Positions 1 through 54,696 of a stretch of DNA of 54,696 nt are shown one piece after another. The notes below the pieces were generated by a model that saw only the letters and a program-made list of their open reading frames with translations, ran no database searches and was not told where the DNA came from. Source of the stretch: Flavobacteriia bacterium (GTDB lineage: Bacteria > Bacteroidota > Bacteroidia > Flavobacteriales_D > Crocinitomicaceae); the NCBI GenBank assembly GCA_947455515.1, contig CANGOF010000005.1:1-54696 (forward strand), read 5' to 3'. The translations under genes were made by a program, and so were the position numbers. The stretch's first letter is position 1, and every line of letters begins with the position of its first letter.

Positions 1-972
1 AATGTTTCTGTAGATATACCATTGTTCTCGTTCTTATGCGTAACCGGTGTAAGTGGATCAGGTAAGTCGACTTTAATAAAAGACATACTCTACCCTTCTA
101 TTCGTAAACATCTTGGTGTATTTGGAGATTTTCAAGGAGACGTTAAATCTGTCGAAGGGGATTTGAAATTCATCAAAGGAATTGAAATGATTGACCAAAA
201 TCCGATTGGTAAGTCTTCCAGAAGTAACCCAGTAACCTATGTAAAAGCGTTTGACGAAATTCGAGAATTATATGCACGTTTGCCTATCTCGAAAGCAAGG
301 GGGTACAAACCTGGGTTTTTCAGTTTCAACGTAGAAGGTGGTCGCTGTGAAATGTGTGAGGGAGAAGGAATTATAACCGTTGGTATGCAGTTTATGGCGG
401 ATGTACATCTACCATGTGAAACTTGTGAGGGTCGACGTTATAAATCAGAAACATTAGAAGTAAAATACAGAGAAAAAAATATTGCAGACTTACTAGAAAT
501 GGATATTTCCGAAGCTCTGGCTTTTTTCAAGGAGAACATAGGAACGATTGAAAATAAAATTATTGCTAAAATTCAACCCTTAGAAGACGTTGGTTTAGGC
601 TATGTCAAAATGGGACAATCTTCTAGTAGTTTGAGTGGTGGTGAAGCACAACGTATTAAACTTGCTTCTTTCTTAACCAAAAGTGCAGGCGCTCAAGGAA
701 ATATATTTATTTTCGACGAACCTACAACTGGTTTACATTACTATGATATCGAGAAACTTTTAATTGCTTTACAACGTCTAATAGATGCAGGAAATTCTGT
801 GATTGTCATTGAACACAATGGTGATGTGATAAAATGTGCCGATTGGGTAATTGATATTGGTCCCGAAGGCGGGGATAAAGGAGGACAAGTAGTATTTACT
901 GGAACTCCTGAAGAGTTGATATTGGAAAAAGACAATTATACAGGGAAGTTTTTGAAGGATAAATTAGATTAA
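1..972 (+). CDS. uvrA: Excinuclease ABC subunit A, C-terminal part (5' truncated)
   Basis: This is the C-terminal third of UvrA, the ATP-dependent DNA damage sensor of nucleotide excision repair, acting with UvrB in the cytoplasm. The reading frame is open from base 1, so the gene starts outside the window; a TTG at 22 is internal. Visible motifs are the Walker A TGVSGSGKST of the second ABC module, a zinc finger made of two CxxC pairs (CEMC and CETC), the ABC signature SLSGGEAQR, the Walker B IFIFDEPTTGLH, and the switch histidine in VIVIEHN. The end is normal, with KFLKDKLD before the stop. The next gene begins one base after the stop, so they are probably cotranscribed. Identity is very secure; only the N-terminal part is missing. 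Confidence 0.97.
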   Translation, partial: NVSVDIPLFSFLCVTGVSGSGKSTLIKDILYPSIRKHLGVFGDFQGDVKSVEGDLKFIKGIEMIDQNPIGKSSRSNPVTYVKAFDEIRELYARLPISKARGYKPGFFSFNVEGGRCEMCEGEGIITVGMQFMADVHLPCETCEGRRYKSETLEVKYREKNIADLLEMDISEALAFFKENIGTIENKIIAKIQPLEDVGLGYVKMGQSSSSLSGGEAQRIKLASFLTKSAGAQGNIFIFDEPTTGLHYYDIEKLLIALQRLIDAGNSVIVIEHNGDVIKCADWVIDIGPEGGDKGGQVVFTGTPEELILEKDNYTGKFLKDKLD

Positions 973-973
973 T

Positions 974-2053
974 TTGAAAGAATCACATCATTTAAAAAAC
1001 CTTACCACCTTTCGATCGATAGCTGCATTTGTTGTCATTATAAGTCACATCGAACGTTTCAAACATCGAAACAATATCGAAAATTGGTACGACTCCCCTT
1101 TTTTAAAAAACACCGGAGGACATATAGCTGTCATTCTATTCTTTGCTTTAAGTGGTTTTTTAATTACTTACCTATTACTGAAAGAGAAAAATCAAACTGC
1201 ATCAGTTAGCTTGAAAAAATTTTACTTTCGACGTATCCTGAGAGTTTGGCCTTTGTATTTCCTTGTTCTAACACTTACTTACTTTTTACTCGATTATCCA
1301 ATTACAACCACTACCCTAGTTATGACCTTGACCCTCATTCCTAACATTGCAGATGGAATGATGATGCGTTTTGAACCCTGCCCTCCATTATGGTCTATTG
1401 GTGTGGAAGAACAATTCTATTTAACTTGGCCATGGATAATCAAATACAGTAAATATGTGAGTTGGATAATACTTGCAGTATTTGTTATCATTACTGCTTT
1501 ACCTTTTATTGTGCTACCAAGACTTGCCTCAACTAATTCTACTGCAGAAAGCATAGAAATGTGGACACGACTTTTTGAGAATCTTAAATTTAACTGCATG
1601 GCTGCCGGTGCATTTTTCGCCGTTTTACTTCATCAAAAAAGTAAAGTCATCGACTTACTAAATCGATATAAAATAATTGCATTTACATTCGTTATCCTTC
1701 CTTTTTATTGTTGGTTCACAGGCATAAACTTCACGTATTGTACCGATGAGATATACAGTGTTCTATTCAGTCTTTCGATCGTAATCGCTTGTTCAAGTAA
1801 TCATATCCCTACTTTGGATTATAAACCTTTCGCATTTTTAGGTACTATTTCCTATGGATTATATATGTACCATTGGATCATCCTTGAATTTATTTTTAAG
1901 TGGAATTTTATTCCTCAAGAAAATACAATACTATATAATCTTCTATTATATGGAATCAGTTTTATTTGTTCCATCCTTTTCGCATGGCTTTCGTATCACT
2001 TTATAGAAAAACCATTTTTGAATATTAAAAATAGATATTCCGTCTTAAAATAG
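974..2053 (+). CDS. Acyltransferase 3 family membrane protein
   Basis: This is an integral membrane acyltransferase of the Acyl_transf_3 (OafA/OatA-like) family, which moves acetyl or other acyl groups onto surface glycans. The N-terminus (LTTFRSIAAFVVIISHIE) carries the family's conserved histidine at the end of the first membrane segment. It is followed by FFALSGFLITYLLL, FYFRRILRVWPLYFL and the hallmark PPLWSIGVEEQFYLTWPW near residues 137-154. About ten hydrophobic segments are visible and the length (359 aa) is normal. The start is a TTG directly after the uvrA stop; no ATG is available nearby. The acceptor is unknown; a role in modifying the polysaccharide encoded downstream is inference from proximity only. 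Confidence 0.88.
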   Translation: MKESHHLKNLTTFRSIAAFVVIISHIERFKHRNNIENWYDSPFLKNTGGHIAVILFFALSGFLITYLLLKEKNQTASVSLKKFYFRRILRVWPLYFLVLTLTYFLLDYPITTTTLVMTLTLIPNIADGMMMRFEPCPPLWSIGVEEQFYLTWPWIIKYSKYVSWIILAVFVIITALPFIVLPRLASTNSTAESIEMWTRLFENLKFNCMAAGAFFAVLLHQKSKVIDLLNRYKIIAFTFVILPFYCWFTGINFTYCTDEIYSVLFSLSIVIACSSNHIPTLDYKPFAFLGTISYGLYMYHWIILEFIFKWNFIPQENTILYNLLLYGISFICSILFAWLSYHFIEKPFLNIKNRYSVLK

Positions 2054-2077
2054 ATTATTGTGTAATTTTGAGGTTCA

Positions 2078-2980
2078 ATGTTAGAACGAATTATCACCAA
2101 AATAAAATCATTAATTCATGGATTTGGATTAGATCACTTCCCTTGGGAAGTAATGTTCTTTTCTATAATTATAACTTCATACGTATTAATGATTGAAGTT
2201 AAATTTGTTGGGTGGGAAAAATCCTCACTAAAAAAAATAATCAAATTTGATAAATCTACTCGTTCCGATTTCATTTGTTGGGTAATGGATACATTCAATA
2301 TTTCCAATGTATTTGGGTTTGTCTTAAGCTTTGGTGTTTTTTATTTCTTGGTCGGGTTAATTCAAAAGAACTTTGGTTTAAATCTAATTACGCATATTGC
2401 TAATCCATACCTACAAGCAGCAATTATTTTTATTGCAGGTGATTTTAAAAATTATGTTCGACACTACGCATTTCACAAATCTAAAATACTTTGGGAATTA
2501 CATCAATTTCATCATTCAGCAACACATTTCAATGTTTTAACACGTCAGAGAGTCCATTTTTTAGATCCTGAAATCAGCCGTTTTTTTGATGTAATGGTAT
2601 TTGTATTGTTGGGTTCACCTATTTATTCCTACATTGCAGTAAGAATATTCAAAGAAGCACATCAATTAATCATACATTCTGCTCTCACTTCCGATTGGGG
2701 ATTCATTGGCAAATACATTTTAGTTTCTCCAGCTGCACATCGTTTACACCATTCAACGGAAGAAAGACATTACAACAAAAATATGGGTAATACCTTTATT
2801 TTTTGGGATCGTTTATTTGGTACTTACCATCCTGCTGAACCAATTAAGAATATTGGTCTACCCGAAAACAAATTTAATAAAGATGGCTATTTCAAGGATT
2901 TATGGAAATGCATTATTGGAGCAACGAACATACTATTTCATAGAAATAAAATGAATATATTGAAAAAAGAAAATAAATAA
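2078..2980 (+). CDS. Fatty acid hydroxylase / sterol desaturase superfamily protein
   Basis: This is a membrane-bound di-iron oxygenase of the fatty acid hydroxylase superfamily. The histidine clusters that bind the two irons are visible: H129-x3-H133, HQFHH at 142-146, and HRLHH at 221-225 followed by further histidines (RHY, GTYH). Hydrophobic segments lie around residues 22-42, 75-95 and 110-125 and again in the middle of the protein. Family members hydroxylate or desaturate lipids, and some act on carotenoids or ether lipids, so the substrate cannot be read from sequence. The gene sits 24 bases after the acyltransferase and 34 bases before the histidine kinase. Family assignment is firm, substrate unknown. 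Confidence 0.88.
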   Translation: MLERIITKIKSLIHGFGLDHFPWEVMFFSIIITSYVLMIEVKFVGWEKSSLKKIIKFDKSTRSDFICWVMDTFNISNVFGFVLSFGVFYFLVGLIQKNFGLNLITHIANPYLQAAIIFIAGDFKNYVRHYAFHKSKILWELHQFHHSATHFNVLTRQRVHFLDPEISRFFDVMVFVLLGSPIYSYIAVRIFKEAHQLIIHSALTSDWGFIGKYILVSPAAHRLHHSTEERHYNKNMGNTFIFWDRLFGTYHPAEPIKNIGLPENKFNKDGYFKDLWKCIIGATNILFHRNKMNILKKENK

Positions 2981-3014
2981 AAACACTTACTTTTAATTTA
3001 TAGAAAAAATAAAT

Positions 3015-5006
3015 ATGACCGAAAAAAGTATCGACCACACATTTAAATTATTACTTCCTTTTCATCTAATGTTTAACGAAGATTGTAAAATTGTATCCTT
3101 CGGAATTAGTATGGAAAAACTTTTCCCATCCCTTCAAATTGGTGATGATTTCTGTATAAATTTCAATGTAGATGGCGTTAATTCGAATGATGAAATTGTA
3201 AATTTGAAAGAGTTAGTAAATAAACAAATTGTACTATCATACAAAAGTTACGACCATATCCATTTTGCAGGTATTATTGAATATATTGAACAAGAAAACA
3301 AATACATTTTTATTGGAAATCCCCATTTAAATGCACGGGATATTGTAATTGAAAAAACACTAAAGGAAATTGATTTAGATAAACTTAATTCGATAAAAGG
3401 TCTATTAGATGTGTTTAGAAAAAAACAAATTACTAATCTAGAATTCAAAGAACTACTTGTAAAAGTAAGTCAACACAAAAAATTAAATAAAGAATTAGAG
3501 ATCGCTTTAAAAGAAACTCAAAAAGCTTCCGATTCAAAAGAAGCATTCCTAACAAATATGAGTCACGAAATACGTACTCCGTTAAATGGAATTATCGGAA
3601 TGATTCGAAAATTAAGAAAAGAAAACCCAACAATAACTCAGCAAAATTATATAGACAATGCGTTAAGAGCTTGTAAACACTTGCTTTCATTAATCAATAA
3701 TATATTAGATTTTTCTAAAATTAAAGCGGGCGAATTAATTCTTGAAAAAATAGATTTTAACTTAGAAGATGAAATTGATGACGTAAAAAAGATCTTAATT
3801 AGCCAAGCATCCGATAAAGAACTGAATTTTGAAATCGATTTTGAACCTACTGTTGCGAAAGCATTAATCGGTGACCCAGCCAGAATAAGACAAATTCTAA
3901 TTAACATAACAGGTAATGCTATTAAATTTACAGAAAAAGGGTTTGTTAAAATTGCATGTAAACCTATAAGTACAAATTCGGAAAATCAAACGGTTGAAAT
4001 AAAAATTACAGATAGCGGTATTGGAATGAGTGAAAATTACTTAGAAAAAATATTTACCAAATTTCAACAAGAAGATACTTCAAGCTCTCGTCGACACCAA
4101 GGCTCTGGTTTAGGAATGACGATCACCAAAGAATTAGTAGATTTAATGGAGGGTACTATAACTATAACAAGTGAAAAAGGGTTAGGAACGGAAGTTACAT
4201 TAATATTAAACCTACCTATCGGAAATCCGGATAACATCGAAATATTAGATACAAATATCAATACTTCAATCTTAGAAGGAAAATCGATATTAATCGTTGA
4301 AGATAACGAAATGAATCGTTATGTTGCAATAAATACGCTTGAACCATATCATGTTAAAATTACAGAAGCTCAAAACGGTGAAAAAGCATTAGAAATTTTA
4401 AAAAATCAGTCTTTCGATATTATTTTAATGGATTTACAAATGCCAATAATGGGTGGAGAAAGAGCAACGGAAATAATTCGAAACGAACTAAATATTGGAA
4501 CACCTATTATAGCCCTAACTGCAAATGCTTTTATTAAAGAATTAGAAAAATGTATTGCGGTTGGAATGAATAATTATATTATTAAACCATTTGAAGAAAT
4601 ACATTTTCTTAAAATTATAATTAAAGAACTAACTAAGCTTAATCCGCAAGAATCTATTGTACAACTTTATGACTTGAATCGTTTAAAAGAAATGGCGAAC
4701 GGGAACGAAAACTTTGTACCAGACATGCTGAAATTATTTTTAAATCTTGTTCCTAAATCTATAGATTTAATCAATGATTCTTCTAAAAATAATGACTTGG
4801 AAACAGTTCGTAGAACTGCACATAAAATAAAACCTTCAATTAATAATTTAGGCATAAATAGCATCAAAGAAGATATTCTTTTGTTGGAAAAATGGGATGA
4901 ATTAAATCAATCAAAAGACGAATTAGAAACTACAATAAAAAAGGTGAACAACGTTATTCATCAAGTAGTAGATTCAATTTCAACAAAAGAAAAGATTTCT
5001 CAGTAA
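3015..5006 (+). CDS. Hybrid histidine kinase: HNOBA-like sensor, HisKA, HATPase, receiver, HPt
   Basis: This is a cytoplasmic hybrid sensor kinase of 663 aa with no membrane segment or signal peptide. The N-terminal ~130 residues (PFHLMFNEDCKIVSFG, then MEKLFPSLQIGDDF) resemble the HNOBA domain, a PAS-like module usually tied to haem-nitric-oxide/oxygen sensing. A coiled stretch (~150-180) leads to the HisKA domain with SHEIRTPLNG (His184), the ATPase with N-box NITGNAIKFTEKG, DSGIGM and GSGLGMTITKELV, a receiver domain with phospho-acceptor Asp473 in ILMDLQMPIMGG, and a C-terminal HPt domain with AHKIKPS (His603). All phosphorelay residues are present. It precedes a lone receiver protein and the polysaccharide operon, which suggests but does not prove that it controls that operon. 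No H-NOX gene is visible in the window. Confidence 0.93.
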   Translation: MTEKSIDHTFKLLLPFHLMFNEDCKIVSFGISMEKLFPSLQIGDDFCINFNVDGVNSNDEIVNLKELVNKQIVLSYKSYDHIHFAGIIEYIEQENKYIFIGNPHLNARDIVIEKTLKEIDLDKLNSIKGLLDVFRKKQITNLEFKELLVKVSQHKKLNKELEIALKETQKASDSKEAFLTNMSHEIRTPLNGIIGMIRKLRKENPTITQQNYIDNALRACKHLLSLINNILDFSKIKAGELILEKIDFNLEDEIDDVKKILISQASDKELNFEIDFEPTVAKALIGDPARIRQILINITGNAIKFTEKGFVKIACKPISTNSENQTVEIKITDSGIGMSENYLEKIFTKFQQEDTSSSRRHQGSGLGMTITKELVDLMEGTITITSEKGLGTEVTLILNLPIGNPDNIEILDTNINTSILEGKSILIVEDNEMNRYVAINTLEPYHVKITEAQNGEKALEILKNQSFDIILMDLQMPIMGGERATEIIRNELNIGTPIIALTANAFIKELEKCIAVGMNNYIIKPFEEIHFLKIIIKELTKLNPQESIVQLYDLNRLKEMANGNENFVPDMLKLFLNLVPKSIDLINDSSKNNDLETVRRTAHKIKPSINNLGINSIKEDILLLEKWDELNQSKDELETTIKKVNNVIHQVVDSISTKEKISQ

Positions 5007-5075
5007 ATTTTATTAAATTTGTCCTTATTTTAATTAGGTGTTTTTACTATTTCACTTAAGAATAAAGACTACAAA

Positions 5076-5495
5076 ATGAATGATTTAAAACTTTTCTTAG
5101 TTGATGATGATGCTTTTTATTTAAACATATTAAAGCAACATTTGTTAAATATTGGATGTGATAACATAAGCACATTTGAAAATGGTACGGACTGTTTAAA
5201 CCAACTACAAGACAAACCTGATGTGATCTTTTTAGACTACTCCATGGATACACTATCTGGTGTTGAAGTGCTTAACAAAATCAAAAGAAATAATCCTAAT
5301 ATTTTTGTAGTAATGATTTCTGCTCAAGGTGATATTCAACCTGCAGTTAATTCCTTGAAACAAGGAGCATTTGACTACATCGAAAAAGGAGATGATGATC
5401 AGTCTAAAATTAAAGAAGTGTTACAACGAATCATGGATGTTCGTGAATTATTAGACAGTTCAAAACCTAGTATTTTCAAGCGCTTATTTAAATAA
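5076..5495 (+). CDS. Single-domain response regulator (receiver domain only)
   Basis: This is a 139-aa CheY-like receiver with no DNA-binding or enzymatic output domain. The acidic pair follows LFLV (VDDD, residues 9-12), the phosphorylated aspartate is Asp54 in VIFLDYSMD, and the conserved Ser/Thr is in MISAQ. The usual conserved lysine position falls in the YIEKGDDD segment. The last ~20 residues form a short basic tail. The stop codon overlaps the ATG of the export lipoprotein gene (TAATG), so it is translationally coupled to the polysaccharide operon. It probably relays phosphate or binds a partner protein; the hybrid kinase immediately upstream, with its HPt domain, is the likely donor. 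Confidence 0.9.
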   Translation: MNDLKLFLVDDDAFYLNILKQHLLNIGCDNISTFENGTDCLNQLQDKPDVIFLDYSMDTLSGVEVLNKIKRNNPNIFVVMISAQGDIQPAVNSLKQGAFDYIEKGDDDQSKIKEVLQRIMDVRELLDSSKPSIFKRLFK

Positions 5496-6262
5496 TGTTT
5501 CGCAGTTTTTTTCTTTTAATTAGTTTAATTATACTTTTTACTTCTTGTAAAACAGTAAACGTATTAATGGACTCGAGAAAAGAAAAAAAAGTAGCAGCAT
5601 CCTCTCCTTTAGACTCTAATTTTTCTTACAATCCAAATTACGAGTATAAAATCCGAAAAAACGACAAAATAAGCATAAGTGTTTGGGGACAAGATGAATT
5701 AAGTGTAGGGTCCATTTACGGAGTTTACAATTCCAATGAAATCTACGGAAAATGGTTAATGGTAGACGCTAACGGTAAAATAGAAATACCTAAAATAGGA
5801 AGTTACAATGTTTTAAATTTAACCACAACTCAATTTAAAGATACACTTCAACGAATTGTAGGTGAATGGATTAAAAACCCTATTGTGGATGTCAAAATAC
5901 TTAACAAAGAAATCACTTTATTAGGCGAATTACGCGCCCCGCAAGTACATGTAGTTGATAAAGATAGAAATACCTTATTGGAATTAGTTACAAAAAGTGG
6001 CGGATTCGACTTCTATGCAGATTTAAAGCACATCAAAGTCATGCGACCATCTGGTGATACTGTAATTACAGCAATATTAAACATAACACAATCTGGAGAT
6101 TATTTAAGTAAAAATATACAACTATACCCAGGTGATATCGTTATCGTTCCATCTAAACGAAACAAAGAATTTGACAAACGTATAGCAACAATTGTGCCTT
6201 TTACAGCGTCTGTCTCTGCTTTTGTTTTACTTTATAAATTATTCACAACAACCTCTAAATAA
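5495..6262 (+). CDS. Polysaccharide biosynthesis/export outer-membrane lipoprotein (Wza-like)
   Basis: This is the outer-membrane export component of a Wzx/Wzy-type polysaccharide system. The 255-aa protein has a lipoprotein signal peptide with lipobox LFTSC (Cys at ~18). It then has the Poly_export domain beginning YKIRKNDKISISVWGQDEL and one SLBB-like region (ITLLGELRAPQVHVVDKDRNTLLELV). A C-terminal hydrophobic helix (TIVPFTASVSAFVLLYKLF) is common in Bacteroidota members. It is shorter than E. coli Wza, as is usual in this phylum. It overlaps the receiver gene by one base and is followed six bases later by the Wzc-like gene, its expected partner across the periplasm. Confidence 0.92.
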   Translation: MFRSFFLLISLIILFTSCKTVNVLMDSRKEKKVAASSPLDSNFSYNPNYEYKIRKNDKISISVWGQDELSVGSIYGVYNSNEIYGKWLMVDANGKIEIPKIGSYNVLNLTTTQFKDTLQRIVGEWIKNPIVDVKILNKEITLLGELRAPQVHVVDKDRNTLLELVTKSGGFDFYADLKHIKVMRPSGDTVITAILNITQSGDYLSKNIQLYPGDIVIVPSKRNKEFDKRIATIVPFTASVSAFVLLYKLFTTTSK

Positions 6263-6267
6263 ACAGA

Positions 6268-8433
6268 ATGAAAGAAAACTTTCGTATGTTAAGACCTTAT
6301 TTAAGAGGATTACCTCTTATCATTTTTGCAATGGTAATTGGTGTGTTTTTGGCTAAGACCTATTTAAATTACACGGTTCCTATGTATGAAAGTACTGCAA
6401 AATTAAAACTTGCAGAATTAGATGAAGGTGTACCAGCAAATAACCTTTTTAAAGAATTTGAAGTATTTGGTAGTGCAAATAAAATTGCAGCTGAAATTGA
6501 AGTGGTTAAATCACAACTATTAATAAATAAAGTTGTTGAAAACCTTGATTTTAATATTGAGATATATCGTGTAGGTAAAATAAAAACGGTTGAACTTTAC
6601 GAAAATTCACCAATCATCGTTAAATGTTTTAATATTTCAGAAAAATCATTTGATCAATTGATTGATATACAGGTATTAAACAAGGAAAATTACGAACTTA
6701 CCTTACCAAATTCTAAACGTAAAATTAAAGGTACACTTGGAGATATCGTTAATACTGAAATGGGAACTTTCTTTATTTCTTTAAATGAAAATTTATTAGC
6801 AGAAAATCCTAATTTGCATGTTGTTGATCATTATAAATTTGAAATATTTAGTCCTGAAAAATTATACCGCAATATTTCTAAAAATCTTAACATTACTCCC
6901 GTTGATAAGGATGTACCAATTTTACGTATTACGTATAAAAATGCAAATCCAAAAAAAGCTTCGCTCTTTGTAAATGAATTAGCAAAAGTTTATATTTCGG
7001 ATTACATTGAAACAAAATACAAAGCAGCACATTTGACCGTTGAATTCTTGGATGGACAAATTAATAACACATTCAAAAAAATAGCTGGTTCTGAAAATAA
7101 AATTCAAAACTATCGAGACGATAGAAGAATTACGAATATTTTACAAGAAACAGAAACCGATCTAAAGAAAGTTTCTGAATTGAAGATGCAACAAACGAAA
7201 TTAAAAATGACACTTGAAGGAATTCGAGAAGTCGATCGTTATGTTCGTAATGGAAAAAACTTTATGGACCTTGCTCCAAATTTTGAAGAGTTTACGGACG
7301 CTCTTTCTTCAGAGATTATCAAAAAAATCAAGGAATTTCAAGCACAAAAAAGAGAATTATTACTCATATATACACCAAAAGATGAACATATCACTGTAAT
7401 CGATGAAAAAATTCATGATTTAAGTACATACCTAACAGAAAGTATTAAAAATAGTAGACAAAATTTAGAAATTAAAAACAAAAATTTAACCGCTGACATT
7501 AGGGATGCTGAAAAAGTTTTTAAAACGGTTCCTGAAAAAGAAAGAGTTTTAAATGACCTAAATAGAGAATTTAACATCTACCAACAAACCTATAACTTCC
7601 TTAACGAACGTAAAATTGAAGCTGAAATTGCTGCTGCAGCTAAAATGGCATTTCATAAGATTATTGCTCCAGGTGAAGTTCCTTTAGATCCAGTATCACC
7701 TAATAGAACTGTAATTGTAATAATCTCTGCAATTTTAGGTATGTTTGGCTCCATCCTATTTATCTATATTGTCCATAAAGTAAAAGCAAAAGTAAACGAT
7801 GTTCAAACGATTGAAGCAATTTCAACAATTCCTGTTTCGATGCTTACTCCAAAGTATACCAGCGACGAAGAGATTGCAAAACACTTTTTAAAAGAAGCGC
7901 TTCAATTAGAAATTAAAGGTTTAGTCAAAGAGAAATCGATAATTTGTATGACTGCCTACCGTAATAGTGAAGGTGTTGACTTCAATGCATTTTGTCTCGC
8001 TAAAGCTTTTGCAACACAAGGAAGAAGGGTACTATTAGTCGATGTAGCAAACCAACTTAAATACTTTAAAAAATTATCGACAGACGAACTTTTAATCGTT
8101 GAAAACATAGAATTAAGAACTTTATCTAATCCTGCTTTTGATTCATACACAAAAGGAAAGATGGTAGAATTATTTGAAGGGTATAGAAAAAACTTAGATG
8201 TAATCATTATTTTAAATGAAAGCTTTGAAAACGAATCTAAAGCTAAATTATTAATGAGTATATCTGATGTAAATTTCTTAGTGGTAGATTCCCGTTTAAC
8301 TCCTAAAAAACGTATTTTAGAAACAGAAGTATTGAATGACGAATACAAATTCCCTTCTATGAACTTCTTGCTTAATCGTTACGATTACACTCCAAATTTA
8401 TTGAAGGAATTTTATATTTTCCGAAGAAAATAA
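6268..8433 (+). CDS. Wzc/Wzz-type polysaccharide co-polymerase with degenerate tyrosine-kinase domain
   Basis: This is an inner-membrane chain-length regulator that couples polymerization to export. The 721-aa protein has an N-terminal membrane segment (~residues 13-33), a Wzz domain, a long periplasmic coiled-coil region (~240-450), and a second membrane segment (~480-505). It ends in a cytoplasmic domain shaped like a bacterial tyrosine kinase (~540-721). The kinase nucleotide site is broken. Where a Walker A lysine is expected the sequence reads TAYRNSEGVDFNAFCLAKAF, with no GKS/GKT. The A' motif is LLVDVANQL and the B motif LNES also departs from consensus. Three tyrosines remain near the C-terminus. 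It is probably a structural co-polymerase without autokinase activity. The strong domain order and the preceding Wza-like gene support the call. Confidence 0.9.
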   Translation: MKENFRMLRPYLRGLPLIIFAMVIGVFLAKTYLNYTVPMYESTAKLKLAELDEGVPANNLFKEFEVFGSANKIAAEIEVVKSQLLINKVVENLDFNIEIYRVGKIKTVELYENSPIIVKCFNISEKSFDQLIDIQVLNKENYELTLPNSKRKIKGTLGDIVNTEMGTFFISLNENLLAENPNLHVVDHYKFEIFSPEKLYRNISKNLNITPVDKDVPILRITYKNANPKKASLFVNELAKVYISDYIETKYKAAHLTVEFLDGQINNTFKKIAGSENKIQNYRDDRRITNILQETETDLKKVSELKMQQTKLKMTLEGIREVDRYVRNGKNFMDLAPNFEEFTDALSSEIIKKIKEFQAQKRELLLIYTPKDEHITVIDEKIHDLSTYLTESIKNSRQNLEIKNKNLTADIRDAEKVFKTVPEKERVLNDLNREFNIYQQTYNFLNERKIEAEIAAAAKMAFHKIIAPGEVPLDPVSPNRTVIVIISAILGMFGSILFIYIVHKVKAKVNDVQTIEAISTIPVSMLTPKYTSDEEIAKHFLKEALQLEIKGLVKEKSIICMTAYRNSEGVDFNAFCLAKAFATQGRRVLLVDVANQLKYFKKLSTDELLIVENIELRTLSNPAFDSYTKGKMVELFEGYRKNLDVIIILNESFENESKAKLLMSISDVNFLVVDSRLTPKKRILETEVLNDEYKFPSMNFLLNRYDYTPNLLKEFYIFRRK

Positions 8434-8443
8434 ATAAAACTTA

Positions 8444-9670
8444 ATGAGTAAGTTAAACAAAAACACAATTGTACTCGCTGATCAAGCAGTATTCAGTGGC
8501 GGTAGTTTTTTAATTACTGTTTTACTTGCCCGAACATTTGAACCAAACGAATTTGGATTATACTCTTCCATCACTTTATTTAATTATGCCGTTGTTAGTT
8601 TACTAAATGCTTTAATTATTCAACCACTTCAAGTTTCTTTAGGTAAAGTTGAAAATCAAAAAACGTATGTTTCGTTTAATTTTTGGATGCAACTAATTCT
8701 TGTTGTATTTATCTCATTTGGATTATCAGTCTTAATGGGATTCCAGATTGATCTATTGAAAGATTTCTCTAAATTGGGAATCGGCGTTCTCATCTATTTT
8801 ACTGGATTTATTTTACACGATTATTTCCGTAAACTCTTTCTTGCTAAAGCAGAAACACAAAATGCATTTATTATTGATTTAATGACTACACTTTCCCACA
8901 TATCTGTTTTACTATATGTGTATTTTAACCATTCTGTTTCGTTTGAAATAACTATGTACTACATTGGTTTGTGTTATTTTCCTGCATTTATTTATTCAAT
9001 AATTAGGATTAATCCAACTTTTAATGAATTAAAAAATTGGAAATCGTATGGAATAATGCACATACAACAAGGAAGCTGGCTATTACTTACAACATTGACA
9101 CAATGGTGGTCGAGTAATTTATTCATCGTTACAACTGGATTTTATTTCGGAAAAACAGCATTAGGAGCATTTCGTCTGGTACAAACCCTATTCGGTTTAC
9201 TAAACTTGGTTTTACAAACATTTGAAAACTATGTCCTACCCGAAGCGTCCAGAAAATTAGCTATTTCTCCTACGGATGCAAAAAAATATCTATTCGGTAT
9301 CACAAAAAAATCTGGATTAATCTTTGGAGTTATATTGACCATCTTATTCGTATTCGCAAAACAAATTATCACTTTAGTTGGGGGCGCTAAATATGTAGAA
9401 TTCGCGTATATTGTTCAAGGAATGACTATATTATATGTGTTTATTTTTATAGCCTACCCTATACGTCTATCCATTCGTATGTTAGTTTTAAATAGTAGAT
9501 TCTTTGCAGGTTATGTACTATCCCTTATTTTTAGTCTGTTAACGTTCCGATATCTATTAAAAGAATTCAATGTAACAGGTGCTATCATTGGTTTAATTGC
9601 TTCTCAAATTATTACCCTGGCCTACTGGCAATATATTCTCATTAAAAACAAATTTGTGCTATGGAAATAA
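8444..9670 (+). CDS. Polysaccharide flippase (Wzx-like, MOP superfamily)
   Basis: This is a 408-aa polytopic membrane protein with roughly twelve hydrophobic segments. The N-terminus (TIVLADQAVFSGGSFLITVLLARTFEPNEFGLYS) is typical of Wzx-like oligosaccharide flippases and related MATE/MOP exporters. Such proteins move undecaprenyl-diphosphate-linked repeat units across the inner membrane. Its position, ten bases after the Wzc-like gene and overlapping the following glycosyltransferase by ten bases, supports this role. Substrate specificity cannot be read from sequence. Confidence 0.88.
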   Translation: MSKLNKNTIVLADQAVFSGGSFLITVLLARTFEPNEFGLYSSITLFNYAVVSLLNALIIQPLQVSLGKVENQKTYVSFNFWMQLILVVFISFGLSVLMGFQIDLLKDFSKLGIGVLIYFTGFILHDYFRKLFLAKAETQNAFIIDLMTTLSHISVLLYVYFNHSVSFEITMYYIGLCYFPAFIYSIIRINPTFNELKNWKSYGIMHIQQGSWLLLTTLTQWWSSNLFIVTTGFYFGKTALGAFRLVQTLFGLLNLVLQTFENYVLPEASRKLAISPTDAKKYLFGITKKSGLIFGVILTILFVFAKQIITLVGGAKYVEFAYIVQGMTILYVFIFIAYPIRLSIRMLVLNSRFFAGYVLSLIFSLLTFRYLLKEFNVTGAIIGLIASQIITLAYWQYILIKNKFVLWK

Positions 9671-10770
9671 TTCATTTAATTCTTGGGAAAGCAAATCCCG
9701 AACGAATGAATGGTGTAAACAAAGTCGTTTATCAAATGGCTACTCGACAAGCAAATGCGGGGAAAAAAATCGCCGTTTGGGGAATCACGAAAGATCTAAC
9801 CCATAATTATGGTGAACGAAATTTTAAAACTCTTTTATTCCAAGCACACAAAAATCCGTTCAAAATTGATACGGAACTAAAAAAAGCATTGATTCAAAAT
9901 AAAAAGGAAATAGTCGTTCATTTACATGGAGGTTGGGTGCCAATATATGCATCCCTTGCTCGCTTTTTATCTAAAAACAACATACCTTTTGTTCTTACAC
10001 CGCATGGTGCATACAATACTATAGCGATGCAACGAAGCGGTATAAGTAAAAAATTATATTTCCTCCTTTTTGAGAAATTTTTATTAAAAAAAGTAAATCG
10101 GATTCATTCCTTAGGAGAAAGTGAAGTAGTAGGTCTAAATCAATTATTTCCTAACTCAAAATCTTTCTTGCTTCCATACGGATATGAAGTACCAAATAAC
10201 ATAACAATTAATAAAGTACCTTCTGAAAAATTCATTATTGGATTTGTAGGTAGATTAGATATCTATACAAAAGGATTAGATTTACTAATAGATGCGTTTA
10301 CTCAATTTAGTTCCAAAATAGAACAAACTGAACTTTGGATTGTTGGCGACAGTAAAGAGAGAATTGAACTGGAACACTTAATAGAAAAAAATCATATTCA
10401 AAAAAAGGTAAAACTTTTTGGAAGCAAATTTGGTAATGAAAAAGATGAAATCATTAGCCAAATGACGATTTTTACTCACCCTTCTAGAAATGAAGGTATT
10501 CCTACCGCGGTAATTGAAGCGAGTGTTATTGGTATTCCATCTGTTGTGACACACGCGACAAATATTGCAGGTTTTATTAATCAATATAATGCAGGCATTG
10601 CTATCCAAGATGAAAATGTTTCAGAATTGGTAAGTGGGTTTGAAAAATTATATAAAATTTGGAAAACAGAAGAAATGACAGCTATTTCGGAAAATGCGAA
10701 AAACATGGTCAAAGAAGTATTCAATTGGAATACAATCGTCGATAAATTAGATGAATTATATCAAATATAA
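9661..10770 (+). CDS. Glycosyltransferase family 4 protein
   Basis: This is a GT-B fold glycosyltransferase of 369 aa. The N-terminal domain begins IIHLILGKANPERMNGVNKVV, a typical glycine/asparagine-rich donor-side loop. The C-terminal domain has FIIGFVGRLDIYTKGLDLLIDAF and the conserved E-x7-E region in HPSRNEGIPTAVIEASVIGIPSV. It probably transfers a sugar from a nucleotide donor to the lipid-linked repeat unit at the cytoplasmic face. It overlaps the flippase gene by ten bases, indicating translational coupling. Donor and acceptor sugars are unknown. Confidence 0.9.
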   Translation: MEIIHLILGKANPERMNGVNKVVYQMATRQANAGKKIAVWGITKDLTHNYGERNFKTLLFQAHKNPFKIDTELKKALIQNKKEIVVHLHGGWVPIYASLARFLSKNNIPFVLTPHGAYNTIAMQRSGISKKLYFLLFEKFLLKKVNRIHSLGESEVVGLNQLFPNSKSFLLPYGYEVPNNITINKVPSEKFIIGFVGRLDIYTKGLDLLIDAFTQFSSKIEQTELWIVGDSKERIELEHLIEKNHIQKKVKLFGSKFGNEKDEIISQMTIFTHPSRNEGIPTAVIEASVIGIPSVVTHATNIAGFINQYNAGIAIQDENVSELVSGFEKLYKIWKTEEMTAISENAKNMVKEVFNWNTIVDKLDELYQI

Positions 10771-10772
10771 TC

Positions 10773-12059
10773 ATGACAGTAGATCACTCTAAATTCCTAA
10801 AAAAAATAAATTTTCAGTTGTTTTTAATTCTTCTGTTAATGACGGCTTGTTTTTTTACTTGGAGTGAGAACGTTGCTATTACACGTGCTATCAAATTGGT
10901 TGGACGTATCGGTGTATTATTTGCAAGTTATGCTATCTACGATAAAATAATCAATTATGGTGCAGTAGATAATCTTAAATGGAAAAATCACTTATCCATA
11001 TTGTTGTACGCTGCCTATTTATCTCTTGGATTTCTTTCTTTTTTATGGAGTACGGATGTCGGGTATAGTGCGCTACAATGGTTTATGACAGCACAAACTA
11101 CAATTTTTTGTTATTTTTTTATTAAAAGTATTTACATCCTGGATGAGTTTTTCCCCGGTCATAATATACGGTTTTTTAATCTGGTTGGAAATACGGTTTT
11201 TGTTTTGATTCTTGTTTTTATCATCGGAATGTGGGTAGATCCAGATTCATTTTACCGACTAACAAATGGTGGTGAGGAAGCACGGTTGGGTGGATATTTT
11301 ATGAACCCAAATGAGCTTGGGATGTTAGCAGGTTTAGGCGTTGCAGGATTACTATTCGAATTTTACCGTAAACACTATATCGGTTGGACAATATTCAAAC
11401 TATTAATTCTATTTTATTGTTTATTAGAAACTGGATCACGCTCGTCTTTAATTGGCGCGTTTTTAATTATTGGTTTTCACCTAAAACAATTAAATGATGC
11501 ACGTATCAAAATTGCGGTAGTAATTGTATTAATGGTGGTCATGCCGATAGCCGTAAACAAAATTATCTTCAAAGATGGAGACAGTAGTCGTATGGAAGAA
11601 GTACTTTCCATGACAGGTCGCCTCCCTTTTTGGACAGCACTTATCAATGAAGGATTACCGCGTGAACCATTATTAGGCTTTGGATTTATGCGTATTGATT
11701 ATACGGACGCTTTCCAAAGTGCAAATACCTATGCAGGTAAGATGACGCATAACACCTTTATGCAAGTGTTAATTAATCTCGGCTTTGTAGGAATTACAAT
11801 CGTTGCATTTCAATTGAGCTTTTTGTTTAAAGGGATATCCAGGGAAAAAAAAGAGGTGAAATTGATGCTTTATTGCCTACTCATACCTTTAATCATCAAT
11901 TCTGTAACTGAATTCGGAATCTTTGGAGAATCAAATTATGGTATATTGTTTTATCAATTAATCATATTCTACATTTCTTTTGAGAAATCGGATATAATTA
12001 CTGCTACGCAAAAAATACAATTAAAGAAAAGAAGACCTGATCTAATTACCGATATATGA
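10773..12059 (+). CDS. O-antigen ligase / polymerase family protein (Wzy/WaaL-like)
   Basis: This is a 428-aa inner-membrane protein with about eleven hydrophobic segments. It carries the Wzy_C / O-antigen ligase signatures: GYFMNPNELGMLAGLG, ETGSRSSLIGAFLI, and a large periplasmic loop with the arginine-rich GRLPFWTALINEGL, GFGFMR and THNTFMQVLINLGFVGI. The THN motif and preceding loop are diagnostic. It either polymerizes the repeat unit or ligates the finished chain; Wzy and WaaL are hard to separate by sequence. With flippase and co-polymerase just upstream, polymerase is the likelier role. Its stop overlaps the next start (ATGA). Confidence 0.9.
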   Translation: MTVDHSKFLKKINFQLFLILLLMTACFFTWSENVAITRAIKLVGRIGVLFASYAIYDKIINYGAVDNLKWKNHLSILLYAAYLSLGFLSFLWSTDVGYSALQWFMTAQTTIFCYFFIKSIYILDEFFPGHNIRFFNLVGNTVFVLILVFIIGMWVDPDSFYRLTNGGEEARLGGYFMNPNELGMLAGLGVAGLLFEFYRKHYIGWTIFKLLILFYCLLETGSRSSLIGAFLIIGFHLKQLNDARIKIAVVIVLMVVMPIAVNKIIFKDGDSSRMEEVLSMTGRLPFWTALINEGLPREPLLGFGFMRIDYTDAFQSANTYAGKMTHNTFMQVLINLGFVGITIVAFQLSFLFKGISREKKEVKLMLYCLLIPLIINSVTEFGIFGESNYGILFYQLIIFYISFEKSDIITATQKIQLKKRRPDLITDI

Positions 12060-14464
12060 AGAAAATACTTAAGCATCTGAATTATTCGATTGACGAACAA
12101 CAGGATAAAAATAACAAAGTGACGTTTGTGGTTTTAAATAACCCTGACGGTACCCCACGATGGATTTGTTCTGATCAGGCTAAAACTCCCCTTTTCTTGA
12201 AGTTTTACATGGTTAGCAATTTTCGTTCTTCTCTTTTTGCTCGCATAATCCACACTATTTTCTCATTAAAATTAAAGCGTTTCGTATTTAAAAGAGTGAC
12301 ATTGTTCATCAAACAAATGGAAGACAAACCAACAATAATAAATCTTTCTAACCACAATTGGGCAATCTTTACTGGAACTGTTGGACCGAACAACAAAATG
12401 CTAGTCTACGAAGAAAATGAATCCGGAAATAGTTTTTATAAAGTTGCGACAACAGAACAAGCTCAAAAAATAATTCATAACGAAGAAACCACAATTCGTA
12501 AAGTAGAAACGATAAAAAGTAATTGTTTTTATATTCCTAATATTAAAAACGCCTCTGAAAGTTTTCTTGAAATTCAAGATGTATCTGCTTTATCACAACG
12601 CTATAATACGCTAGAAAACATACATATTAATGCACTCAAAGAAATTAACGAACTAGAGAAAAAAGTAGTAGATTGGAAAATTTTCTCGGACAACCTTGAT
12701 ATCGATGCGAATTTTACAAAAATCAAAGAAACAAATGATTCTCGTATTCCTCGTGGAATCCTGAAAAAACTAAAGCAACTAAGAGAGCAATCACAAACAG
12801 AAGAAATTCATCTTGGGTTCAGTCATGGTGATTTCACTCCATGGAATATGTATAGAGATGGAGAAAAAATTGCTTTGTACGATTGGGAATTAGCAAATTC
12901 AAATGCTCCTATCGGATTCGATGCTTTCCATTTCATCATTCAAAAAGGAATATTAGTAGAACGTAAATCTTGGAAAATCATTCGTAATGAAATAGATGCC
13001 ATTATCACTCCTGAAGTAATTTCTTTATGGACAGACGGTAGAGAGACCTCCGTTGAAAAATACCTAAAATATTATTTGTTAGCTAATACGGTTCATTACC
13101 TAGAAATATATTCTAAACAAAAAGAATGGCATATTCAAATTCATTGGTTACTTAAAACATGGAACGAAGCAATTTCGGATGTTCTTTGTAATGGAAAAAA
13201 TGAACGTCAATTAATGATCCTTGATTTATTTGATTTTTTAAATGATAAAAAGTATACAACCGTTAAATTTCATGATGGAGAACCAGAACTTTTAAGTGAA
13301 TATTCGGACATTGATTTCTGTATAAAAAAATCGAGTCGCAAAGAAATTCAATCGTTTTTGAATAATCATTTCTTAATATTAAAAAACAATACGATACATA
13401 AATCCTTTATGGATGCGACAAATCTCGTATTAAGAAATGGTTCACTTCTGAGTTTAGATTTTATTTGGAAATTCAAGCGAAAAGAACTAGTATTTTTAAA
13501 TGCTTCTAAGGTATTAGAAAACAAAGAAAGAAACCAATATGGCATTAATGTCATGCATGGAAATGATCTTGCACATTACATTGGTATGTTTTATGGGTTG
13601 AATGAATCCATAGTACCTGAAAAATACTATCATTATACCGACTTTTTACATCCAGAAAAATCAAAATTGGAAAAGGTGCTTAAAGAGTACTTTTTATACG
13701 ACAAACTAAAACGAGAAAAATTATTACGCGAATTAAAACGATGGAAAGAAAACAAATTCCTATCTTTTGCTTTTAATAAATTGAATTACTACCTAGATAC
13801 TATCAAACAACTTATGTCAAAAAAAGGAATAATAATTACATTCAGTGGCGTGGATGGAGCTGGAAAATCTACCATTATTGAAAATGTAAAACATGAAATC
13901 GAAAAACGATTACGTAGAAAAGTGGTAGTAATCAGACACCGCCCTTCCCTACTTCCAATCTTGAGTGCAATAACGAAAGGAAAAGAACAAGCAGAAAAAG
14001 ACGCTGCAAATCGTTTGCCTCGACAAGGAAATAATAAAAGCTCCATCTCCTCTTTAGTTCGATTTATGTATTACTATTTCGACTATTTTGTAGGTCAATT
14101 CTATATTAACTTTAAATACAAATACCGAGGTATAATAGTATTATATGACCGTTATTATTACGACTTTATCAATGATGCTAAACGTAGCAACATTAATATA
14201 AATGAAGGGATCGTGAAATTTGGTTATAATTTTGTTTTTACACCTGACTTAAATTTCTTCTTATACGCTGATCCTGAAATTATTTTAAAAAGAAAACAGG
14301 AACTTTCGGAAGAAACAATCACCGAGTTAACGGAGAAATACTCTAAGCTTTTCAACAAATTCGAAGCACGTAAAAAGAAACAAAACTATCATTTAATAAA
14401 TAACATTGATTTGGATACAACGGTAGACTTCATTATGAAAAACATCAATACAAAATTGAAATAG
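12056..14464 (+). CDS. Three-domain fusion: APH-like kinase, nucleotidyltransferase-like, thymidylate-kinase-like
   Basis: This 802-aa protein joins three regions. Residues ~90-370 look like an aminoglycoside/choline-type phosphotransferase: a possible ATP lysine in FYKVAT, the catalytic loop HGDFTPWN (257-264) and the metal site DWE (Asp276). Residues ~385-545 look like a nucleotidyltransferase fold, with EYSDIDFCI placing Asp418 and Asp420 as candidate metal ligands. Residues ~590-802 are a thymidylate-kinase-like P-loop domain with GVDGAGKST (598-606) and DRYYYD (from 698). Catalytic residues are intact in the first and third parts. The gene overlaps its neighbour by four bases inside the polysaccharide operon. 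A role in phosphorylating or activating a sugar or lipid-linked intermediate is inference; the substrate is unknown. Confidence 0.8.
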   Translation: MKKILKHLNYSIDEQQDKNNKVTFVVLNNPDGTPRWICSDQAKTPLFLKFYMVSNFRSSLFARIIHTIFSLKLKRFVFKRVTLFIKQMEDKPTIINLSNHNWAIFTGTVGPNNKMLVYEENESGNSFYKVATTEQAQKIIHNEETTIRKVETIKSNCFYIPNIKNASESFLEIQDVSALSQRYNTLENIHINALKEINELEKKVVDWKIFSDNLDIDANFTKIKETNDSRIPRGILKKLKQLREQSQTEEIHLGFSHGDFTPWNMYRDGEKIALYDWELANSNAPIGFDAFHFIIQKGILVERKSWKIIRNEIDAIITPEVISLWTDGRETSVEKYLKYYLLANTVHYLEIYSKQKEWHIQIHWLLKTWNEAISDVLCNGKNERQLMILDLFDFLNDKKYTTVKFHDGEPELLSEYSDIDFCIKKSSRKEIQSFLNNHFLILKNNTIHKSFMDATNLVLRNGSLLSLDFIWKFKRKELVFLNASKVLENKERNQYGINVMHGNDLAHYIGMFYGLNESIVPEKYYHYTDFLHPEKSKLEKVLKEYFLYDKLKREKLLRELKRWKENKFLSFAFNKLNYYLDTIKQLMSKKGIIITFSGVDGAGKSTIIENVKHEIEKRLRRKVVVIRHRPSLLPILSAITKGKEQAEKDAANRLPRQGNNKSSISSLVRFMYYYFDYFVGQFYINFKYKYRGIIVLYDRYYYDFINDAKRSNININEGIVKFGYNFVFTPDLNFFLYADPEIILKRKQELSEETITELTEKYSKLFNKFEARKKKQNYHLINNIDLDTTVDFIMKNINTKLK

Positions 14465-15157
14465 ATGAAGAAAATTTTTGAAAAAATTATCCAATTAAGA
14501 AATCCAAATTTCAAATTTGATGAAGGATTAAATGATTATGCATTATTTCAATTTCTTTGGAATCAAGCATGGAGCATGCTTAGAGGGTTGAAATTAATCC
14601 TACTCGGAAAAAATCCTAAAGCTGCTTTATTGGGAAGAAGTGTTCGATTTTTCAATGCACCTAAAATAAACTTCGGTAAGTTTTTAAAACTTGGAAATCA
14701 TGTTTATATAAGTGCATTAAGTAAAAACGGAGTGAGCTTCGGTAATAATGTTGGAATTGGAGATTTTAGTCGAATTATCGTATCTACCTCATTAAATCAA
14801 GTAGGAGATTACATCAAAATTGGAAACAATGTTGGAATTGGAGAATTCGCATATCTTGGTGGCGCAGGAGGATTAGAAATCGGTGACGAGTGTATCGTAG
14901 GACAATACTTAAGTTGTCACCCAGAAAACCATATTTATGACGACATAAATATTTCTATTCGTCACCAAGGTGTAACTCGTAAAGGAATAAAAATTGGAAA
15001 TAATTGCTGGATTGGAAGCAAAGTAACCATTTTAGATGGGGTTGAAATTGGTGATGGTTCGATCATAGCTGCAGGTGCAGTTGTAAATAAATCTTTTCCT
15101 GCAAATTCCATTATTGGTGGAGTTCCTGCAAAACTGATAAAAAGTAGAAATGAGTAA
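14465..15157 (+). CDS. Left-handed beta-helix (hexapeptide repeat) acyltransferase
   Basis: This is a trimeric-type hexapeptide acyltransferase, probably an O- or N-acetyltransferase for a sugar in the surface polysaccharide. The C-terminal two thirds show repeated [LIV]-G-x4 turns: GNNVGIGDFSRIIV, GNNVGIGEFAYLGG, IGNNCWIGSKVTIL, DGVEIGDGSIIAAGAVV. A closing IIGGVPAKLIKSR is typical of the maltose/galactoside acetyltransferase group. The candidate catalytic histidine lies in LSCHPENHIYDD. It starts directly after the fusion gene and overlaps the next glycosyltransferase by eight bases. Confidence 0.9.
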   Translation: MKKIFEKIIQLRNPNFKFDEGLNDYALFQFLWNQAWSMLRGLKLILLGKNPKAALLGRSVRFFNAPKINFGKFLKLGNHVYISALSKNGVSFGNNVGIGDFSRIIVSTSLNQVGDYIKIGNNVGIGEFAYLGGAGGLEIGDECIVGQYLSCHPENHIYDDINISIRHQGVTRKGIKIGNNCWIGSKVTILDGVEIGDGSIIAAGAVVNKSFPANSIIGGVPAKLIKSRNE

Positions 15158-16367
15158 AACAATTTTAGCTACAACTTATGCTGTAAATCCATACAAAGGC
15201 TCAGAAGATGGCATGGGTTGGAATTTTGTATGTCAAATTGCACGTTTCAATAAAGTTATTGCTATTACACGTGAAAACAACCAGCCTCATATAGAGAAAT
15301 ACATGAAGGAAAACCCTTCCGAAATTTATCAAAACATTTCGTTTCTTTATTTCGACCTACCCTACTGGATGCGTTTCTGGAAAAAAGGGGGACGTGGAGC
15401 AATGCTATATTACTGGATGTGGCAAAAGGGAATTGTTGGTTTTATCAAAAAACATTCCGTAAAATTTGACATTGTTCACAATGTAAATTTCCACAACGAT
15501 TGGACACCTAGTTATTTATGGAAACTAGGTAAGCCATTTATTTGGGGACCGGTTGGACACCACCCTTTAATTCCAAAGCAATATTTTAGTTTATACAAAA
15601 AATCGTATTTCATTAAAGATCGTCTTACCTGGGCAATTAAACTTTTCTTCTGGAATGCATCTTTAGCTTTAAGCCGTACTGCACATAAAGCAAATTTTGT
15701 TGTAGCTATGAATAAATCTGTGGCTGATCAATTACCTCTAAAGCCAGGTAAAAACTCTGTAATTCCATCGGTTGCAACAGAAGATTTCGGGTATGATTTA
15801 AATAGAATTAAAGACTCATTTACACTTATTTCTGCAGGAAGATTAGTACCTTTAAAAGGTTTTGATTTGACAATTTTAGCATTTTCAAAATTCTTAAAAA
15901 ACCTGGATGATATCAGCAACATATTTTTAAAAATTGTTGGAAGTGGACCAGAATTAGCACTATACAAACAATTGTGCAAGCAAGAAAACATAGAGCAAAA
16001 CGTAACATTCATTGAATGGATAGATCGAAAAGATTTATTAGAGATGTATAAAGACGCCTCGTTGTTTTTATTCCCTTCACACGAAGGTGCAGGAATGGTA
16101 GTTGCTGAAGCGCTTTCTTTTGGATTGCCCGTTGTATGTTTAGATAATTGCGGACCTGGGGAATTTATTACAGAAAAATGTGGAATTGCAGTAGAAATGA
16201 AAGACCATCAAACAACAATCAACGAATTAGCTTTAGCTATTACAGCACTTTATAAAGACAAAGAATTACATGCCAAAATGAGTAAAGAAGCTCGTAAAAG
16301 ATTCGAAAATTACTTTCATTGGGATCGAAGAGGTGAACAATTAGATGAGATTTATCAAAAATTATAA
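15150..16367 (+). CDS. Glycosyltransferase family 4 protein
   Basis: This is a 405-aa GT-B glycosyltransferase. Residues near the N-terminus (YKGSEDGMGWNFVCQIARF) form the family's early loop. The middle has GPVGHHPLIPKQYF. The C-terminal half carries LISAGRLVPLKGFDLTILAF and the nucleotide-sugar binding segment SHEGAGMVVAEALSFGLPVV. It belongs to the polysaccharide operon by overlap with the acyltransferase gene (8 bases) and lies one base from the next glycosyltransferase start. Donor sugar unknown. Confidence 0.9.
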   Translation: MSKTILATTYAVNPYKGSEDGMGWNFVCQIARFNKVIAITRENNQPHIEKYMKENPSEIYQNISFLYFDLPYWMRFWKKGGRGAMLYYWMWQKGIVGFIKKHSVKFDIVHNVNFHNDWTPSYLWKLGKPFIWGPVGHHPLIPKQYFSLYKKSYFIKDRLTWAIKLFFWNASLALSRTAHKANFVVAMNKSVADQLPLKPGKNSVIPSVATEDFGYDLNRIKDSFTLISAGRLVPLKGFDLTILAFSKFLKNLDDISNIFLKIVGSGPELALYKQLCKQENIEQNVTFIEWIDRKDLLEMYKDASLFLFPSHEGAGMVVAEALSFGLPVVCLDNCGPGEFITEKCGIAVEMKDHQTTINELALAITALYKDKELHAKMSKEARKRFENYFHWDRRGEQLDEIYQKL

Positions 16368-16368
16368 T

Positions 16369-17439
16369 ATGAGAATATTTGCATTTCATCTACTCAACGA
16401 TTACAGTGGAAGTCCAAAAGTATTAAGTCAACTACTTAAAGGATGGTCAAAAAAAGGACTGGAAGTTCATATGGTGACTTGTAGTGGTCGTGAGGGTTTT
16501 TTATCCAATATACCAAGTGTTAATTACCATTATTACACATATAAATTTGCTCAAAATCCGTTTGTCCGACTTCTTAATTTAACATGGAGTCAAAAAATGC
16601 TATTTTGGAAAATGCTTTTTAAAGTTAAAAAATCGGACATTATTTATATCAATACGGTACTTCCATTTGGAGCTGCATTTTTAGGGAAGTTAAAAGGGTG
16701 TAGAGTCATTTATCATGTCCATGAAACGACTGTTAAACCTCCTATTTTAAAGAAATTTTTATTTGGAATTGTAAAATGGGCTGCCAAAGATGTCATTTAT
16801 GTATCTGAATATTTAGCCAAACAAGAACCTATATCGAAAGCAAAATCCCATATTCTTTTCAATGCATTAGAAGAAGATTTTTTCAGATTAGCAAAACAAA
16901 ACCGAAAGCCAAAAACACAATTAAACAATGCATTACTTGTCTGTTCTTTAAAGGATTATAAAGGAGTAAATGAATTTATAACACTTGCAAATTCAAATCC
17001 TTCTATCAATTTTAGATTAATTGTGAATGCAACTAAAAGCGATATAAAAAGTTATTTTGAAACCAGAAATATTCCAAAGAACCTTGAAACTCTTCCCGTG
17101 CAAACAAATCTACATCCACATTACCATTGGGCTGATTTAATTCTAAATCTCTCAAGACCTGATGGATGGATTGAAACTTTTGGATTAACGATTATTGAAG
17201 GAATGGCATATGGTTTACCTGCAATTATCCCTCCTATAGGTGGAATTACAGAATTAATTGAAGAAGGTATAACTGGCTTTAAAGTGGATTGTCGTGATTT
17301 TGAAAAATTAGATACAGTCTTTAAAGAAATAGTACAAAACAAGGAACTATATCAAAAATTACATAATAATGCAATCTTAAAAGTGGAAAAATTTAAAGAA
17401 AATGTTTTTACTGAAAAATCATTCGAAACACTATCGTAA
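16369..17439 (+). CDS. Glycosyltransferase family 4 protein
   Basis: This is a GT-B glycosyltransferase of about 356 aa. I chose the ATG at 16369 (MRIFAFHLLNDYSGSPKVL), one base after the preceding stop, because the family motif begins there. An in-frame ATG at 16345 would add eight residues overlapping the previous gene. The C-terminal domain has the donor-binding region SRPDGWIETFGLTIIEGMAYGLPAIIP. It is the last gene of the first polysaccharide block and is followed by a 253-base regulatory gap. Sugar specificity unknown. Confidence 0.89.
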   Translation: MRIFAFHLLNDYSGSPKVLSQLLKGWSKKGLEVHMVTCSGREGFLSNIPSVNYHYYTYKFAQNPFVRLLNLTWSQKMLFWKMLFKVKKSDIIYINTVLPFGAAFLGKLKGCRVIYHVHETTVKPPILKKFLFGIVKWAAKDVIYVSEYLAKQEPISKAKSHILFNALEEDFFRLAKQNRKPKTQLNNALLVCSLKDYKGVNEFITLANSNPSINFRLIVNATKSDIKSYFETRNIPKNLETLPVQTNLHPHYHWADLILNLSRPDGWIETFGLTIIEGMAYGLPAIIPPIGGITELIEEGITGFKVDCRDFEKLDTVFKEIVQNKELYQKLHNNAILKVEKFKENVFTEKSFETLS

Positions 17440-17692
17440 TTCTAAGTAATTCTCCTCACAAAAGATATTAACACCTTAATTACCAATAAACTTTATTTAT
17501 TTTACTCAAAGTATTACGTGATTATGCGTAAATTTGTAAAAAAATAAATATTTGTAATTTTATAGTGTTTAAAAACAAATTATATAGAAAACAATCTATA
17601 TTAATTTGTTTTTCTGTACCTTAAATGTTATATTTATAGAATCTGTACGCATAATTATATCTGTACATTTATAAATTTCTTAAAAAAGAAGT
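17440..17692 (+). promoter_or_regulatory. Promoter/regulatory gap before the giant surface-protein gene
   Basis: This very AT-rich gap holds no plausible gene. A candidate Bacteroidota promoter is TTTG at 17605-17608, a 20-base spacer, then TATATTTA at 17629-17636 (one mismatch to TANNTTTG), about 55 bases before the ATG. A perfect TAAATTTG lies at 17529-17536 but lacks a clear upstream box. The 10-mer ATTATGCGTA (17521-17530) recurs inverted as TACGCATAAT (17646-17655). TCTGTAC occurs three times (17613, 17642, 17660). These repeats suggest regulator binding but are unproven. Confidence 0.4.
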
Positions 17693-20600
17693 ATGATTAA
17701 ATTTTTACAAACATTCAAATCATTATCAAAAAAAAACTTAGTGAAAAATTCTTTTTTACTAAGTTTAATATTTTTTAGTCCCATCGCTTTTGGACAAAAA
17801 ATTAAAAATGAATCTTCAGTTTGTGGTTCAATAAAAGTAACACCTTACAAAGAATTCAAAGTCAGTAATAGTTTTAGTTGTACTGAACAAAAGGCATTAA
17901 CCTCTTGTCAGGCTCAAATAGAAACGGAGGATGGTTTTACCCATATATCAAGTGTTATAATACATTCTAAAACTGGTGCAAAATATCAAGGTTCATGTAA
18001 AACAACGAAAGGCGTAAATTTCATAATTTTTGATGCTTTGCCTGATTTAGGAATAGGAGAAAAGTATACAGTTGAGTCTTCCTACAAAAGTAACCTGTAC
18101 AAAAACAATGATGGTAAGGATAATGCTAACGGTGTTGATTCTGAAATAGAAGATCAGTCATCTAAAAAAATCAACATTACGTTTACAGCAAAATGTGCAG
18201 GTTTAGCCAATAAATCTACCATAAGTAACTCTTGTATTTTCAACACAAAACCTTGTATTACAAAAGGATCTGTTTTATCTCCAACTTTTTGTAATGGTAA
18301 AGATGGATACATAAAGATAAACGGATTGTTAAGCTCCAAAAACTACAAGGTTAATTACCTAAAAAATGGCGTTCAATTATCTGTTAATATTAATTCGGAT
18401 GCACTCGGTGTTATCACTATAAACAACTTATCCAGTGGAGTATATACTTCTATTAATGTAAATTTAGGTTCTTTAACTTCTAACACTCTTGCGGATAAAA
18501 TTACGCTAACAAATCCAAGTCTAAAAACAATTTCTAAAGGTACATTCACTTCTCCTAGCATTTGTGGTGGAACTGATGGAAATATATTAATCAATGGTTT
18601 TAATAACAATACGGTTTATGGAATTAATTACACTAAAAATGGAATTGTACAAAATTCAATGTACACTTCATCAGCAACAGGAATTATTTCCATTCCAAAT
18701 TTATCCATTGGAGAATACACAAACTTTTTCGCTACATTAAATGAATGTAAAACAAATGTCATTATAGACAAAATTGCCTTAGTTAATCCAGTTTTAAAAA
18801 CAATAACTAAAAGCACTTTTGTTTCGCCAACTACTTGTGGAGGTACTAACGGATCAATAGCACTTGCAGGATTTAATAACCTAACAAATTATAAAGTTTA
18901 TTACACTAAAAACGGTGTACAAACTTCATTAGCATTAACTTCTAACTCAACTGGTATAATAGTAGTTTCAAACTTAAGTTCTGGAGAATACACAAATTTC
19001 TATGCTACACTAAATGGTTGTACAACAAATACTATCACAGATAAAATTACATTAATTGACCCAGTATTGAAAGGAATTACAAAAGGAACGGTTACTTCTC
19101 CTACTACTTGTGCTGGAACAAATGGAAGTATATTGATCAATGGATTAAACGCGAATACTACATATAATCTGACTTTCACTAAAAATAATCAAACTACTAA
19201 TGTAACAATTAAGTCATCAACGGCTGGAGTTTTAACATTAAGTAATTTATCTGCAGGTGAATATTCAAATTTAAATACAAGTTTATTAAATTGTAATACT
19301 AATACTATTACAGAAAAAATCACTTTAGTAAATCCACCTTTAAAGAACATCGCTAAAGGAACATTCGTTTCACCAAAATCATGTTCAAGTAAAGATGGTA
19401 GTATTAATTTAACCGGTTTCACAAGTAATACAAATTATGATATTACTTATACAAAAAATGGTGTAAATACAATTTCAAATATTACATCTACATCTTCTGG
19501 AATTATATCAATTACTGGATTAAATGCTGCTGAATATTCAAATTTTACAGGAAGTATGAATGGATGTAATACAAATACTATCGTTGAAAAAATAACTTTA
19601 GTAAATCCAACATCACCAACTATTACAAAAGGAAATATTATTTCTCCTTCGGCTTGCAATGCATTTGATGGTTCCATTCAATTAAATGGATTAATTAAAA
19701 ATTCCATTTATAGTATTACTTATAGTAAAAACAATGTAACTTCAAGTGCATCTTCTACTACCTCGGCAAACGGATTGTTGACTATATCAAATTTAGGTGC
19801 TGGTGAATATTCAAATATTTATGTTACGTTAGGAGGTTGTATGTCAAATTTGATATCAGATAAAATTTCTTTAACAAATCCAGCGATACCTTCATTAACT
19901 AAAGGAAATGTCGTGAATACGAGTTCTTGTTCACAAAAGGATGGTTCGATAGAAATTAAAGGATTTGACAATAGTAAAAGCTACGTTTTAAATTACAAAA
20001 AAGATGGGATTGATTTTAAAGTTCAACAAACCTCCTCTACAACTGGAATAATTAAATTAACCAACTTAGAAACTGCAAACTATTCTAATTTCTATACTAC
20101 AGTTAAAGCTTGTAATTCAAATATAATTACTGAAAATATTGCAATTATAAATCCAATTAATATTACACTTGCTATTGAAAAAATTACAAACACAACAAGC
20201 TGTACTATTAAAGACGGAGCAATTCAATTAAATGGTTTAGGAATAAACACTTCGTATTCATGCAAATACACAAAAAACAATGTAAATAGTTCAGTTATTA
20301 TTAACTCAAATGGAGCTGGTATTGCATCCCTACAAAACTTAGAAGCAGGTGAATATTCTAACTTGTATGTTGCAATCAATGGTTGTGTGTCAAATACAAT
20401 TTCAGATAAAATCACAATAGCTACACCTTCTATACCAACTTTTACTTTAAATGAATCTACTTCACCAAGTAAATGCTTAACAAATGATGGTGTTATTAAT
20501 TTTTCAACTTCAGCATTAAATTCAGAACATATTATTAGTTATTCTAAAAATGGTGTAAATACTTCAAATACTATTAATTCTGAAAATTCAGTATTAATCC

Positions 20601-23600
20601 TTTCTAACTTAGAAAAGGGTGAATATTCCAATTTTTATATTCAAGTGAAAGGGTGTGTATCTTCAACAAATACTTCAAAAATTATTTTAACCGAACCTAT
20701 AACACCAATAATTTCAAAAGGAATTTTCTCTAACCCTACAAATTGTATATTAAAAGACGGAGTAATTGAAATAAATGGATTAATGAAAGGTACTAATTAT
20801 ACTTTGAATTATTCTAAAGATGGAAATGATACCCAAAATGATATTTTAGCAGATAATAATGGAACAATTAAAATTGGAAATTTAGAACCTGCAACGTATA
20901 AAGATTTTAAAGTAAGTACATTAAATTGCGTATCCAATGTACTTAATGAAACAATAACATTAACAAATCCAGTAACTTTAAATATTAGTTTAGGTGGTGC
21001 AACTAATACTACGAATTGTACAAAAGATGATGGTACAATTCAGATAAAAGGTTTGGATGCAAATTCTACCTACGATTATAACTTTACTGAAAATGGGTCA
21101 AATATTGGATCAACAATAACTACTGATGTGAATGGAAACGCAACTTTCACTGGGCTGGAAGCAGGAGTTTATTCTAACTTTATATTTACTTCAAAAGGTT
21201 GTAATTCAAACATTTTATTAAATGAGGTTCAAATTAATACGCCGAGTCAACCAGTATTTTCTATAGTAGGTTCGGTAAATCCTACTAAATGTAATTCGAA
21301 TGATGGTTTTATTACTTTAAAATCATCTGGATCAAATTCAGATTATACTGTGAATTTTAGTAAAAATGATGGAGATAACACGTTTGATACCAAATCCGTT
21401 GGCAATATCATTATTCTGTCGAATTTAGGAGAGGGTAATTACAGTGATTTTTCTATAAATTTAGCTGGATGTTTATCTAAAGTAGATACTACATTAATCA
21501 AACTTGTTGAACCAGCAATTCAAACTATTTCTATACTTAAAAGCTTAAATCCTTCGACGTGTAATAGTAATGATGGTGAAATAACTATTGGAGGATTAAC
21601 TAAGTCTTCTAATTACATCTTACATTTTATTAAAAACAAATATTCTATAGATACAAATATAACTTCAAATGAGAATGGTAGTATTGTTATTTCAAATTTA
21701 GAAATTGCTGACTACACTCAATTTAGTGTGGATGCAAATGATTGTAGCTCAAACACAATCTTCGATACTATTTCCTTTGTAAATCCAATTAAAAATATTA
21801 TTTCTAAAGAAAGTGTAAACAACACTTCTAATTGCCAATTAAATGATGGAGCAATAGCTTTAAAAGGAACTCAGTCAGGTAAAACTTACCAAGTAACTTA
21901 TTTAAAAGATGACGTTACATATGAAACTGAAATTATTGCATCAAATAAAGGAATAATAAATTTAACAAACCTTAGTACAGGTGAGTATTCGTTATTTAAA
22001 GTATCAATTGGTGGATGTATTTCCAATGAATTGAATGAAATCATTAAAATATCTTCTCCTTTAAGCCCATCTTTCACAATTAAAAATCAAGTTTCACCAT
22101 CTACTTGTGGAGGTATTGAAGGTAAAATAGAACTTGCTATAGAAATGGATAATAACTATATTGTTAATTATACCAAAAATGGTTTCTATACTACCAAAAC
22201 AATAACTTCTATAAATAAATCAATCATCATTGATAATTTAGATCAAGCAACTTATTCAAATTTCTATATAACTTCTAATGGCTGTTCATCAACTACTAAT
22301 AATTCTACAGTTAAATTAAAAGAACCTACTCCTGAGATAATATCAATAAAAGAGTTTTCAAATCCGAATACTTGCTTAAGTAACGATGGGAAAATTCAGT
22401 TAAAAGGAATGGAAAGTTCAAGTAATTACACATTGAATTATACTAAAAATGGAAATGTTATAACAAATAGTTTAAATTCCTCATCAAAAGGTGAATTAGA
22501 AATAATTAATTTAGAAGCTGCATTATACTCTAACTTTACTGTTCAAAAAAACAATTGTATATCAAATACTGTTTCAGATGTTATAACCATCAATGATCCA
22601 AGTTCACCAAAATTAATTTTAGGAAATTCAATCTCACCTACTATTTGTAACGGAAACGATGGCTTGATTGAATTCAAAGGTTTAGAGAAAAATTTAGAGT
22701 ATACACTTACATACCAATCTACATCTGGAAATTCTATTAACAAAATTAGTTCTTCAACTAATGGAACTTTAGCATTATTAAACTTGAAACCTGGTGTTTA
22801 TTCAACCTTCTCTGTTACCTATAATGATTGTCAATCCAATATAGTTTCTGATGTTGTATCGTTAACAAACTCATCCATTCCAGCGTTTAAATTAGGGGCT
22901 GTAACATCTCCCTCTACATGTTCAAGTTGTAATGGACAAATACAATTAACTGGATTAATTAAAAACAATACTTATACAGCTACTTACAAAAGAAATGATG
23001 AAATTGAAAGTAGAGATTTTACTACAGACAATAGTGGAGATGGATTTATAAGTTCATTATCAGAAGGTATATATACTGAATTAGCAGTTTCTCAGAACAC
23101 GTGTCAATCGCCAAGTCTTGAAAACAAAATTGTGATCACAGCAAAACCTTCAAGTTCCTCATCATCATGTAAAAACATTCTTGTAAACATTGAAGAAAAC
23201 GGTGTGAAAAATGTAACTTGTTCAGGTATTAATGATGGAACTATCACTTTTACTATTTCAAATGGCTCTTCAAATAACTTATACAGAATTCGTAAGAAAA
23301 ATTACAATGGTACATTTACTGTGGTAACTTTCCCTGCATATTCACCTGTAGGTAACTTAGAAAATGAAATTAAAACTGTAACAGTTGGTGGTTTAGGAAT
23401 AGGAGAATATGATTTATATGCGTTTTGCAATGAAGACCCTACAAAATACAATACTAAATATTTTACAATAGGTAAAGACATTTGTACAGGGCCAATTTCA
23501 TATACATGTGAAGGATTACAAGTTGCTTTGAATAAATCAGATATTGTTCCAGCTTCTTGTAATTCAGACAATGATGGATCAATATTATTTACTGTTTCTG

Positions 23601-25096
23601 GAGGATTTCCTAAAAACGTATACAGAATTCGCAAGAAAAATAGCGACGGATCTTTTACAGTAGTTACAACTCCAACATTCGCTCCTATAAATAATATTAG
23701 CAACGAAATTAAAGAGGTAATTGTAACCAATCTTGCAATGGGAGATTACGATTTATACGTATACTGTGCAAATGATGCGAATAAATACAAATCCTTGACT
23801 TTCACTATTGGCAAAACAAAATGTACCTTAGTTAAAACAGATATGATAGCTTATTATCCATTCAAAGGAAATGCAAAAGATGAAAGTGGAAATAATCACG
23901 ATGCTATTACTAATTGTGTGGATTTAACGATGGATAATTATAACGATCCAAAAGGTGCTTATTTATTAGATGGAATAAATGATAATATTTCTGTAAAAAA
24001 CTTAGTAGATATTGACACGCTAAAAGGATACACTTATTCTATCTGGTATAAATTAACTGAACTACCTAAAAATGATGGGTCTACCCTATTAAGTATGCCT
24101 AACGGGAATGGAACAAATCGATTAGATTTAAGTATAGATGCGGATGGAGTAATATCCTATAATTTTGGAAATGGTTCATCTTCTAAATCTATTAGAAGTG
24201 CAATTGTTTCAACATTAAACAACTGGAACCACATAACCATTACACATGATAATAAATCAAATTCATTTTACTACAATGGTAAATTAATTGCTTCAAGTGA
24301 TGCGTATGCATTATCAAATAATACAAATGATTTGGTGATTGGTTACATAGGTAATGACAAAACTGTAAAAGCTTCTGTGGATGAAATTAGAGTATATAAA
24401 CGGGCAATTACTGAAACTGAAGTTCAAACAATTTACTTAAATGAAGCTGTTGAAAACTGTGCTGGTATTCGCTTAAGTATTGACACAAAGAGTCAAGCAC
24501 ACACATTGACTTTTACAGTTTTAAATGGTTCAGCAAATAACAAATATCGATTACGTAAAAAGAACGATAATGGAGTATTCGTTAGTGTTTACACACCTAC
24601 TTACTTATCCTTAAACAATATTATAGGCGAAACAAAAACAATGACGATTACAGATTTAACGGATGGTATTTATGATATTTATGCATATTGTGGTACAGAC
24701 GGAACAAAATACCAAGGATACCAATTTGTGATTAGCAATGGTGCAAAAATGATTCAAACAGTAACAACACCAAATGGAACAATCAAATATGTGGAAGAAA
24801 AACAATTAACAGAAGAATATGCAGGTATAAATGAAAACGAAAATGCAGTAGAATCTAAGTTTACAATTTATCCTAACCCAACAGATAATTTTGTTTATAT
24901 ATCTGCTGAAGAAGGAGAAATAATAAAATTTGTTAGAGTTTATAATACTTCAGGACAATTAGTATATGAAGGAATACGTGCAGAAGATAATTTAGAAAAA
25001 TGCATCAATGTTTCAAGTTGGTCATCTGGAAATTACGTTCTTGAAATTTTCTTGGAAAACAAGCCAAGCGTACGAAAAAACTTTATTTTAAAATAA
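17693..25096 (+). CDS. Giant secreted repeat protein with LamG domain and T9SS type A sorting signal
   Basis: This is a 2467-aa exported protein. It has an N-terminal signal peptide (hydrophobic SFLLSLIFFSPIAFG, cut near QKIKN), a cysteine-containing N-domain to ~189, then 18 tandem repeats of ~91 residues (190 to ~1820). Two ~106-residue repeats of another type follow (Cys1826-Cys1931, Cys1939-Cys2044), then a LamG/concanavalin-like domain (~2050-2250), a third, diverged copy of the second repeat type (~2256-2350), and a T9SS type A C-terminal domain (~2390-2467) opening FTIYPNPTDNF. Each 91-residue unit has a cysteine near its start, usually followed by DG-x-I or NG-x-I, and a second cysteine near residue 72, suggesting one disulphide per unit. 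The pattern resembles SprB repeats of gliding adhesins, though homology is untested. It is probably a filamentous adhesin or matrix protein tied to the surrounding polysaccharide genes. Confidence 0.93.
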   Translation: MIKFLQTFKSLSKKNLVKNSFLLSLIFFSPIAFGQKIKNESSVCGSIKVTPYKEFKVSNSFSCTEQKALTSCQAQIETEDGFTHISSVIIHSKTGAKYQGSCKTTKGVNFIIFDALPDLGIGEKYTVESSYKSNLYKNNDGKDNANGVDSEIEDQSSKKINITFTAKCAGLANKSTISNSCIFNTKPCITKGSVLSPTFCNGKDGYIKINGLLSSKNYKVNYLKNGVQLSVNINSDALGVITINNLSSGVYTSINVNLGSLTSNTLADKITLTNPSLKTISKGTFTSPSICGGTDGNILINGFNNNTVYGINYTKNGIVQNSMYTSSATGIISIPNLSIGEYTNFFATLNECKTNVIIDKIALVNPVLKTITKSTFVSPTTCGGTNGSIALAGFNNLTNYKVYYTKNGVQTSLALTSNSTGIIVVSNLSSGEYTNFYATLNGCTTNTITDKITLIDPVLKGITKGTVTSPTTCAGTNGSILINGLNANTTYNLTFTKNNQTTNVTIKSSTAGVLTLSNLSAGEYSNLNTSLLNCNTNTITEKITLVNPPLKNIAKGTFVSPKSCSSKDGSINLTGFTSNTNYDITYTKNGVNTISNITSTSSGIISITGLNAAEYSNFTGSMNGCNTNTIVEKITLVNPTSPTITKGNIISPSACNAFDGSIQLNGLIKNSIYSITYSKNNVTSSASSTTSANGLLTISNLGAGEYSNIYVTLGGCMSNLISDKISLTNPAIPSLTKGNVVNTSSCSQKDGSIEIKGFDNSKSYVLNYKKDGIDFKVQQTSSTTGIIKLTNLETANYSNFYTTVKACNSNIITENIAIINPINITLAIEKITNTTSCTIKDGAIQLNGLGINTSYSCKYTKNNVNSSVIINSNGAGIASLQNLEAGEYSNLYVAINGCVSNTISDKITIATPSIPTFTLNESTSPSKCLTNDGVINFSTSALNSEHIISYSKNGVNTSNTINSENSVLILSNLEKGEYSNFYIQVKGCVSSTNTSKIILTEPITPIISKGIFSNPTNCILKDGVIEINGLMKGTNYTLNYSKDGNDTQNDILADNNGTIKIGNLEPATYKDFKVSTLNCVSNVLNETITLTNPVTLNISLGGATNTTNCTKDDGTIQIKGLDANSTYDYNFTENGSNIGSTITTDVNGNATFTGLEAGVYSNFIFTSKGCNSNILLNEVQINTPSQPVFSIVGSVNPTKCNSNDGFITLKSSGSNSDYTVNFSKNDGDNTFDTKSVGNIIILSNLGEGNYSDFSINLAGCLSKVDTTLIKLVEPAIQTISILKSLNPSTCNSNDGEITIGGLTKSSNYILHFIKNKYSIDTNITSNENGSIVISNLEIADYTQFSVDANDCSSNTIFDTISFVNPIKNIISKESVNNTSNCQLNDGAIALKGTQSGKTYQVTYLKDDVTYETEIIASNKGIINLTNLSTGEYSLFKVSIGGCISNELNEIIKISSPLSPSFTIKNQVSPSTCGGIEGKIELAIEMDNNYIVNYTKNGFYTTKTITSINKSIIIDNLDQATYSNFYITSNGCSSTTNNSTVKLKEPTPEIISIKEFSNPNTCLSNDGKIQLKGMESSSNYTLNYTKNGNVITNSLNSSSKGELEIINLEAALYSNFTVQKNNCISNTVSDVITINDPSSPKLILGNSISPTICNGNDGLIEFKGLEKNLEYTLTYQSTSGNSINKISSSTNGTLALLNLKPGVYSTFSVTYNDCQSNIVSDVVSLTNSSIPAFKLGAVTSPSTCSSCNGQIQLTGLIKNNTYTATYKRNDEIESRDFTTDNSGDGFISSLSEGIYTELAVSQNTCQSPSLENKIVITAKPSSSSSSCKNILVNIEENGVKNVTCSGINDGTITFTISNGSSNNLYRIRKKNYNGTFTVVTFPAYSPVGNLENEIKTVTVGGLGIGEYDLYAFCNEDPTKYNTKYFTIGKDICTGPISYTCEGLQVALNKSDIVPASCNSDNDGSILFTVSGGFPKNVYRIRKKNSDGSFTVVTTPTFAPINNISNEIKEVIVTNLAMGDYDLYVYCANDANKYKSLTFTIGKTKCTLVKTDMIAYYPFKGNAKDESGNNHDAITNCVDLTMDNYNDPKGAYLLDGINDNISVKNLVDIDTLKGYTYSIWYKLTELPKNDGSTLLSMPNGNGTNRLDLSIDADGVISYNFGNGSSSKSIRSAIVSTLNNWNHITITHDNKSNSFYYNGKLIASSDAYALSNNTNDLVIGYIGNDKTVKASVDEIRVYKRAITETEVQTIYLNEAVENCAGIRLSIDTKSQAHTLTFTVLNGSANNKYRLRKKNDNGVFVSVYTPTYLSLNNIIGETKTMTITDLTDGIYDIYAYCGTDGTKYQGYQFVISNGAKMIQTVTTPNGTIKYVEEKQLTEEYAGINENENAVESKFTIYPNPTDNFVYISAEEGEIIKFVRVYNTSGQLVYEGIRAEDNLEKCINVSSWSSGNYVLEIFLENKPSVRKNFILK
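18260..23157 (+). repeat. 18 tandem ~273-bp coding repeats
   Basis: Eighteen units of about 91 codons follow each other without linkers. A typical unit opens TKGTFTSPTTC, has [DN]G-S-I about five residues after the cysteine, a Y-x3-YTKNG turn mid-unit, S-x-LSAGEYSNF, a second cysteine in NGC, and closes ITLVNP. Units 1-6 are most alike; later units (for example 12 and 15) are shortened by one or two residues and more diverged. DNA identity between units is modest, so this is old expansion with drift rather than a recent copy-number burst. Confidence 0.92.
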
Positions 25097-25134
25097 ACAA
25101 AAAAAGCAGGATAAACATCCTGCTTTTTTTGTTT
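25095..25134 (+). terminator. Rho-independent terminator after the giant surface-protein gene
   Basis: This is an 18-bp perfect stem with a four-base AAAC loop, built on AAAAAAAGCAGGAT and its complement ATCCTGCTTTTTTT. The left arm begins inside the stop codon at 25094-25096. The T-run forms the right arm. Symmetry means it could also stop transcription on the other strand. Confidence 0.9.
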
Positions 25135-25240
25135 AATAAAGTAAACGTATGATTATATAATAAGGTATTTTAGCTAACAATATTTTTTTTTACGTATATT
25201 CGCTTAATTATAAACGCATTGGAAATAAACAAATAAATTA

Positions 25241-25263
25241 GTTAGCACTTAAAAGTGATTAAC
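25241..25263. promoter_or_regulatory. Short imperfect palindrome before the DUF1972 glycosyltransferase
   Basis: An imperfect dyad centred on CACTTAAAAGTG, flanked by GTTA and TAAC, lies 12 bases before the ATG at 25275. It could be an operator or a 5' leader hairpin. The upstream stretch 25135-25240 has a weak -7-like TATATTCG near 25195 and nothing else recognizable. Confidence 0.3.
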
Positions 25264-25274
25264 TTTAATTAATA

Positions 25275-26492
25275 ATGAAAGCTAAAAAAAGAATTGCAAT
25301 TATTGGATCGGTTGGTGTACCTGCTACCTATGGTGGTTTTGAGACACTTACCGAACATTTAGTTGATAATTTAGCTGAACAATACGACATTACGGTGTAT
25401 TGTTCAGGTAAGAAATATCCAAAAGAAAAACGTTTGTCTCAATATAAAGGAGCTAAATTAATTTACGTTCCATTAGATGCAAATGGTTTTCAAAGTATAG
25501 CGTACGATGCAATTTCCATCTTTCATGCAGTATTTCGTTCGGATGTTTTACTCATTTTAGGTGTAGCAGGATCATGGATGTTACCATTTGTAAAATATTT
25601 CACCAAGAAAAAAATTATTATATCGATTGATGGTGTAGAATGGAAGCGTGATAAATGGAATCGAATCGTTCAATGGTATTTATTTTGGGCAGAAAAAATT
25701 GCAGTAAAATATTCACATATTGACATATCTGACAACGAATCTATTCAAGATTATACTGCAATGCGTTATGGATCATTAAGTCGTATTATTGAATATGGAG
25801 CTGATCATACCATGAAGGTTACTCCAACAGAAGAGGATAAAATTGAATTCCCTTTTTTAAACAAACCCTATGCGTTTAAAGTATGCCGTATTGAGCCAGA
25901 GAATAATGTGCACGAAGTACTGGAAGCATTTATGGAATTACCAGAACATACTTTAGTAATGGTAGGTAACTGGAACAACAGTGAATTTGGAAAATTCTTT
26001 AGAAATAAATGTTTGGACTATGAAAATATCATCCTATTAGACCCAATCTATGACCAAAGAAAACTAGATGCGCTTAGAGGTAATGCGTCTATTTATATAC
26101 ACGGACATTCTGCAGGAGGAACGAATCCATCACTTGTTGAAGCAATGTATTTAGGCTTGCCAATTATGGCGTTTAATGTTTCTTATAATCGTAAAACAAC
26201 CGAAGAAAAAGCACTCTATTTTAAAAATCAATTTGATTTAATTGATTTAGTTGAAGAAACTTCCGAAGAAACCTTAAGAGAAGTAGGTGTTCAAATGGAT
26301 GAGATTGCAAAAAGAAGATATACTTGGAAAACCATTGCAATTAAATACAGCGCGCTTTTTGAAGAAGTTATGTCTATCAAAAAGAAAGGAGACATTTCTT
26401 CCAATACTAAAAAAATGGATGATGAAAAATTATTAGAATTAAATATCGCACATTTAAAACACCAAAAGAATTTTTACGATCCAAAAAAATAA
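25275..26492 (+). CDS. DUF1972 glycosyltransferase (rhamnosyltransferase-like)
   Basis: This is a 405-aa GT-B glycosyltransferase with the N-terminal DUF1972 domain, recognized by RIAIIGSVGVPATYGGFETL. The C-terminal half contains KVCRIEPENNVHEVLEAF and the donor-site region HGHSAGGTNPSLVEAMYLGLP. Family members often transfer rhamnose or related deoxysugars during surface polysaccharide synthesis, but the sugar here is unknown. It stands after the giant surface-protein gene and its terminator, and two bases before the WecA/MraY-type gene, forming the second block of polysaccharide genes. Confidence 0.9.
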   Translation: MKAKKRIAIIGSVGVPATYGGFETLTEHLVDNLAEQYDITVYCSGKKYPKEKRLSQYKGAKLIYVPLDANGFQSIAYDAISIFHAVFRSDVLLILGVAGSWMLPFVKYFTKKKIIISIDGVEWKRDKWNRIVQWYLFWAEKIAVKYSHIDISDNESIQDYTAMRYGSLSRIIEYGADHTMKVTPTEEDKIEFPFLNKPYAFKVCRIEPENNVHEVLEAFMELPEHTLVMVGNWNNSEFGKFFRNKCLDYENIILLDPIYDQRKLDALRGNASIYIHGHSAGGTNPSLVEAMYLGLPIMAFNVSYNRKTTEEKALYFKNQFDLIDLVEETSEETLREVGVQMDEIAKRRYTWKTIAIKYSALFEEVMSIKKKGDISSNTKKMDDEKLLELNIAHLKHQKNFYDPKK

Positions 26493-26494
26493 AA

Positions 26495-27583
26495 ATGAAC
26501 ACAAATTATATCATATTAGTAATTTCTCCTCTAATCGCACTGGTTTTAGTTTTAGTTCTAACACCATTTGTAAGAAAAATTGCTTTTAAATTTAATTTTG
26601 TAGACAAACCAAATTATAGAAAATCACACTTTACCGCTATACCGCTAATAGGTGGGTTCATGGTTTTTTTATGTTCGACGATAGCGTTAACGATTTCAAA
26701 AATGTACGACCCAGATTTTAATCAAATCTCTCCGCTCATTATTGGTTCATTTATATTATTAGTAATGGGTATAATAGATGATAAAGTAAATCTTCGCGCT
26801 TCTTTAAAACTAATAATTCAACTTGGAATCGCTGTGTTTGTTTACTTTTCAGGTATAAAAATCGAATCCTTATTTGGTATTTTAGGAATTAATGAAATAC
26901 CTGAATTTTTAAAGTTTATTTTAACCGTTTTAATTATTACTGGTACTGTAAACGCATTTAATCTTTCGGATGGAATTGATGGATTAGCAGGTGGGTTAGC
27001 AATTATCGGGTTTACTTCCTTTTCAATTATTGCTTTAGTTCACCAACAATATCTTTTCGCTTCTTTATTCTTAACTATTATCGGAGCACTTATAGGATTC
27101 TTAAAATATAATCTCAGTAAAAAGAGTAAAATATTCATGGGAGATGCAGGATCACTATTTCTTGGTTATATCTTAGTAGTTTCTGGTATTATGTTAATTC
27201 AAGAAGCAACAAACACACCTGACATCACTCGAACATTATCTACAGTGATCGGTGTACTAATTCTACCTGTAATTGACTCAATACGAGTGTACCGTAAGCG
27301 AATTCAAAAAGGTTTTAGTCCTTTTAGAGCAGATAAAACACATTTACACCACTTATTATTAGGACTAAAATTAGATCACAAAAAAGCGACGCTTATCATT
27401 GTAATAACAGCAGTAACCTTATTATTAATTTCCTTATTTGCAGGGACCATTTTCTCAAATACAGCAACGATAATTTTATTATTGTTTTTATTTTCCGTTG
27501 TTTCTCGTTTCCTTTCCATGAACAATGAAATAAATGAATGGAGAAAAAAAATTCATGAATTAGAAAACGATACCAATCGATAA
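26495..27583 (+). CDS. Undecaprenyl-phosphate sugar-1-phosphate transferase (WecA/MraY family)
   Basis: This is an integral membrane enzyme of 362 aa that starts lipid-linked oligosaccharide assembly by moving a sugar-1-phosphate (commonly GlcNAc-1-P) onto undecaprenyl phosphate. Family motifs are VDKPNYRKSHFTAIPLIGG near the N-terminus, GIIDDK (~92-97) with the conserved aspartate pair, NAFNLSDGIDGLAGG (~152-166), IFMGDAGSLFLGY, and the HLHH cytoplasmic loop typical of WecA rather than MraY. About ten membrane segments are visible. It is probably the priming enzyme for the polysaccharide encoded from 5495 on. The end leads into ung with a six-base gap. Confidence 0.92.
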   Translation: MNTNYIILVISPLIALVLVLVLTPFVRKIAFKFNFVDKPNYRKSHFTAIPLIGGFMVFLCSTIALTISKMYDPDFNQISPLIIGSFILLVMGIIDDKVNLRASLKLIIQLGIAVFVYFSGIKIESLFGILGINEIPEFLKFILTVLIITGTVNAFNLSDGIDGLAGGLAIIGFTSFSIIALVHQQYLFASLFLTIIGALIGFLKYNLSKKSKIFMGDAGSLFLGYILVVSGIMLIQEATNTPDITRTLSTVIGVLILPVIDSIRVYRKRIQKGFSPFRADKTHLHHLLLGLKLDHKKATLIIVITAVTLLLISLFAGTIFSNTATIILLLFLFSVVSRFLSMNNEINEWRKKIHELENDTNR

Positions 27584-27589
27584 CAACTC

Positions 27590-28270
27590 ATGTTTTCCAA
27601 AATTCATCCAAGTTGGAATCGTTTTTTTGACAACGAAAAAAAACAACCTTATTTTCAACATTTACTTCAAAGTATAGAAAATCGTTTTGAAAATTCAATT
27701 GTTTTCCCTAAAAAGGAAAATGTTTTTCGAGTATTTGAATCCGATTGGAATGAAATAAATGTAGTAATAATAGGACAAGACCCCTACCCGACTTTCGGGT
27801 ATGCGAACGGTTTGAGTTTCTCAGTAAATCCAAATATTTATCCTTATCCTAAAAGCCTGCTTCATATTTTTAGAGAAATAAAATTAGAATATCCAGCTTT
27901 CGAACCTGAAAATGGCGATTTAAATCGTTGGATGTTTCAGGGAGTATTTTTATTAAATACATTGTTAACTGTAGAAAAAGGTCTTCCTTTAAGCCATAAA
28001 AATATTGGTTGGGAAATATTCACTAAAAAAGTAATTGAATATGTAAATTCAAATTGTCAAAACATCGTATACTTACTATGGGGTAAAAATGCACATACAA
28101 TTGATAAACAATTAAATAACAATCAAAGTCTTATTATTAAAACCTCTCATCCATCGCCATTAGGATATACGAAATCTGGTGTTGATTTTGTAGCATTTAA
28201 AAACAGTGGTCAATTTAAGCAATGTAACGACTATTTAATCTCTAATAACAAACCTCAAATTTTATGGTAA
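27590..28270 (+). CDS. ung: Uracil-DNA glycosylase, family 1 (variant active-site motif)
   Basis: This is a base-excision repair enzyme that removes uracil from DNA. The 226-aa protein keeps the catalytic aspartate and the thymine-excluding tyrosine in GQDPY (Asp64, Tyr66), the uracil-binding GLSFSV, LLWGKNA, and the second catalytic motif HPSPLG. The usual GQDPYHG reads GQDPYPTFG here: the histidine after the tyrosine is proline. The fourth motif ends G rather than the usual S. These departures do not remove key catalytic residues. It follows the polysaccharide genes by six bases but is functionally unrelated. Confidence 0.9.
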   Translation: MFSKIHPSWNRFFDNEKKQPYFQHLLQSIENRFENSIVFPKKENVFRVFESDWNEINVVIIGQDPYPTFGYANGLSFSVNPNIYPYPKSLLHIFREIKLEYPAFEPENGDLNRWMFQGVFLLNTLLTVEKGLPLSHKNIGWEIFTKKVIEYVNSNCQNIVYLLWGKNAHTIDKQLNNNQSLIIKTSHPSPLGYTKSGVDFVAFKNSGQFKQCNDYLISNNKPQILW

Positions 28271-28344
28271 TTTAATGAAATTAGTATCTTTACACTCATA
28301 AATAAAATGGAGGAAAAAGATTTTAATTAGAAAGCACAATTGCC

Positions 28345-29388
28345 ATGAGTAAAAATTTACAAAACGATTTAGTATTACGCGCCGCTAAAGGCGAAAACAT
28401 AGAACGTTATCCGGTTTGGCTAATGCGTCAAGCTGGTAGAATTTTACCTGAGTATCGTGCTGTTCGTAGTTCTCTTTCTGGTTTCAAAGAATTAGTTGAA
28501 ACACCTCGTTTTGCTGCTGAAGTTACAATTCAACCAGTAGATTTATTAGGAGTAGATGCAGCAATAATTTTTTCAGATATATTAGTTGTTCCGGAAGCAA
28601 TGGGATTAGAATATCAAATGATTGAATCTAAAGGACCATGGTTTGAAAAAACAATTAAAACGGAAGAGGATTTAAAATTTGCAGAAGTTGATTTTGACAT
28701 TGAAGACCGATTAGGGTACGTACTTGAAGCAATTAAACTTACAAATAACGAATTAAATGGTCGTGTACCTTTAATTGGATTTGCAGGTGCACCTTGGACC
28801 ATTTTCTGCTATATGATTGAGGGTCAAGGGTCTAAAACATTTTCTGAATCTCGAAAAATGCTATACACCAATCCTGTATTAGCCCATAAATTAATGGATC
28901 GAATTACAAAAGTTACAATAAAGTACCTTCAAGCTCAAGTGAAAGCAGGAGCACATATGTTACAAGTATTTGATTCTTGGGCAGGTATATTGGGCACTGA
29001 ACAATATGCAACATTTAGTATGCCTTATTTAAAACAAATCGCCGATGCAATTCAGGATGTTCCTTTAACTATTTTCTCCAAAGGAGCAATGAGTTCTTTA
29101 GAAGATATTGCAAATTTAGATTGCAATACTGTCGGTTTGGACTGGAACATGGATATCCCTGATTTTCGAAAAGTGATCGGAGAAAAAAGAACTATACAAG
29201 GAAATTTAGACCCTTGTGCGCTTTATAGTACACACGATGAAGTAAAACAACTTACGAATAAATTATTAGACTCATTTACAAGTAAACGCCACGTAGTTAA
29301 TCTTGGTCATGGAGTTTATCCTGATGTAGATCCTGAAAAAGTGAAAACTTTTATCCAAACAGTGAAAGACTACGCAATTAAATATTGA
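28345..29388 (+). CDS. hemE: Uroporphyrinogen decarboxylase
   Basis: This is the cytosolic haem-pathway enzyme that converts uroporphyrinogen III to coproporphyrinogen III by removing four carboxyl groups. The diagnostic N-terminal signature [17 protein letters not shown] is present. [20 protein letters not shown] and LQVFDSWAG, with its substrate-region aspartate, follow. Length (347 aa) is normal. A possible -7 element TATCTTTA lies near 28289, without a clear -33 box. It heads a tight run of genes (OmpA-type, Smr, yaaA, transglutaminase-like) separated by only a few bases, so these are probably cotranscribed. Confidence 0.97.
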
Positions 29389-29391
29389 TTT

Positions 29392-30552
29392 ATGATGAAC
29401 TATCTTACCCTACTTTTTATACTAACATTCTGTTTACAAAGTATTTCTCAATCACCTAATTTGGTCGAAAACGGTAGTTTTGAAATCATTAAAGGAAAAA
29501 TAAAAGGATTAGGAAATATTGAAGCTGCAGATGATTGGAAAAATGTTACGCTTTCAAAAGCCGATATCTTTGTTAAAGAAAATAAATTAGCTACACTTTT
29601 AACTTCAGGGAATACTTATGGTAAAGAAGATCCAAAAGAAGGTGATAATTACGCTGGAATAGTAGCATATTCTCCTAAAGATAAAGTTGCACGTACTTAT
29701 ATAACTTCCCCCCTTGCACAGCCAATGTTAAAGGGAAAGAAATACTGTGTAAGTATGTATATTTCCTTAGCAGAAGGTTCTAAGTTCTCTACAAATCAAT
29801 TAGGTATAAATTTCAATAAAAAACAACTCAAAACAGAAGATAATAAAACAATCGTCGAAAAAACTTCTATTTTACACCCTCAATCAAAAGTAGTTAATGC
29901 TACCTATGGGTGGGAAAAGGTTTGTGGAACTTATATCGCTGAGGGAGGAGAAGAATTTATTACGATAGGAAATTTTACTGCGACAGACAAAACAAAAACA
30001 GAAAAAGCATTAAAATTAAAAGATTACAAAGGTGTTCTAAGTGAAGTTGCCTATTATTATGTGGATGATATTTCTGTAATAATGGTTGATCAAAAAACAT
30101 CCTGTGAATGTGGAATCAATGATGATAAAAAAGACACATATTACCATAAAATTGTAATGTTAGAGGAAAAAATGACTCCTATTCAAAGAATTGAAGCACA
30201 TACTGCATTTTTTCCCTTTGGAAAATATGAATTACAAGAAACGAATAGATCTACAATAGATGCGGTAATTAAAGAAATGAAAGTAAATCCAAACCTAATC
30301 GTTGAGCTTTTTGGACATTTGGACATCAATGAAGCTGAATTAGCTCAAAAAAAACCATTATTTGCAGACTTAGCGAACCGAAGAATTCGCGAAGTAATGA
30401 AATACATGATGGAAAATGGAATTGAAGAAAAGCGATTAATTTCATCCCCAAAAGACGAAAAAGAACCGAACGAAGAAATAATGGATGACGATGATGAGGA
30501 TTTAAAATTAGCCAAAAATCGACGCGTAATGTTTAAAGTGAAAGGTGCCTAA
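29392..30552 (+). CDS. OmpA-family outer-membrane protein with N-terminal beta-sandwich-like domain
   Basis: This is an exported 386-aa protein. Residues 1-20 form a signal peptide (TLLFILTFCLQSISQ). Residues ~22-235 begin NLVENGSFE, typical of carbohydrate-binding-like beta-sandwich domains in secreted Bacteroidota proteins. Residues ~255-386 are an OmpA-like peptidoglycan-association domain, with FPFGKYELQ, VELFGHLD, ANRRIREVMKYM and the closing LAKNRRVMFKVKG. An acidic insert (DDDDED) precedes the last strand. It is probably periplasmic or surface-anchored through peptidoglycan. It starts three bases after hemE and overlaps or abuts the Smr gene. Confidence 0.85.
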   Translation: MMNYLTLLFILTFCLQSISQSPNLVENGSFEIIKGKIKGLGNIEAADDWKNVTLSKADIFVKENKLATLLTSGNTYGKEDPKEGDNYAGIVAYSPKDKVARTYITSPLAQPMLKGKKYCVSMYISLAEGSKFSTNQLGINFNKKQLKTEDNKTIVEKTSILHPQSKVVNATYGWEKVCGTYIAEGGEEFITIGNFTATDKTKTEKALKLKDYKGVLSEVAYYYVDDISVIMVDQKTSCECGINDDKKDTYYHKIVMLEEKMTPIQRIEAHTAFFPFGKYELQETNRSTIDAVIKEMKVNPNLIVELFGHLDINEAELAQKKPLFADLANRRIREVMKYMMENGIEEKRLISSPKDEKEPNEEIMDDDDEDLKLAKNRRVMFKVKGA

Positions 30553-30553
30553 A

Positions 30554-31105
30554 ATGTATAACTTTCAATTAGGTGAAAAAGTAGGTTTTTTCTCCGAACA
30601 AGGAACAGCTACTATTTTAGAATTTCTACCTATACAAAAAATTAGACTTATCGATAACGAAGGTTTTGAACAAATTAGAGACATTTCGGAGTTAATTCGA
30701 ATTCATAGCTTGAATTATCAGTTGGACAAACAAACCATCCCAAACGAAAAAGAAGCAATTTCAAAAAGAAGAAATATGCAGTTTTCTGTGAAAATGGAAA
30801 ACAAAAAGAAAACATCCATTTGGGAAATCGATTTACATATAGAAAACTTATTAGATAACTCAAGAAATCTAACTAATACTGAAATTTTACTAAAACAACT
30901 TACCAATTTTAAAAGCACATTTTTAAGAGCGAAAGATAAACGTATCCAAAAATTGGTAATTATTCATGGTGTTGGTGAAGGTGTTTTAAAAAATGAAATA
31001 CGGTCCTATTTATCTAAACAAGAACATATCGAATTTTATGATGCCTCCTACCTCGAATATGGAAAAGGTGCAACAGAAGTTCGTTTTACCATTTCATCGT
31101 ATTAA
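30554..31105 (+). CDS. Smr-domain protein
   Basis: This is a ~183-aa protein ending in an Smr (small MutS-related) domain, seen in IWEIDLHIENLLDN (the DLH-type motif) and LVIIHGVGEGVLKNEIRSYL (the HGxG motif). Such domains are nucleases or nucleic-acid binding modules in mismatch repair, recombination or ribosome rescue. The N-terminal ~60 residues look like a small beta-rich domain. I chose the ATG at 30554, one base after the upstream stop; an in-frame GTG at 30545 is less likely. Function in this organism is unknown. Confidence 0.85.
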   Translation: MYNFQLGEKVGFFSEQGTATILEFLPIQKIRLIDNEGFEQIRDISELIRIHSLNYQLDKQTIPNEKEAISKRRNMQFSVKMENKKKTSIWEIDLHIENLLDNSRNLTNTEILLKQLTNFKSTFLRAKDKRIQKLVIIHGVGEGVLKNEIRSYLSKQEHIEFYDASYLEYGKGATEVRFTISSY

Positions 31106-31107
31106 TT

Positions 31108-31866
31108 ATGAAAATATTACTATCTCCTGCTAAATCTTTAGATTATTCAAAATCATTAGATAAACCATTTGTAAATCCGCCTACATACATAAAGGAAACT
31201 GAACAATTGGTTGCGAAACTAAAAAAAATTAGTCCCAAGAAATTAATGGAGATGATGCATATCTCTTCTGATCTTGCTCATTTAAATTATGACAGATACC
31301 AAGCTTGGGTTACTCCCTCTGAAGAAAGCAAAGAAGTAAAAGCGTGTATCGAAGTATTTAATGGGGAAGTTTACAAAGGATTAGATCCGTTTTCTTGGTC
31401 ACAAGAAGAACTTATTATCGCAAATAACAACATCCGAATTTTATCTGGACTATATGGGATTTTAAAACCTTTGGATCTTGTATATCCCTACCGATTAGAA
31501 ATGGGAACTAAATGGCAAATTACACCAAAAGTCAAAAATTTATATGCTTTTTGGTCAGAAAAATTAACCAAACAATTAAATTCTGAGCAAGCTAAAGAAG
31601 TTTTAAATCTAGCATCTTCAGAATATAATAAAGTCATTAATTTCAAACAATTGAAAGCAAAGGTAATCACTCCTACTTTCAAAGATTTTAGCAATGGTCA
31701 GTACAAAGTGGTCATGATGTATGCTAAACATGCTCGTGGAGCAATGGCGAATTACTGTATTCAAAAAAATATAAAAAGTCTAGAAGAATTGAAAGTATAT
31801 GCTGTTGATGGATATACCTTTGATGCAAAAACTTCCACAGAAACTGAATGGAATTTTATTCGATGA
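31108..31866 (+). CDS. yaaA: YaaA family peroxide-stress protein
   Basis: This is a cytoplasmic 252-aa protein of the YaaA/UPF0246 (DUF328) family, which in E. coli limits free iron and DNA damage during hydrogen-peroxide stress. The family opening MKILLSPAKSLDY and the conserved ILSGLYGILKPLDLVYPYRLEMGTK region are present, as is KHARGAMANYCI. Length matches the family. Two bases separate it from the Smr gene, and its stop overlaps the start of the following frameshifted gene by four bases (ATGA). Confidence 0.93.
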   Translation: MKILLSPAKSLDYSKSLDKPFVNPPTYIKETEQLVAKLKKISPKKLMEMMHISSDLAHLNYDRYQAWVTPSEESKEVKACIEVFNGEVYKGLDPFSWSQEELIIANNNIRILSGLYGILKPLDLVYPYRLEMGTKWQITPKVKNLYAFWSEKLTKQLNSEQAKEVLNLASSEYNKVINFKQLKAKVITPTFKDFSNGQYKVVMMYAKHARGAMANYCIQKNIKSLEELKVYAVDGYTFDAKTSTETEWNFIR

Positions 31867-32628
31867 AACACAAAAAAAATAGTCGTTTATTTTTTATCCT
31901 CATTTTATTCATTGCAATATTTTACATCCTTCCTTTTCTTTTTGTTAAATTCCATAAACTTGATTTTGCATATACCGTTTTGTTTTCTATCGCAAAAAAT
32001 GAAACCCGTTTAAATATTTCAAACACTGAAAAAGTGTATAAACTTTACACCTATATACATAACAAGATTCAGAAACCAAATTCCTCATTTTCAAAAAAAA
32101 AATAATATTTTAGGTGAAAGTGGAAAACCATTAATGATTGGTCAAGGCTATTGCGATGAACAATGTAATACTTTATTATCCCTTGTAAACACATTAAAAT
32201 TAAAAGGAAGACTTATCTTTTTATATGGCAAAGACTCTATTTCACACCATTCAGTTTGTGAAATTAAGATTGATAATCAGTATTGTATGTTTGATCCATT
32301 TTATGGAATAATAATACGTGATAAATATGGTAAAATCGTATGTGTAAAATCCATCGTTGATCGTATCAAACTTATTAAGAGTACACCCAAAAACTCAGAG
32401 ATTTCGATTAATGAATATAAGGCTTTATACAGTAAGAAATATGGATACAAAATCGCTAAGTATAATCAAATCCTTCAATTACCAGATGAAAAAAGAATAC
32501 ATACATACTATACAATATGGTATTTGATATTCGGTGAATCAAGTAGAAAACGATTATTTTCCTATTATTATAAAATGAATCAAGTTGCTTATAAAGAGCA
32601 AAAAAAAATCAATAAACTATTTGAGTGA
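31863..32628 (+). pseudogene. Transglutaminase-like protein gene, frameshifted at an A10 tract
   Basis: Two frames together encode one protein of ~255 aa. The first (31863-32105) gives a signal anchor (LFFILILFIAIFYILPFLFV) and ends SFSKKK-stop. The second continues from NILGESGKPLMIGQGYC to 32628. The join is a run of ten adenines at 32093-32102; nine would restore the frame. The second part has the transglutaminase-like triad candidates: Cys in GYCDEQC, His in HHSVCEIKI, and Asp in MFDPFYG. It could be a real broken gene, a sequencing error, or a gene expressed by slippage on the A-tract. The 3' end overlaps the convergent glycosyltransferase by 12 bases. Confidence 0.75.
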
Positions 32629-33915
32629 CTTTTTTAATTCTATCCATTTAGACATATACTTGGTGGCCTGAAAACTTTGATATTGTAACAAACTACCCAT
32701 AAAATTTTGTCTTCGATGCATTTCTAAATTGTAGAATAGTTCTTCTAAATGAGAAATAAAAGAATTATCTTTTTTGATATACCTGGATTGAATCAGTTGA
32801 ACACCATTTTCTACTGAATCTTGCCATATTTTCTCATAAGAATATAAGGATACAGCCGCATCAGCAAAAGCTTCTGCTCCTTCTTCAATACTACCATTCC
32901 AGGCATTATCACCATGCATCGATTCTGCACCGACAGATGTCGTTACACTTGGAACACCGCGTAACATGGCTTCCATTAATTTTCCTTTGATTCCTGCTCC
33001 GAATCGTAATGGAGCTAAAAATACTCGTGTAGAATCATACACTTCTTCCAAATTATTTGCTCGACCTTTAACTATAAAACCTTCTTTTGGATTATGAAGA
33101 TCCAATACTTTTTGAGAAGGATATGCACCAAATATGTGAAGTTCCACTTGTGGAAGTTTTTTACGAATAATAGGCCAAATTTCTTTTTTCAAAAATAAAA
33201 CAGCATCCCAATTTGGTTCATGTAAAAAATTACCAATAAATGAGAAATTAGATTTTAGGTGGAATTGATACTGTAGGGATGTTGCATTTGTTTGATACTG
33301 TAGGGATGTTGCATTTGTTTGATACTGTAGGGATGTTGCATGCAACATCCCTACAGTATCAACCCACATCGGTAAATACGCAAACAACGATTCATCCAAT
33401 TTAAATACATTTTTCAAAATGTACATTTCGAATTCTGAAATAATCCAGGTAATATCGCAACGTAAAATACTTGCTATTTCACGTTTAGCGGTTTCTTCGA
33501 CTAATAAATCTGAAACTTCAAATTCTCTATTTTCTTTTAGTGCTTTTTGGCGAGCTTTTCGTAAACAATGAAGATCTTCCGTATCTAAAATTCGTAATGC
33601 ATTAGGACAATTTTCAGTTACACGCCAACCATAATGCTCTTCCGTGATGTAACGATCAAAGACAACCATTGTAGGCTTTAATTCAGAAACAAACACATCA
33701 AAACTATGGTCATTGAGCAGAATAGAATGACAGATAACCCCCAAGTTTTCCAAAGGAAAACTAAATTCACTACGTGCAGCTGAGCAGGCAAAAGATACAT
33801 GATAATCTTGTTCTAAAAACGAATGGACTATTTGTAACATACGTACCCCAGCAGCAGAAGAGTTTGGTTCAGGCCAGACAAGTCCAATAAACAATACGTG
33901 GTGTTTCATCCTCAA
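32617..33915 (-). CDS. GT-B glycosyltransferase with in-frame palindromic repeat insertion
   Basis: This is a 432-aa family-4-like glycosyltransferase. The N-terminus HHVLFIGLVWPEPNSSAAG fits the donor-side loop. The C-terminal domain carries FSFIGNFLHEPNWDAVLFL, VELHIFGAYPS, and the PLRFGAGIKGKLMEAMLRGVPSV segment typical of the group. About 28 residues between MWVDTVG and FHLKSNFSF are encoded by a palindromic repeat element (33267-33360), giving three copies of ATSLQYQ. The reading frame survives. The insert lies in the linker region before the C-terminal domain, so activity may be kept. An ATG two codons downstream (33909) is an alternative start. Sugar specificity unknown. Confidence 0.85.
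   Translation of the reverse strand: MRMKHHVLFIGLVWPEPNSSAAGVRMLQIVHSFLEQDYHVSFACSAARSEFSFPLENLGVICHSILLNDHSFDVFVSELKPTMVVFDRYITEEHYGWRVTENCPNALRILDTEDLHCLRKARQKALKENREFEVSDLLVEETAKREIASILRCDITWIISEFEMYILKNVFKLDESLFAYLPMWVDTVGMLHATSLQYQTNATSLQYQTNATSLQYQFHLKSNFSFIGNFLHEPNWDAVLFLKKEIWPIIRKKLPQVELHIFGAYPSQKVLDLHNPKEGFIVKGRANNLEEVYDSTRVFLAPLRFGAGIKGKLMEAMLRGVPSVTTSVGAESMHGDNAWNGSIEEGAEAFADAAVSLYSYEKIWQDSVENGVQLIQSRYIKKDNSFISHLEELFYNLEMHRRQNFMGSLLQYQSFQATKYMSKWIELKKSLK
33267..33360. repeat. REP-like palindromic element: three 27-bp direct copies plus one inverted copy
   Basis: GATACTGTAGGGATGTTGCA begins at 33267, 33294 and 33321, the first two followed by TTTGTTT so that the unit is 27 bp. The third runs straight into its own inverse, giving a perfect 40-bp palindrome (33321-33360). 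Unit length is a multiple of three, so the glycosyltransferase frame is preserved. Confidence 0.93.
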
Positions 33916-33927
33916 ATCGAACTTAAA

Positions 33928-35040
33928 CTATTTGATTTGGTAAAATTTAATACCTAACTCTTGTTCGATTTTGCGTATTCGTTTGATTTCTTTAGATTCT
34001 ATAAACGCAATTGAAATACCTTTTTTACCAGCACGAGCAGTCCTTCCACTTCGGTGGGTGTAATTTTCAATATCATCTGGTAATTCATAATGAACCACAA
34101 AAGACAAATCCTCTACATCTATACCACGTGCAGCAATATCGGTTGCAACAAGAAAAGCAAATGTTCCCTTTTTGAACATACGCATCACTTTTTCACGTTC
34201 TCTTTGTTCTAAATCACCATGGATTACTCCAACACTGTGATTATTTTCTTTTAACTTATCCGAAATAAACTGAGCAGAGGCCTTTGTCCTACAAAAGAAA
34301 ATTCCTGTTTTGTTGGGTTGTGTTATAAGAAAATGTGTTAAATACGCGAACTTTTGTTTTGGATCACACACAAAATACTGGTGTTCAATTCCAGAATTCA
34401 TGTTTTTTTGTTTGTTTACTTGAATTCGTTTTGCATCTTCCGATAAATAATTAGTGATGATTAACTCTAATTCATTCGGTATCGTTGCAGAAAACAACCA
34501 AGTAAAACTGTTTTTATGCGTTTGTCTTAATATTGTTTCCACATCTTTTTGAAAACCCATTTTCAACATTTCATCCGCTTCGTCTAACACTACCGTATTT
34601 ACACCAGTAAGGTCTACTACTTTTCGTTCCAATAAATCGATCAAACGTCCAGGAGTCGCTACAATAATTTGTGTTGGTCTCGAAAGTGCACGAATTTGTA
34701 AATCTATTTTTTCACCTCCGTACACTGCTTGGACATACACATTAGTAGTGTATTTTGTCATTTTAAAGAGTTGTTTGGAAATTTGCTGACATAATTCACG
34801 AGTCGGTGCCAAAATTAAGGATTGCACATTCGGTGAAGTTGCATCAATTTTTTGAATAATTGGAATACCAAACGTAGCTGTTTTACCAGTCCCAGTTTGT
34901 GCTTGACCTACGAAATCTGAATTATATTCCAATAAAAAAGGCAACGCTTTTTGCTGAATTTCAGTAGGTTCTGTTATGTTGATATCGTTTAATGCTTTAA
35001 TTAGGTAGTTTTCAACTCCTAATTCCTTAAAATTAGCCAC
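33928..35040 (-). CDS. DEAD-box ATP-dependent RNA helicase (core only)
   Basis: This is a superfamily 2 RNA helicase that unwinds or remodels RNA structures in ribosome assembly or mRNA turnover. Motifs in order: Q motif (TEIQQKALP), motif I AQTGTGKT (47-54), Ia PTRELCQQ, Ib TPGRLIDLL, II DEAD (153-156), III SAT (184-186), IV FFCRTKASAQF, V VATDIAARGID and VI HRSGRTARAGKKG. At 370 aa it is the two-domain core with almost no C-terminal extension, resembling the short RhlE/DbpA-like forms. It lies 12 bases upstream of the glycosyltransferase on the same strand. Confidence 0.95.
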   Translation of the reverse strand: MANFKELGVENYLIKALNDINITEPTEIQQKALPFLLEYNSDFVGQAQTGTGKTATFGIPIIQKIDATSPNVQSLILAPTRELCQQISKQLFKMTKYTTNVYVQAVYGGEKIDLQIRALSRPTQIIVATPGRLIDLLERKVVDLTGVNTVVLDEADEMLKMGFQKDVETILRQTHKNSFTWLFSATIPNELELIITNYLSEDAKRIQVNKQKNMNSGIEHQYFVCDPKQKFAYLTHFLITQPNKTGIFFCRTKASAQFISDKLKENNHSVGVIHGDLEQREREKVMRMFKKGTFAFLVATDIAARGIDVEDLSFVVHYELPDDIENYTHRSGRTARAGKKGISIAFIESKEIKRIRKIEQELGIKFYQIK

Positions 35041-35065
35041 ACTTTACTATTTAATTGAGAATAAA

Positions 35066-35935
35066 TTATTCTTCTGATTCGTTTAATTGGTTGTCCCAAT
35101 AATCATTTAGGTACGATTGAATTTTTCTACCAACGGTATTGAAATAACGTTTTGTACGGTATCCTCCTACCCAAACTATTCCTCGAATGGCATTAGTTAA
35201 GAAAATTTCATCTGCAGCTAATAAATTTTGAGGTAAAATTGCACATTCGTACACCTTAATTCCATGGCTCAGTGCAATATTGATGACTTGCATTCGCATC
35301 GTACCTGCCAAACAACCGTCTTCTAAACTTGGAGTATATAAAACACCATTACTAACTACAAATAAATTCGAATTGGAACTTTCAATAACTGCATCATTTT
35401 CATTAATTAACAAATAATCATCCAATCCTTTTTCTTTTGCTGCGATAGACGTCATGACATACAACAAACCGTTTTTTGTTTTGAAATTAGCTAAAAAGTT
35501 TTTTTGTTTTTTTATTTCACGGTAAATATCTACTTCATATCCTTTTGAATTTAATTCAAAATAATTGGATTCGTATGGATAAACCTCTATAAAGTAAGAT
35601 ATTTCGTTGGTTTCTGGAATGTACGTTCCTCCTAATGCTCTATCCAAAGAAATTCTACATTTCCCTCCTTCTTTTATTGCGGATAATGCAATTAGTTCTT
35701 TTACTTTATCTTCAAAAAATTCCACCGTAAAAAATGAAGGAAAACGCATTTTGATTGCTTTCGCACCTTCCACCATACGATTAAAATGGTTTACCACATT
35801 AATTGGTTTACCATTCATAATTCGAATACTTTCAAACAATCCATCCCCATAAAGATAGGAACGATTCCCTGCTGCAATAGTAGCTCCTTTGTTAGGAATT
35901 ACTGCTCCATTATTATTAACAAATAAATCTTGCAT
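35066..35935 (-). CDS. Class IV aminotransferase (branched-chain / aminodeoxychorismate lyase type)
   Basis: This is a PLP enzyme of fold type IV, 289 aa. Supporting motifs are GDGLFESIRIMNGKP near the N-terminus, ANFKTKNGLLYVMT holding the probable PLP lysine, DDYLLINENDAVIESSNSNLF, and DGCLAGTMR. The family includes branched-chain aminotransferase, D-amino-acid aminotransferase and 4-amino-4-deoxychorismate lyase (PabC); sequence alone does not separate them here. The gene is four bases from the rhomboid gene on the same strand, a neighbour with no obvious metabolic link. Confidence 0.88.
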   Translation of the reverse strand: MQDLFVNNNGAVIPNKGATIAAGNRSYLYGDGLFESIRIMNGKPINVVNHFNRMVEGAKAIKMRFPSFFTVEFFEDKVKELIALSAIKEGGKCRISLDRALGGTYIPETNEISYFIEVYPYESNYFELNSKGYEVDIYREIKKQKNFLANFKTKNGLLYVMTSIAAKEKGLDDYLLINENDAVIESSNSNLFVVSNGVLYTPSLEDGCLAGTMRMQVINIALSHGIKVYECAILPQNLLAADEIFLTNAIRGIVWVGGYRTKRYFNTVGRKIQSYLNDYWDNQLNESEE

Positions 35936-35938
35936 ACA

Positions 35939-36547
35939 TTAAGGCATTATACTATGTAAAAATTCTTTTCCTTTATCGGCATTGATCAATAAAACATACA
36001 ATACCCCAAACACGGCACCACCGATATGTGCATCGTGGGCAATATTTGTTTTTTGTTTTTTAAACATCCAAAATTCAAATGCTAAATAAAGTGGGCCAAA
36101 GATATAGGCTGGAATCATAATTGGTAGAAATATTAATCCCATTTTCATTGTTGGGTTCCACATAATCCCTGCGAAAACAATCGCTGAAACGGCTCCAGAA
36201 GCCCCCAAGGACAAGTAGTTTGGATTTTCTTGATTTCGTATGTAAGGCCACAAAGTAGAAAATAAACCTCCAACAAAATATAAAATAAAAAAATGAATCA
36301 ATCCATTCGATTCTCCAAAATGAGTATATAATTCACCTTCAATCATGGTACCAAACATGAATAAAGAGATCATGTTAAAAAGTAGATGAGATAAATCCGC
36401 ATGAATAAACATGTGAGATATATAGCGAGAAAGTTCATTGTTATGTTTAACTAGGTATGGCGAAAACACCCATTTACTAATCATTTGAGGGCTTTTAAAT
36501 CCCATAAAAGAAATGATAGCGGTAGCAATGATAATTAGAATTGTCAT
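35939..36547 (-). CDS. Rhomboid family intramembrane serine protease
   Basis: This is a 202-aa polytopic membrane protease that cuts membrane proteins inside the bilayer. The catalytic serine is Ser117 in LGASGAVSA and the catalytic histidine His174 in HDAHIGG. The conserved HMFIHADLSHLLFNMISL precedes them. Six membrane segments fit the basic rhomboid core, with no extra domains. It is transcribed away from rpe; the 113-base gap between them (36548-36660) has only a weak -7-like TAATTTTA near 36631. Confidence 0.93.
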   Translation of the reverse strand: MTILIIIATAIISFMGFKSPQMISKWVFSPYLVKHNNELSRYISHMFIHADLSHLLFNMISLFMFGTMIEGELYTHFGESNGLIHFFILYFVGGLFSTLWPYIRNQENPNYLSLGASGAVSAIVFAGIMWNPTMKMGLIFLPIMIPAYIFGPLYLAFEFWMFKKQKTNIAHDAHIGGAVFGVLYVLLINADKGKEFLHSIMP

Positions 36548-36660
36548 GTAAACGTTATAATACGAAGTAAATATAAGGATTGCTGATGAAATTTTGAGGT
36601 TTAAATTTCAACAATCTATTATAATCCGTAATTTTAACGTCAAATCAAAAAAAGAGAATT

Positions 36661-37311
36661 ATGAGCGTACTTATTTCCCCATCGATGTTATCCTGTGACT
36701 TTGCGAATATGCAACGTGACATTGAAATGATTAATGCTAGTCAAGCAGATTGGTTTCACGTAGATGTAATGGATGGTGTATTTGTACCAAATATTTCTTT
36801 TGGTTTTCCAGTGATCGAAGCAATGAAACGTCATGCAACCAAACCCTTGGATGTTCATATCATGATTGAAAATCCAGACGATTACATTGCAGAATTTAAA
36901 CGTTGCGGAACAGATATTTTAACTGTTCATTACGAAGCGTGTAGACATTTACACCGTACGATACAAGCGATCAAACAAGCGGGGATGAAAGCTGGTGTAG
37001 CATTGAATCCACATACCCCTGTTAGTGCACTAACAGATGTGATTGCTGATTTGGATTTAGTGTTAATTATGTCCGTAAATCCAGGTTTTGGAGGACAAAA
37101 ATTCATTGCTAATGCAGTGAATAAAGTTGCTGAAACTAAACAATTAATTCAAGAAAAAGGTTCTACCGCCTTAATTGAAGTGGATGGAGGAGTTAATTTA
37201 GAAACAGGAAAATTATTAGTAGATGCTGGGGCTGACGTATTAGTTGCAGGAAGTTTTGTATTCGGTTCTACAAATCCAAGTGAGACGATTGAAACATTGA
37301 AAGGATTGTAA
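36661..37311 (+). CDS. rpe: Ribulose-phosphate 3-epimerase
   Basis: This is a cytosolic TIM-barrel enzyme interconverting ribulose 5-phosphate and xylulose 5-phosphate in the pentose phosphate pathway. The 216-aa sequence shows the family pattern: SPSMLSCDFANM, the metal-binding HVDVMDGVFVPNISFG, LDVHIMIENPD, VNPGFGGQKF and EVDGGVN with the catalytic aspartate. Length is normal. It is divergent from the rhomboid gene and followed by a 154-base gap with the sucD promoter. Confidence 0.97.
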   Translation: MSVLISPSMLSCDFANMQRDIEMINASQADWFHVDVMDGVFVPNISFGFPVIEAMKRHATKPLDVHIMIENPDDYIAEFKRCGTDILTVHYEACRHLHRTIQAIKQAGMKAGVALNPHTPVSALTDVIADLDLVLIMSVNPGFGGQKFIANAVNKVAETKQLIQEKGSTALIEVDGGVNLETGKLLVDAGADVLVAGSFVFGSTNPSETIETLKGL

Positions 37312-37398
37312 TACAAAAACTTAAATTCTTATCTAATTGAAGATACAAAGCTTTTAAACAAAATTCAAAGAAACGAATTCACTTTTTTCAACTAAAAG

Positions 37399-37429
37399 TT
37401 GGTAATCCCCTTACAAAATCCTACTTTTG
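37399..37429 (+). promoter_or_regulatory. Bacteroidota-type promoter of sucD
   Basis: A TTG at 37399-37401, a 20-base spacer and a perfect TANNTTTG (TACTTTTG, 37422-37429) match the Bacteroidota housekeeping promoter. Transcription would start near 37436, leaving a leader of ~30 bases before the sucD ATG at 37466. The rest of the gap (37312-37398) shows nothing notable. Confidence 0.6.
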
Positions 37430-37465
37430 GTCTACAAAAATTAATAACATAAAAAATCCGTCAAA

Positions 37466-38344
37466 ATGGGTGTACTAGTTAGCAAAGATTCAAGAGTAAT
37501 TGTTCAAGGTTTTACAGGAAGTGAAGGAACTTTCCATGCTTCTCAAATGATTGAATATGGAACAAACGTAGTTGGAGGTGTTACTCCAGGTAAAGGTGGT
37601 TCTACGCATTTAGATAAACCAGTATTTAATACGGTTGTTGACGCAGTAAACGCTACAAAAGCGGATGTATCTATTATTTTTGTACCACCAGCTTTTGCTG
37701 CAGATGCAATTATGGAAGCTGCAAATGCAGGTATCAAAGTAATCGTTTGTATTACAGAAGGTATTCCAGTAAATGACATGGTGAAAGCAAAAGAATATAT
37801 CAAAGGATATGACACTCGTTTAATTGGTCCTAACTGCCCAGGTGTTATTACCGCTGGTGAAGCAAAAGTTGGTATCATGCCAGGATTTGTTTTCAAAAAA
37901 GGTAAAATCGGTATCGTATCTAAATCTGGTACATTAACATATGAAGCTGCTGACCAAGTTGCAAAAGCAGGATTAGGAATTACTACTGCAATCGGTATTG
38001 GTGGAGATCCAATCATTGGAACTACTACGAAAGAAGCGGTTGAGTTATTAATGAATGATCCAGAAACGGAAGGTATCATCATGATTGGTGAAATCGGAGG
38101 TAACTTAGAAGCAATTGCTGCTCGTTGGATTAAAGAAAACGGAACAAAACCAGTTGTAGGATTCATCGCAGGTGAAACTGCTCCAGCAGGAAGAACAATG
38201 GGGCACGCAGGTGCAATTGTTGGTGGACATGACGACACTGCTCAAGCCAAAAAACGTATCATGAGAGAATGTGGAATTCATGTAGTGGATTCTCCAGCGG
38301 AGATTGGTAAAAAGATGGCAGAAGTTATGGCAGTTCTAGCTTAA
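37466..38344 (+). CDS. sucD: Succinyl-CoA synthetase subunit alpha
   Basis: This is a TCA-cycle enzyme subunit forming succinate and ATP/GTP from succinyl-CoA. The CoA-binding Rossmann domain begins [19 protein letters not shown], and the second domain has [20 protein letters not shown] and the phospho-histidine loop [13 protein letters not shown]. Length (292 aa) is standard. The beta subunit gene (sucC) is not adjacent, which is common in Bacteroidota. It has its own promoter and a terminator at 38497-38527, so it appears monocistronic. Confidence 0.97.
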
Positions 38345-38373
38345 TGAATATAAAATTCGATTTCTCATCGTTC

Positions 38374-38431
38374 GACTGCTAAATTTGATTTATCATGTAC
38401 TTAAGTACACTCAAAAAACAAATTTCTAGTC
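38374..38431. repeat. Imperfect stem-loop downstream of sucD
   Basis: Symmetric pieces lie around the 12-bp palindrome GTACTTAAGTAC (38397-38408): AAATTTG/CAAATTT and GACT/AGTC on either side. It could be an mRNA 3' structure or a dispersed intergenic repeat. It is separate from the terminator that follows. Confidence 0.45.
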
Positions 38432-38496
38432 TGCCTCGATTAATCAAATTTTAATTATTCATTGTAAACTTGATAAATAATATCATTAAAATATTT

Positions 38497-38527
38497 AAAA
38501 GCTGTTTCATTTGAGACAGCTTTTTTT
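38497..38527 (+). terminator. Rho-independent terminator of sucD
   Basis: A 12-bp stem (AAAAGCTGTTTC with GAGACAGCTTTT, one G-U pair), a four-base ATTT loop and a run of seven T. It ends about 30 bases before the signal-peptide ATG of the next gene. Confidence 0.88.
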
Positions 38528-38555
38528 ATTCGATAAAAATGATAACTTTATAGGT

Positions 38556-41500
38556 ATGAAATTTTTCATTGGTCTTCTTATAAGTTTAATTAGTACTGTT
38601 TTGTTTTCTCAAAATAAAGAGAAAGCAATTGTTCCACTACCCGTTCATTCAGTTTCTTCGTTCATGGAAAATAAGGGACAATGGGATGAAGATATACTTT
38701 TCAAATCTTCCTTTAAAGGAGGAAATTTATGGGTGCAACGAAATAAATTATTGTTTCATTTAAAAGATTTTGAGGCATTAAGAAAAAATCATGTTTCGAA
38801 TGGAAAAATAGACACTACATTACAAGATAGGCAGCATGTAGTTCACCTAAATTTTAGAAATTCAAATGAGATTAAACATGTAACTAAGTCAAAAGCATCC
38901 GAAGAATATTATAATTTCTTTTTAGGAAAAGATGAACGTAAATGGACGAAAGATGTACATACATTTACAGATGCAACTTTACATGATATTTACACCGGTA
39001 TTGACATACATTTAATACAAGATGATGAACAATTGAAATATGAATTCATTGTTTCTCCCTTTACTAATTCACAATTGATTGAATTAGAAATTGCAGGAGC
39101 AGATAAAGTATCTATAGATCAATTAGGAAGATTAAAAATCGAAACTCCTCTTGGAAGTATAATTGAAAATAAACCTTATGTTTACCAAGTAGTACAAGGA
39201 AATAAAATTGAAATAAAAAGTGATTTTGTTATTTCAAGAGAAGGAATTGTCCAGTTTAAACTTGGAAAATACGACAATAGTTTACCATTAATTATTGATC
39301 CTGTGCTTGTATTTGCAACTTATTGTGGTTCAGTTACAGATAATTTTGGTATGACCGCTACTTATGGTCATGATGGAACGGCTTATTCTGGAGGAACAGT
39401 ATTTGGTAATTCCTATCCTACACCTGATAAAGGAGTTTTTAATATTAAAAGTAATTTTACTGTTCCAAATACATTTTGCAAACAATACTATAATAATAAA
39501 TGTATCGACTATTATGTATTAGTTTCCGATGTTTTTATTTCTAAATATTCAAACGATGGTTCTAAAATGCTTTGGACTGCTTTTTTAGGAGGGGGATCTG
39601 ATTTAAATGGAAATGAAACGGTACATTCACTAATTTGCGATGATCAAGATAATATTTATGGTTTTGGAGCAACTTCAAGTATAGATTTTCCAACAACATC
39701 AGGCTGTTTTCAAAATGTTCATCATGGTGGTGACGCATTATACATTCTTAACAACGGCGCATTATTTGGCACTAATGGGATAGATATTTTCGCTTTTAAA
39801 ATTAGTGCGAATGGTCATCAATTAGTTGGCTCAACTCTTATAGGTGGCTCCCAAAATGATGGAGTTAATTATAATTACTTAGGTCAAATAGCTCAATATG
39901 CTACTCAAAATATAATTGGTAGTAATTACCAATTTATTCCATATGACTCACTAACAAATAATTACGGAGATCAATTTAGAGGTGAAATCTTTTTAGATTC
40001 TCTGAAAAATATTATTATTGCAACATCGACTCGTTCATCAGATTTTCCAATTGTTAATGGTATCCAATCAAAAATTGGAGGAAAACAAGATGGAATTATT
40101 TTAAAATTAAAAAATGATTTTACTGATTTATTATTTTCTACCTATATTGGAGGTTCTGAAAATGATGCTTTAAATTCACTCAAAGTATCTCATGGAAATC
40201 AAATTATTTTTTGTGGAGGTACTAGTTCTAACGATCTCAAAACAACTCCATTAAGTTATCAAAAAAACTATGGCGGAGGAAAAGCTGATGGATTTATTGG
40301 AGTAATGTCATATGATGGCAAACAACTTAACAATTTAAGCTACTTAGGATTAAATAAATATGACCAAACATATTGCATTGAATCTGACATAGATAATAAT
40401 ATTTATGTTGTAGGTCATTCAATAGGTGGTAAATTTCTAGTCAAAAATGCATCATATTCAATTCCAAACAGTACGCAATTTATAGCAAAATTTGATTCTT
40501 CAATATCAAATTTATTGAATTCAACACTATATGGAAACGGAAACCCAACGATTAACAATGTTTCACCAGTCGCATTTTTAGTTGATGATTGTTACAACAT
40601 TTATGTTTCTGGTTGGGGTGCAAATGTTATTCAAAATGGAAGCCCTTATGTAACAGGAATTTTAAAAAATAATAATTTAACAATTACAGATACGATACCA
40701 GGAAGTGTATTAAACAATATGCCTTTAAGCAGTGATGCTTTTCAAAAAACGACTGATGGATATGATTTTCATCTTTTTGTAATTGATAAAAATTTCTCGA
40801 AACTCGTATATGGAAGTTATATCGGTGGTAATCAAGCACAAGAACATGTTGATGGAGGCACATCTCGCTTTGATAAAAAAGGTGTCGTATATCAATCAGT
40901 TTGTGGAGGTTGTGGCGGGTACAGTGATTTTCCTGTTACAGCTAATGCCTGGTCTAAAACGAATAATAGTGATAATTGTAATAATTTAGTGTTTAAATAC
41001 GATTTTGAATTAGTACCTTCTGCTAAACTTACTTCTTCATCTGATACAAGTTGTTTACCAATTAACATCACCTATACTAATTCAAGTACAAATACAGATG
41101 GATTTGTTTGGGATTTAGGTAATGGTAAAAAAGATTCGTTATTATCTAGTATAACTAAAACATATACAAAAAAAGGAAATTACACTGTGAAATTGTTGGT
41201 TAAAAACTCAATTTGCAATTTGATTGATACAACTAGTTTTACGTCTGCTATTCTAGATACAATTCGTTACGTAAAGTTAAACGATATGGAAGTTTGTGAT
41301 CCAATTGCAATTAAATTTAATGCAAATAGTTATGGTACAGCAAATTCTTATTGTTGGTCTCTTACTAATAATTTTTCACCTATAATAAAAAAATCAGCTG
41401 ACTCCACATTAACGTTTCTAGCTGATTCATCTCAGTGGTTGTTTTACAAAGCTAGTAATGGATACTGTGAGAAAATTGATAGCGTTTATATTTCCGTTAT

Positions 41501-42272
41501 TAGTCCTTCTCTAAAAATTATTGGAGATACAAAAATTTGCGTGCTAAAATCTGACTCCTTGTATAGTTCAATTCAAAGTAAAAACCAAACTTTTACGTTC
41601 GATTGGTCTCCTAAAAAATTTATAACATCCCATCCATCAGCTAATTCAGTAATTGTAAAAATGGATACAACACAAACCATTTACATACAAGCTACTGGAG
41701 ACTTAGGTTGTATTGCAAAAGACTCATTGAAAATTAGTTTTAAATCTTGGGATTTATTAAATGCACTTGCAAGCGCAGACAAAACAACAATTCTTAAAGG
41801 TGACAACGTTAAATTATATGGTAAACCTGATGGTTATAGTTACATATGGACACCTGAATCTAAAGTGAACAATAGCCAATTACAAAACACAGAAGCGACA
41901 GTTTGGGAAAATACAATTTATACATTAAAAGTATCAGATGATCAATGCACAGTAAGCGACACTATTCTTATTCATATCATTCCTTGGGATTGTGACTTCC
42001 CTTATGTTTTTGTACCTAATGCCTTTTCTCCAAATAGTGATGGAGAAAATGATGTGTTGTTTGTTCGAGGTCATCCAATCAAAAAAATAGAATTTAGAGT
42101 TTTCAATCGCTGGGGAGAAAAAGTATTTGAATCCTTTGATATAAATCAAGGATGGGATGGTACATATAAAGGAAAATTAGTTGACCCAGACGTTTTTGAT
42201 TATTATTTAAACGTAGAATGTATTGGAGAAGAGCATAAACAAATGCAAGGGAATATTACGGTTTTGAGGTAA
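38556..42272 (+). CDS. T9SS type B secreted protein: DUF7948, SBBP-like repeats, PKD, gliding-motility C-terminal domain
   Basis: This is a large exported surface protein of ~1238 aa. I start it at the ATG at 38556, where a signal peptide begins (MKFFIGLLISLISTVLFSQ); an in-frame ATG at 38511 would lie inside the sucD terminator. Order: an N-terminal domain with the hallmark SFMENKGQW (DUF7948), beta-propeller-like SBBP repeats rich in FISKYSNDG, LGGGSD and DFPTT patterns, a PKD-like domain with FVWDLGNGKKD, further immunoglobulin-like strands, and a C-terminal type B sorting domain starting FVPNAFSPNSDGEND with VFNRWGEKVFE. Such proteins are exported by T9SS in gliding Bacteroidota. Ligand unknown. 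It converges on bioA with no gap. Confidence 0.92.
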   Translation: MKFFIGLLISLISTVLFSQNKEKAIVPLPVHSVSSFMENKGQWDEDILFKSSFKGGNLWVQRNKLLFHLKDFEALRKNHVSNGKIDTTLQDRQHVVHLNFRNSNEIKHVTKSKASEEYYNFFLGKDERKWTKDVHTFTDATLHDIYTGIDIHLIQDDEQLKYEFIVSPFTNSQLIELEIAGADKVSIDQLGRLKIETPLGSIIENKPYVYQVVQGNKIEIKSDFVISREGIVQFKLGKYDNSLPLIIDPVLVFATYCGSVTDNFGMTATYGHDGTAYSGGTVFGNSYPTPDKGVFNIKSNFTVPNTFCKQYYNNKCIDYYVLVSDVFISKYSNDGSKMLWTAFLGGGSDLNGNETVHSLICDDQDNIYGFGATSSIDFPTTSGCFQNVHHGGDALYILNNGALFGTNGIDIFAFKISANGHQLVGSTLIGGSQNDGVNYNYLGQIAQYATQNIIGSNYQFIPYDSLTNNYGDQFRGEIFLDSLKNIIIATSTRSSDFPIVNGIQSKIGGKQDGIILKLKNDFTDLLFSTYIGGSENDALNSLKVSHGNQIIFCGGTSSNDLKTTPLSYQKNYGGGKADGFIGVMSYDGKQLNNLSYLGLNKYDQTYCIESDIDNNIYVVGHSIGGKFLVKNASYSIPNSTQFIAKFDSSISNLLNSTLYGNGNPTINNVSPVAFLVDDCYNIYVSGWGANVIQNGSPYVTGILKNNNLTITDTIPGSVLNNMPLSSDAFQKTTDGYDFHLFVIDKNFSKLVYGSYIGGNQAQEHVDGGTSRFDKKGVVYQSVCGGCGGYSDFPVTANAWSKTNNSDNCNNLVFKYDFELVPSAKLTSSSDTSCLPINITYTNSSTNTDGFVWDLGNGKKDSLLSSITKTYTKKGNYTVKLLVKNSICNLIDTTSFTSAILDTIRYVKLNDMEVCDPIAIKFNANSYGTANSYCWSLTNNFSPIIKKSADSTLTFLADSSQWLFYKASNGYCEKIDSVYISVISPSLKIIGDTKICVLKSDSLYSSIQSKNQTFTFDWSPKKFITSHPSANSVIVKMDTTQTIYIQATGDLGCIAKDSLKISFKSWDLLNALASADKTTILKGDNVKLYGKPDGYSYIWTPESKVNNSQLQNTEATVWENTIYTLKVSDDQCTVSDTILIHIIPWDCDFPYVFVPNAFSPNSDGENDVLFVRGHPIKKIEFRVFNRWGEKVFESFDINQGWDGTYKGKLVDPDVFDYYLNVECIGEEHKQMQGNITVLR

Positions 42273-43550
42273 CTATAAACTCATTATAAAATCTTCAATC
42301 CCTTTATACATTCTTTCTAACTCTTCATTCGTAGTACAATATGGAGGATTCAAAAAGATAACATTTCCAAGTGGTCGGATTAATAGTCCTATCGACAAAA
42401 AGTAATCATATGCTTGATCTCTTATCGATGAAAAATAATCTGCGTTTTCTTGTAAAATCTCAATGGCTATTATTGTTCCCAAATGACGGACTTCTTGTAC
42501 ATTTTCTAAATTTTCAATTCTTTCTTTGAACAATGCATGTTGCTCCGAAATTCGATTTACGTTTTGTTTGAATTCAATTTCATTTACTAAATCGATGTTT
42601 GCACAAGCAACTGCACATACGAGCGCATTCCCCGTAAACGAGTGTCCGTGTAACAACGCTTTCGTTTTCTCTTCTGCCAAAAACGCTTCATAGATTTGCT
42701 GTGTAGCAATCGTTAATCCTAACGGTAATACACCTCCGGTCAACCCTTTTGAAAGACAAACAATGTCTGGCGTTTCATGAATGTGATACATCGCAAACAA
42801 CTCCCCCGTTCTCCCCCATCCTGTCATCACTTCGTCAAAAATCACGAGGACACCATACGACTTTGCCAGTATGACTAATTTCTCTAAAAACTCAGATGAA
42901 TAGGTGCGCATTCCTGCCGAACCTTGAATGAGTGGTTCTACTATAATTGCTGCAAATTCTTGTGTGTAAAACAGTTTCTCTGCTTCCAACAAAATAGCCT
43001 CCTCTTTTTCTTTTATTGGAAATTCTAAATAATCCACCGAAAAAAATAAATGTTCGAAGGGTTCATTGAAGTATCCACGTTGAGAAATTGACATAGCACC
43101 AAACGTATCACCGTGGTATGCTCCATCTAATGCTAATACGCGTTTCTTGGGTTCATTTCGGTTATGCCAGTATTGAAACGCCATTTTTAGTGCGACTTCA
43201 ACCGCTGTCGAACCATCGTCTGAAAAGAACACTTTTTGAAGGTTATCGTGTAATAAGTTTGTTACTTTTTCGGCTAACTCCACCGCTTTGGGATGCGTTA
43301 CTCCTGCAAAAATCACATGATCGATGGCATCAAATTGCTCCACTAATGCTTGTTTTAATCGCGGGTGACCATGACCATGGATATTTACCCACCACGAGGA
43401 GTTACAATCCAAGTATTCCGTTCCATCTTCAGCAAACAGACTTGCATTTTTTGCTTTCACAATCGCTAAGGGTGTCGGTGCAGTTTTCATTTGTGTGAAC
43501 GGATGCCATACATGTTTGAAATCGGAAGGTTGGATGGAGTTAGAATGCAT
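42273..43550 (-). CDS. bioA: Adenosylmethionine--8-amino-7-oxononanoate aminotransferase
   Basis: This is a PLP-dependent biotin-pathway enzyme making 7,8-diaminononanoate from 8-amino-7-oxononanoate with S-adenosylmethionine as amino donor. The N-terminus HVWHPFTQMKTAP is the BioA hallmark. DGTEYLDCNSSWWVNIHGHGHPRL, DDGSTAVEVALKMAFQYW, DEVMTGWGRTG, and the PLP lysine in SKGLTGGVLPLG follow. Length (425 aa) is normal. No other biotin genes are near. Its stop abuts the stop of the T9SS protein gene, so the 3' ends meet without a terminator between them. Confidence 0.95.
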   Translation of the reverse strand: MHSNSIQPSDFKHVWHPFTQMKTAPTPLAIVKAKNASLFAEDGTEYLDCNSSWWVNIHGHGHPRLKQALVEQFDAIDHVIFAGVTHPKAVELAEKVTNLLHDNLQKVFFSDDGSTAVEVALKMAFQYWHNRNEPKKRVLALDGAYHGDTFGAMSISQRGYFNEPFEHLFFSVDYLEFPIKEKEEAILLEAEKLFYTQEFAAIIVEPLIQGSAGMRTYSSEFLEKLVILAKSYGVLVIFDEVMTGWGRTGELFAMYHIHETPDIVCLSKGLTGGVLPLGLTIATQQIYEAFLAEEKTKALLHGHSFTGNALVCAVACANIDLVNEIEFKQNVNRISEQHALFKERIENLENVQEVRHLGTIIAIEILQENADYFSSIRDQAYDYFLSIGLLIRPLGNVIFLNPPYCTTNEELERMYKGIEDFIMSL

Positions 43551-43602
43551 TGATTTGTAAATTATTATTTATAAATTATGAATACTTATATTGCAAAATA
43601 AA

Positions 43603-44295
43603 TCAATTTTTCTTTCTTTTCTTTAATTCTTCCAACCAAGCGATTTCGTCAATGACCCATTGTGGATCGGTATTCATATATTTTAAACCCATTTTATATT
43701 CTTTAATAGCTTTTTCGAAATCATTATATGTTACTTTATAAATATAACCTAACTCTAAATGACAATCGCTATTTGTCGAGTCAATTTTGATTCCATTCTT
43801 CAATACTTCCTTGGAATATTTCCACATACCATGATGTCGTAATTCCAAAGCCAAATTATAGTATAATTGAGCATTATTTGGATGTGATAATATTATATTT
43901 TTTAAACTATCAATCGTAAATTTGATTTTTTGTTTTTCAATTTGAAATTCTTTTTTACGAATACTGTAATAAATTTTATTATGTTTTTGACCTTCATAAA
44001 ATATAGTAGCATAAGTACCTCCAACAATTCCAATTATTGATACAATCATAATTAAGTAACGTTGTAAGCGATGCTTTCTATCTTTTTCAGTGGTTATCTT
44101 TTTAGAAAAAACTATACCTGAATAAATCAAAATAAATAACACCCAAATAATTAACACAAAATTTAATGTTAAGCCAATTCCAAGAGGGTCACAATTAGTG
44201 CAATCAAATACCATCCCATGAAGCGGGTACATCATCCAACAACAAATTACAATTGGAAGTATAAAAATTAAAAAGTGAATTTTAGATTTAAACAT
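43603..44295 (-). CDS. Membrane protein with TPR-like repeats, function unknown
   Basis: I do not recognise this as a named gene. The 230-aa protein has three hydrophobic segments in the first ~110 residues (FLIFILPIVICCWMM, LNFVLIIWVLFILIYSG, LIMIVSIIGIVGG). A C-terminal soluble region has TPR-like helices (HPNNAQLYYNLALELRHHG, SDCHLELGYIYK, FEKAIKEYKMGLKY). It probably sits in the inner membrane and binds a partner through the TPR region. The gap on its 5' side (44296-44375) is AT-rich without clear signals, then meets the inverted-repeat module at 44376. Confidence 0.75.
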   Translation of the reverse strand: MFKSKIHFLIFILPIVICCWMMYPLHGMVFDCTNCDPLGIGLTLNFVLIIWVLFILIYSGIVFSKKITTEKDRKHRLQRYLIMIVSIIGIVGGTYATIFYEGQKHNKIYYSIRKKEFQIEKQKIKFTIDSLKNIILSHPNNAQLYYNLALELRHHGMWKYSKEVLKNGIKIDSTNSDCHLELGYIYKVTYNDFEKAIKEYKMGLKYMNTDPQWVIDEIAWLEELKKRKKN

Positions 44296-44375
44296 AAATT
44301 ATTTTATTTTAATATCATAAATAAAAAAAAACAATAATATACTGAAAAACAAAAACATACACAAATTAAAGTCAC

Positions 44376-44425
44376 TTATAAGTAGCCAAAACTATGTGTA
44401 TTGTTAGTATTTTGGCTAGCTATAT
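44376..44425. repeat. Inverted-repeat module 1 (17-16-17) over the ATPase stop codon
   Basis: Left arm TTATAAGTAGCCAAAAC (44376-44392), 16-base spacer, right arm ATTTTGGCTAGCTATAT (44409-44425). The ATPase stop codon (44420-44422, minus strand) lies in the right arm. Same geometry as the modules at 45848 and 45991. Confidence 0.88.
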
Positions 44426-45835
44426 AGCCAAATACAAACAATCAATCGTTAGTTCATTTTGCACAAATTGTCTTCTGTAGTTGTTTTTTACTAGTCCAAA
44501 GGTAGTGATATACGTGATGAAAATACTTTTTTTGGTTTTAGTAGCATCGACAAATACATTCATTTTATGCATCACATCATTGATTTGCTTTTTATCCAAT
44601 GAAAATTCCGTATTGTAGAATTTCATTTCACACAAGTTAATTACGTTATCATCTCGATCAATTAACAAATCAATTTGTGCATTTGAATCACTGTTTTTTT
44701 GAATCCAACTTCCGTTTACAGAATGTACACCATGAATTTTTAATCCTGACTTAATTTGCTCTACATGCTTCATACAAATTGTTTCAAAGGTAAAACCACT
44801 CCATACCTTCACACTTTGTTGTGCCTGAAGTTTCATCCAATAACTTGTAGAAGAAGGTTTTGAATTTTCAATATACTTGATGTAAAACATGGAATACTCA
44901 TCTGTTAATCGAAATAAAGCATCTTTGTTTCCTTTGTAGGGTAAATATTTTTCGATAAAACCAGACTCTTCCAATTCAACAAGTGTTTTGGACAAGGTCC
45001 CACCCGACTGGATTTTAATCTTTGCTACAATTTCATTACGCGTCATTCCTTTTCGAACATTTGCAAGCATACGAATAATCATTTCGTGATTTTCATAATG
45101 ATCAAATAAGGACGCGAAAATCATTTTAAATTCAGTACGTAAAAAACCATCTTTTTCAAAACATAAGCGATCTATTAGTTGCGGAACACTTTCTCCAGGT
45201 AAGATTTTTTCTAGGTAATGAGGAATCCCACCCATCGCCATATACACCTGTAAAATTTCATACCTAGATAATTTTACCTTGTTCGCACGTAGCAATTCTT
45301 CAGTCTCTCTTAAATTAAAAGGATGTAAATGAATATGCTGCGTAATTCGATTGTGTAAACCACCCTTGTTTTTGATGATGTTTTTAATCATGTAAGAAGC
45401 TGCAGAACCACAAATAACTACAACTAAATCATTTCGTTTTACCGCATAACTATTCCAGAAGCGGTCAAAAGCAGCTAAAAAGTTGGATTTTCGTGTATCT
45501 AACCATGGAAATTCATCGAGGAAGATCACTTTTTTCTTTTTGGATTTAAGAGAGTCAATGAAGTTGGACAATTGGTAAAAAGCTTCTGTCCAATCTTTCG
45601 GAATTTTATTCTTTGGAGATTGATTTTTTAAGGTAAAGTGAAAATTTTTAAGCTGTTGTTTTAATGAAGATTTATAAGTCCCTGAAAAATCAAAACACAT
45701 TTGCTTTGCAAAGGTATTTCGGATTAAATACGTTTTACCTACCCTTCTTCTTCCGTATACTGCAAGTAACTCAGAACGTGGAGTTGAAAGACAATTCAAT
45801 AAAATGGAAACCTCTGATTTTCTACCTACTACCAT
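44420..45835 (-). CDS. PF01637/DUF234-type AAA ATPase with C-terminal nuclease-like domain
   Basis: This is a 471-aa ATPase of the group once called archaeal-type ATPases. It has Walker A YGRRRVGKT (to Thr35), Walker B VIFLDEFPWLD (Asp107, Glu108), sensor VVICGSAASYM, then a winged-helix-like middle (MTRNEIVAKIKIQSGGTLSKTLVELEESG) and DUF234. A PD-(D/E)XK-like nuclease motif follows: Asp389 in QIDLLIDRD, and Glu403-Met-Lys405 in NLCEMKFY. All core residues are present. Its cellular role is not established. The gene stands alone, bounded by three copies of a 50-bp inverted-repeat module. A TACATTTG in the module at 45848 could be its -7 promoter element, with a short leader to the ATG. Candidate for a self-regulated or mobile gene. 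Confidence 0.88.
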   Translation of the reverse strand: MVVGRKSEVSILLNCLSTPRSELLAVYGRRRVGKTYLIRNTFAKQMCFDFSGTYKSSLKQQLKNFHFTLKNQSPKNKIPKDWTEAFYQLSNFIDSLKSKKKKVIFLDEFPWLDTRKSNFLAAFDRFWNSYAVKRNDLVVVICGSAASYMIKNIIKNKGGLHNRITQHIHLHPFNLRETEELLRANKVKLSRYEILQVYMAMGGIPHYLEKILPGESVPQLIDRLCFEKDGFLRTEFKMIFASLFDHYENHEMIIRMLANVRKGMTRNEIVAKIKIQSGGTLSKTLVELEESGFIEKYLPYKGNKDALFRLTDEYSMFYIKYIENSKPSSTSYWMKLQAQQSVKVWSGFTFETICMKHVEQIKSGLKIHGVHSVNGSWIQKNSDSNAQIDLLIDRDDNVINLCEMKFYNTEFSLDKKQINDVMHKMNVFVDATKTKKSIFITYITTFGLVKNNYRRQFVQNELTIDCLYLAI

Positions 45836-45847
45836 ATTTATAGTGTA

Positions 45848-45897
45848 TTATAAGTAGCCAAATGTAATGAAATTATATAAGTTTTGGCTAGATATAA
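45848..45897. repeat. Inverted-repeat module 2 (17-16-17) at the ATPase promoter
   Basis: Left arm TTATAAGTAGCCAAATG (45848-45864), 16-base spacer, right arm GTTTTGGCTAGATATAA (45881-45897), starting 13 bases before the ATPase start codon. Read on the minus strand, the left arm contains TACATTTG, a perfect TANNTTTG box, so the module could be an autoregulatory operator. Confidence 0.88.
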
Positions 45898-45990
45898 GTG
45901 TATTTTTTAGTGAAAAAAAAATAAAAATAATTTATAAAATAAAAAAAACTAAACTACTTAAAAACAACATTTTACGTAAAAAATACATGT

Positions 45991-46040
45991 TTATAAGTAG
46001 CCAAAACTATAGTTTTAATAGTAGTTTTGGCTACTTATAA
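45991..46040. repeat. Inverted-repeat module 3 (perfect 17-16-17 palindrome)
   Basis: TTATAAGTAGCCAAAAC (45991-46007), 16-base spacer, GTTTTGGCTACTTATAA (46024-46040). The arms are perfect inverses, extending to 19 bp if CTA/TAG are counted. Each arm, read outward, holds TAGTTTTG (a TANNTTTG match), so it could fire promoters both ways. The gap 45898-45990 between modules 2 and 3 is A-rich and otherwise featureless. Confidence 0.9.
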
Positions 46041-46066
46041 TATCAAAATAGGTTTGAAAAATGCAC

Positions 46067-46099
46067 AAAAAAAATGGGCTATGAAAATTCACAACCCAT
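46067..46099 (-). terminator. Rho-independent terminator of parC
   Basis: On the minus strand, an 11-bp stem (ATGGGTTGTGA with TCATAGCCCAT, two G-U pairs), an ATTT loop and eight T. It begins 24 bases after the parC stop and explains why module 3 is not needed as a terminator. Confidence 0.88.
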
Positions 46100-46122
46100 C
46101 ATCTATCACATATAACTAAATG

Positions 46123-48804
46123 TTATTCTTCCTCCGGTGCATCAAACAAACTTGGTTGTACATCGTCGTCGTCCTCCTCTTTTTTATCTAAATCCCACTC
46201 TACAGTCAATGCTTCTTCAGCACTTTCACCTCCTTCTACAACAGCTGCAGCATCTTCAGGCCAAGGTTCACCCCCATCAATTTCGTGATTCAAGGTAATT
46301 TCCTTCACTTTGAATTTGGTAACCTGATTCCCTTGTGCTTTCAACCCTTTCACATCAATCATATCCGCGATGTTGAATACGTTATCTGGAAGGTTTTTCG
46401 TCTCTTTTAGTAATTTATTGAAAACTACACGCACTTCAGGACGGTAAGAAGTCGAAACAACATCTAAGAACGAACCTTCTGCTTCTGAAATAAAAGATAC
46501 TTTTTTGTCGGAAGTAACCTCGCATAAGAAACGTTTCACATAGTGCATTTCTTTTTCTGCGTCGTAATAAACGGCTGAGATTGGTCTACGAGGAATCCAT
46601 TTCTCGATATGCACCATATCTTCGTCAAAGTGATTCGCTAAATCGAAACTGGTCAATCGGTATTCTCCTGATTTGTATAGTGTAAGTATTCTATCGGAAC
46701 CTTTAAAAGAACCTAAGAACTTACCTCTTCCATCATCATTTAATCGTCCAACGATAACATCGTACCAAATTTTGCGTGCTGCTAAGGTAGATCCACCCAC
46801 TTCTTTTTGGGTGATTTTCTGAACAATCTCTTTCGTTACGCGGTTTCCTGAGGAAGTTCTGGATTTGATTAATAAATCTCCAAAATCGATGTCAAAACGC
46901 AAACGTTTTAAGTGTGGACGTGGACGTAACATCACCGTTACGACCTCTTTCTCTCCATTTGGATGTATCGAGAAGTATAATAATTTACTTCCTTTCACAC
47001 CACGTGTTAAATCATATTCTGTATCACGAGTAATTGAATTCACGTAAAAACGTTTCATCATCGCTGGTCCTCCAAGACCGTCTTGGTACATCATGTGGTA
47101 AATCGTACGCGTATCTCCTCGTTTCCAAACATCTGCATGAATGATACCTTTACCTACAAATTTCTTATCCGAAACCTTGGTAATCATCATTTTACCCGTA
47201 TTGAAGAAAACAATGATATCATCGATTTCCGAACAATCGTTTACTGCTTCTTTTTGTTTAAGACCCCAACCGATAAATCCTTCTTCCGGATCTACGTATA
47301 ATTTACGGTTAGCTATAATTACTTTCGAAGAAACAATGTTGTCAAATATTTTTATTTCCGTTTTACGATCTCTTCCATCACCAAAACGTTTTTTCAAGTC
47401 TTTGAAGTAATCAATCGCATAATCCGTCAAATTTGCCAACTTGTCCTTCACTTGTTCCATCTCCTCTTCCAACTTCACGATCGCTTCATCCGCTTTATCA
47501 CTGTCGAAACGCGTGATACGTATCATTTGAATTTGTGTCAACTTTTGTAAATCTTCTTCTACGATTTCGCGAATGAACATTTTTTTGAAAGGTTCGAAGC
47601 ATTTAAATAAATACTTGAATAATTCTTCTTTATTGGAATACTTCTTAAAGTCGATGTACATCTCTTCACGGATGAAAATCTTCTCCAAGGTTGAGAAATG
47701 CCACGCTTGCATCAATTCTTGTAAACGGATTTCTAATTCCCATTTTAGTAATTGAACCGTATTATCCGTATTGATACGTAAAATTTCACTTACTCCAATG
47801 AAACGTGGTTTATCTCCATCAATGATTGAAGCATTTGGAGAAATCGACACTTCACAATCCGTAAATGCATACAAGGCATCTAACGTTCTATCTGGAGAAA
47901 CTCCAGGTGCTAAGTGAATGTTAATTTCTGCGTTTGCAGAAGTATTATCTTCAATTTTACGAACTTTAATTTTTCCTTTATCGTTCGCTTTGATGATGGA
48001 TTCAATTAACGAACCAGTATTTGTACCAAAAGGAATTTCAGTGATCGTAAGTGTTTTATTGTCTAACTTCTTGATTTTAGCACGTACACGAACTTTACCA
48101 CCACGAAGTCCATCATTGTAGTTACTAAAGTCCGCCATACCACCCGTTAAGAAATCTGGAAAAATCTCTACTTTCTTTCCACGTAAATGCAGAATGGATT
48201 GATCAATTAATTCATTGAAGTTATGTGGTAAAATTTTACACGCCATACCAACTGCAATCCCTTCTGTTCCTTGCGCTAATAACAAAGGAAATTTTACAGG
48301 AAGTTGATCTGGTTCTTTATTTCTACCATCGTAACTGGATAACCAATTCGTTGTTTTTGGATTAAACACAACATGTGATGCAAATTTCGACAAACGTGCT
48401 TCAATGTAACGTGGAGCAGCAGCGCCATCTCCAGTTAATGTATTTCCCCAGTTTCCTTGACAATCGATCAAAATATCTTTTTGACCCAATTGTACCAACG
48501 CATCACCAATGGAAGCATCTCCGTGTGGGTGATACTTCATCGTATTACCAATGATGTTTGCAACCTTGTTATAACGACCATCATCCAACTCTTTCATCGA
48601 GTGCATGATACGACGTTGCACCGGTTTAAGTCCGTCGAATAATGCTGGTACAGCACGTTCCAAGATTACGTAAGAAGCATAATCTAAAAACCAATTTTCA
48701 TACAAACCATTCAGTGGGATAATGACATCATCCACCTTTGCTTTTTCAAAAGGATTAAATTCTCCTTCATTCGAATTTACGTCTTCAATTTCGTCTTCAG
48801 CCAT
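46123..48804 (-). CDS. parC: DNA topoisomerase IV subunit A (GyrA/ParC family)
   Basis: This is the DNA breakage-reunion subunit of a type IIA topoisomerase that decatenates chromosomes. The N-terminal domain includes LERAVPALFDGLKPVQRRIMHSM, KYHPHGDASIGDALV and the catalytic Tyr133 in AAAPRYIEARLS. A long coiled segment and beta-pinwheel-like C-terminal region follow, ending in an acidic tail (KKEEDDDDVQ). The 893-aa length and pairing with parE suit Bacteroidota topoisomerase IV rather than gyrase. It follows parE with a two-base gap on the same strand, a clear two-gene operon ending at the terminator at 46067-46099. Confidence 0.93.
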   Translation of the reverse strand: MAEDEIEDVNSNEGEFNPFEKAKVDDVIIPLNGLYENWFLDYASYVILERAVPALFDGLKPVQRRIMHSMKELDDGRYNKVANIIGNTMKYHPHGDASIGDALVQLGQKDILIDCQGNWGNTLTGDGAAAPRYIEARLSKFASHVVFNPKTTNWLSSYDGRNKEPDQLPVKFPLLLAQGTEGIAVGMACKILPHNFNELIDQSILHLRGKKVEIFPDFLTGGMADFSNYNDGLRGGKVRVRAKIKKLDNKTLTITEIPFGTNTGSLIESIIKANDKGKIKVRKIEDNTSANAEINIHLAPGVSPDRTLDALYAFTDCEVSISPNASIIDGDKPRFIGVSEILRINTDNTVQLLKWELEIRLQELMQAWHFSTLEKIFIREEMYIDFKKYSNKEELFKYLFKCFEPFKKMFIREIVEEDLQKLTQIQMIRITRFDSDKADEAIVKLEEEMEQVKDKLANLTDYAIDYFKDLKKRFGDGRDRKTEIKIFDNIVSSKVIIANRKLYVDPEEGFIGWGLKQKEAVNDCSEIDDIIVFFNTGKMMITKVSDKKFVGKGIIHADVWKRGDTRTIYHMMYQDGLGGPAMMKRFYVNSITRDTEYDLTRGVKGSKLLYFSIHPNGEKEVVTVMLRPRPHLKRLRFDIDFGDLLIKSRTSSGNRVTKEIVQKITQKEVGGSTLAARKIWYDVIVGRLNDDGRGKFLGSFKGSDRILTLYKSGEYRLTSFDLANHFDEDMVHIEKWIPRRPISAVYYDAEKEMHYVKRFLCEVTSDKKVSFISEAEGSFLDVVSTSYRPEVRVVFNKLLKETKNLPDNVFNIADMIDVKGLKAQGNQVTKFKVKEITLNHEIDGGEPWPEDAAAVVEGGESAEEALTVEWDLDKKEEDDDDVQPSLFDAPEEE

Positions 48805-48806
48805 AA

Positions 48807-50702
48807 TTATGATTCTATTTCTTCGACTTCGTCGTTACCTTCTAATTTATCTTTTGCAATTTCATCCTCCAAATCCTTCTCAACACGCAAGTTATCAATG
48901 ATAAAATCTTGTCGCTCTGGCGTGTTTTTCCCCATGTAATACGATAAAATTTCATCAATCGATGCTTCTTTGGAAAGGATTACAGGTTCCAAACGGATAT
49001 CTTCACCGATAAAGTGCTTGAACTCATCTGGTGAAATTTCCCCTAACCCTTTGAATCGGGTAATCTCTGGATTTTTCCCTAATTCATTGATTGCATTTCT
49101 ACGCTCTTCATCCGAATAACAATAGATCGTTTTCTTCTTATTTCGTACCCTGAATAAAGGCGTTTGCAATACATATACGTGGTTACGTTTCACCAAATCT
49201 GGGAAGAAACGTAAAAAGAATGTCAACAACAACAAACGGATGTGCATTCCATCGACATCGGCATCGGTTGCGATTACAATTTTGTTATAACGCAAGTTAT
49301 CCATATCTTCCTCGATGTCCAAGGCCGCTTGAATCAAGTTAAACTCTTCGTTTTCATACACCACTTTTTTTGTCAACCCAAAACAGTTCAATGGTTTACC
49401 ACGCAATGAGAAAACCGCTTGCGTATTTACATCTCGTGATTTCGTAATCGATCCACTCGCAGAATCTCCCTCGGTAATAAACAAAGTTGTTTCCTCGCGA
49501 CGTTCATCTTTCAAATCTGGGAAGTGAATACGGCAATCGCGTAATTTTTTATTGTGTAAACTCGATTTCTTCGCACGGTCACGTGCCAATTTACGAATAC
49601 CGGTCAATTCCTTACGTTCACGTTCCGACTGTTTGATTTTCTTCTCAATCGTCTCAGCAACCTCTGGATTACGGTGTAAGTAATTGTCTAATTTATCTTT
49701 TAAGAAATCATTGATAAATGAACGCATGGATTGTCCTCCTGGTTCAATTTCTTGTGATCCTAATTTAGTTTTTGTTTGTGATTCAAATACAGGTTCCACA
49801 ACCTTCACTGCTATGGCAGCAACGATCGACTGACGAATATCAGAGGCATCATAATTCTTGTTGTAAAAATCACGAATCACCTTAGCAATCGATTCTCTGA
49901 AAGCACTTTGATGCGTACCACCTTGGGTTGTATGTTGACCATTCACAAACGAATAGTAATCTTCACCGTAGGTCTTACCGTGCGTAAACGCCACCTCTAT
50001 GTCCTCCCCTTCCAAGTGAATAATTGGGTACAATGGGTCCCCATCCATGTTGTCTTCTAACAAATCTTTCAATCCATCTTTCGACTGAAATTTTTCTCCG
50101 TTGAAATAAATTGCTAAACCTCTGTTTAGGTAGCAATAATTCCAAAACATCTTAATCAAATAAGGTGCCTTGAAATTGTATTTTTTAAATATTTGTTCAT
50201 CCGGCCAAAACTCTACATACGTACCATTTTGTTCGTCTGTTTTTACCAATCCTTTTTCATCGACTAATTCACCACGTTCGAATGTAGCTTCTTTTTTCTC
50301 GCCATCACGCACAGAATACAACATGAATTTAGAACTCAATGCATTTACTGCCTTAGTTCCGACCCCATTCAAACCAACGGATTTCTTGAAGGCTTTGGAA
50401 TCGTATTTACCTCCCGTATTCATTTTCGAAACCACCTCTACTACTTTTCCCAACGGAATTCCACGACCGTAGTCTCGAACAGTCACTTTCCCATCCTTCA
50501 CTTTGATATCTACACGTTTTCCATTCCCCATCACAAATTCATCGATACAGTTATCGACAACCTCCTTCACCAAAATGTAAATACCATCATCTGCCGCAGC
50601 TCCATCTCCCAATTTTCCGATATACATCCCCGGACGCAAACGGATATGCTCTTTCCAATCTAACGATCGTATATTATCCTCTGTATATTGATTTTCAGCC
50701 AT
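48807..50702 (-). CDS. parE: DNA topoisomerase IV subunit B (GyrB/ParE family)
   Basis: This is the ATPase subunit of topoisomerase IV. The start at 50702 ([14 protein letters not shown]) is chosen because the conserved [11 protein letters not shown] follows closely; an in-frame start at 50753 would add 17 unrelated residues. Motifs: [11 protein letters not shown] with ATP-binding Glu/Asn, [31 protein letters not shown], the TOPRIM start EGDSASGS and [17 protein letters not shown]. Length ~631 aa. It lies two bases upstream of parC. The 144-base gap upstream (50703-50846), shared with the divergent FKBP gene, is AT-rich and I see no convincing promoter. Confidence 0.94.
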
Positions 50703-50846
50703 TATTTTATTATAATTTACGCTAACAAACAAAATTACATTTAGAACTGCCATTCAAAACGTTACTTTTCAATACTTTTACACGTCTAATCGTTAATTAC
50801 TAAGCATTTTATTATTAATTTTCGGTTTTAAATAAAAAATCAAATT

Positions 50847-51326
50847 ATGAAATTTCAATCCCTCTTCAAAGCTTCCATCTTAACTTTTTTTTCTTTGTGC
50901 ATTTTGGCTATGAGTTTTTTTTCCTGTAAAAAAACTTCCACGGCAGAACAAGACAAAAAGGACGACGATTCCATAATAAGCTACCTGAATCAACATTCAA
51001 TTAAGGCAACTAAAACTTCCTCAGGATTATACTACACTATCGATCAAGAAGGTGCAGGTATGCAATGTACAGCGAATCAAACCGTACTCATGAAATATAA
51101 AGGATACCTACTTGACGGGACAGTATTTGACGAAAACAAAACAGGGGCTACTTTACAAATATCGAATACTATCCAAGGATGGCAAGAAGGTATTCCAAAA
51201 TTCAAAGTTGGCGGTAAAGGAAAATTATTTATCCCTTCTAAATTGGGGTATGGCACGGAAGCAACTGGAAACATACCAGCAAACTCGGTGTTGATATTTG
51301 AAGTGGAGGTGATTGAGATTAAATAG
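50847..51326 (+). CDS. FKBP-type peptidyl-prolyl isomerase lipoprotein
   Basis: This is an exported 159-aa proline isomerase that helps fold envelope proteins. Residues 1-27 form a lipoprotein signal peptide with lipobox SFFSC. A short charged linker is followed by one FKBP domain: MKYKGYLLDGTVFDENK, IQGWQEGIPKFKVGGKGKLFIPS, LGYGTEATGNIPANSVLIFEVEV, which include the usual active-site aromatic and Phe-Asp residues. It is divergent from parE. Probable location is the periplasmic side of the outer membrane. Confidence 0.93.
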   Translation: MKFQSLFKASILTFFSLCILAMSFFSCKKTSTAEQDKKDDDSIISYLNQHSIKATKTSSGLYYTIDQEGAGMQCTANQTVLMKYKGYLLDGTVFDENKTGATLQISNTIQGWQEGIPKFKVGGKGKLFIPSKLGYGTEATGNIPANSVLIFEVEVIEIK

Positions 51327-51412
51327 GAGCCCCTCTAAATTGCTTTTTATCGTTCAAAATCAAAATTAATCTCCTAATAGTTATATTTATACTTTTACAA
51401 AAAAATAAAACC

Positions 51413-51667
51413 ATGCGCGTATTAGCAGAAATACCTCATCCAAAATATAAAATTCAGATTTTCAACTACAACAGTAAATACATGGTGAAAGTTGAATTGG
51501 ATCAATACGAACAAATCTTTAAAATCAGTGAAATGGATGTTTTCGGAATCGAAGATGTTCAGGCAATGATAACCGATGAATTGTTAGACAATTCTTTTAA
51601 CCGCTTTTTGAGCATGCGTGAAGATTGGTCTAAAGCCTTTGCAAATAAAAACAACAACTCAAAATAA
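51413..51667 (+). CDS. Small conserved hypothetical protein
   Basis: I do not recognise this 84-aa gene by name. It encodes a soluble, mixed alpha/beta protein without signal peptide or cysteines. The first half looks like a beta hairpin (HPKYKIQIFNYNSKYMVKVE) and the second half is helical (VQAMITDELLDNSFNRFLSM). A compact length, a plausible start and its place 10 bases before the OmpH-like lipoprotein gene argue that it is real. The leader 51327-51412 has TATATTTA-like boxes near 51380. No function can be proposed. Confidence 0.75.
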   Translation: MRVLAEIPHPKYKIQIFNYNSKYMVKVELDQYEQIFKISEMDVFGIEDVQAMITDELLDNSFNRFLSMREDWSKAFANKNNNSK

Positions 51668-51677
51668 TTAATACAAC

Positions 51678-52259
51678 ATGAAAAAATTAGTAACTATCTG
51701 TTTAAGTGCCCTATTACTTACTACTGCTTGTAGTGAAAAAACCGAAACAAAAAAAGTAGAAAACACGAAACCGAGTGTTCCAGTGATTCGTACCAACGGA
51801 TTAAAAATTGCGTATTACGATCAAGATAGTTTGAAATTACAGTACGAATACTTCGTGAAAATGGAGAAAATTTCCTTGAAAAAACAACAAACAATTCAAG
51901 CACAATTGATTAATAAAGAACGTGATTTACAAAATTATATTAATACCAACGAGCAATTAGTGCAACAAAAACAACTTTCAGACATGCAAATTCAAGAAGC
52001 ACAGATGGAAGTTCAAAGAAGAAATCAAGAGTTATACCAAATGCAACAAACTCAAGGTGCTAAATTGGAAAATGAAACAGTAACTTTACTAAACATGTTG
52101 GGAAAGAAAATCGAAGATGCTGGTAAAAAATACTGTGAAATGCATAAAATCGATATCCTTTTAGTTAAGTCACCAGGAAGTCAATACAACTACATCCACC
52201 CTTCTATGAATGTTACGAAAGAGTTTATTGCTTTTTTAAATCAGAATTACGGGAAGTGA
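51678..52259 (+). CDS. OmpH/Skp-family periplasmic chaperone lipoprotein
   Basis: This is a 193-aa exported protein. The lipoprotein signal ends at the lipobox LLTTAC (Cys at ~18). The first strand after the linker is KIAYYDQDSLKLQYEYF, typical of OmpH/Skp proteins. Residues ~65-140 form a long glutamine-rich coiled coil (the tentacle helices), then the chain returns with KIDILLVKSPG. Skp-like proteins hold unfolded outer-membrane proteins in the periplasm. The lipid anchor is common in Bacteroidota members. It forms a pair with the 84-aa gene. Confidence 0.88.
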   Translation: MKKLVTICLSALLLTTACSEKTETKKVENTKPSVPVIRTNGLKIAYYDQDSLKLQYEYFVKMEKISLKKQQTIQAQLINKERDLQNYINTNEQLVQQKQLSDMQIQEAQMEVQRRNQELYQMQQTQGAKLENETVTLLNMLGKKIEDAGKKYCEMHKIDILLVKSPGSQYNYIHPSMNVTKEFIAFLNQNYGK

Positions 52260-52266
52260 AAATTTG

Positions 52267-52285
52267 TCCTTCGACAAGCTCAGGA
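52267..52285. repeat. Fragment of a REP-like intergenic repeat
   Basis: TCCTTCGACAAGCTCAGGA lies just after the OmpH-like gene. The core CTTCGACAAGCTCAG is familiar from intergenic repeats of many bacterial genomes. Only one arm is present, so it is probably a remnant. The rest of the gap to 52392 is AT-rich, with no recognizable signal. Confidence 0.5.
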
Positions 52286-52392
52286 TTGATTTTTCAATGT
52301 GTAAATGTGTAAATTATGTACACAATACAGTTGAATAATTCTCATAAAACAACAAAATCTTATATGCCTTATATGGTTTAATACACTTCGAT

Positions 52393-52944
52393 ATGTTAAT
52401 CGCTCAACAAAAACTAAAAGAAAATATTGCTGAATACATACTGTACATGTATCAGATTGAAGATGTTATCCGTGCATATAACTTTGATTTAGAACGCATC
52501 ATGGATGAATATGTGCGTCAACAATTACCTGACACATCCTTTCACGCTACCTACAGACAATGGTATAAAGACTTAATCGCTCAAATGCATTCGCAAAAAA
52601 TTGAGAAAAAAGGACATTTGTACTTGATTCAAGAGGTAATGATAGAGCTCTCTTACTTACACAACACTTTGTTGAATATGGCAAACGATGTGAAGTATAA
52701 AGAATTATATGAACGTGCCATCGACGCCATTGAAGACTTCAAAGAAAAATCCAATTTAAAAGACAAAAACCACATCGAATTGGTGTTTCATGCGATGTAT
52801 ATGAAGTTATTGTTGCGTTTACAAAAGAAACAAATAAATACAGAATCTGAAGAAGCGTTTGATTCTATGCGAATTTTGATTGCTTACTTGTGTCGCGCGT
52901 ACCATCAAATGAAAAATGGGGAGTTGAATTTTTTTAATAATTAA
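52393..52944 (+). CDS. DUF4924 family protein
   Basis: This is a 183-aa, all-helical cytoplasmic protein. The opening LIAQQKLKENIAEYILYMYQIEDVIRAY is characteristic of the DUF4924 family, which is confined largely to Bacteroidota and has no known function. No signal peptide, membrane segment or catalytic motif is visible. It ends two bases before the TTG start of the AlkB-like gene, so the two may be cotranscribed. Confidence 0.85.
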   Translation: MLIAQQKLKENIAEYILYMYQIEDVIRAYNFDLERIMDEYVRQQLPDTSFHATYRQWYKDLIAQMHSQKIEKKGHLYLIQEVMIELSYLHNTLLNMANDVKYKELYERAIDAIEDFKEKSNLKDKNHIELVFHAMYMKLLLRLQKKQINTESEEAFDSMRILIAYLCRAYHQMKNGELNFFNN

Positions 52945-52946
52945 TA

Positions 52947-53576
52947 TTGGAAAAGATTAATTCTCCTCGGAGTGGGTTTAAACCCACACCGAGGAGAAAC
53001 ACTCCAAACCTCCTTCCTCAAGACGGATTCACAAATTACATTCCTAATTTCATTAAGGATAACTATTCATCGTACCTCAATCAATTATTAAATGAGATAG
53101 CTTGGAAAAACGATGAACTAAAATTATACGGTAAAAAGATCATCACAAAACGTCAAGTCGCTTTTGAAGGAGACGAACATATCGCTTATACGTATTCAAA
53201 ACAAGAGAAAATTGCAAGTCCTTGGTCGGATGTTGTATTGGAACTCAAACAGAAATTAGAACAAGAATTACAAACACAATTCAATGGGTGTTTGTTAAAC
53301 CTTTATGATGCTGGAGAAATTGGGATGGCTTGGCACAGCGACAACGAACCAGAATTAGAATCAGAAGGAATCATTGCTTCGCTTAGTTTTGGTGCAACAC
53401 GAACGTTTCAACTCAAAAACAAACAAACCGGTGAAAAAATAGACGTAAAATTGGAAAATGGATCATTAGTAGTAATGGATATGCATTCTCAAAAACATTG
53501 GATGCACCAACTAAAAAAAGAACCAAAAATTAAAGAGCCACGCATTAATTTGACTTTTCGGCAATTAAAAAAATAA
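52947..53576 (+). CDS. AlkB-like 2OG-Fe(II) dioxygenase
   Basis: This is an oxidative DNA/RNA dealkylation-type enzyme using 2-oxoglutarate and Fe(II), 209 aa. Iron ligands are His and Asp in MAWHSDNE and the distal His in MDMHSQKHW or the adjacent WMHQ. The 2OG-binding RINLTFR closes the domain. NLLPQDGF and KKIITKRQVAFEGDE are typical AlkB-like features. The only start found is TTG 52947, two bases after the DUF4924 stop. About 13 residues near the N-terminus are encoded by a palindromic repeat (52961-52998), so the original start may have been altered by insertion. Confidence 0.88.
   Translation: MEKINSPRSGFKPTPRRNTPNLLPQDGFTNYIPNFIKDNYSSYLNQLLNEIAWKNDELKLYGKKIITKRQVAFEGDEHIAYTYSKQEKIASPWSDVVLELKQKLEQELQTQFNGCLLNLYDAGEIGMAWHSDNEPELESEGIIASLSFGATRTFQLKNKQTGEKIDVKLENGSLVVMDMHSQKHWMHQLKKEPKIKEPRINLTFRQLKK
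52961..52998. repeat. Palindromic repeat inside the AlkB-like gene's 5' end
   Basis: A 38-bp palindrome with a single symmetric mismatch: TTCTCCTCGG, A, GTGGGTTT, then the inverse order. It is translated as part of the N-terminus. A relative lies at 53575-53613, straight after the same gene. Confidence 0.88.
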
Positions 53577-53613
53577 ACTCCTCGGTGGGTTAAAACCCAC
53601 ACCGATGAGTTTG
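53575..53613. repeat. Second copy of the palindromic repeat family
   Basis: AAACTCCTCGGTGGGTT, AA, then AACCCACACCGATGAGTTT form an imperfect hairpin sharing the CTCCTCGG and ACCCACACCGA cores with 52961-52998. It begins within the stop codon of the AlkB-like gene and could serve as its transcript end. The remaining gap to 53708 shows nothing more. Confidence 0.82.
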
Positions 53614-53708
53614 AACACTAATAATCATTTCTACTTTATGAAATTATTACAATTAATCACTAATTTCAGCCAAAAATAATCCATAACCCATAATTCATAA
53701 TTTCTAAC

Positions 53709-54696
53709 ATGTTGCGTCGTAATTTTCTTTCTCGTCTAGGATTAGGGTTTGCCGCCTTAGGTCTCCCATCCATTACGTTTAGTCAACAAAAACAAACTGA
53801 AACTATTCCACCAATGAATCCAATAAAATCTATAAAAGCCCTAGGTTTCCAATGGGAAACTGCTGACCCTTTTTTATTCTGTGTACACCACGAGGATTTC
53901 TTTCCGAAAGGTAACGACCAAATGGGACCAACAACTTCCATGGAAGGTCGACACATGGGAAGTGATTTTATCATCAAAGATGGGTTCCGTATGTATCACG
54001 GTCAGACTGTTCCTGGATTTCCGGGTCACCCACACCGCGGATTTGAAACGATTACGGTAGTTCGCAAAGGTTTGGTAGATCATGCCGACTCGATGGGCGC
54101 AGCTGGTCGCTATGGTGACGGCGATGTACAATGGATGACTGCAGGAAAAGGGGTACAACATTCTGAAATGTTCCCCTTAGTACATAAAGACAAAGAGAAT
54201 CCGATGGAATTGTTTCAAATTTGGTTAAATCTTCCCAAAAAGAATAAGATGGTGGAACCTCACTTCAAAATGTTGTGGAATGACACCATTCCTACCCTTT
54301 CACATACAGATGCTAAAAATAAAACTACCTTAGTTGAAATCATTGCTGGATCAATTGGTAATACAAAAGCTTCAACACCACCTCCAAACTCTTGGGCAGC
54401 TGACCCAACGAACGAAGTGGCTGTTTGGAACATTAAAATTGAAGCGGGTGGTTCTTGGACTTTACCAAAAGCATCGGAAGGAATTAACCGAACAATCTAT
54501 TTTTACGAGGGTGACACACTAACCGTAGCAGGAACTCTTGTGAATCGTTACAATGCTGTGGAAGTTGATTCGACGTTCGAACTCACATTATTATCTGGAA
54601 ACCTTGAAGCGAGTGTTTTAGTACTCCAAGGTCGGCCAATCAACGAACCCGTGATTCAATACGGTCCATTTGTAATGAATACCAAAGAAGAAATCC
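53709..54696 (+). CDS. Pirin family protein with Tat-type signal (3' truncated)
   Basis: The reading frame is open from the ATG at 53709 to the window end (329 codons). The N-terminus RRNFLSRLGLGFAALGLPS looks like a twin-arginine signal peptide, unusual because most pirins are cytoplasmic. The bicupin N-domain has the pirin metal-site motifs GHPHRGFETITVV and GVQHSEMF, with histidines and glutamate as candidate ligands, then LFQIWLNLPKKNK. The C-terminal cupin starts near residue 210 and continues off the end. Some pirins have quercetinase activity; the role here is unknown. Confidence 0.88.
   Translation, partial: MLRRNFLSRLGLGFAALGLPSITFSQQKQTETIPPMNPIKSIKALGFQWETADPFLFCVHHEDFFPKGNDQMGPTTSMEGRHMGSDFIIKDGFRMYHGQTVPGFPGHPHRGFETITVVRKGLVDHADSMGAAGRYGDGDVQWMTAGKGVQHSEMFPLVHKDKENPMELFQIWLNLPKKNKMVEPHFKMLWNDTIPTLSHTDAKNKTTLVEIIAGSIGNTKASTPPPNSWAADPTNEVAVWNIKIEAGGSWTLPKASEGINRTIYFYEGDTLTVAGTLVNRYNAVEVDSTFELTLLSGNLEASVLVLQGRPINEPVIQYGPFVMNTKEEI

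Follow-up and report, generated by a model that had tools for sequence, protein, structure and literature searches.

The window analysed here is a 54,696-nt stretch of a contig from a Flavobacteriia bacterium (Crocinitomicaceae), and it contains a gene for an AAA+ ATPase accompanied by three palindromic modules. In gene orientation we named the modules A, B, and C; C corresponds to module 1, B to module 2, and A to module 3. The features of this locus are as follows.

44376-44425, no strand assigned: module C, downstream and over the stop codon; proposed right end of the unit
44420-45835, minus strand: gene of the 471-aa AAA+ ATPase/winged helix/PD-(D/E)XK nuclease, PDC-S27 family (from the ORF list, Pfam, PADLOC, and the structural model)
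44423-44842, minus strand: predicted C-terminal PD-(D/E)XK nuclease domain, residues 332-471, with E351, D389, E403, and K405 (from alignment, model, and fold match)
44906-45094, minus strand: predicted winged helix-turn-helix, residues 248-310, recognition helix 278-290 (from co-variation and the model)
45848-45897, minus strand: module B, palindrome directly 5' of the start, overlapping the promoter; putative operator
45859-45866, minus strand: -7 box TACATTTG (TAnnTTTG) in the promoter-facing arm of module B, approximately 31 nt before the start codon
45991-46040, no strand assigned: module A, outer upstream module with 19/19 complementary arm positions; proposed left end of the unit

The encoded protein matches ATPase_2 (PF01637, E=4e-20) in Pfam. 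An earlier note on this DNA had called it a PF01637/DUF234-type ATPase; the first half of that assignment holds, while the scan returned only ATPase/AAA families and no DUF234. The same scan found no DDE, HuH, serine, or tyrosine transposase family and no Transposase_17 (Y1). In PADLOC, the protein matches PDLC04984 (PDC-S27) at E=1.4e-191, with residues 2-468 of 471 aligned to profile positions 4-473 of 474. A search against NCBIfam gave nothing up to E 0.1, and a sequence search of solved structures gave two chance matches only (E 0.74-0.84). The AlphaFold model, built from 41 homologues (mean pLDDT 91.5), consists of an AAA+ core, a winged helix (helices 248-258, 266-273, and 278-290; strands 294-297 and 307-310), and a C-terminal nuclease. 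The nearest solved folds to the whole model are a Pyrococcus Walker ATPase (2qen), STAND ATPases, and Orc1/Cdc6. When modelled alone (pLDDT 82.7), the C-terminal part matches the restriction-type nucleases AF1548 (1y88), BspD6I, and NucS/EndoMS, of which only AF1548 reaches E <0.001, and by predicted fold it is a PD-(D/E)XK-type nuclease. The Walker A residues, D107-E108, E351, D389, E403, and K405, which are the predicted catalytic Walker and PD-(D/E)XK residues, are conserved in 82/82 aligned homologues (one further protein, with an internal stop, was omitted). A second PDC-S27 homologue in this genome (G000:C97:1958-3367; L006, L166) is 47% identical; its upstream half-sites are of the AGCGGAA type, and on the downstream side it has no significant palindrome.

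A repeat finder run on the window recovered modules A, B, and C as one three-copy family of 50 nt with start-to-start distances of 1472 (C to B) and 143 (B to A), in agreement with the three modules described in the earlier note. The outer modules are 70% and 76% identical to the middle module B. The 19-nt arms of module A are 100% complementary; modules C and B are imperfect, with 3 and 2 mismatches, respectively, to TTATAAGTAGCCAAA in their second arms. Module C overlaps the end of the gene by 6 nt and thus lies over the stop, as had been noted, and module B is directly upstream of the gene, at 12 nt from the start codon rather than the 13 bases given before. Allowing up to three mismatches, TTATAAGTAGCCAAA occurs 13 times in the window compared with 3.9 expected, a count reached by 0/100 shuffles, and all four exact copies are at this locus. 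In the same assembly (167 contigs, 86.5% complete), a search with the arm pattern matched nothing beyond this locus except a single lone module, with a different arm type, on contig C6.

Comparable modules accompany homologues of this gene. A homologue is present in 48 of 200 genomes of the family, and 28 further loci came from a species collection; many genomes in the sample are metagenome assemblies. Distant matches, at identities of roughly 22-26%, were left out together with some of the short fragments; L007 and L008 were also omitted, as they are the same loci as L036 and L037. Among the resulting 95 loci, 83 with a complete gene and flanks on both sides were used, and 12 that were cut by contig ends, frame-broken, or partial were dropped. 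Palindromes scoring at least 11.5 were found upstream in 68/83 loci and downstream in 35/83, the latter including two (L060 and L116) with a downstream palindrome unrelated to the module; the corresponding count in control windows from the same loci was 5/406. Both ends pass in 34/83 loci (matched upstream by at most 3/60 shuffles and downstream by at most 1/60). A strong downstream module is absent in at least 48/83 loci, and many clades show the upstream one only.

The comparison with homologous ATPases, which the earlier note had recommended, thus revealed repeats beside these genes with lineage-specific arms. The arm types include AGCCAAA, CGCCAAA, AGCGGAA, GTTCCAAA, GTGCCAAA, TTCCCAAA, CTACTTTA, and TTGGATTTA, and the half-site types among relatives include AGCGGAA and GTTCCAAAA. 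The layout is constant across lineages in that it combines an outer AT-rich part with a core and an inner gap of fixed length. The pattern TATANNNNGCCAAA-N{10,24}-TTTGGC gave 96 hits in 29 of the 200 genomes (a symmetric module being counted on both strands) compared with 12 for the backward control, and the gap was 19 or 20 in 90/96 hits although 10-24 was permitted. This evidence on the gap comes from searches permitting 10-24 and 17-21; the first co-variation run (see below) permitted only 19 and 20. The earlier note had regarded a widespread module with no link to such ATPases as evidence against its proposal. The absence of a link does not apply to the 64/96 hits that have a homologue or homologue fragment no more than about 0.5 kb away; it does apply to several lone modules among the remaining hits, and some of the remaining hits look like chance. 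Farther away, PDC-S27 profile matches were found in 20/118 genomes of the phylum, several of them weak, and L146, L147, L148, L150, and L152 from other orders or classes have the same module type as judged by eye. A Butyrivibrio plasmid gene (Bacillota) has CGCCAAAA half-sites upstream. Among eight named distant records, the upstream palindrome was matched by at most 1/40 shuffles in five; in Natrinema, Malaciobacter, and Segatella, shuffles were as good in 18/40, 8/40, and 8/40 cases, respectively. At greater distance, homologues have different palindromes or no significant one.

The two ends of a locus match each other. Similarity between upstream and downstream half-sites was scored in 36 loci with a module at each end. 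Among 18 representatives (<70% protein identity; L060 was included despite its unrelated downstream palindrome), the within-locus mean was 14.53 compared with 6.74 after permutation (SD 0.78, maximum 10.43), and 0/20,000 permutations were as high. The downstream module of the same locus ranks first in 13/18 representatives.

Half-sites also co-vary with the protein. We compared residue differences with half-site differences in 20-residue windows after regressing out overall protein distance, a statistic in which the contribution of shared ancestry is lowered and in part remains. With 82 loci, the top window starts at residue 275 (0.092). With 74 loci, i.e., following removal of eight loci with weak or opposite-orientation half-site calls after the 82-locus result had been seen, it again starts at 275, and with 45 representatives (<75% identity) it starts at 274; the mean partial correlations are 0.114 and 0.122, respectively. 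The best value outside residues 274-294 is 0.059, and label permutations gave 0/500 in each set. Two control DNA windows showed no peak at residues 274-294. In the model, the top window falls on the turn and the recognition helix; some single columns elsewhere than in the winged helix, e.g., 377, 126, and 160, score high as well. The co-variation with the winged helix supports the suggestion that the protein may read its own repeats.

The upstream module appears to be part of the promoter. In Bacteroidota, the -7 box has the consensus TAnnTTTG. This motif is found within 80 nt upstream in 67/83 loci compared with 5.4 expected from single-base shuffles, overlaps a called module in 55 of the 67, and lies 22-40 nt before the start codon in 48/61 loci with an assignable start. 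Since the expectation of 5.4 ignores the TTTG supplied by the arms, a comparison between arms within modules is the fairer test. TAnn precedes TTTGG in 48/55 promoter-facing upstream arms and in 14/53 opposite upstream arms, and in 14/28 and 11/28 of the two downstream arms. This bias indicates that the promoter-facing arm doubles as the -7 box. The earlier remark on promoter boxes within the arms thus holds at this locus and generalizes to the homologues, and the candidate binding site overlaps the promoter of its own gene. Protein bound at module B would block transcription.

Long and complementary arms, together with a module over the stop that would be transcribed, could also be expected of RNA hairpins acting as a terminator, an attenuator, or an mRNA stabilizer. 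The promoter box inside the upstream module implies that this module would not be transcribed whole, and we consider hairpins highly improbable as an explanation. They were rejected on two further counts, namely, the window has no Rfam match, and G:U mismatches are in no clear excess over A:C mismatches (24 vs 22 upstream, 8 vs 13 downstream).

The presence of the unit is patchy among close relatives. A parC match was found in 12/13 genomes of the genus, the exception being G116. Downstream of parC, the genome studied here, G024, and G054 have modules and the ATPase gene; G066 has a single module and a TPR gene without the ATPase; and G001, G085, G109, G122, and G093 have parC followed by bioA with neither module nor gene. 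Empty sites, which the earlier note had proposed to look for at parC, thus exist both with no module and with one. G077 was not counted since a different gene follows parC, and no information came from G101, in which the locus is cut, or from G041, in which the end of parC was not located. The genomes nearest in parC, G085 and G109 (93% identity, nearest in the set), are empty, and G024 and G054 (91%) are occupied. The G066 flank resembles both the sequence following C in the genome studied here (score 83) and those following A in G024 and G054 (72 and 73), each with 0/300 shuffles as good, and its module is closest to module A of G024; precise recombination of A by C is therefore only one possible origin of this site. 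Two other differences were observed here. The TPR-repeat membrane protein gene (43603-44295 in the window) follows the element in the genome studied here and is also found in G066, and is missing from the parC site of G024, G054, and the empty genomes, representing a second indel at that spot. In G077 (L072), parC is followed by a gene for a small secreted-looking protein of YESQAD-type repeats where relatives carry bioA or the element.

Loss of the gene from between two modules was found at another locus. G077 and G101 are 90.5% identical in parC and 90.8% in the left flank. G101 keeps module A, the A-B spacer, and a module and flank that match those of module C in G077 over 69/69 nt, and lacks module B and the gene, such that the deletion lies at a module edge. 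Beyond the flank of module C, the two genomes differ for 0.24 and 1.03 kb, and then the right flank is again 93.5% identical. In another pair, G067 is occupied and G056 is empty without a module, with flanks 79-80% identical. G013, G043, and G086 offered one flank only and were excluded as empty sites.

The crossover in G101 lies in a shared stretch of about 11-16 bp. This would suit modules that are simply operator copies used passively by host recombination or replication slippage, with no need for the nuclease activity, as would the existence of lone modules without a neighbouring homologue. Such passive loss can account for deletion; it does not account for the appearance, in a different genus and at an unrelated site, of a unit that is 92% identical and has both ends at modules, and we regard it as rather unlikely to be the whole explanation.

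That unit is shared by G001, of the same genus as the genome studied here, and G045, of another genus. Their proteins are 95.5% identical, and the DNA is 92.06% identical over 1574 bp, from CGCCAAAAGTGG of module A to CTTTTGGCGG of module C, i.e., from the core of A's left arm to the core of C's right arm. These two arms are inverted copies of each other, and the homology stops at both. The surroundings lack homology apart from short simple repeats and, farther out, an inverted 77-bp repeat. With parC at 75.4%, the unit is far more alike than this gene, and its homology ends at the outer modules; in this high-identity cross-genus pair, the sequences thus argue that the unit moved recently with the outer modules as its ends. 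GGTTGA-type hexanucleotide arrays adjoin the transferred unit on opposite sides, in the left flank of L023 and the right flank of L110.

A second pair, G077 and G085, shares 1605 bp at 84.5% identity, and this alignment extends 1 nt outside the edge of C and about 10 nt outside A. In this pair, parC is 76.7% identical, and the flanks have no detectable homology. Judged from these alignments, only G001/G045 and G077/G085 argue for transfer. Among pairs of 70-85% identity, many boundaries fall on module edges (e.g., right 44 vs 43, left -67 vs -67), and others fall short, inside the module or gene; in the 70-80% pairs, this coincidence could reflect purifying selection on the modules. With a query of reverse-strand sequence comprising part of the element and flank, a 78% match in G093:C55 ends 8 nt past the point where the G001 match ends. 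No target-site duplication was readable in the flanks, which are too AT-rich and diverged. In five Flavobacteriaceae loci (L042, L045, L046, L049, and L050), the gene stays at one place, and many copies of one element were not found in any genome examined. These two observations indicate that movement is rare.

Several perfect or near-perfect modules without an adjacent homologue were listed locus by locus. G067:C3 and G110:C33 have a lone module between the same two genes, G015 and G035 share the same lone module, G162 and G173 have nearly identical ones, and G050 has one. The lone module of the genome studied here (G000:C6:22967-23006; L107) has arm type TATACTCAGCC and, like the element of G077/G101, lies between two genes; it has no ATPase match alongside. 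L105 and L077 (both from 1501) are lone modules that two species carry between the same pair of genes, with flanks 74-79% identical and no homologue alongside, and their arms have changed on both sides mostly in step. Lone modules may have been left behind by lost units, or they may be sites that have their own role.

PDC-S27 is a candidate defence family in PADLOC, identified as a single-gene candidate by its embedding in defence systems (PMC12988326), and according to the same source, validation is pending for most such candidates. The part of that work describing the family gives 3503 archaeal and 4562 bacterial members in which an ATPase is fused to PD-(D/E)XK. The gene may be an immobile anti-phage defence gene for which the upstream module is an operator, the downstream copy loops the ends together or ends transcription, and patchiness is ordinary turnover. 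The upstream module is near-universal, unlike the downstream one, which agrees with such a role. However, this explanation predicts neither that the boundaries of transfer coincide with the outer modules nor that a deletion lies at a module edge. Moreover, among ten neighbour ORFs scanned out of 21 listed, the type I methyltransferase beside L048 was the sole defence gene; seven of the other nine belong to Pfam families with metabolic, cell-wall, or other cellular roles, and the remaining two had no Pfam match. An immobile defence gene is therefore unlikely in our view, and the embedding in defence systems may be a by-product of mobility, with the small sample of ten neighbour ORFs in mind. 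The gene beside L048 (4513-6129), hsdM, directly follows the PDC-S27 unit in Lutibacter and is an example of the embedding that made PDC-S27 a defence candidate.

Our preferred explanation, to which we assign a probability of roughly 0.55, is a self-addressed one-gene element. The ATPase/nuclease would bind the palindromic module via its winged helix, contacting two half-sites whose inner ends are 19-20 nt apart. When bound to module B in its own promoter, it would repress its own transcription. The outer modules, A upstream and C at the stop, would be the ends of a unit of roughly 1.5-1.7 kb. Gain, loss, and transfer would involve this unit as a whole, most likely once the nuclease had cut at the modules under the control of ATP, such that movement would be driven by the protein rather than by host recombination. 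We consider this the most economical account, as it would need one protein and one kind of site, with repression at B and ends at A and C. The earlier note had likewise suggested a mobile or self-regulating one-gene element that recognizes its own repeats, and the matching ends, the co-variation, and the empty sites give that suggestion support at the sequence level. More tentatively, PDC-S27 might represent a new class of one-gene transposable element, in which an Orc/STAND-like AAA+ ATPase with a winged helix and PD-(D/E)XK nuclease, instead of a transposase, recognizes lineage-specific ends, represses its own promoter from one of them, and uses the outer modules to excise and insert itself; mobility would then explain why it occurs in defence operons.

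These results bear on a family whose members in bacteria and archaea number in the thousands (PMC12988326) and which is called defence by genomic context. With a cognate module, PDC-S27 would have a DNA target and a regulatory circuit, and the choice between a defence gene and a selfish element would become directly testable. The diverged set of proteins and half-sites makes winged-helix specificity testable by module swaps between relatives. A gene presumed to defend against viruses may really be a small self-controlled mobile element.

Regarding known systems, the PDC-S27 proteins in PMC12988326 and PMC13356809 are of the same family and, as far as described there, have the same full-length architecture of an ATPase fused to PD-(D/E)XK. 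The passages on PDC-S27 in these two papers mention no cognate palindromes, promoter overlap, or unit boundaries. A literature search found no description of the modules; its scope lay outside bioRxiv and the preprint defining PDC-S27, so an earlier description is possible. The best solved fold match is the Pyrococcus abyssi Walker-type ATPase PABY2304 (PDB 2qen; E=2.4e-12), yet at 17% identity. Orc1/Cdc6 initiators and STAND ATPases have the AAA+ core and winged helix in common with the protein here, which has an extra C-terminal nuclease. An example is 2qby, a Cdc6/Orc1 heterodimer on origin DNA. These proteins are related to the one here by fold similarity alone (TMq 0.27-0.49 among the matches listed). 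REP/RAYT units, as outlined in PMC2817692, likewise consist of one gene delimited by palindromic repeats that diverge along with the protein. RAYTs are IS200/IS605-type tyrosine transposases, in contrast to the AAA+/PD-(D/E)XK protein here, in which no transposase domain was found; REPs usually occur in high copy number, whereas modules here are few per genome (three and one lone module in the genome studied). In its logic, the element resembles REP/RAYT units, built on an unrelated enzyme.
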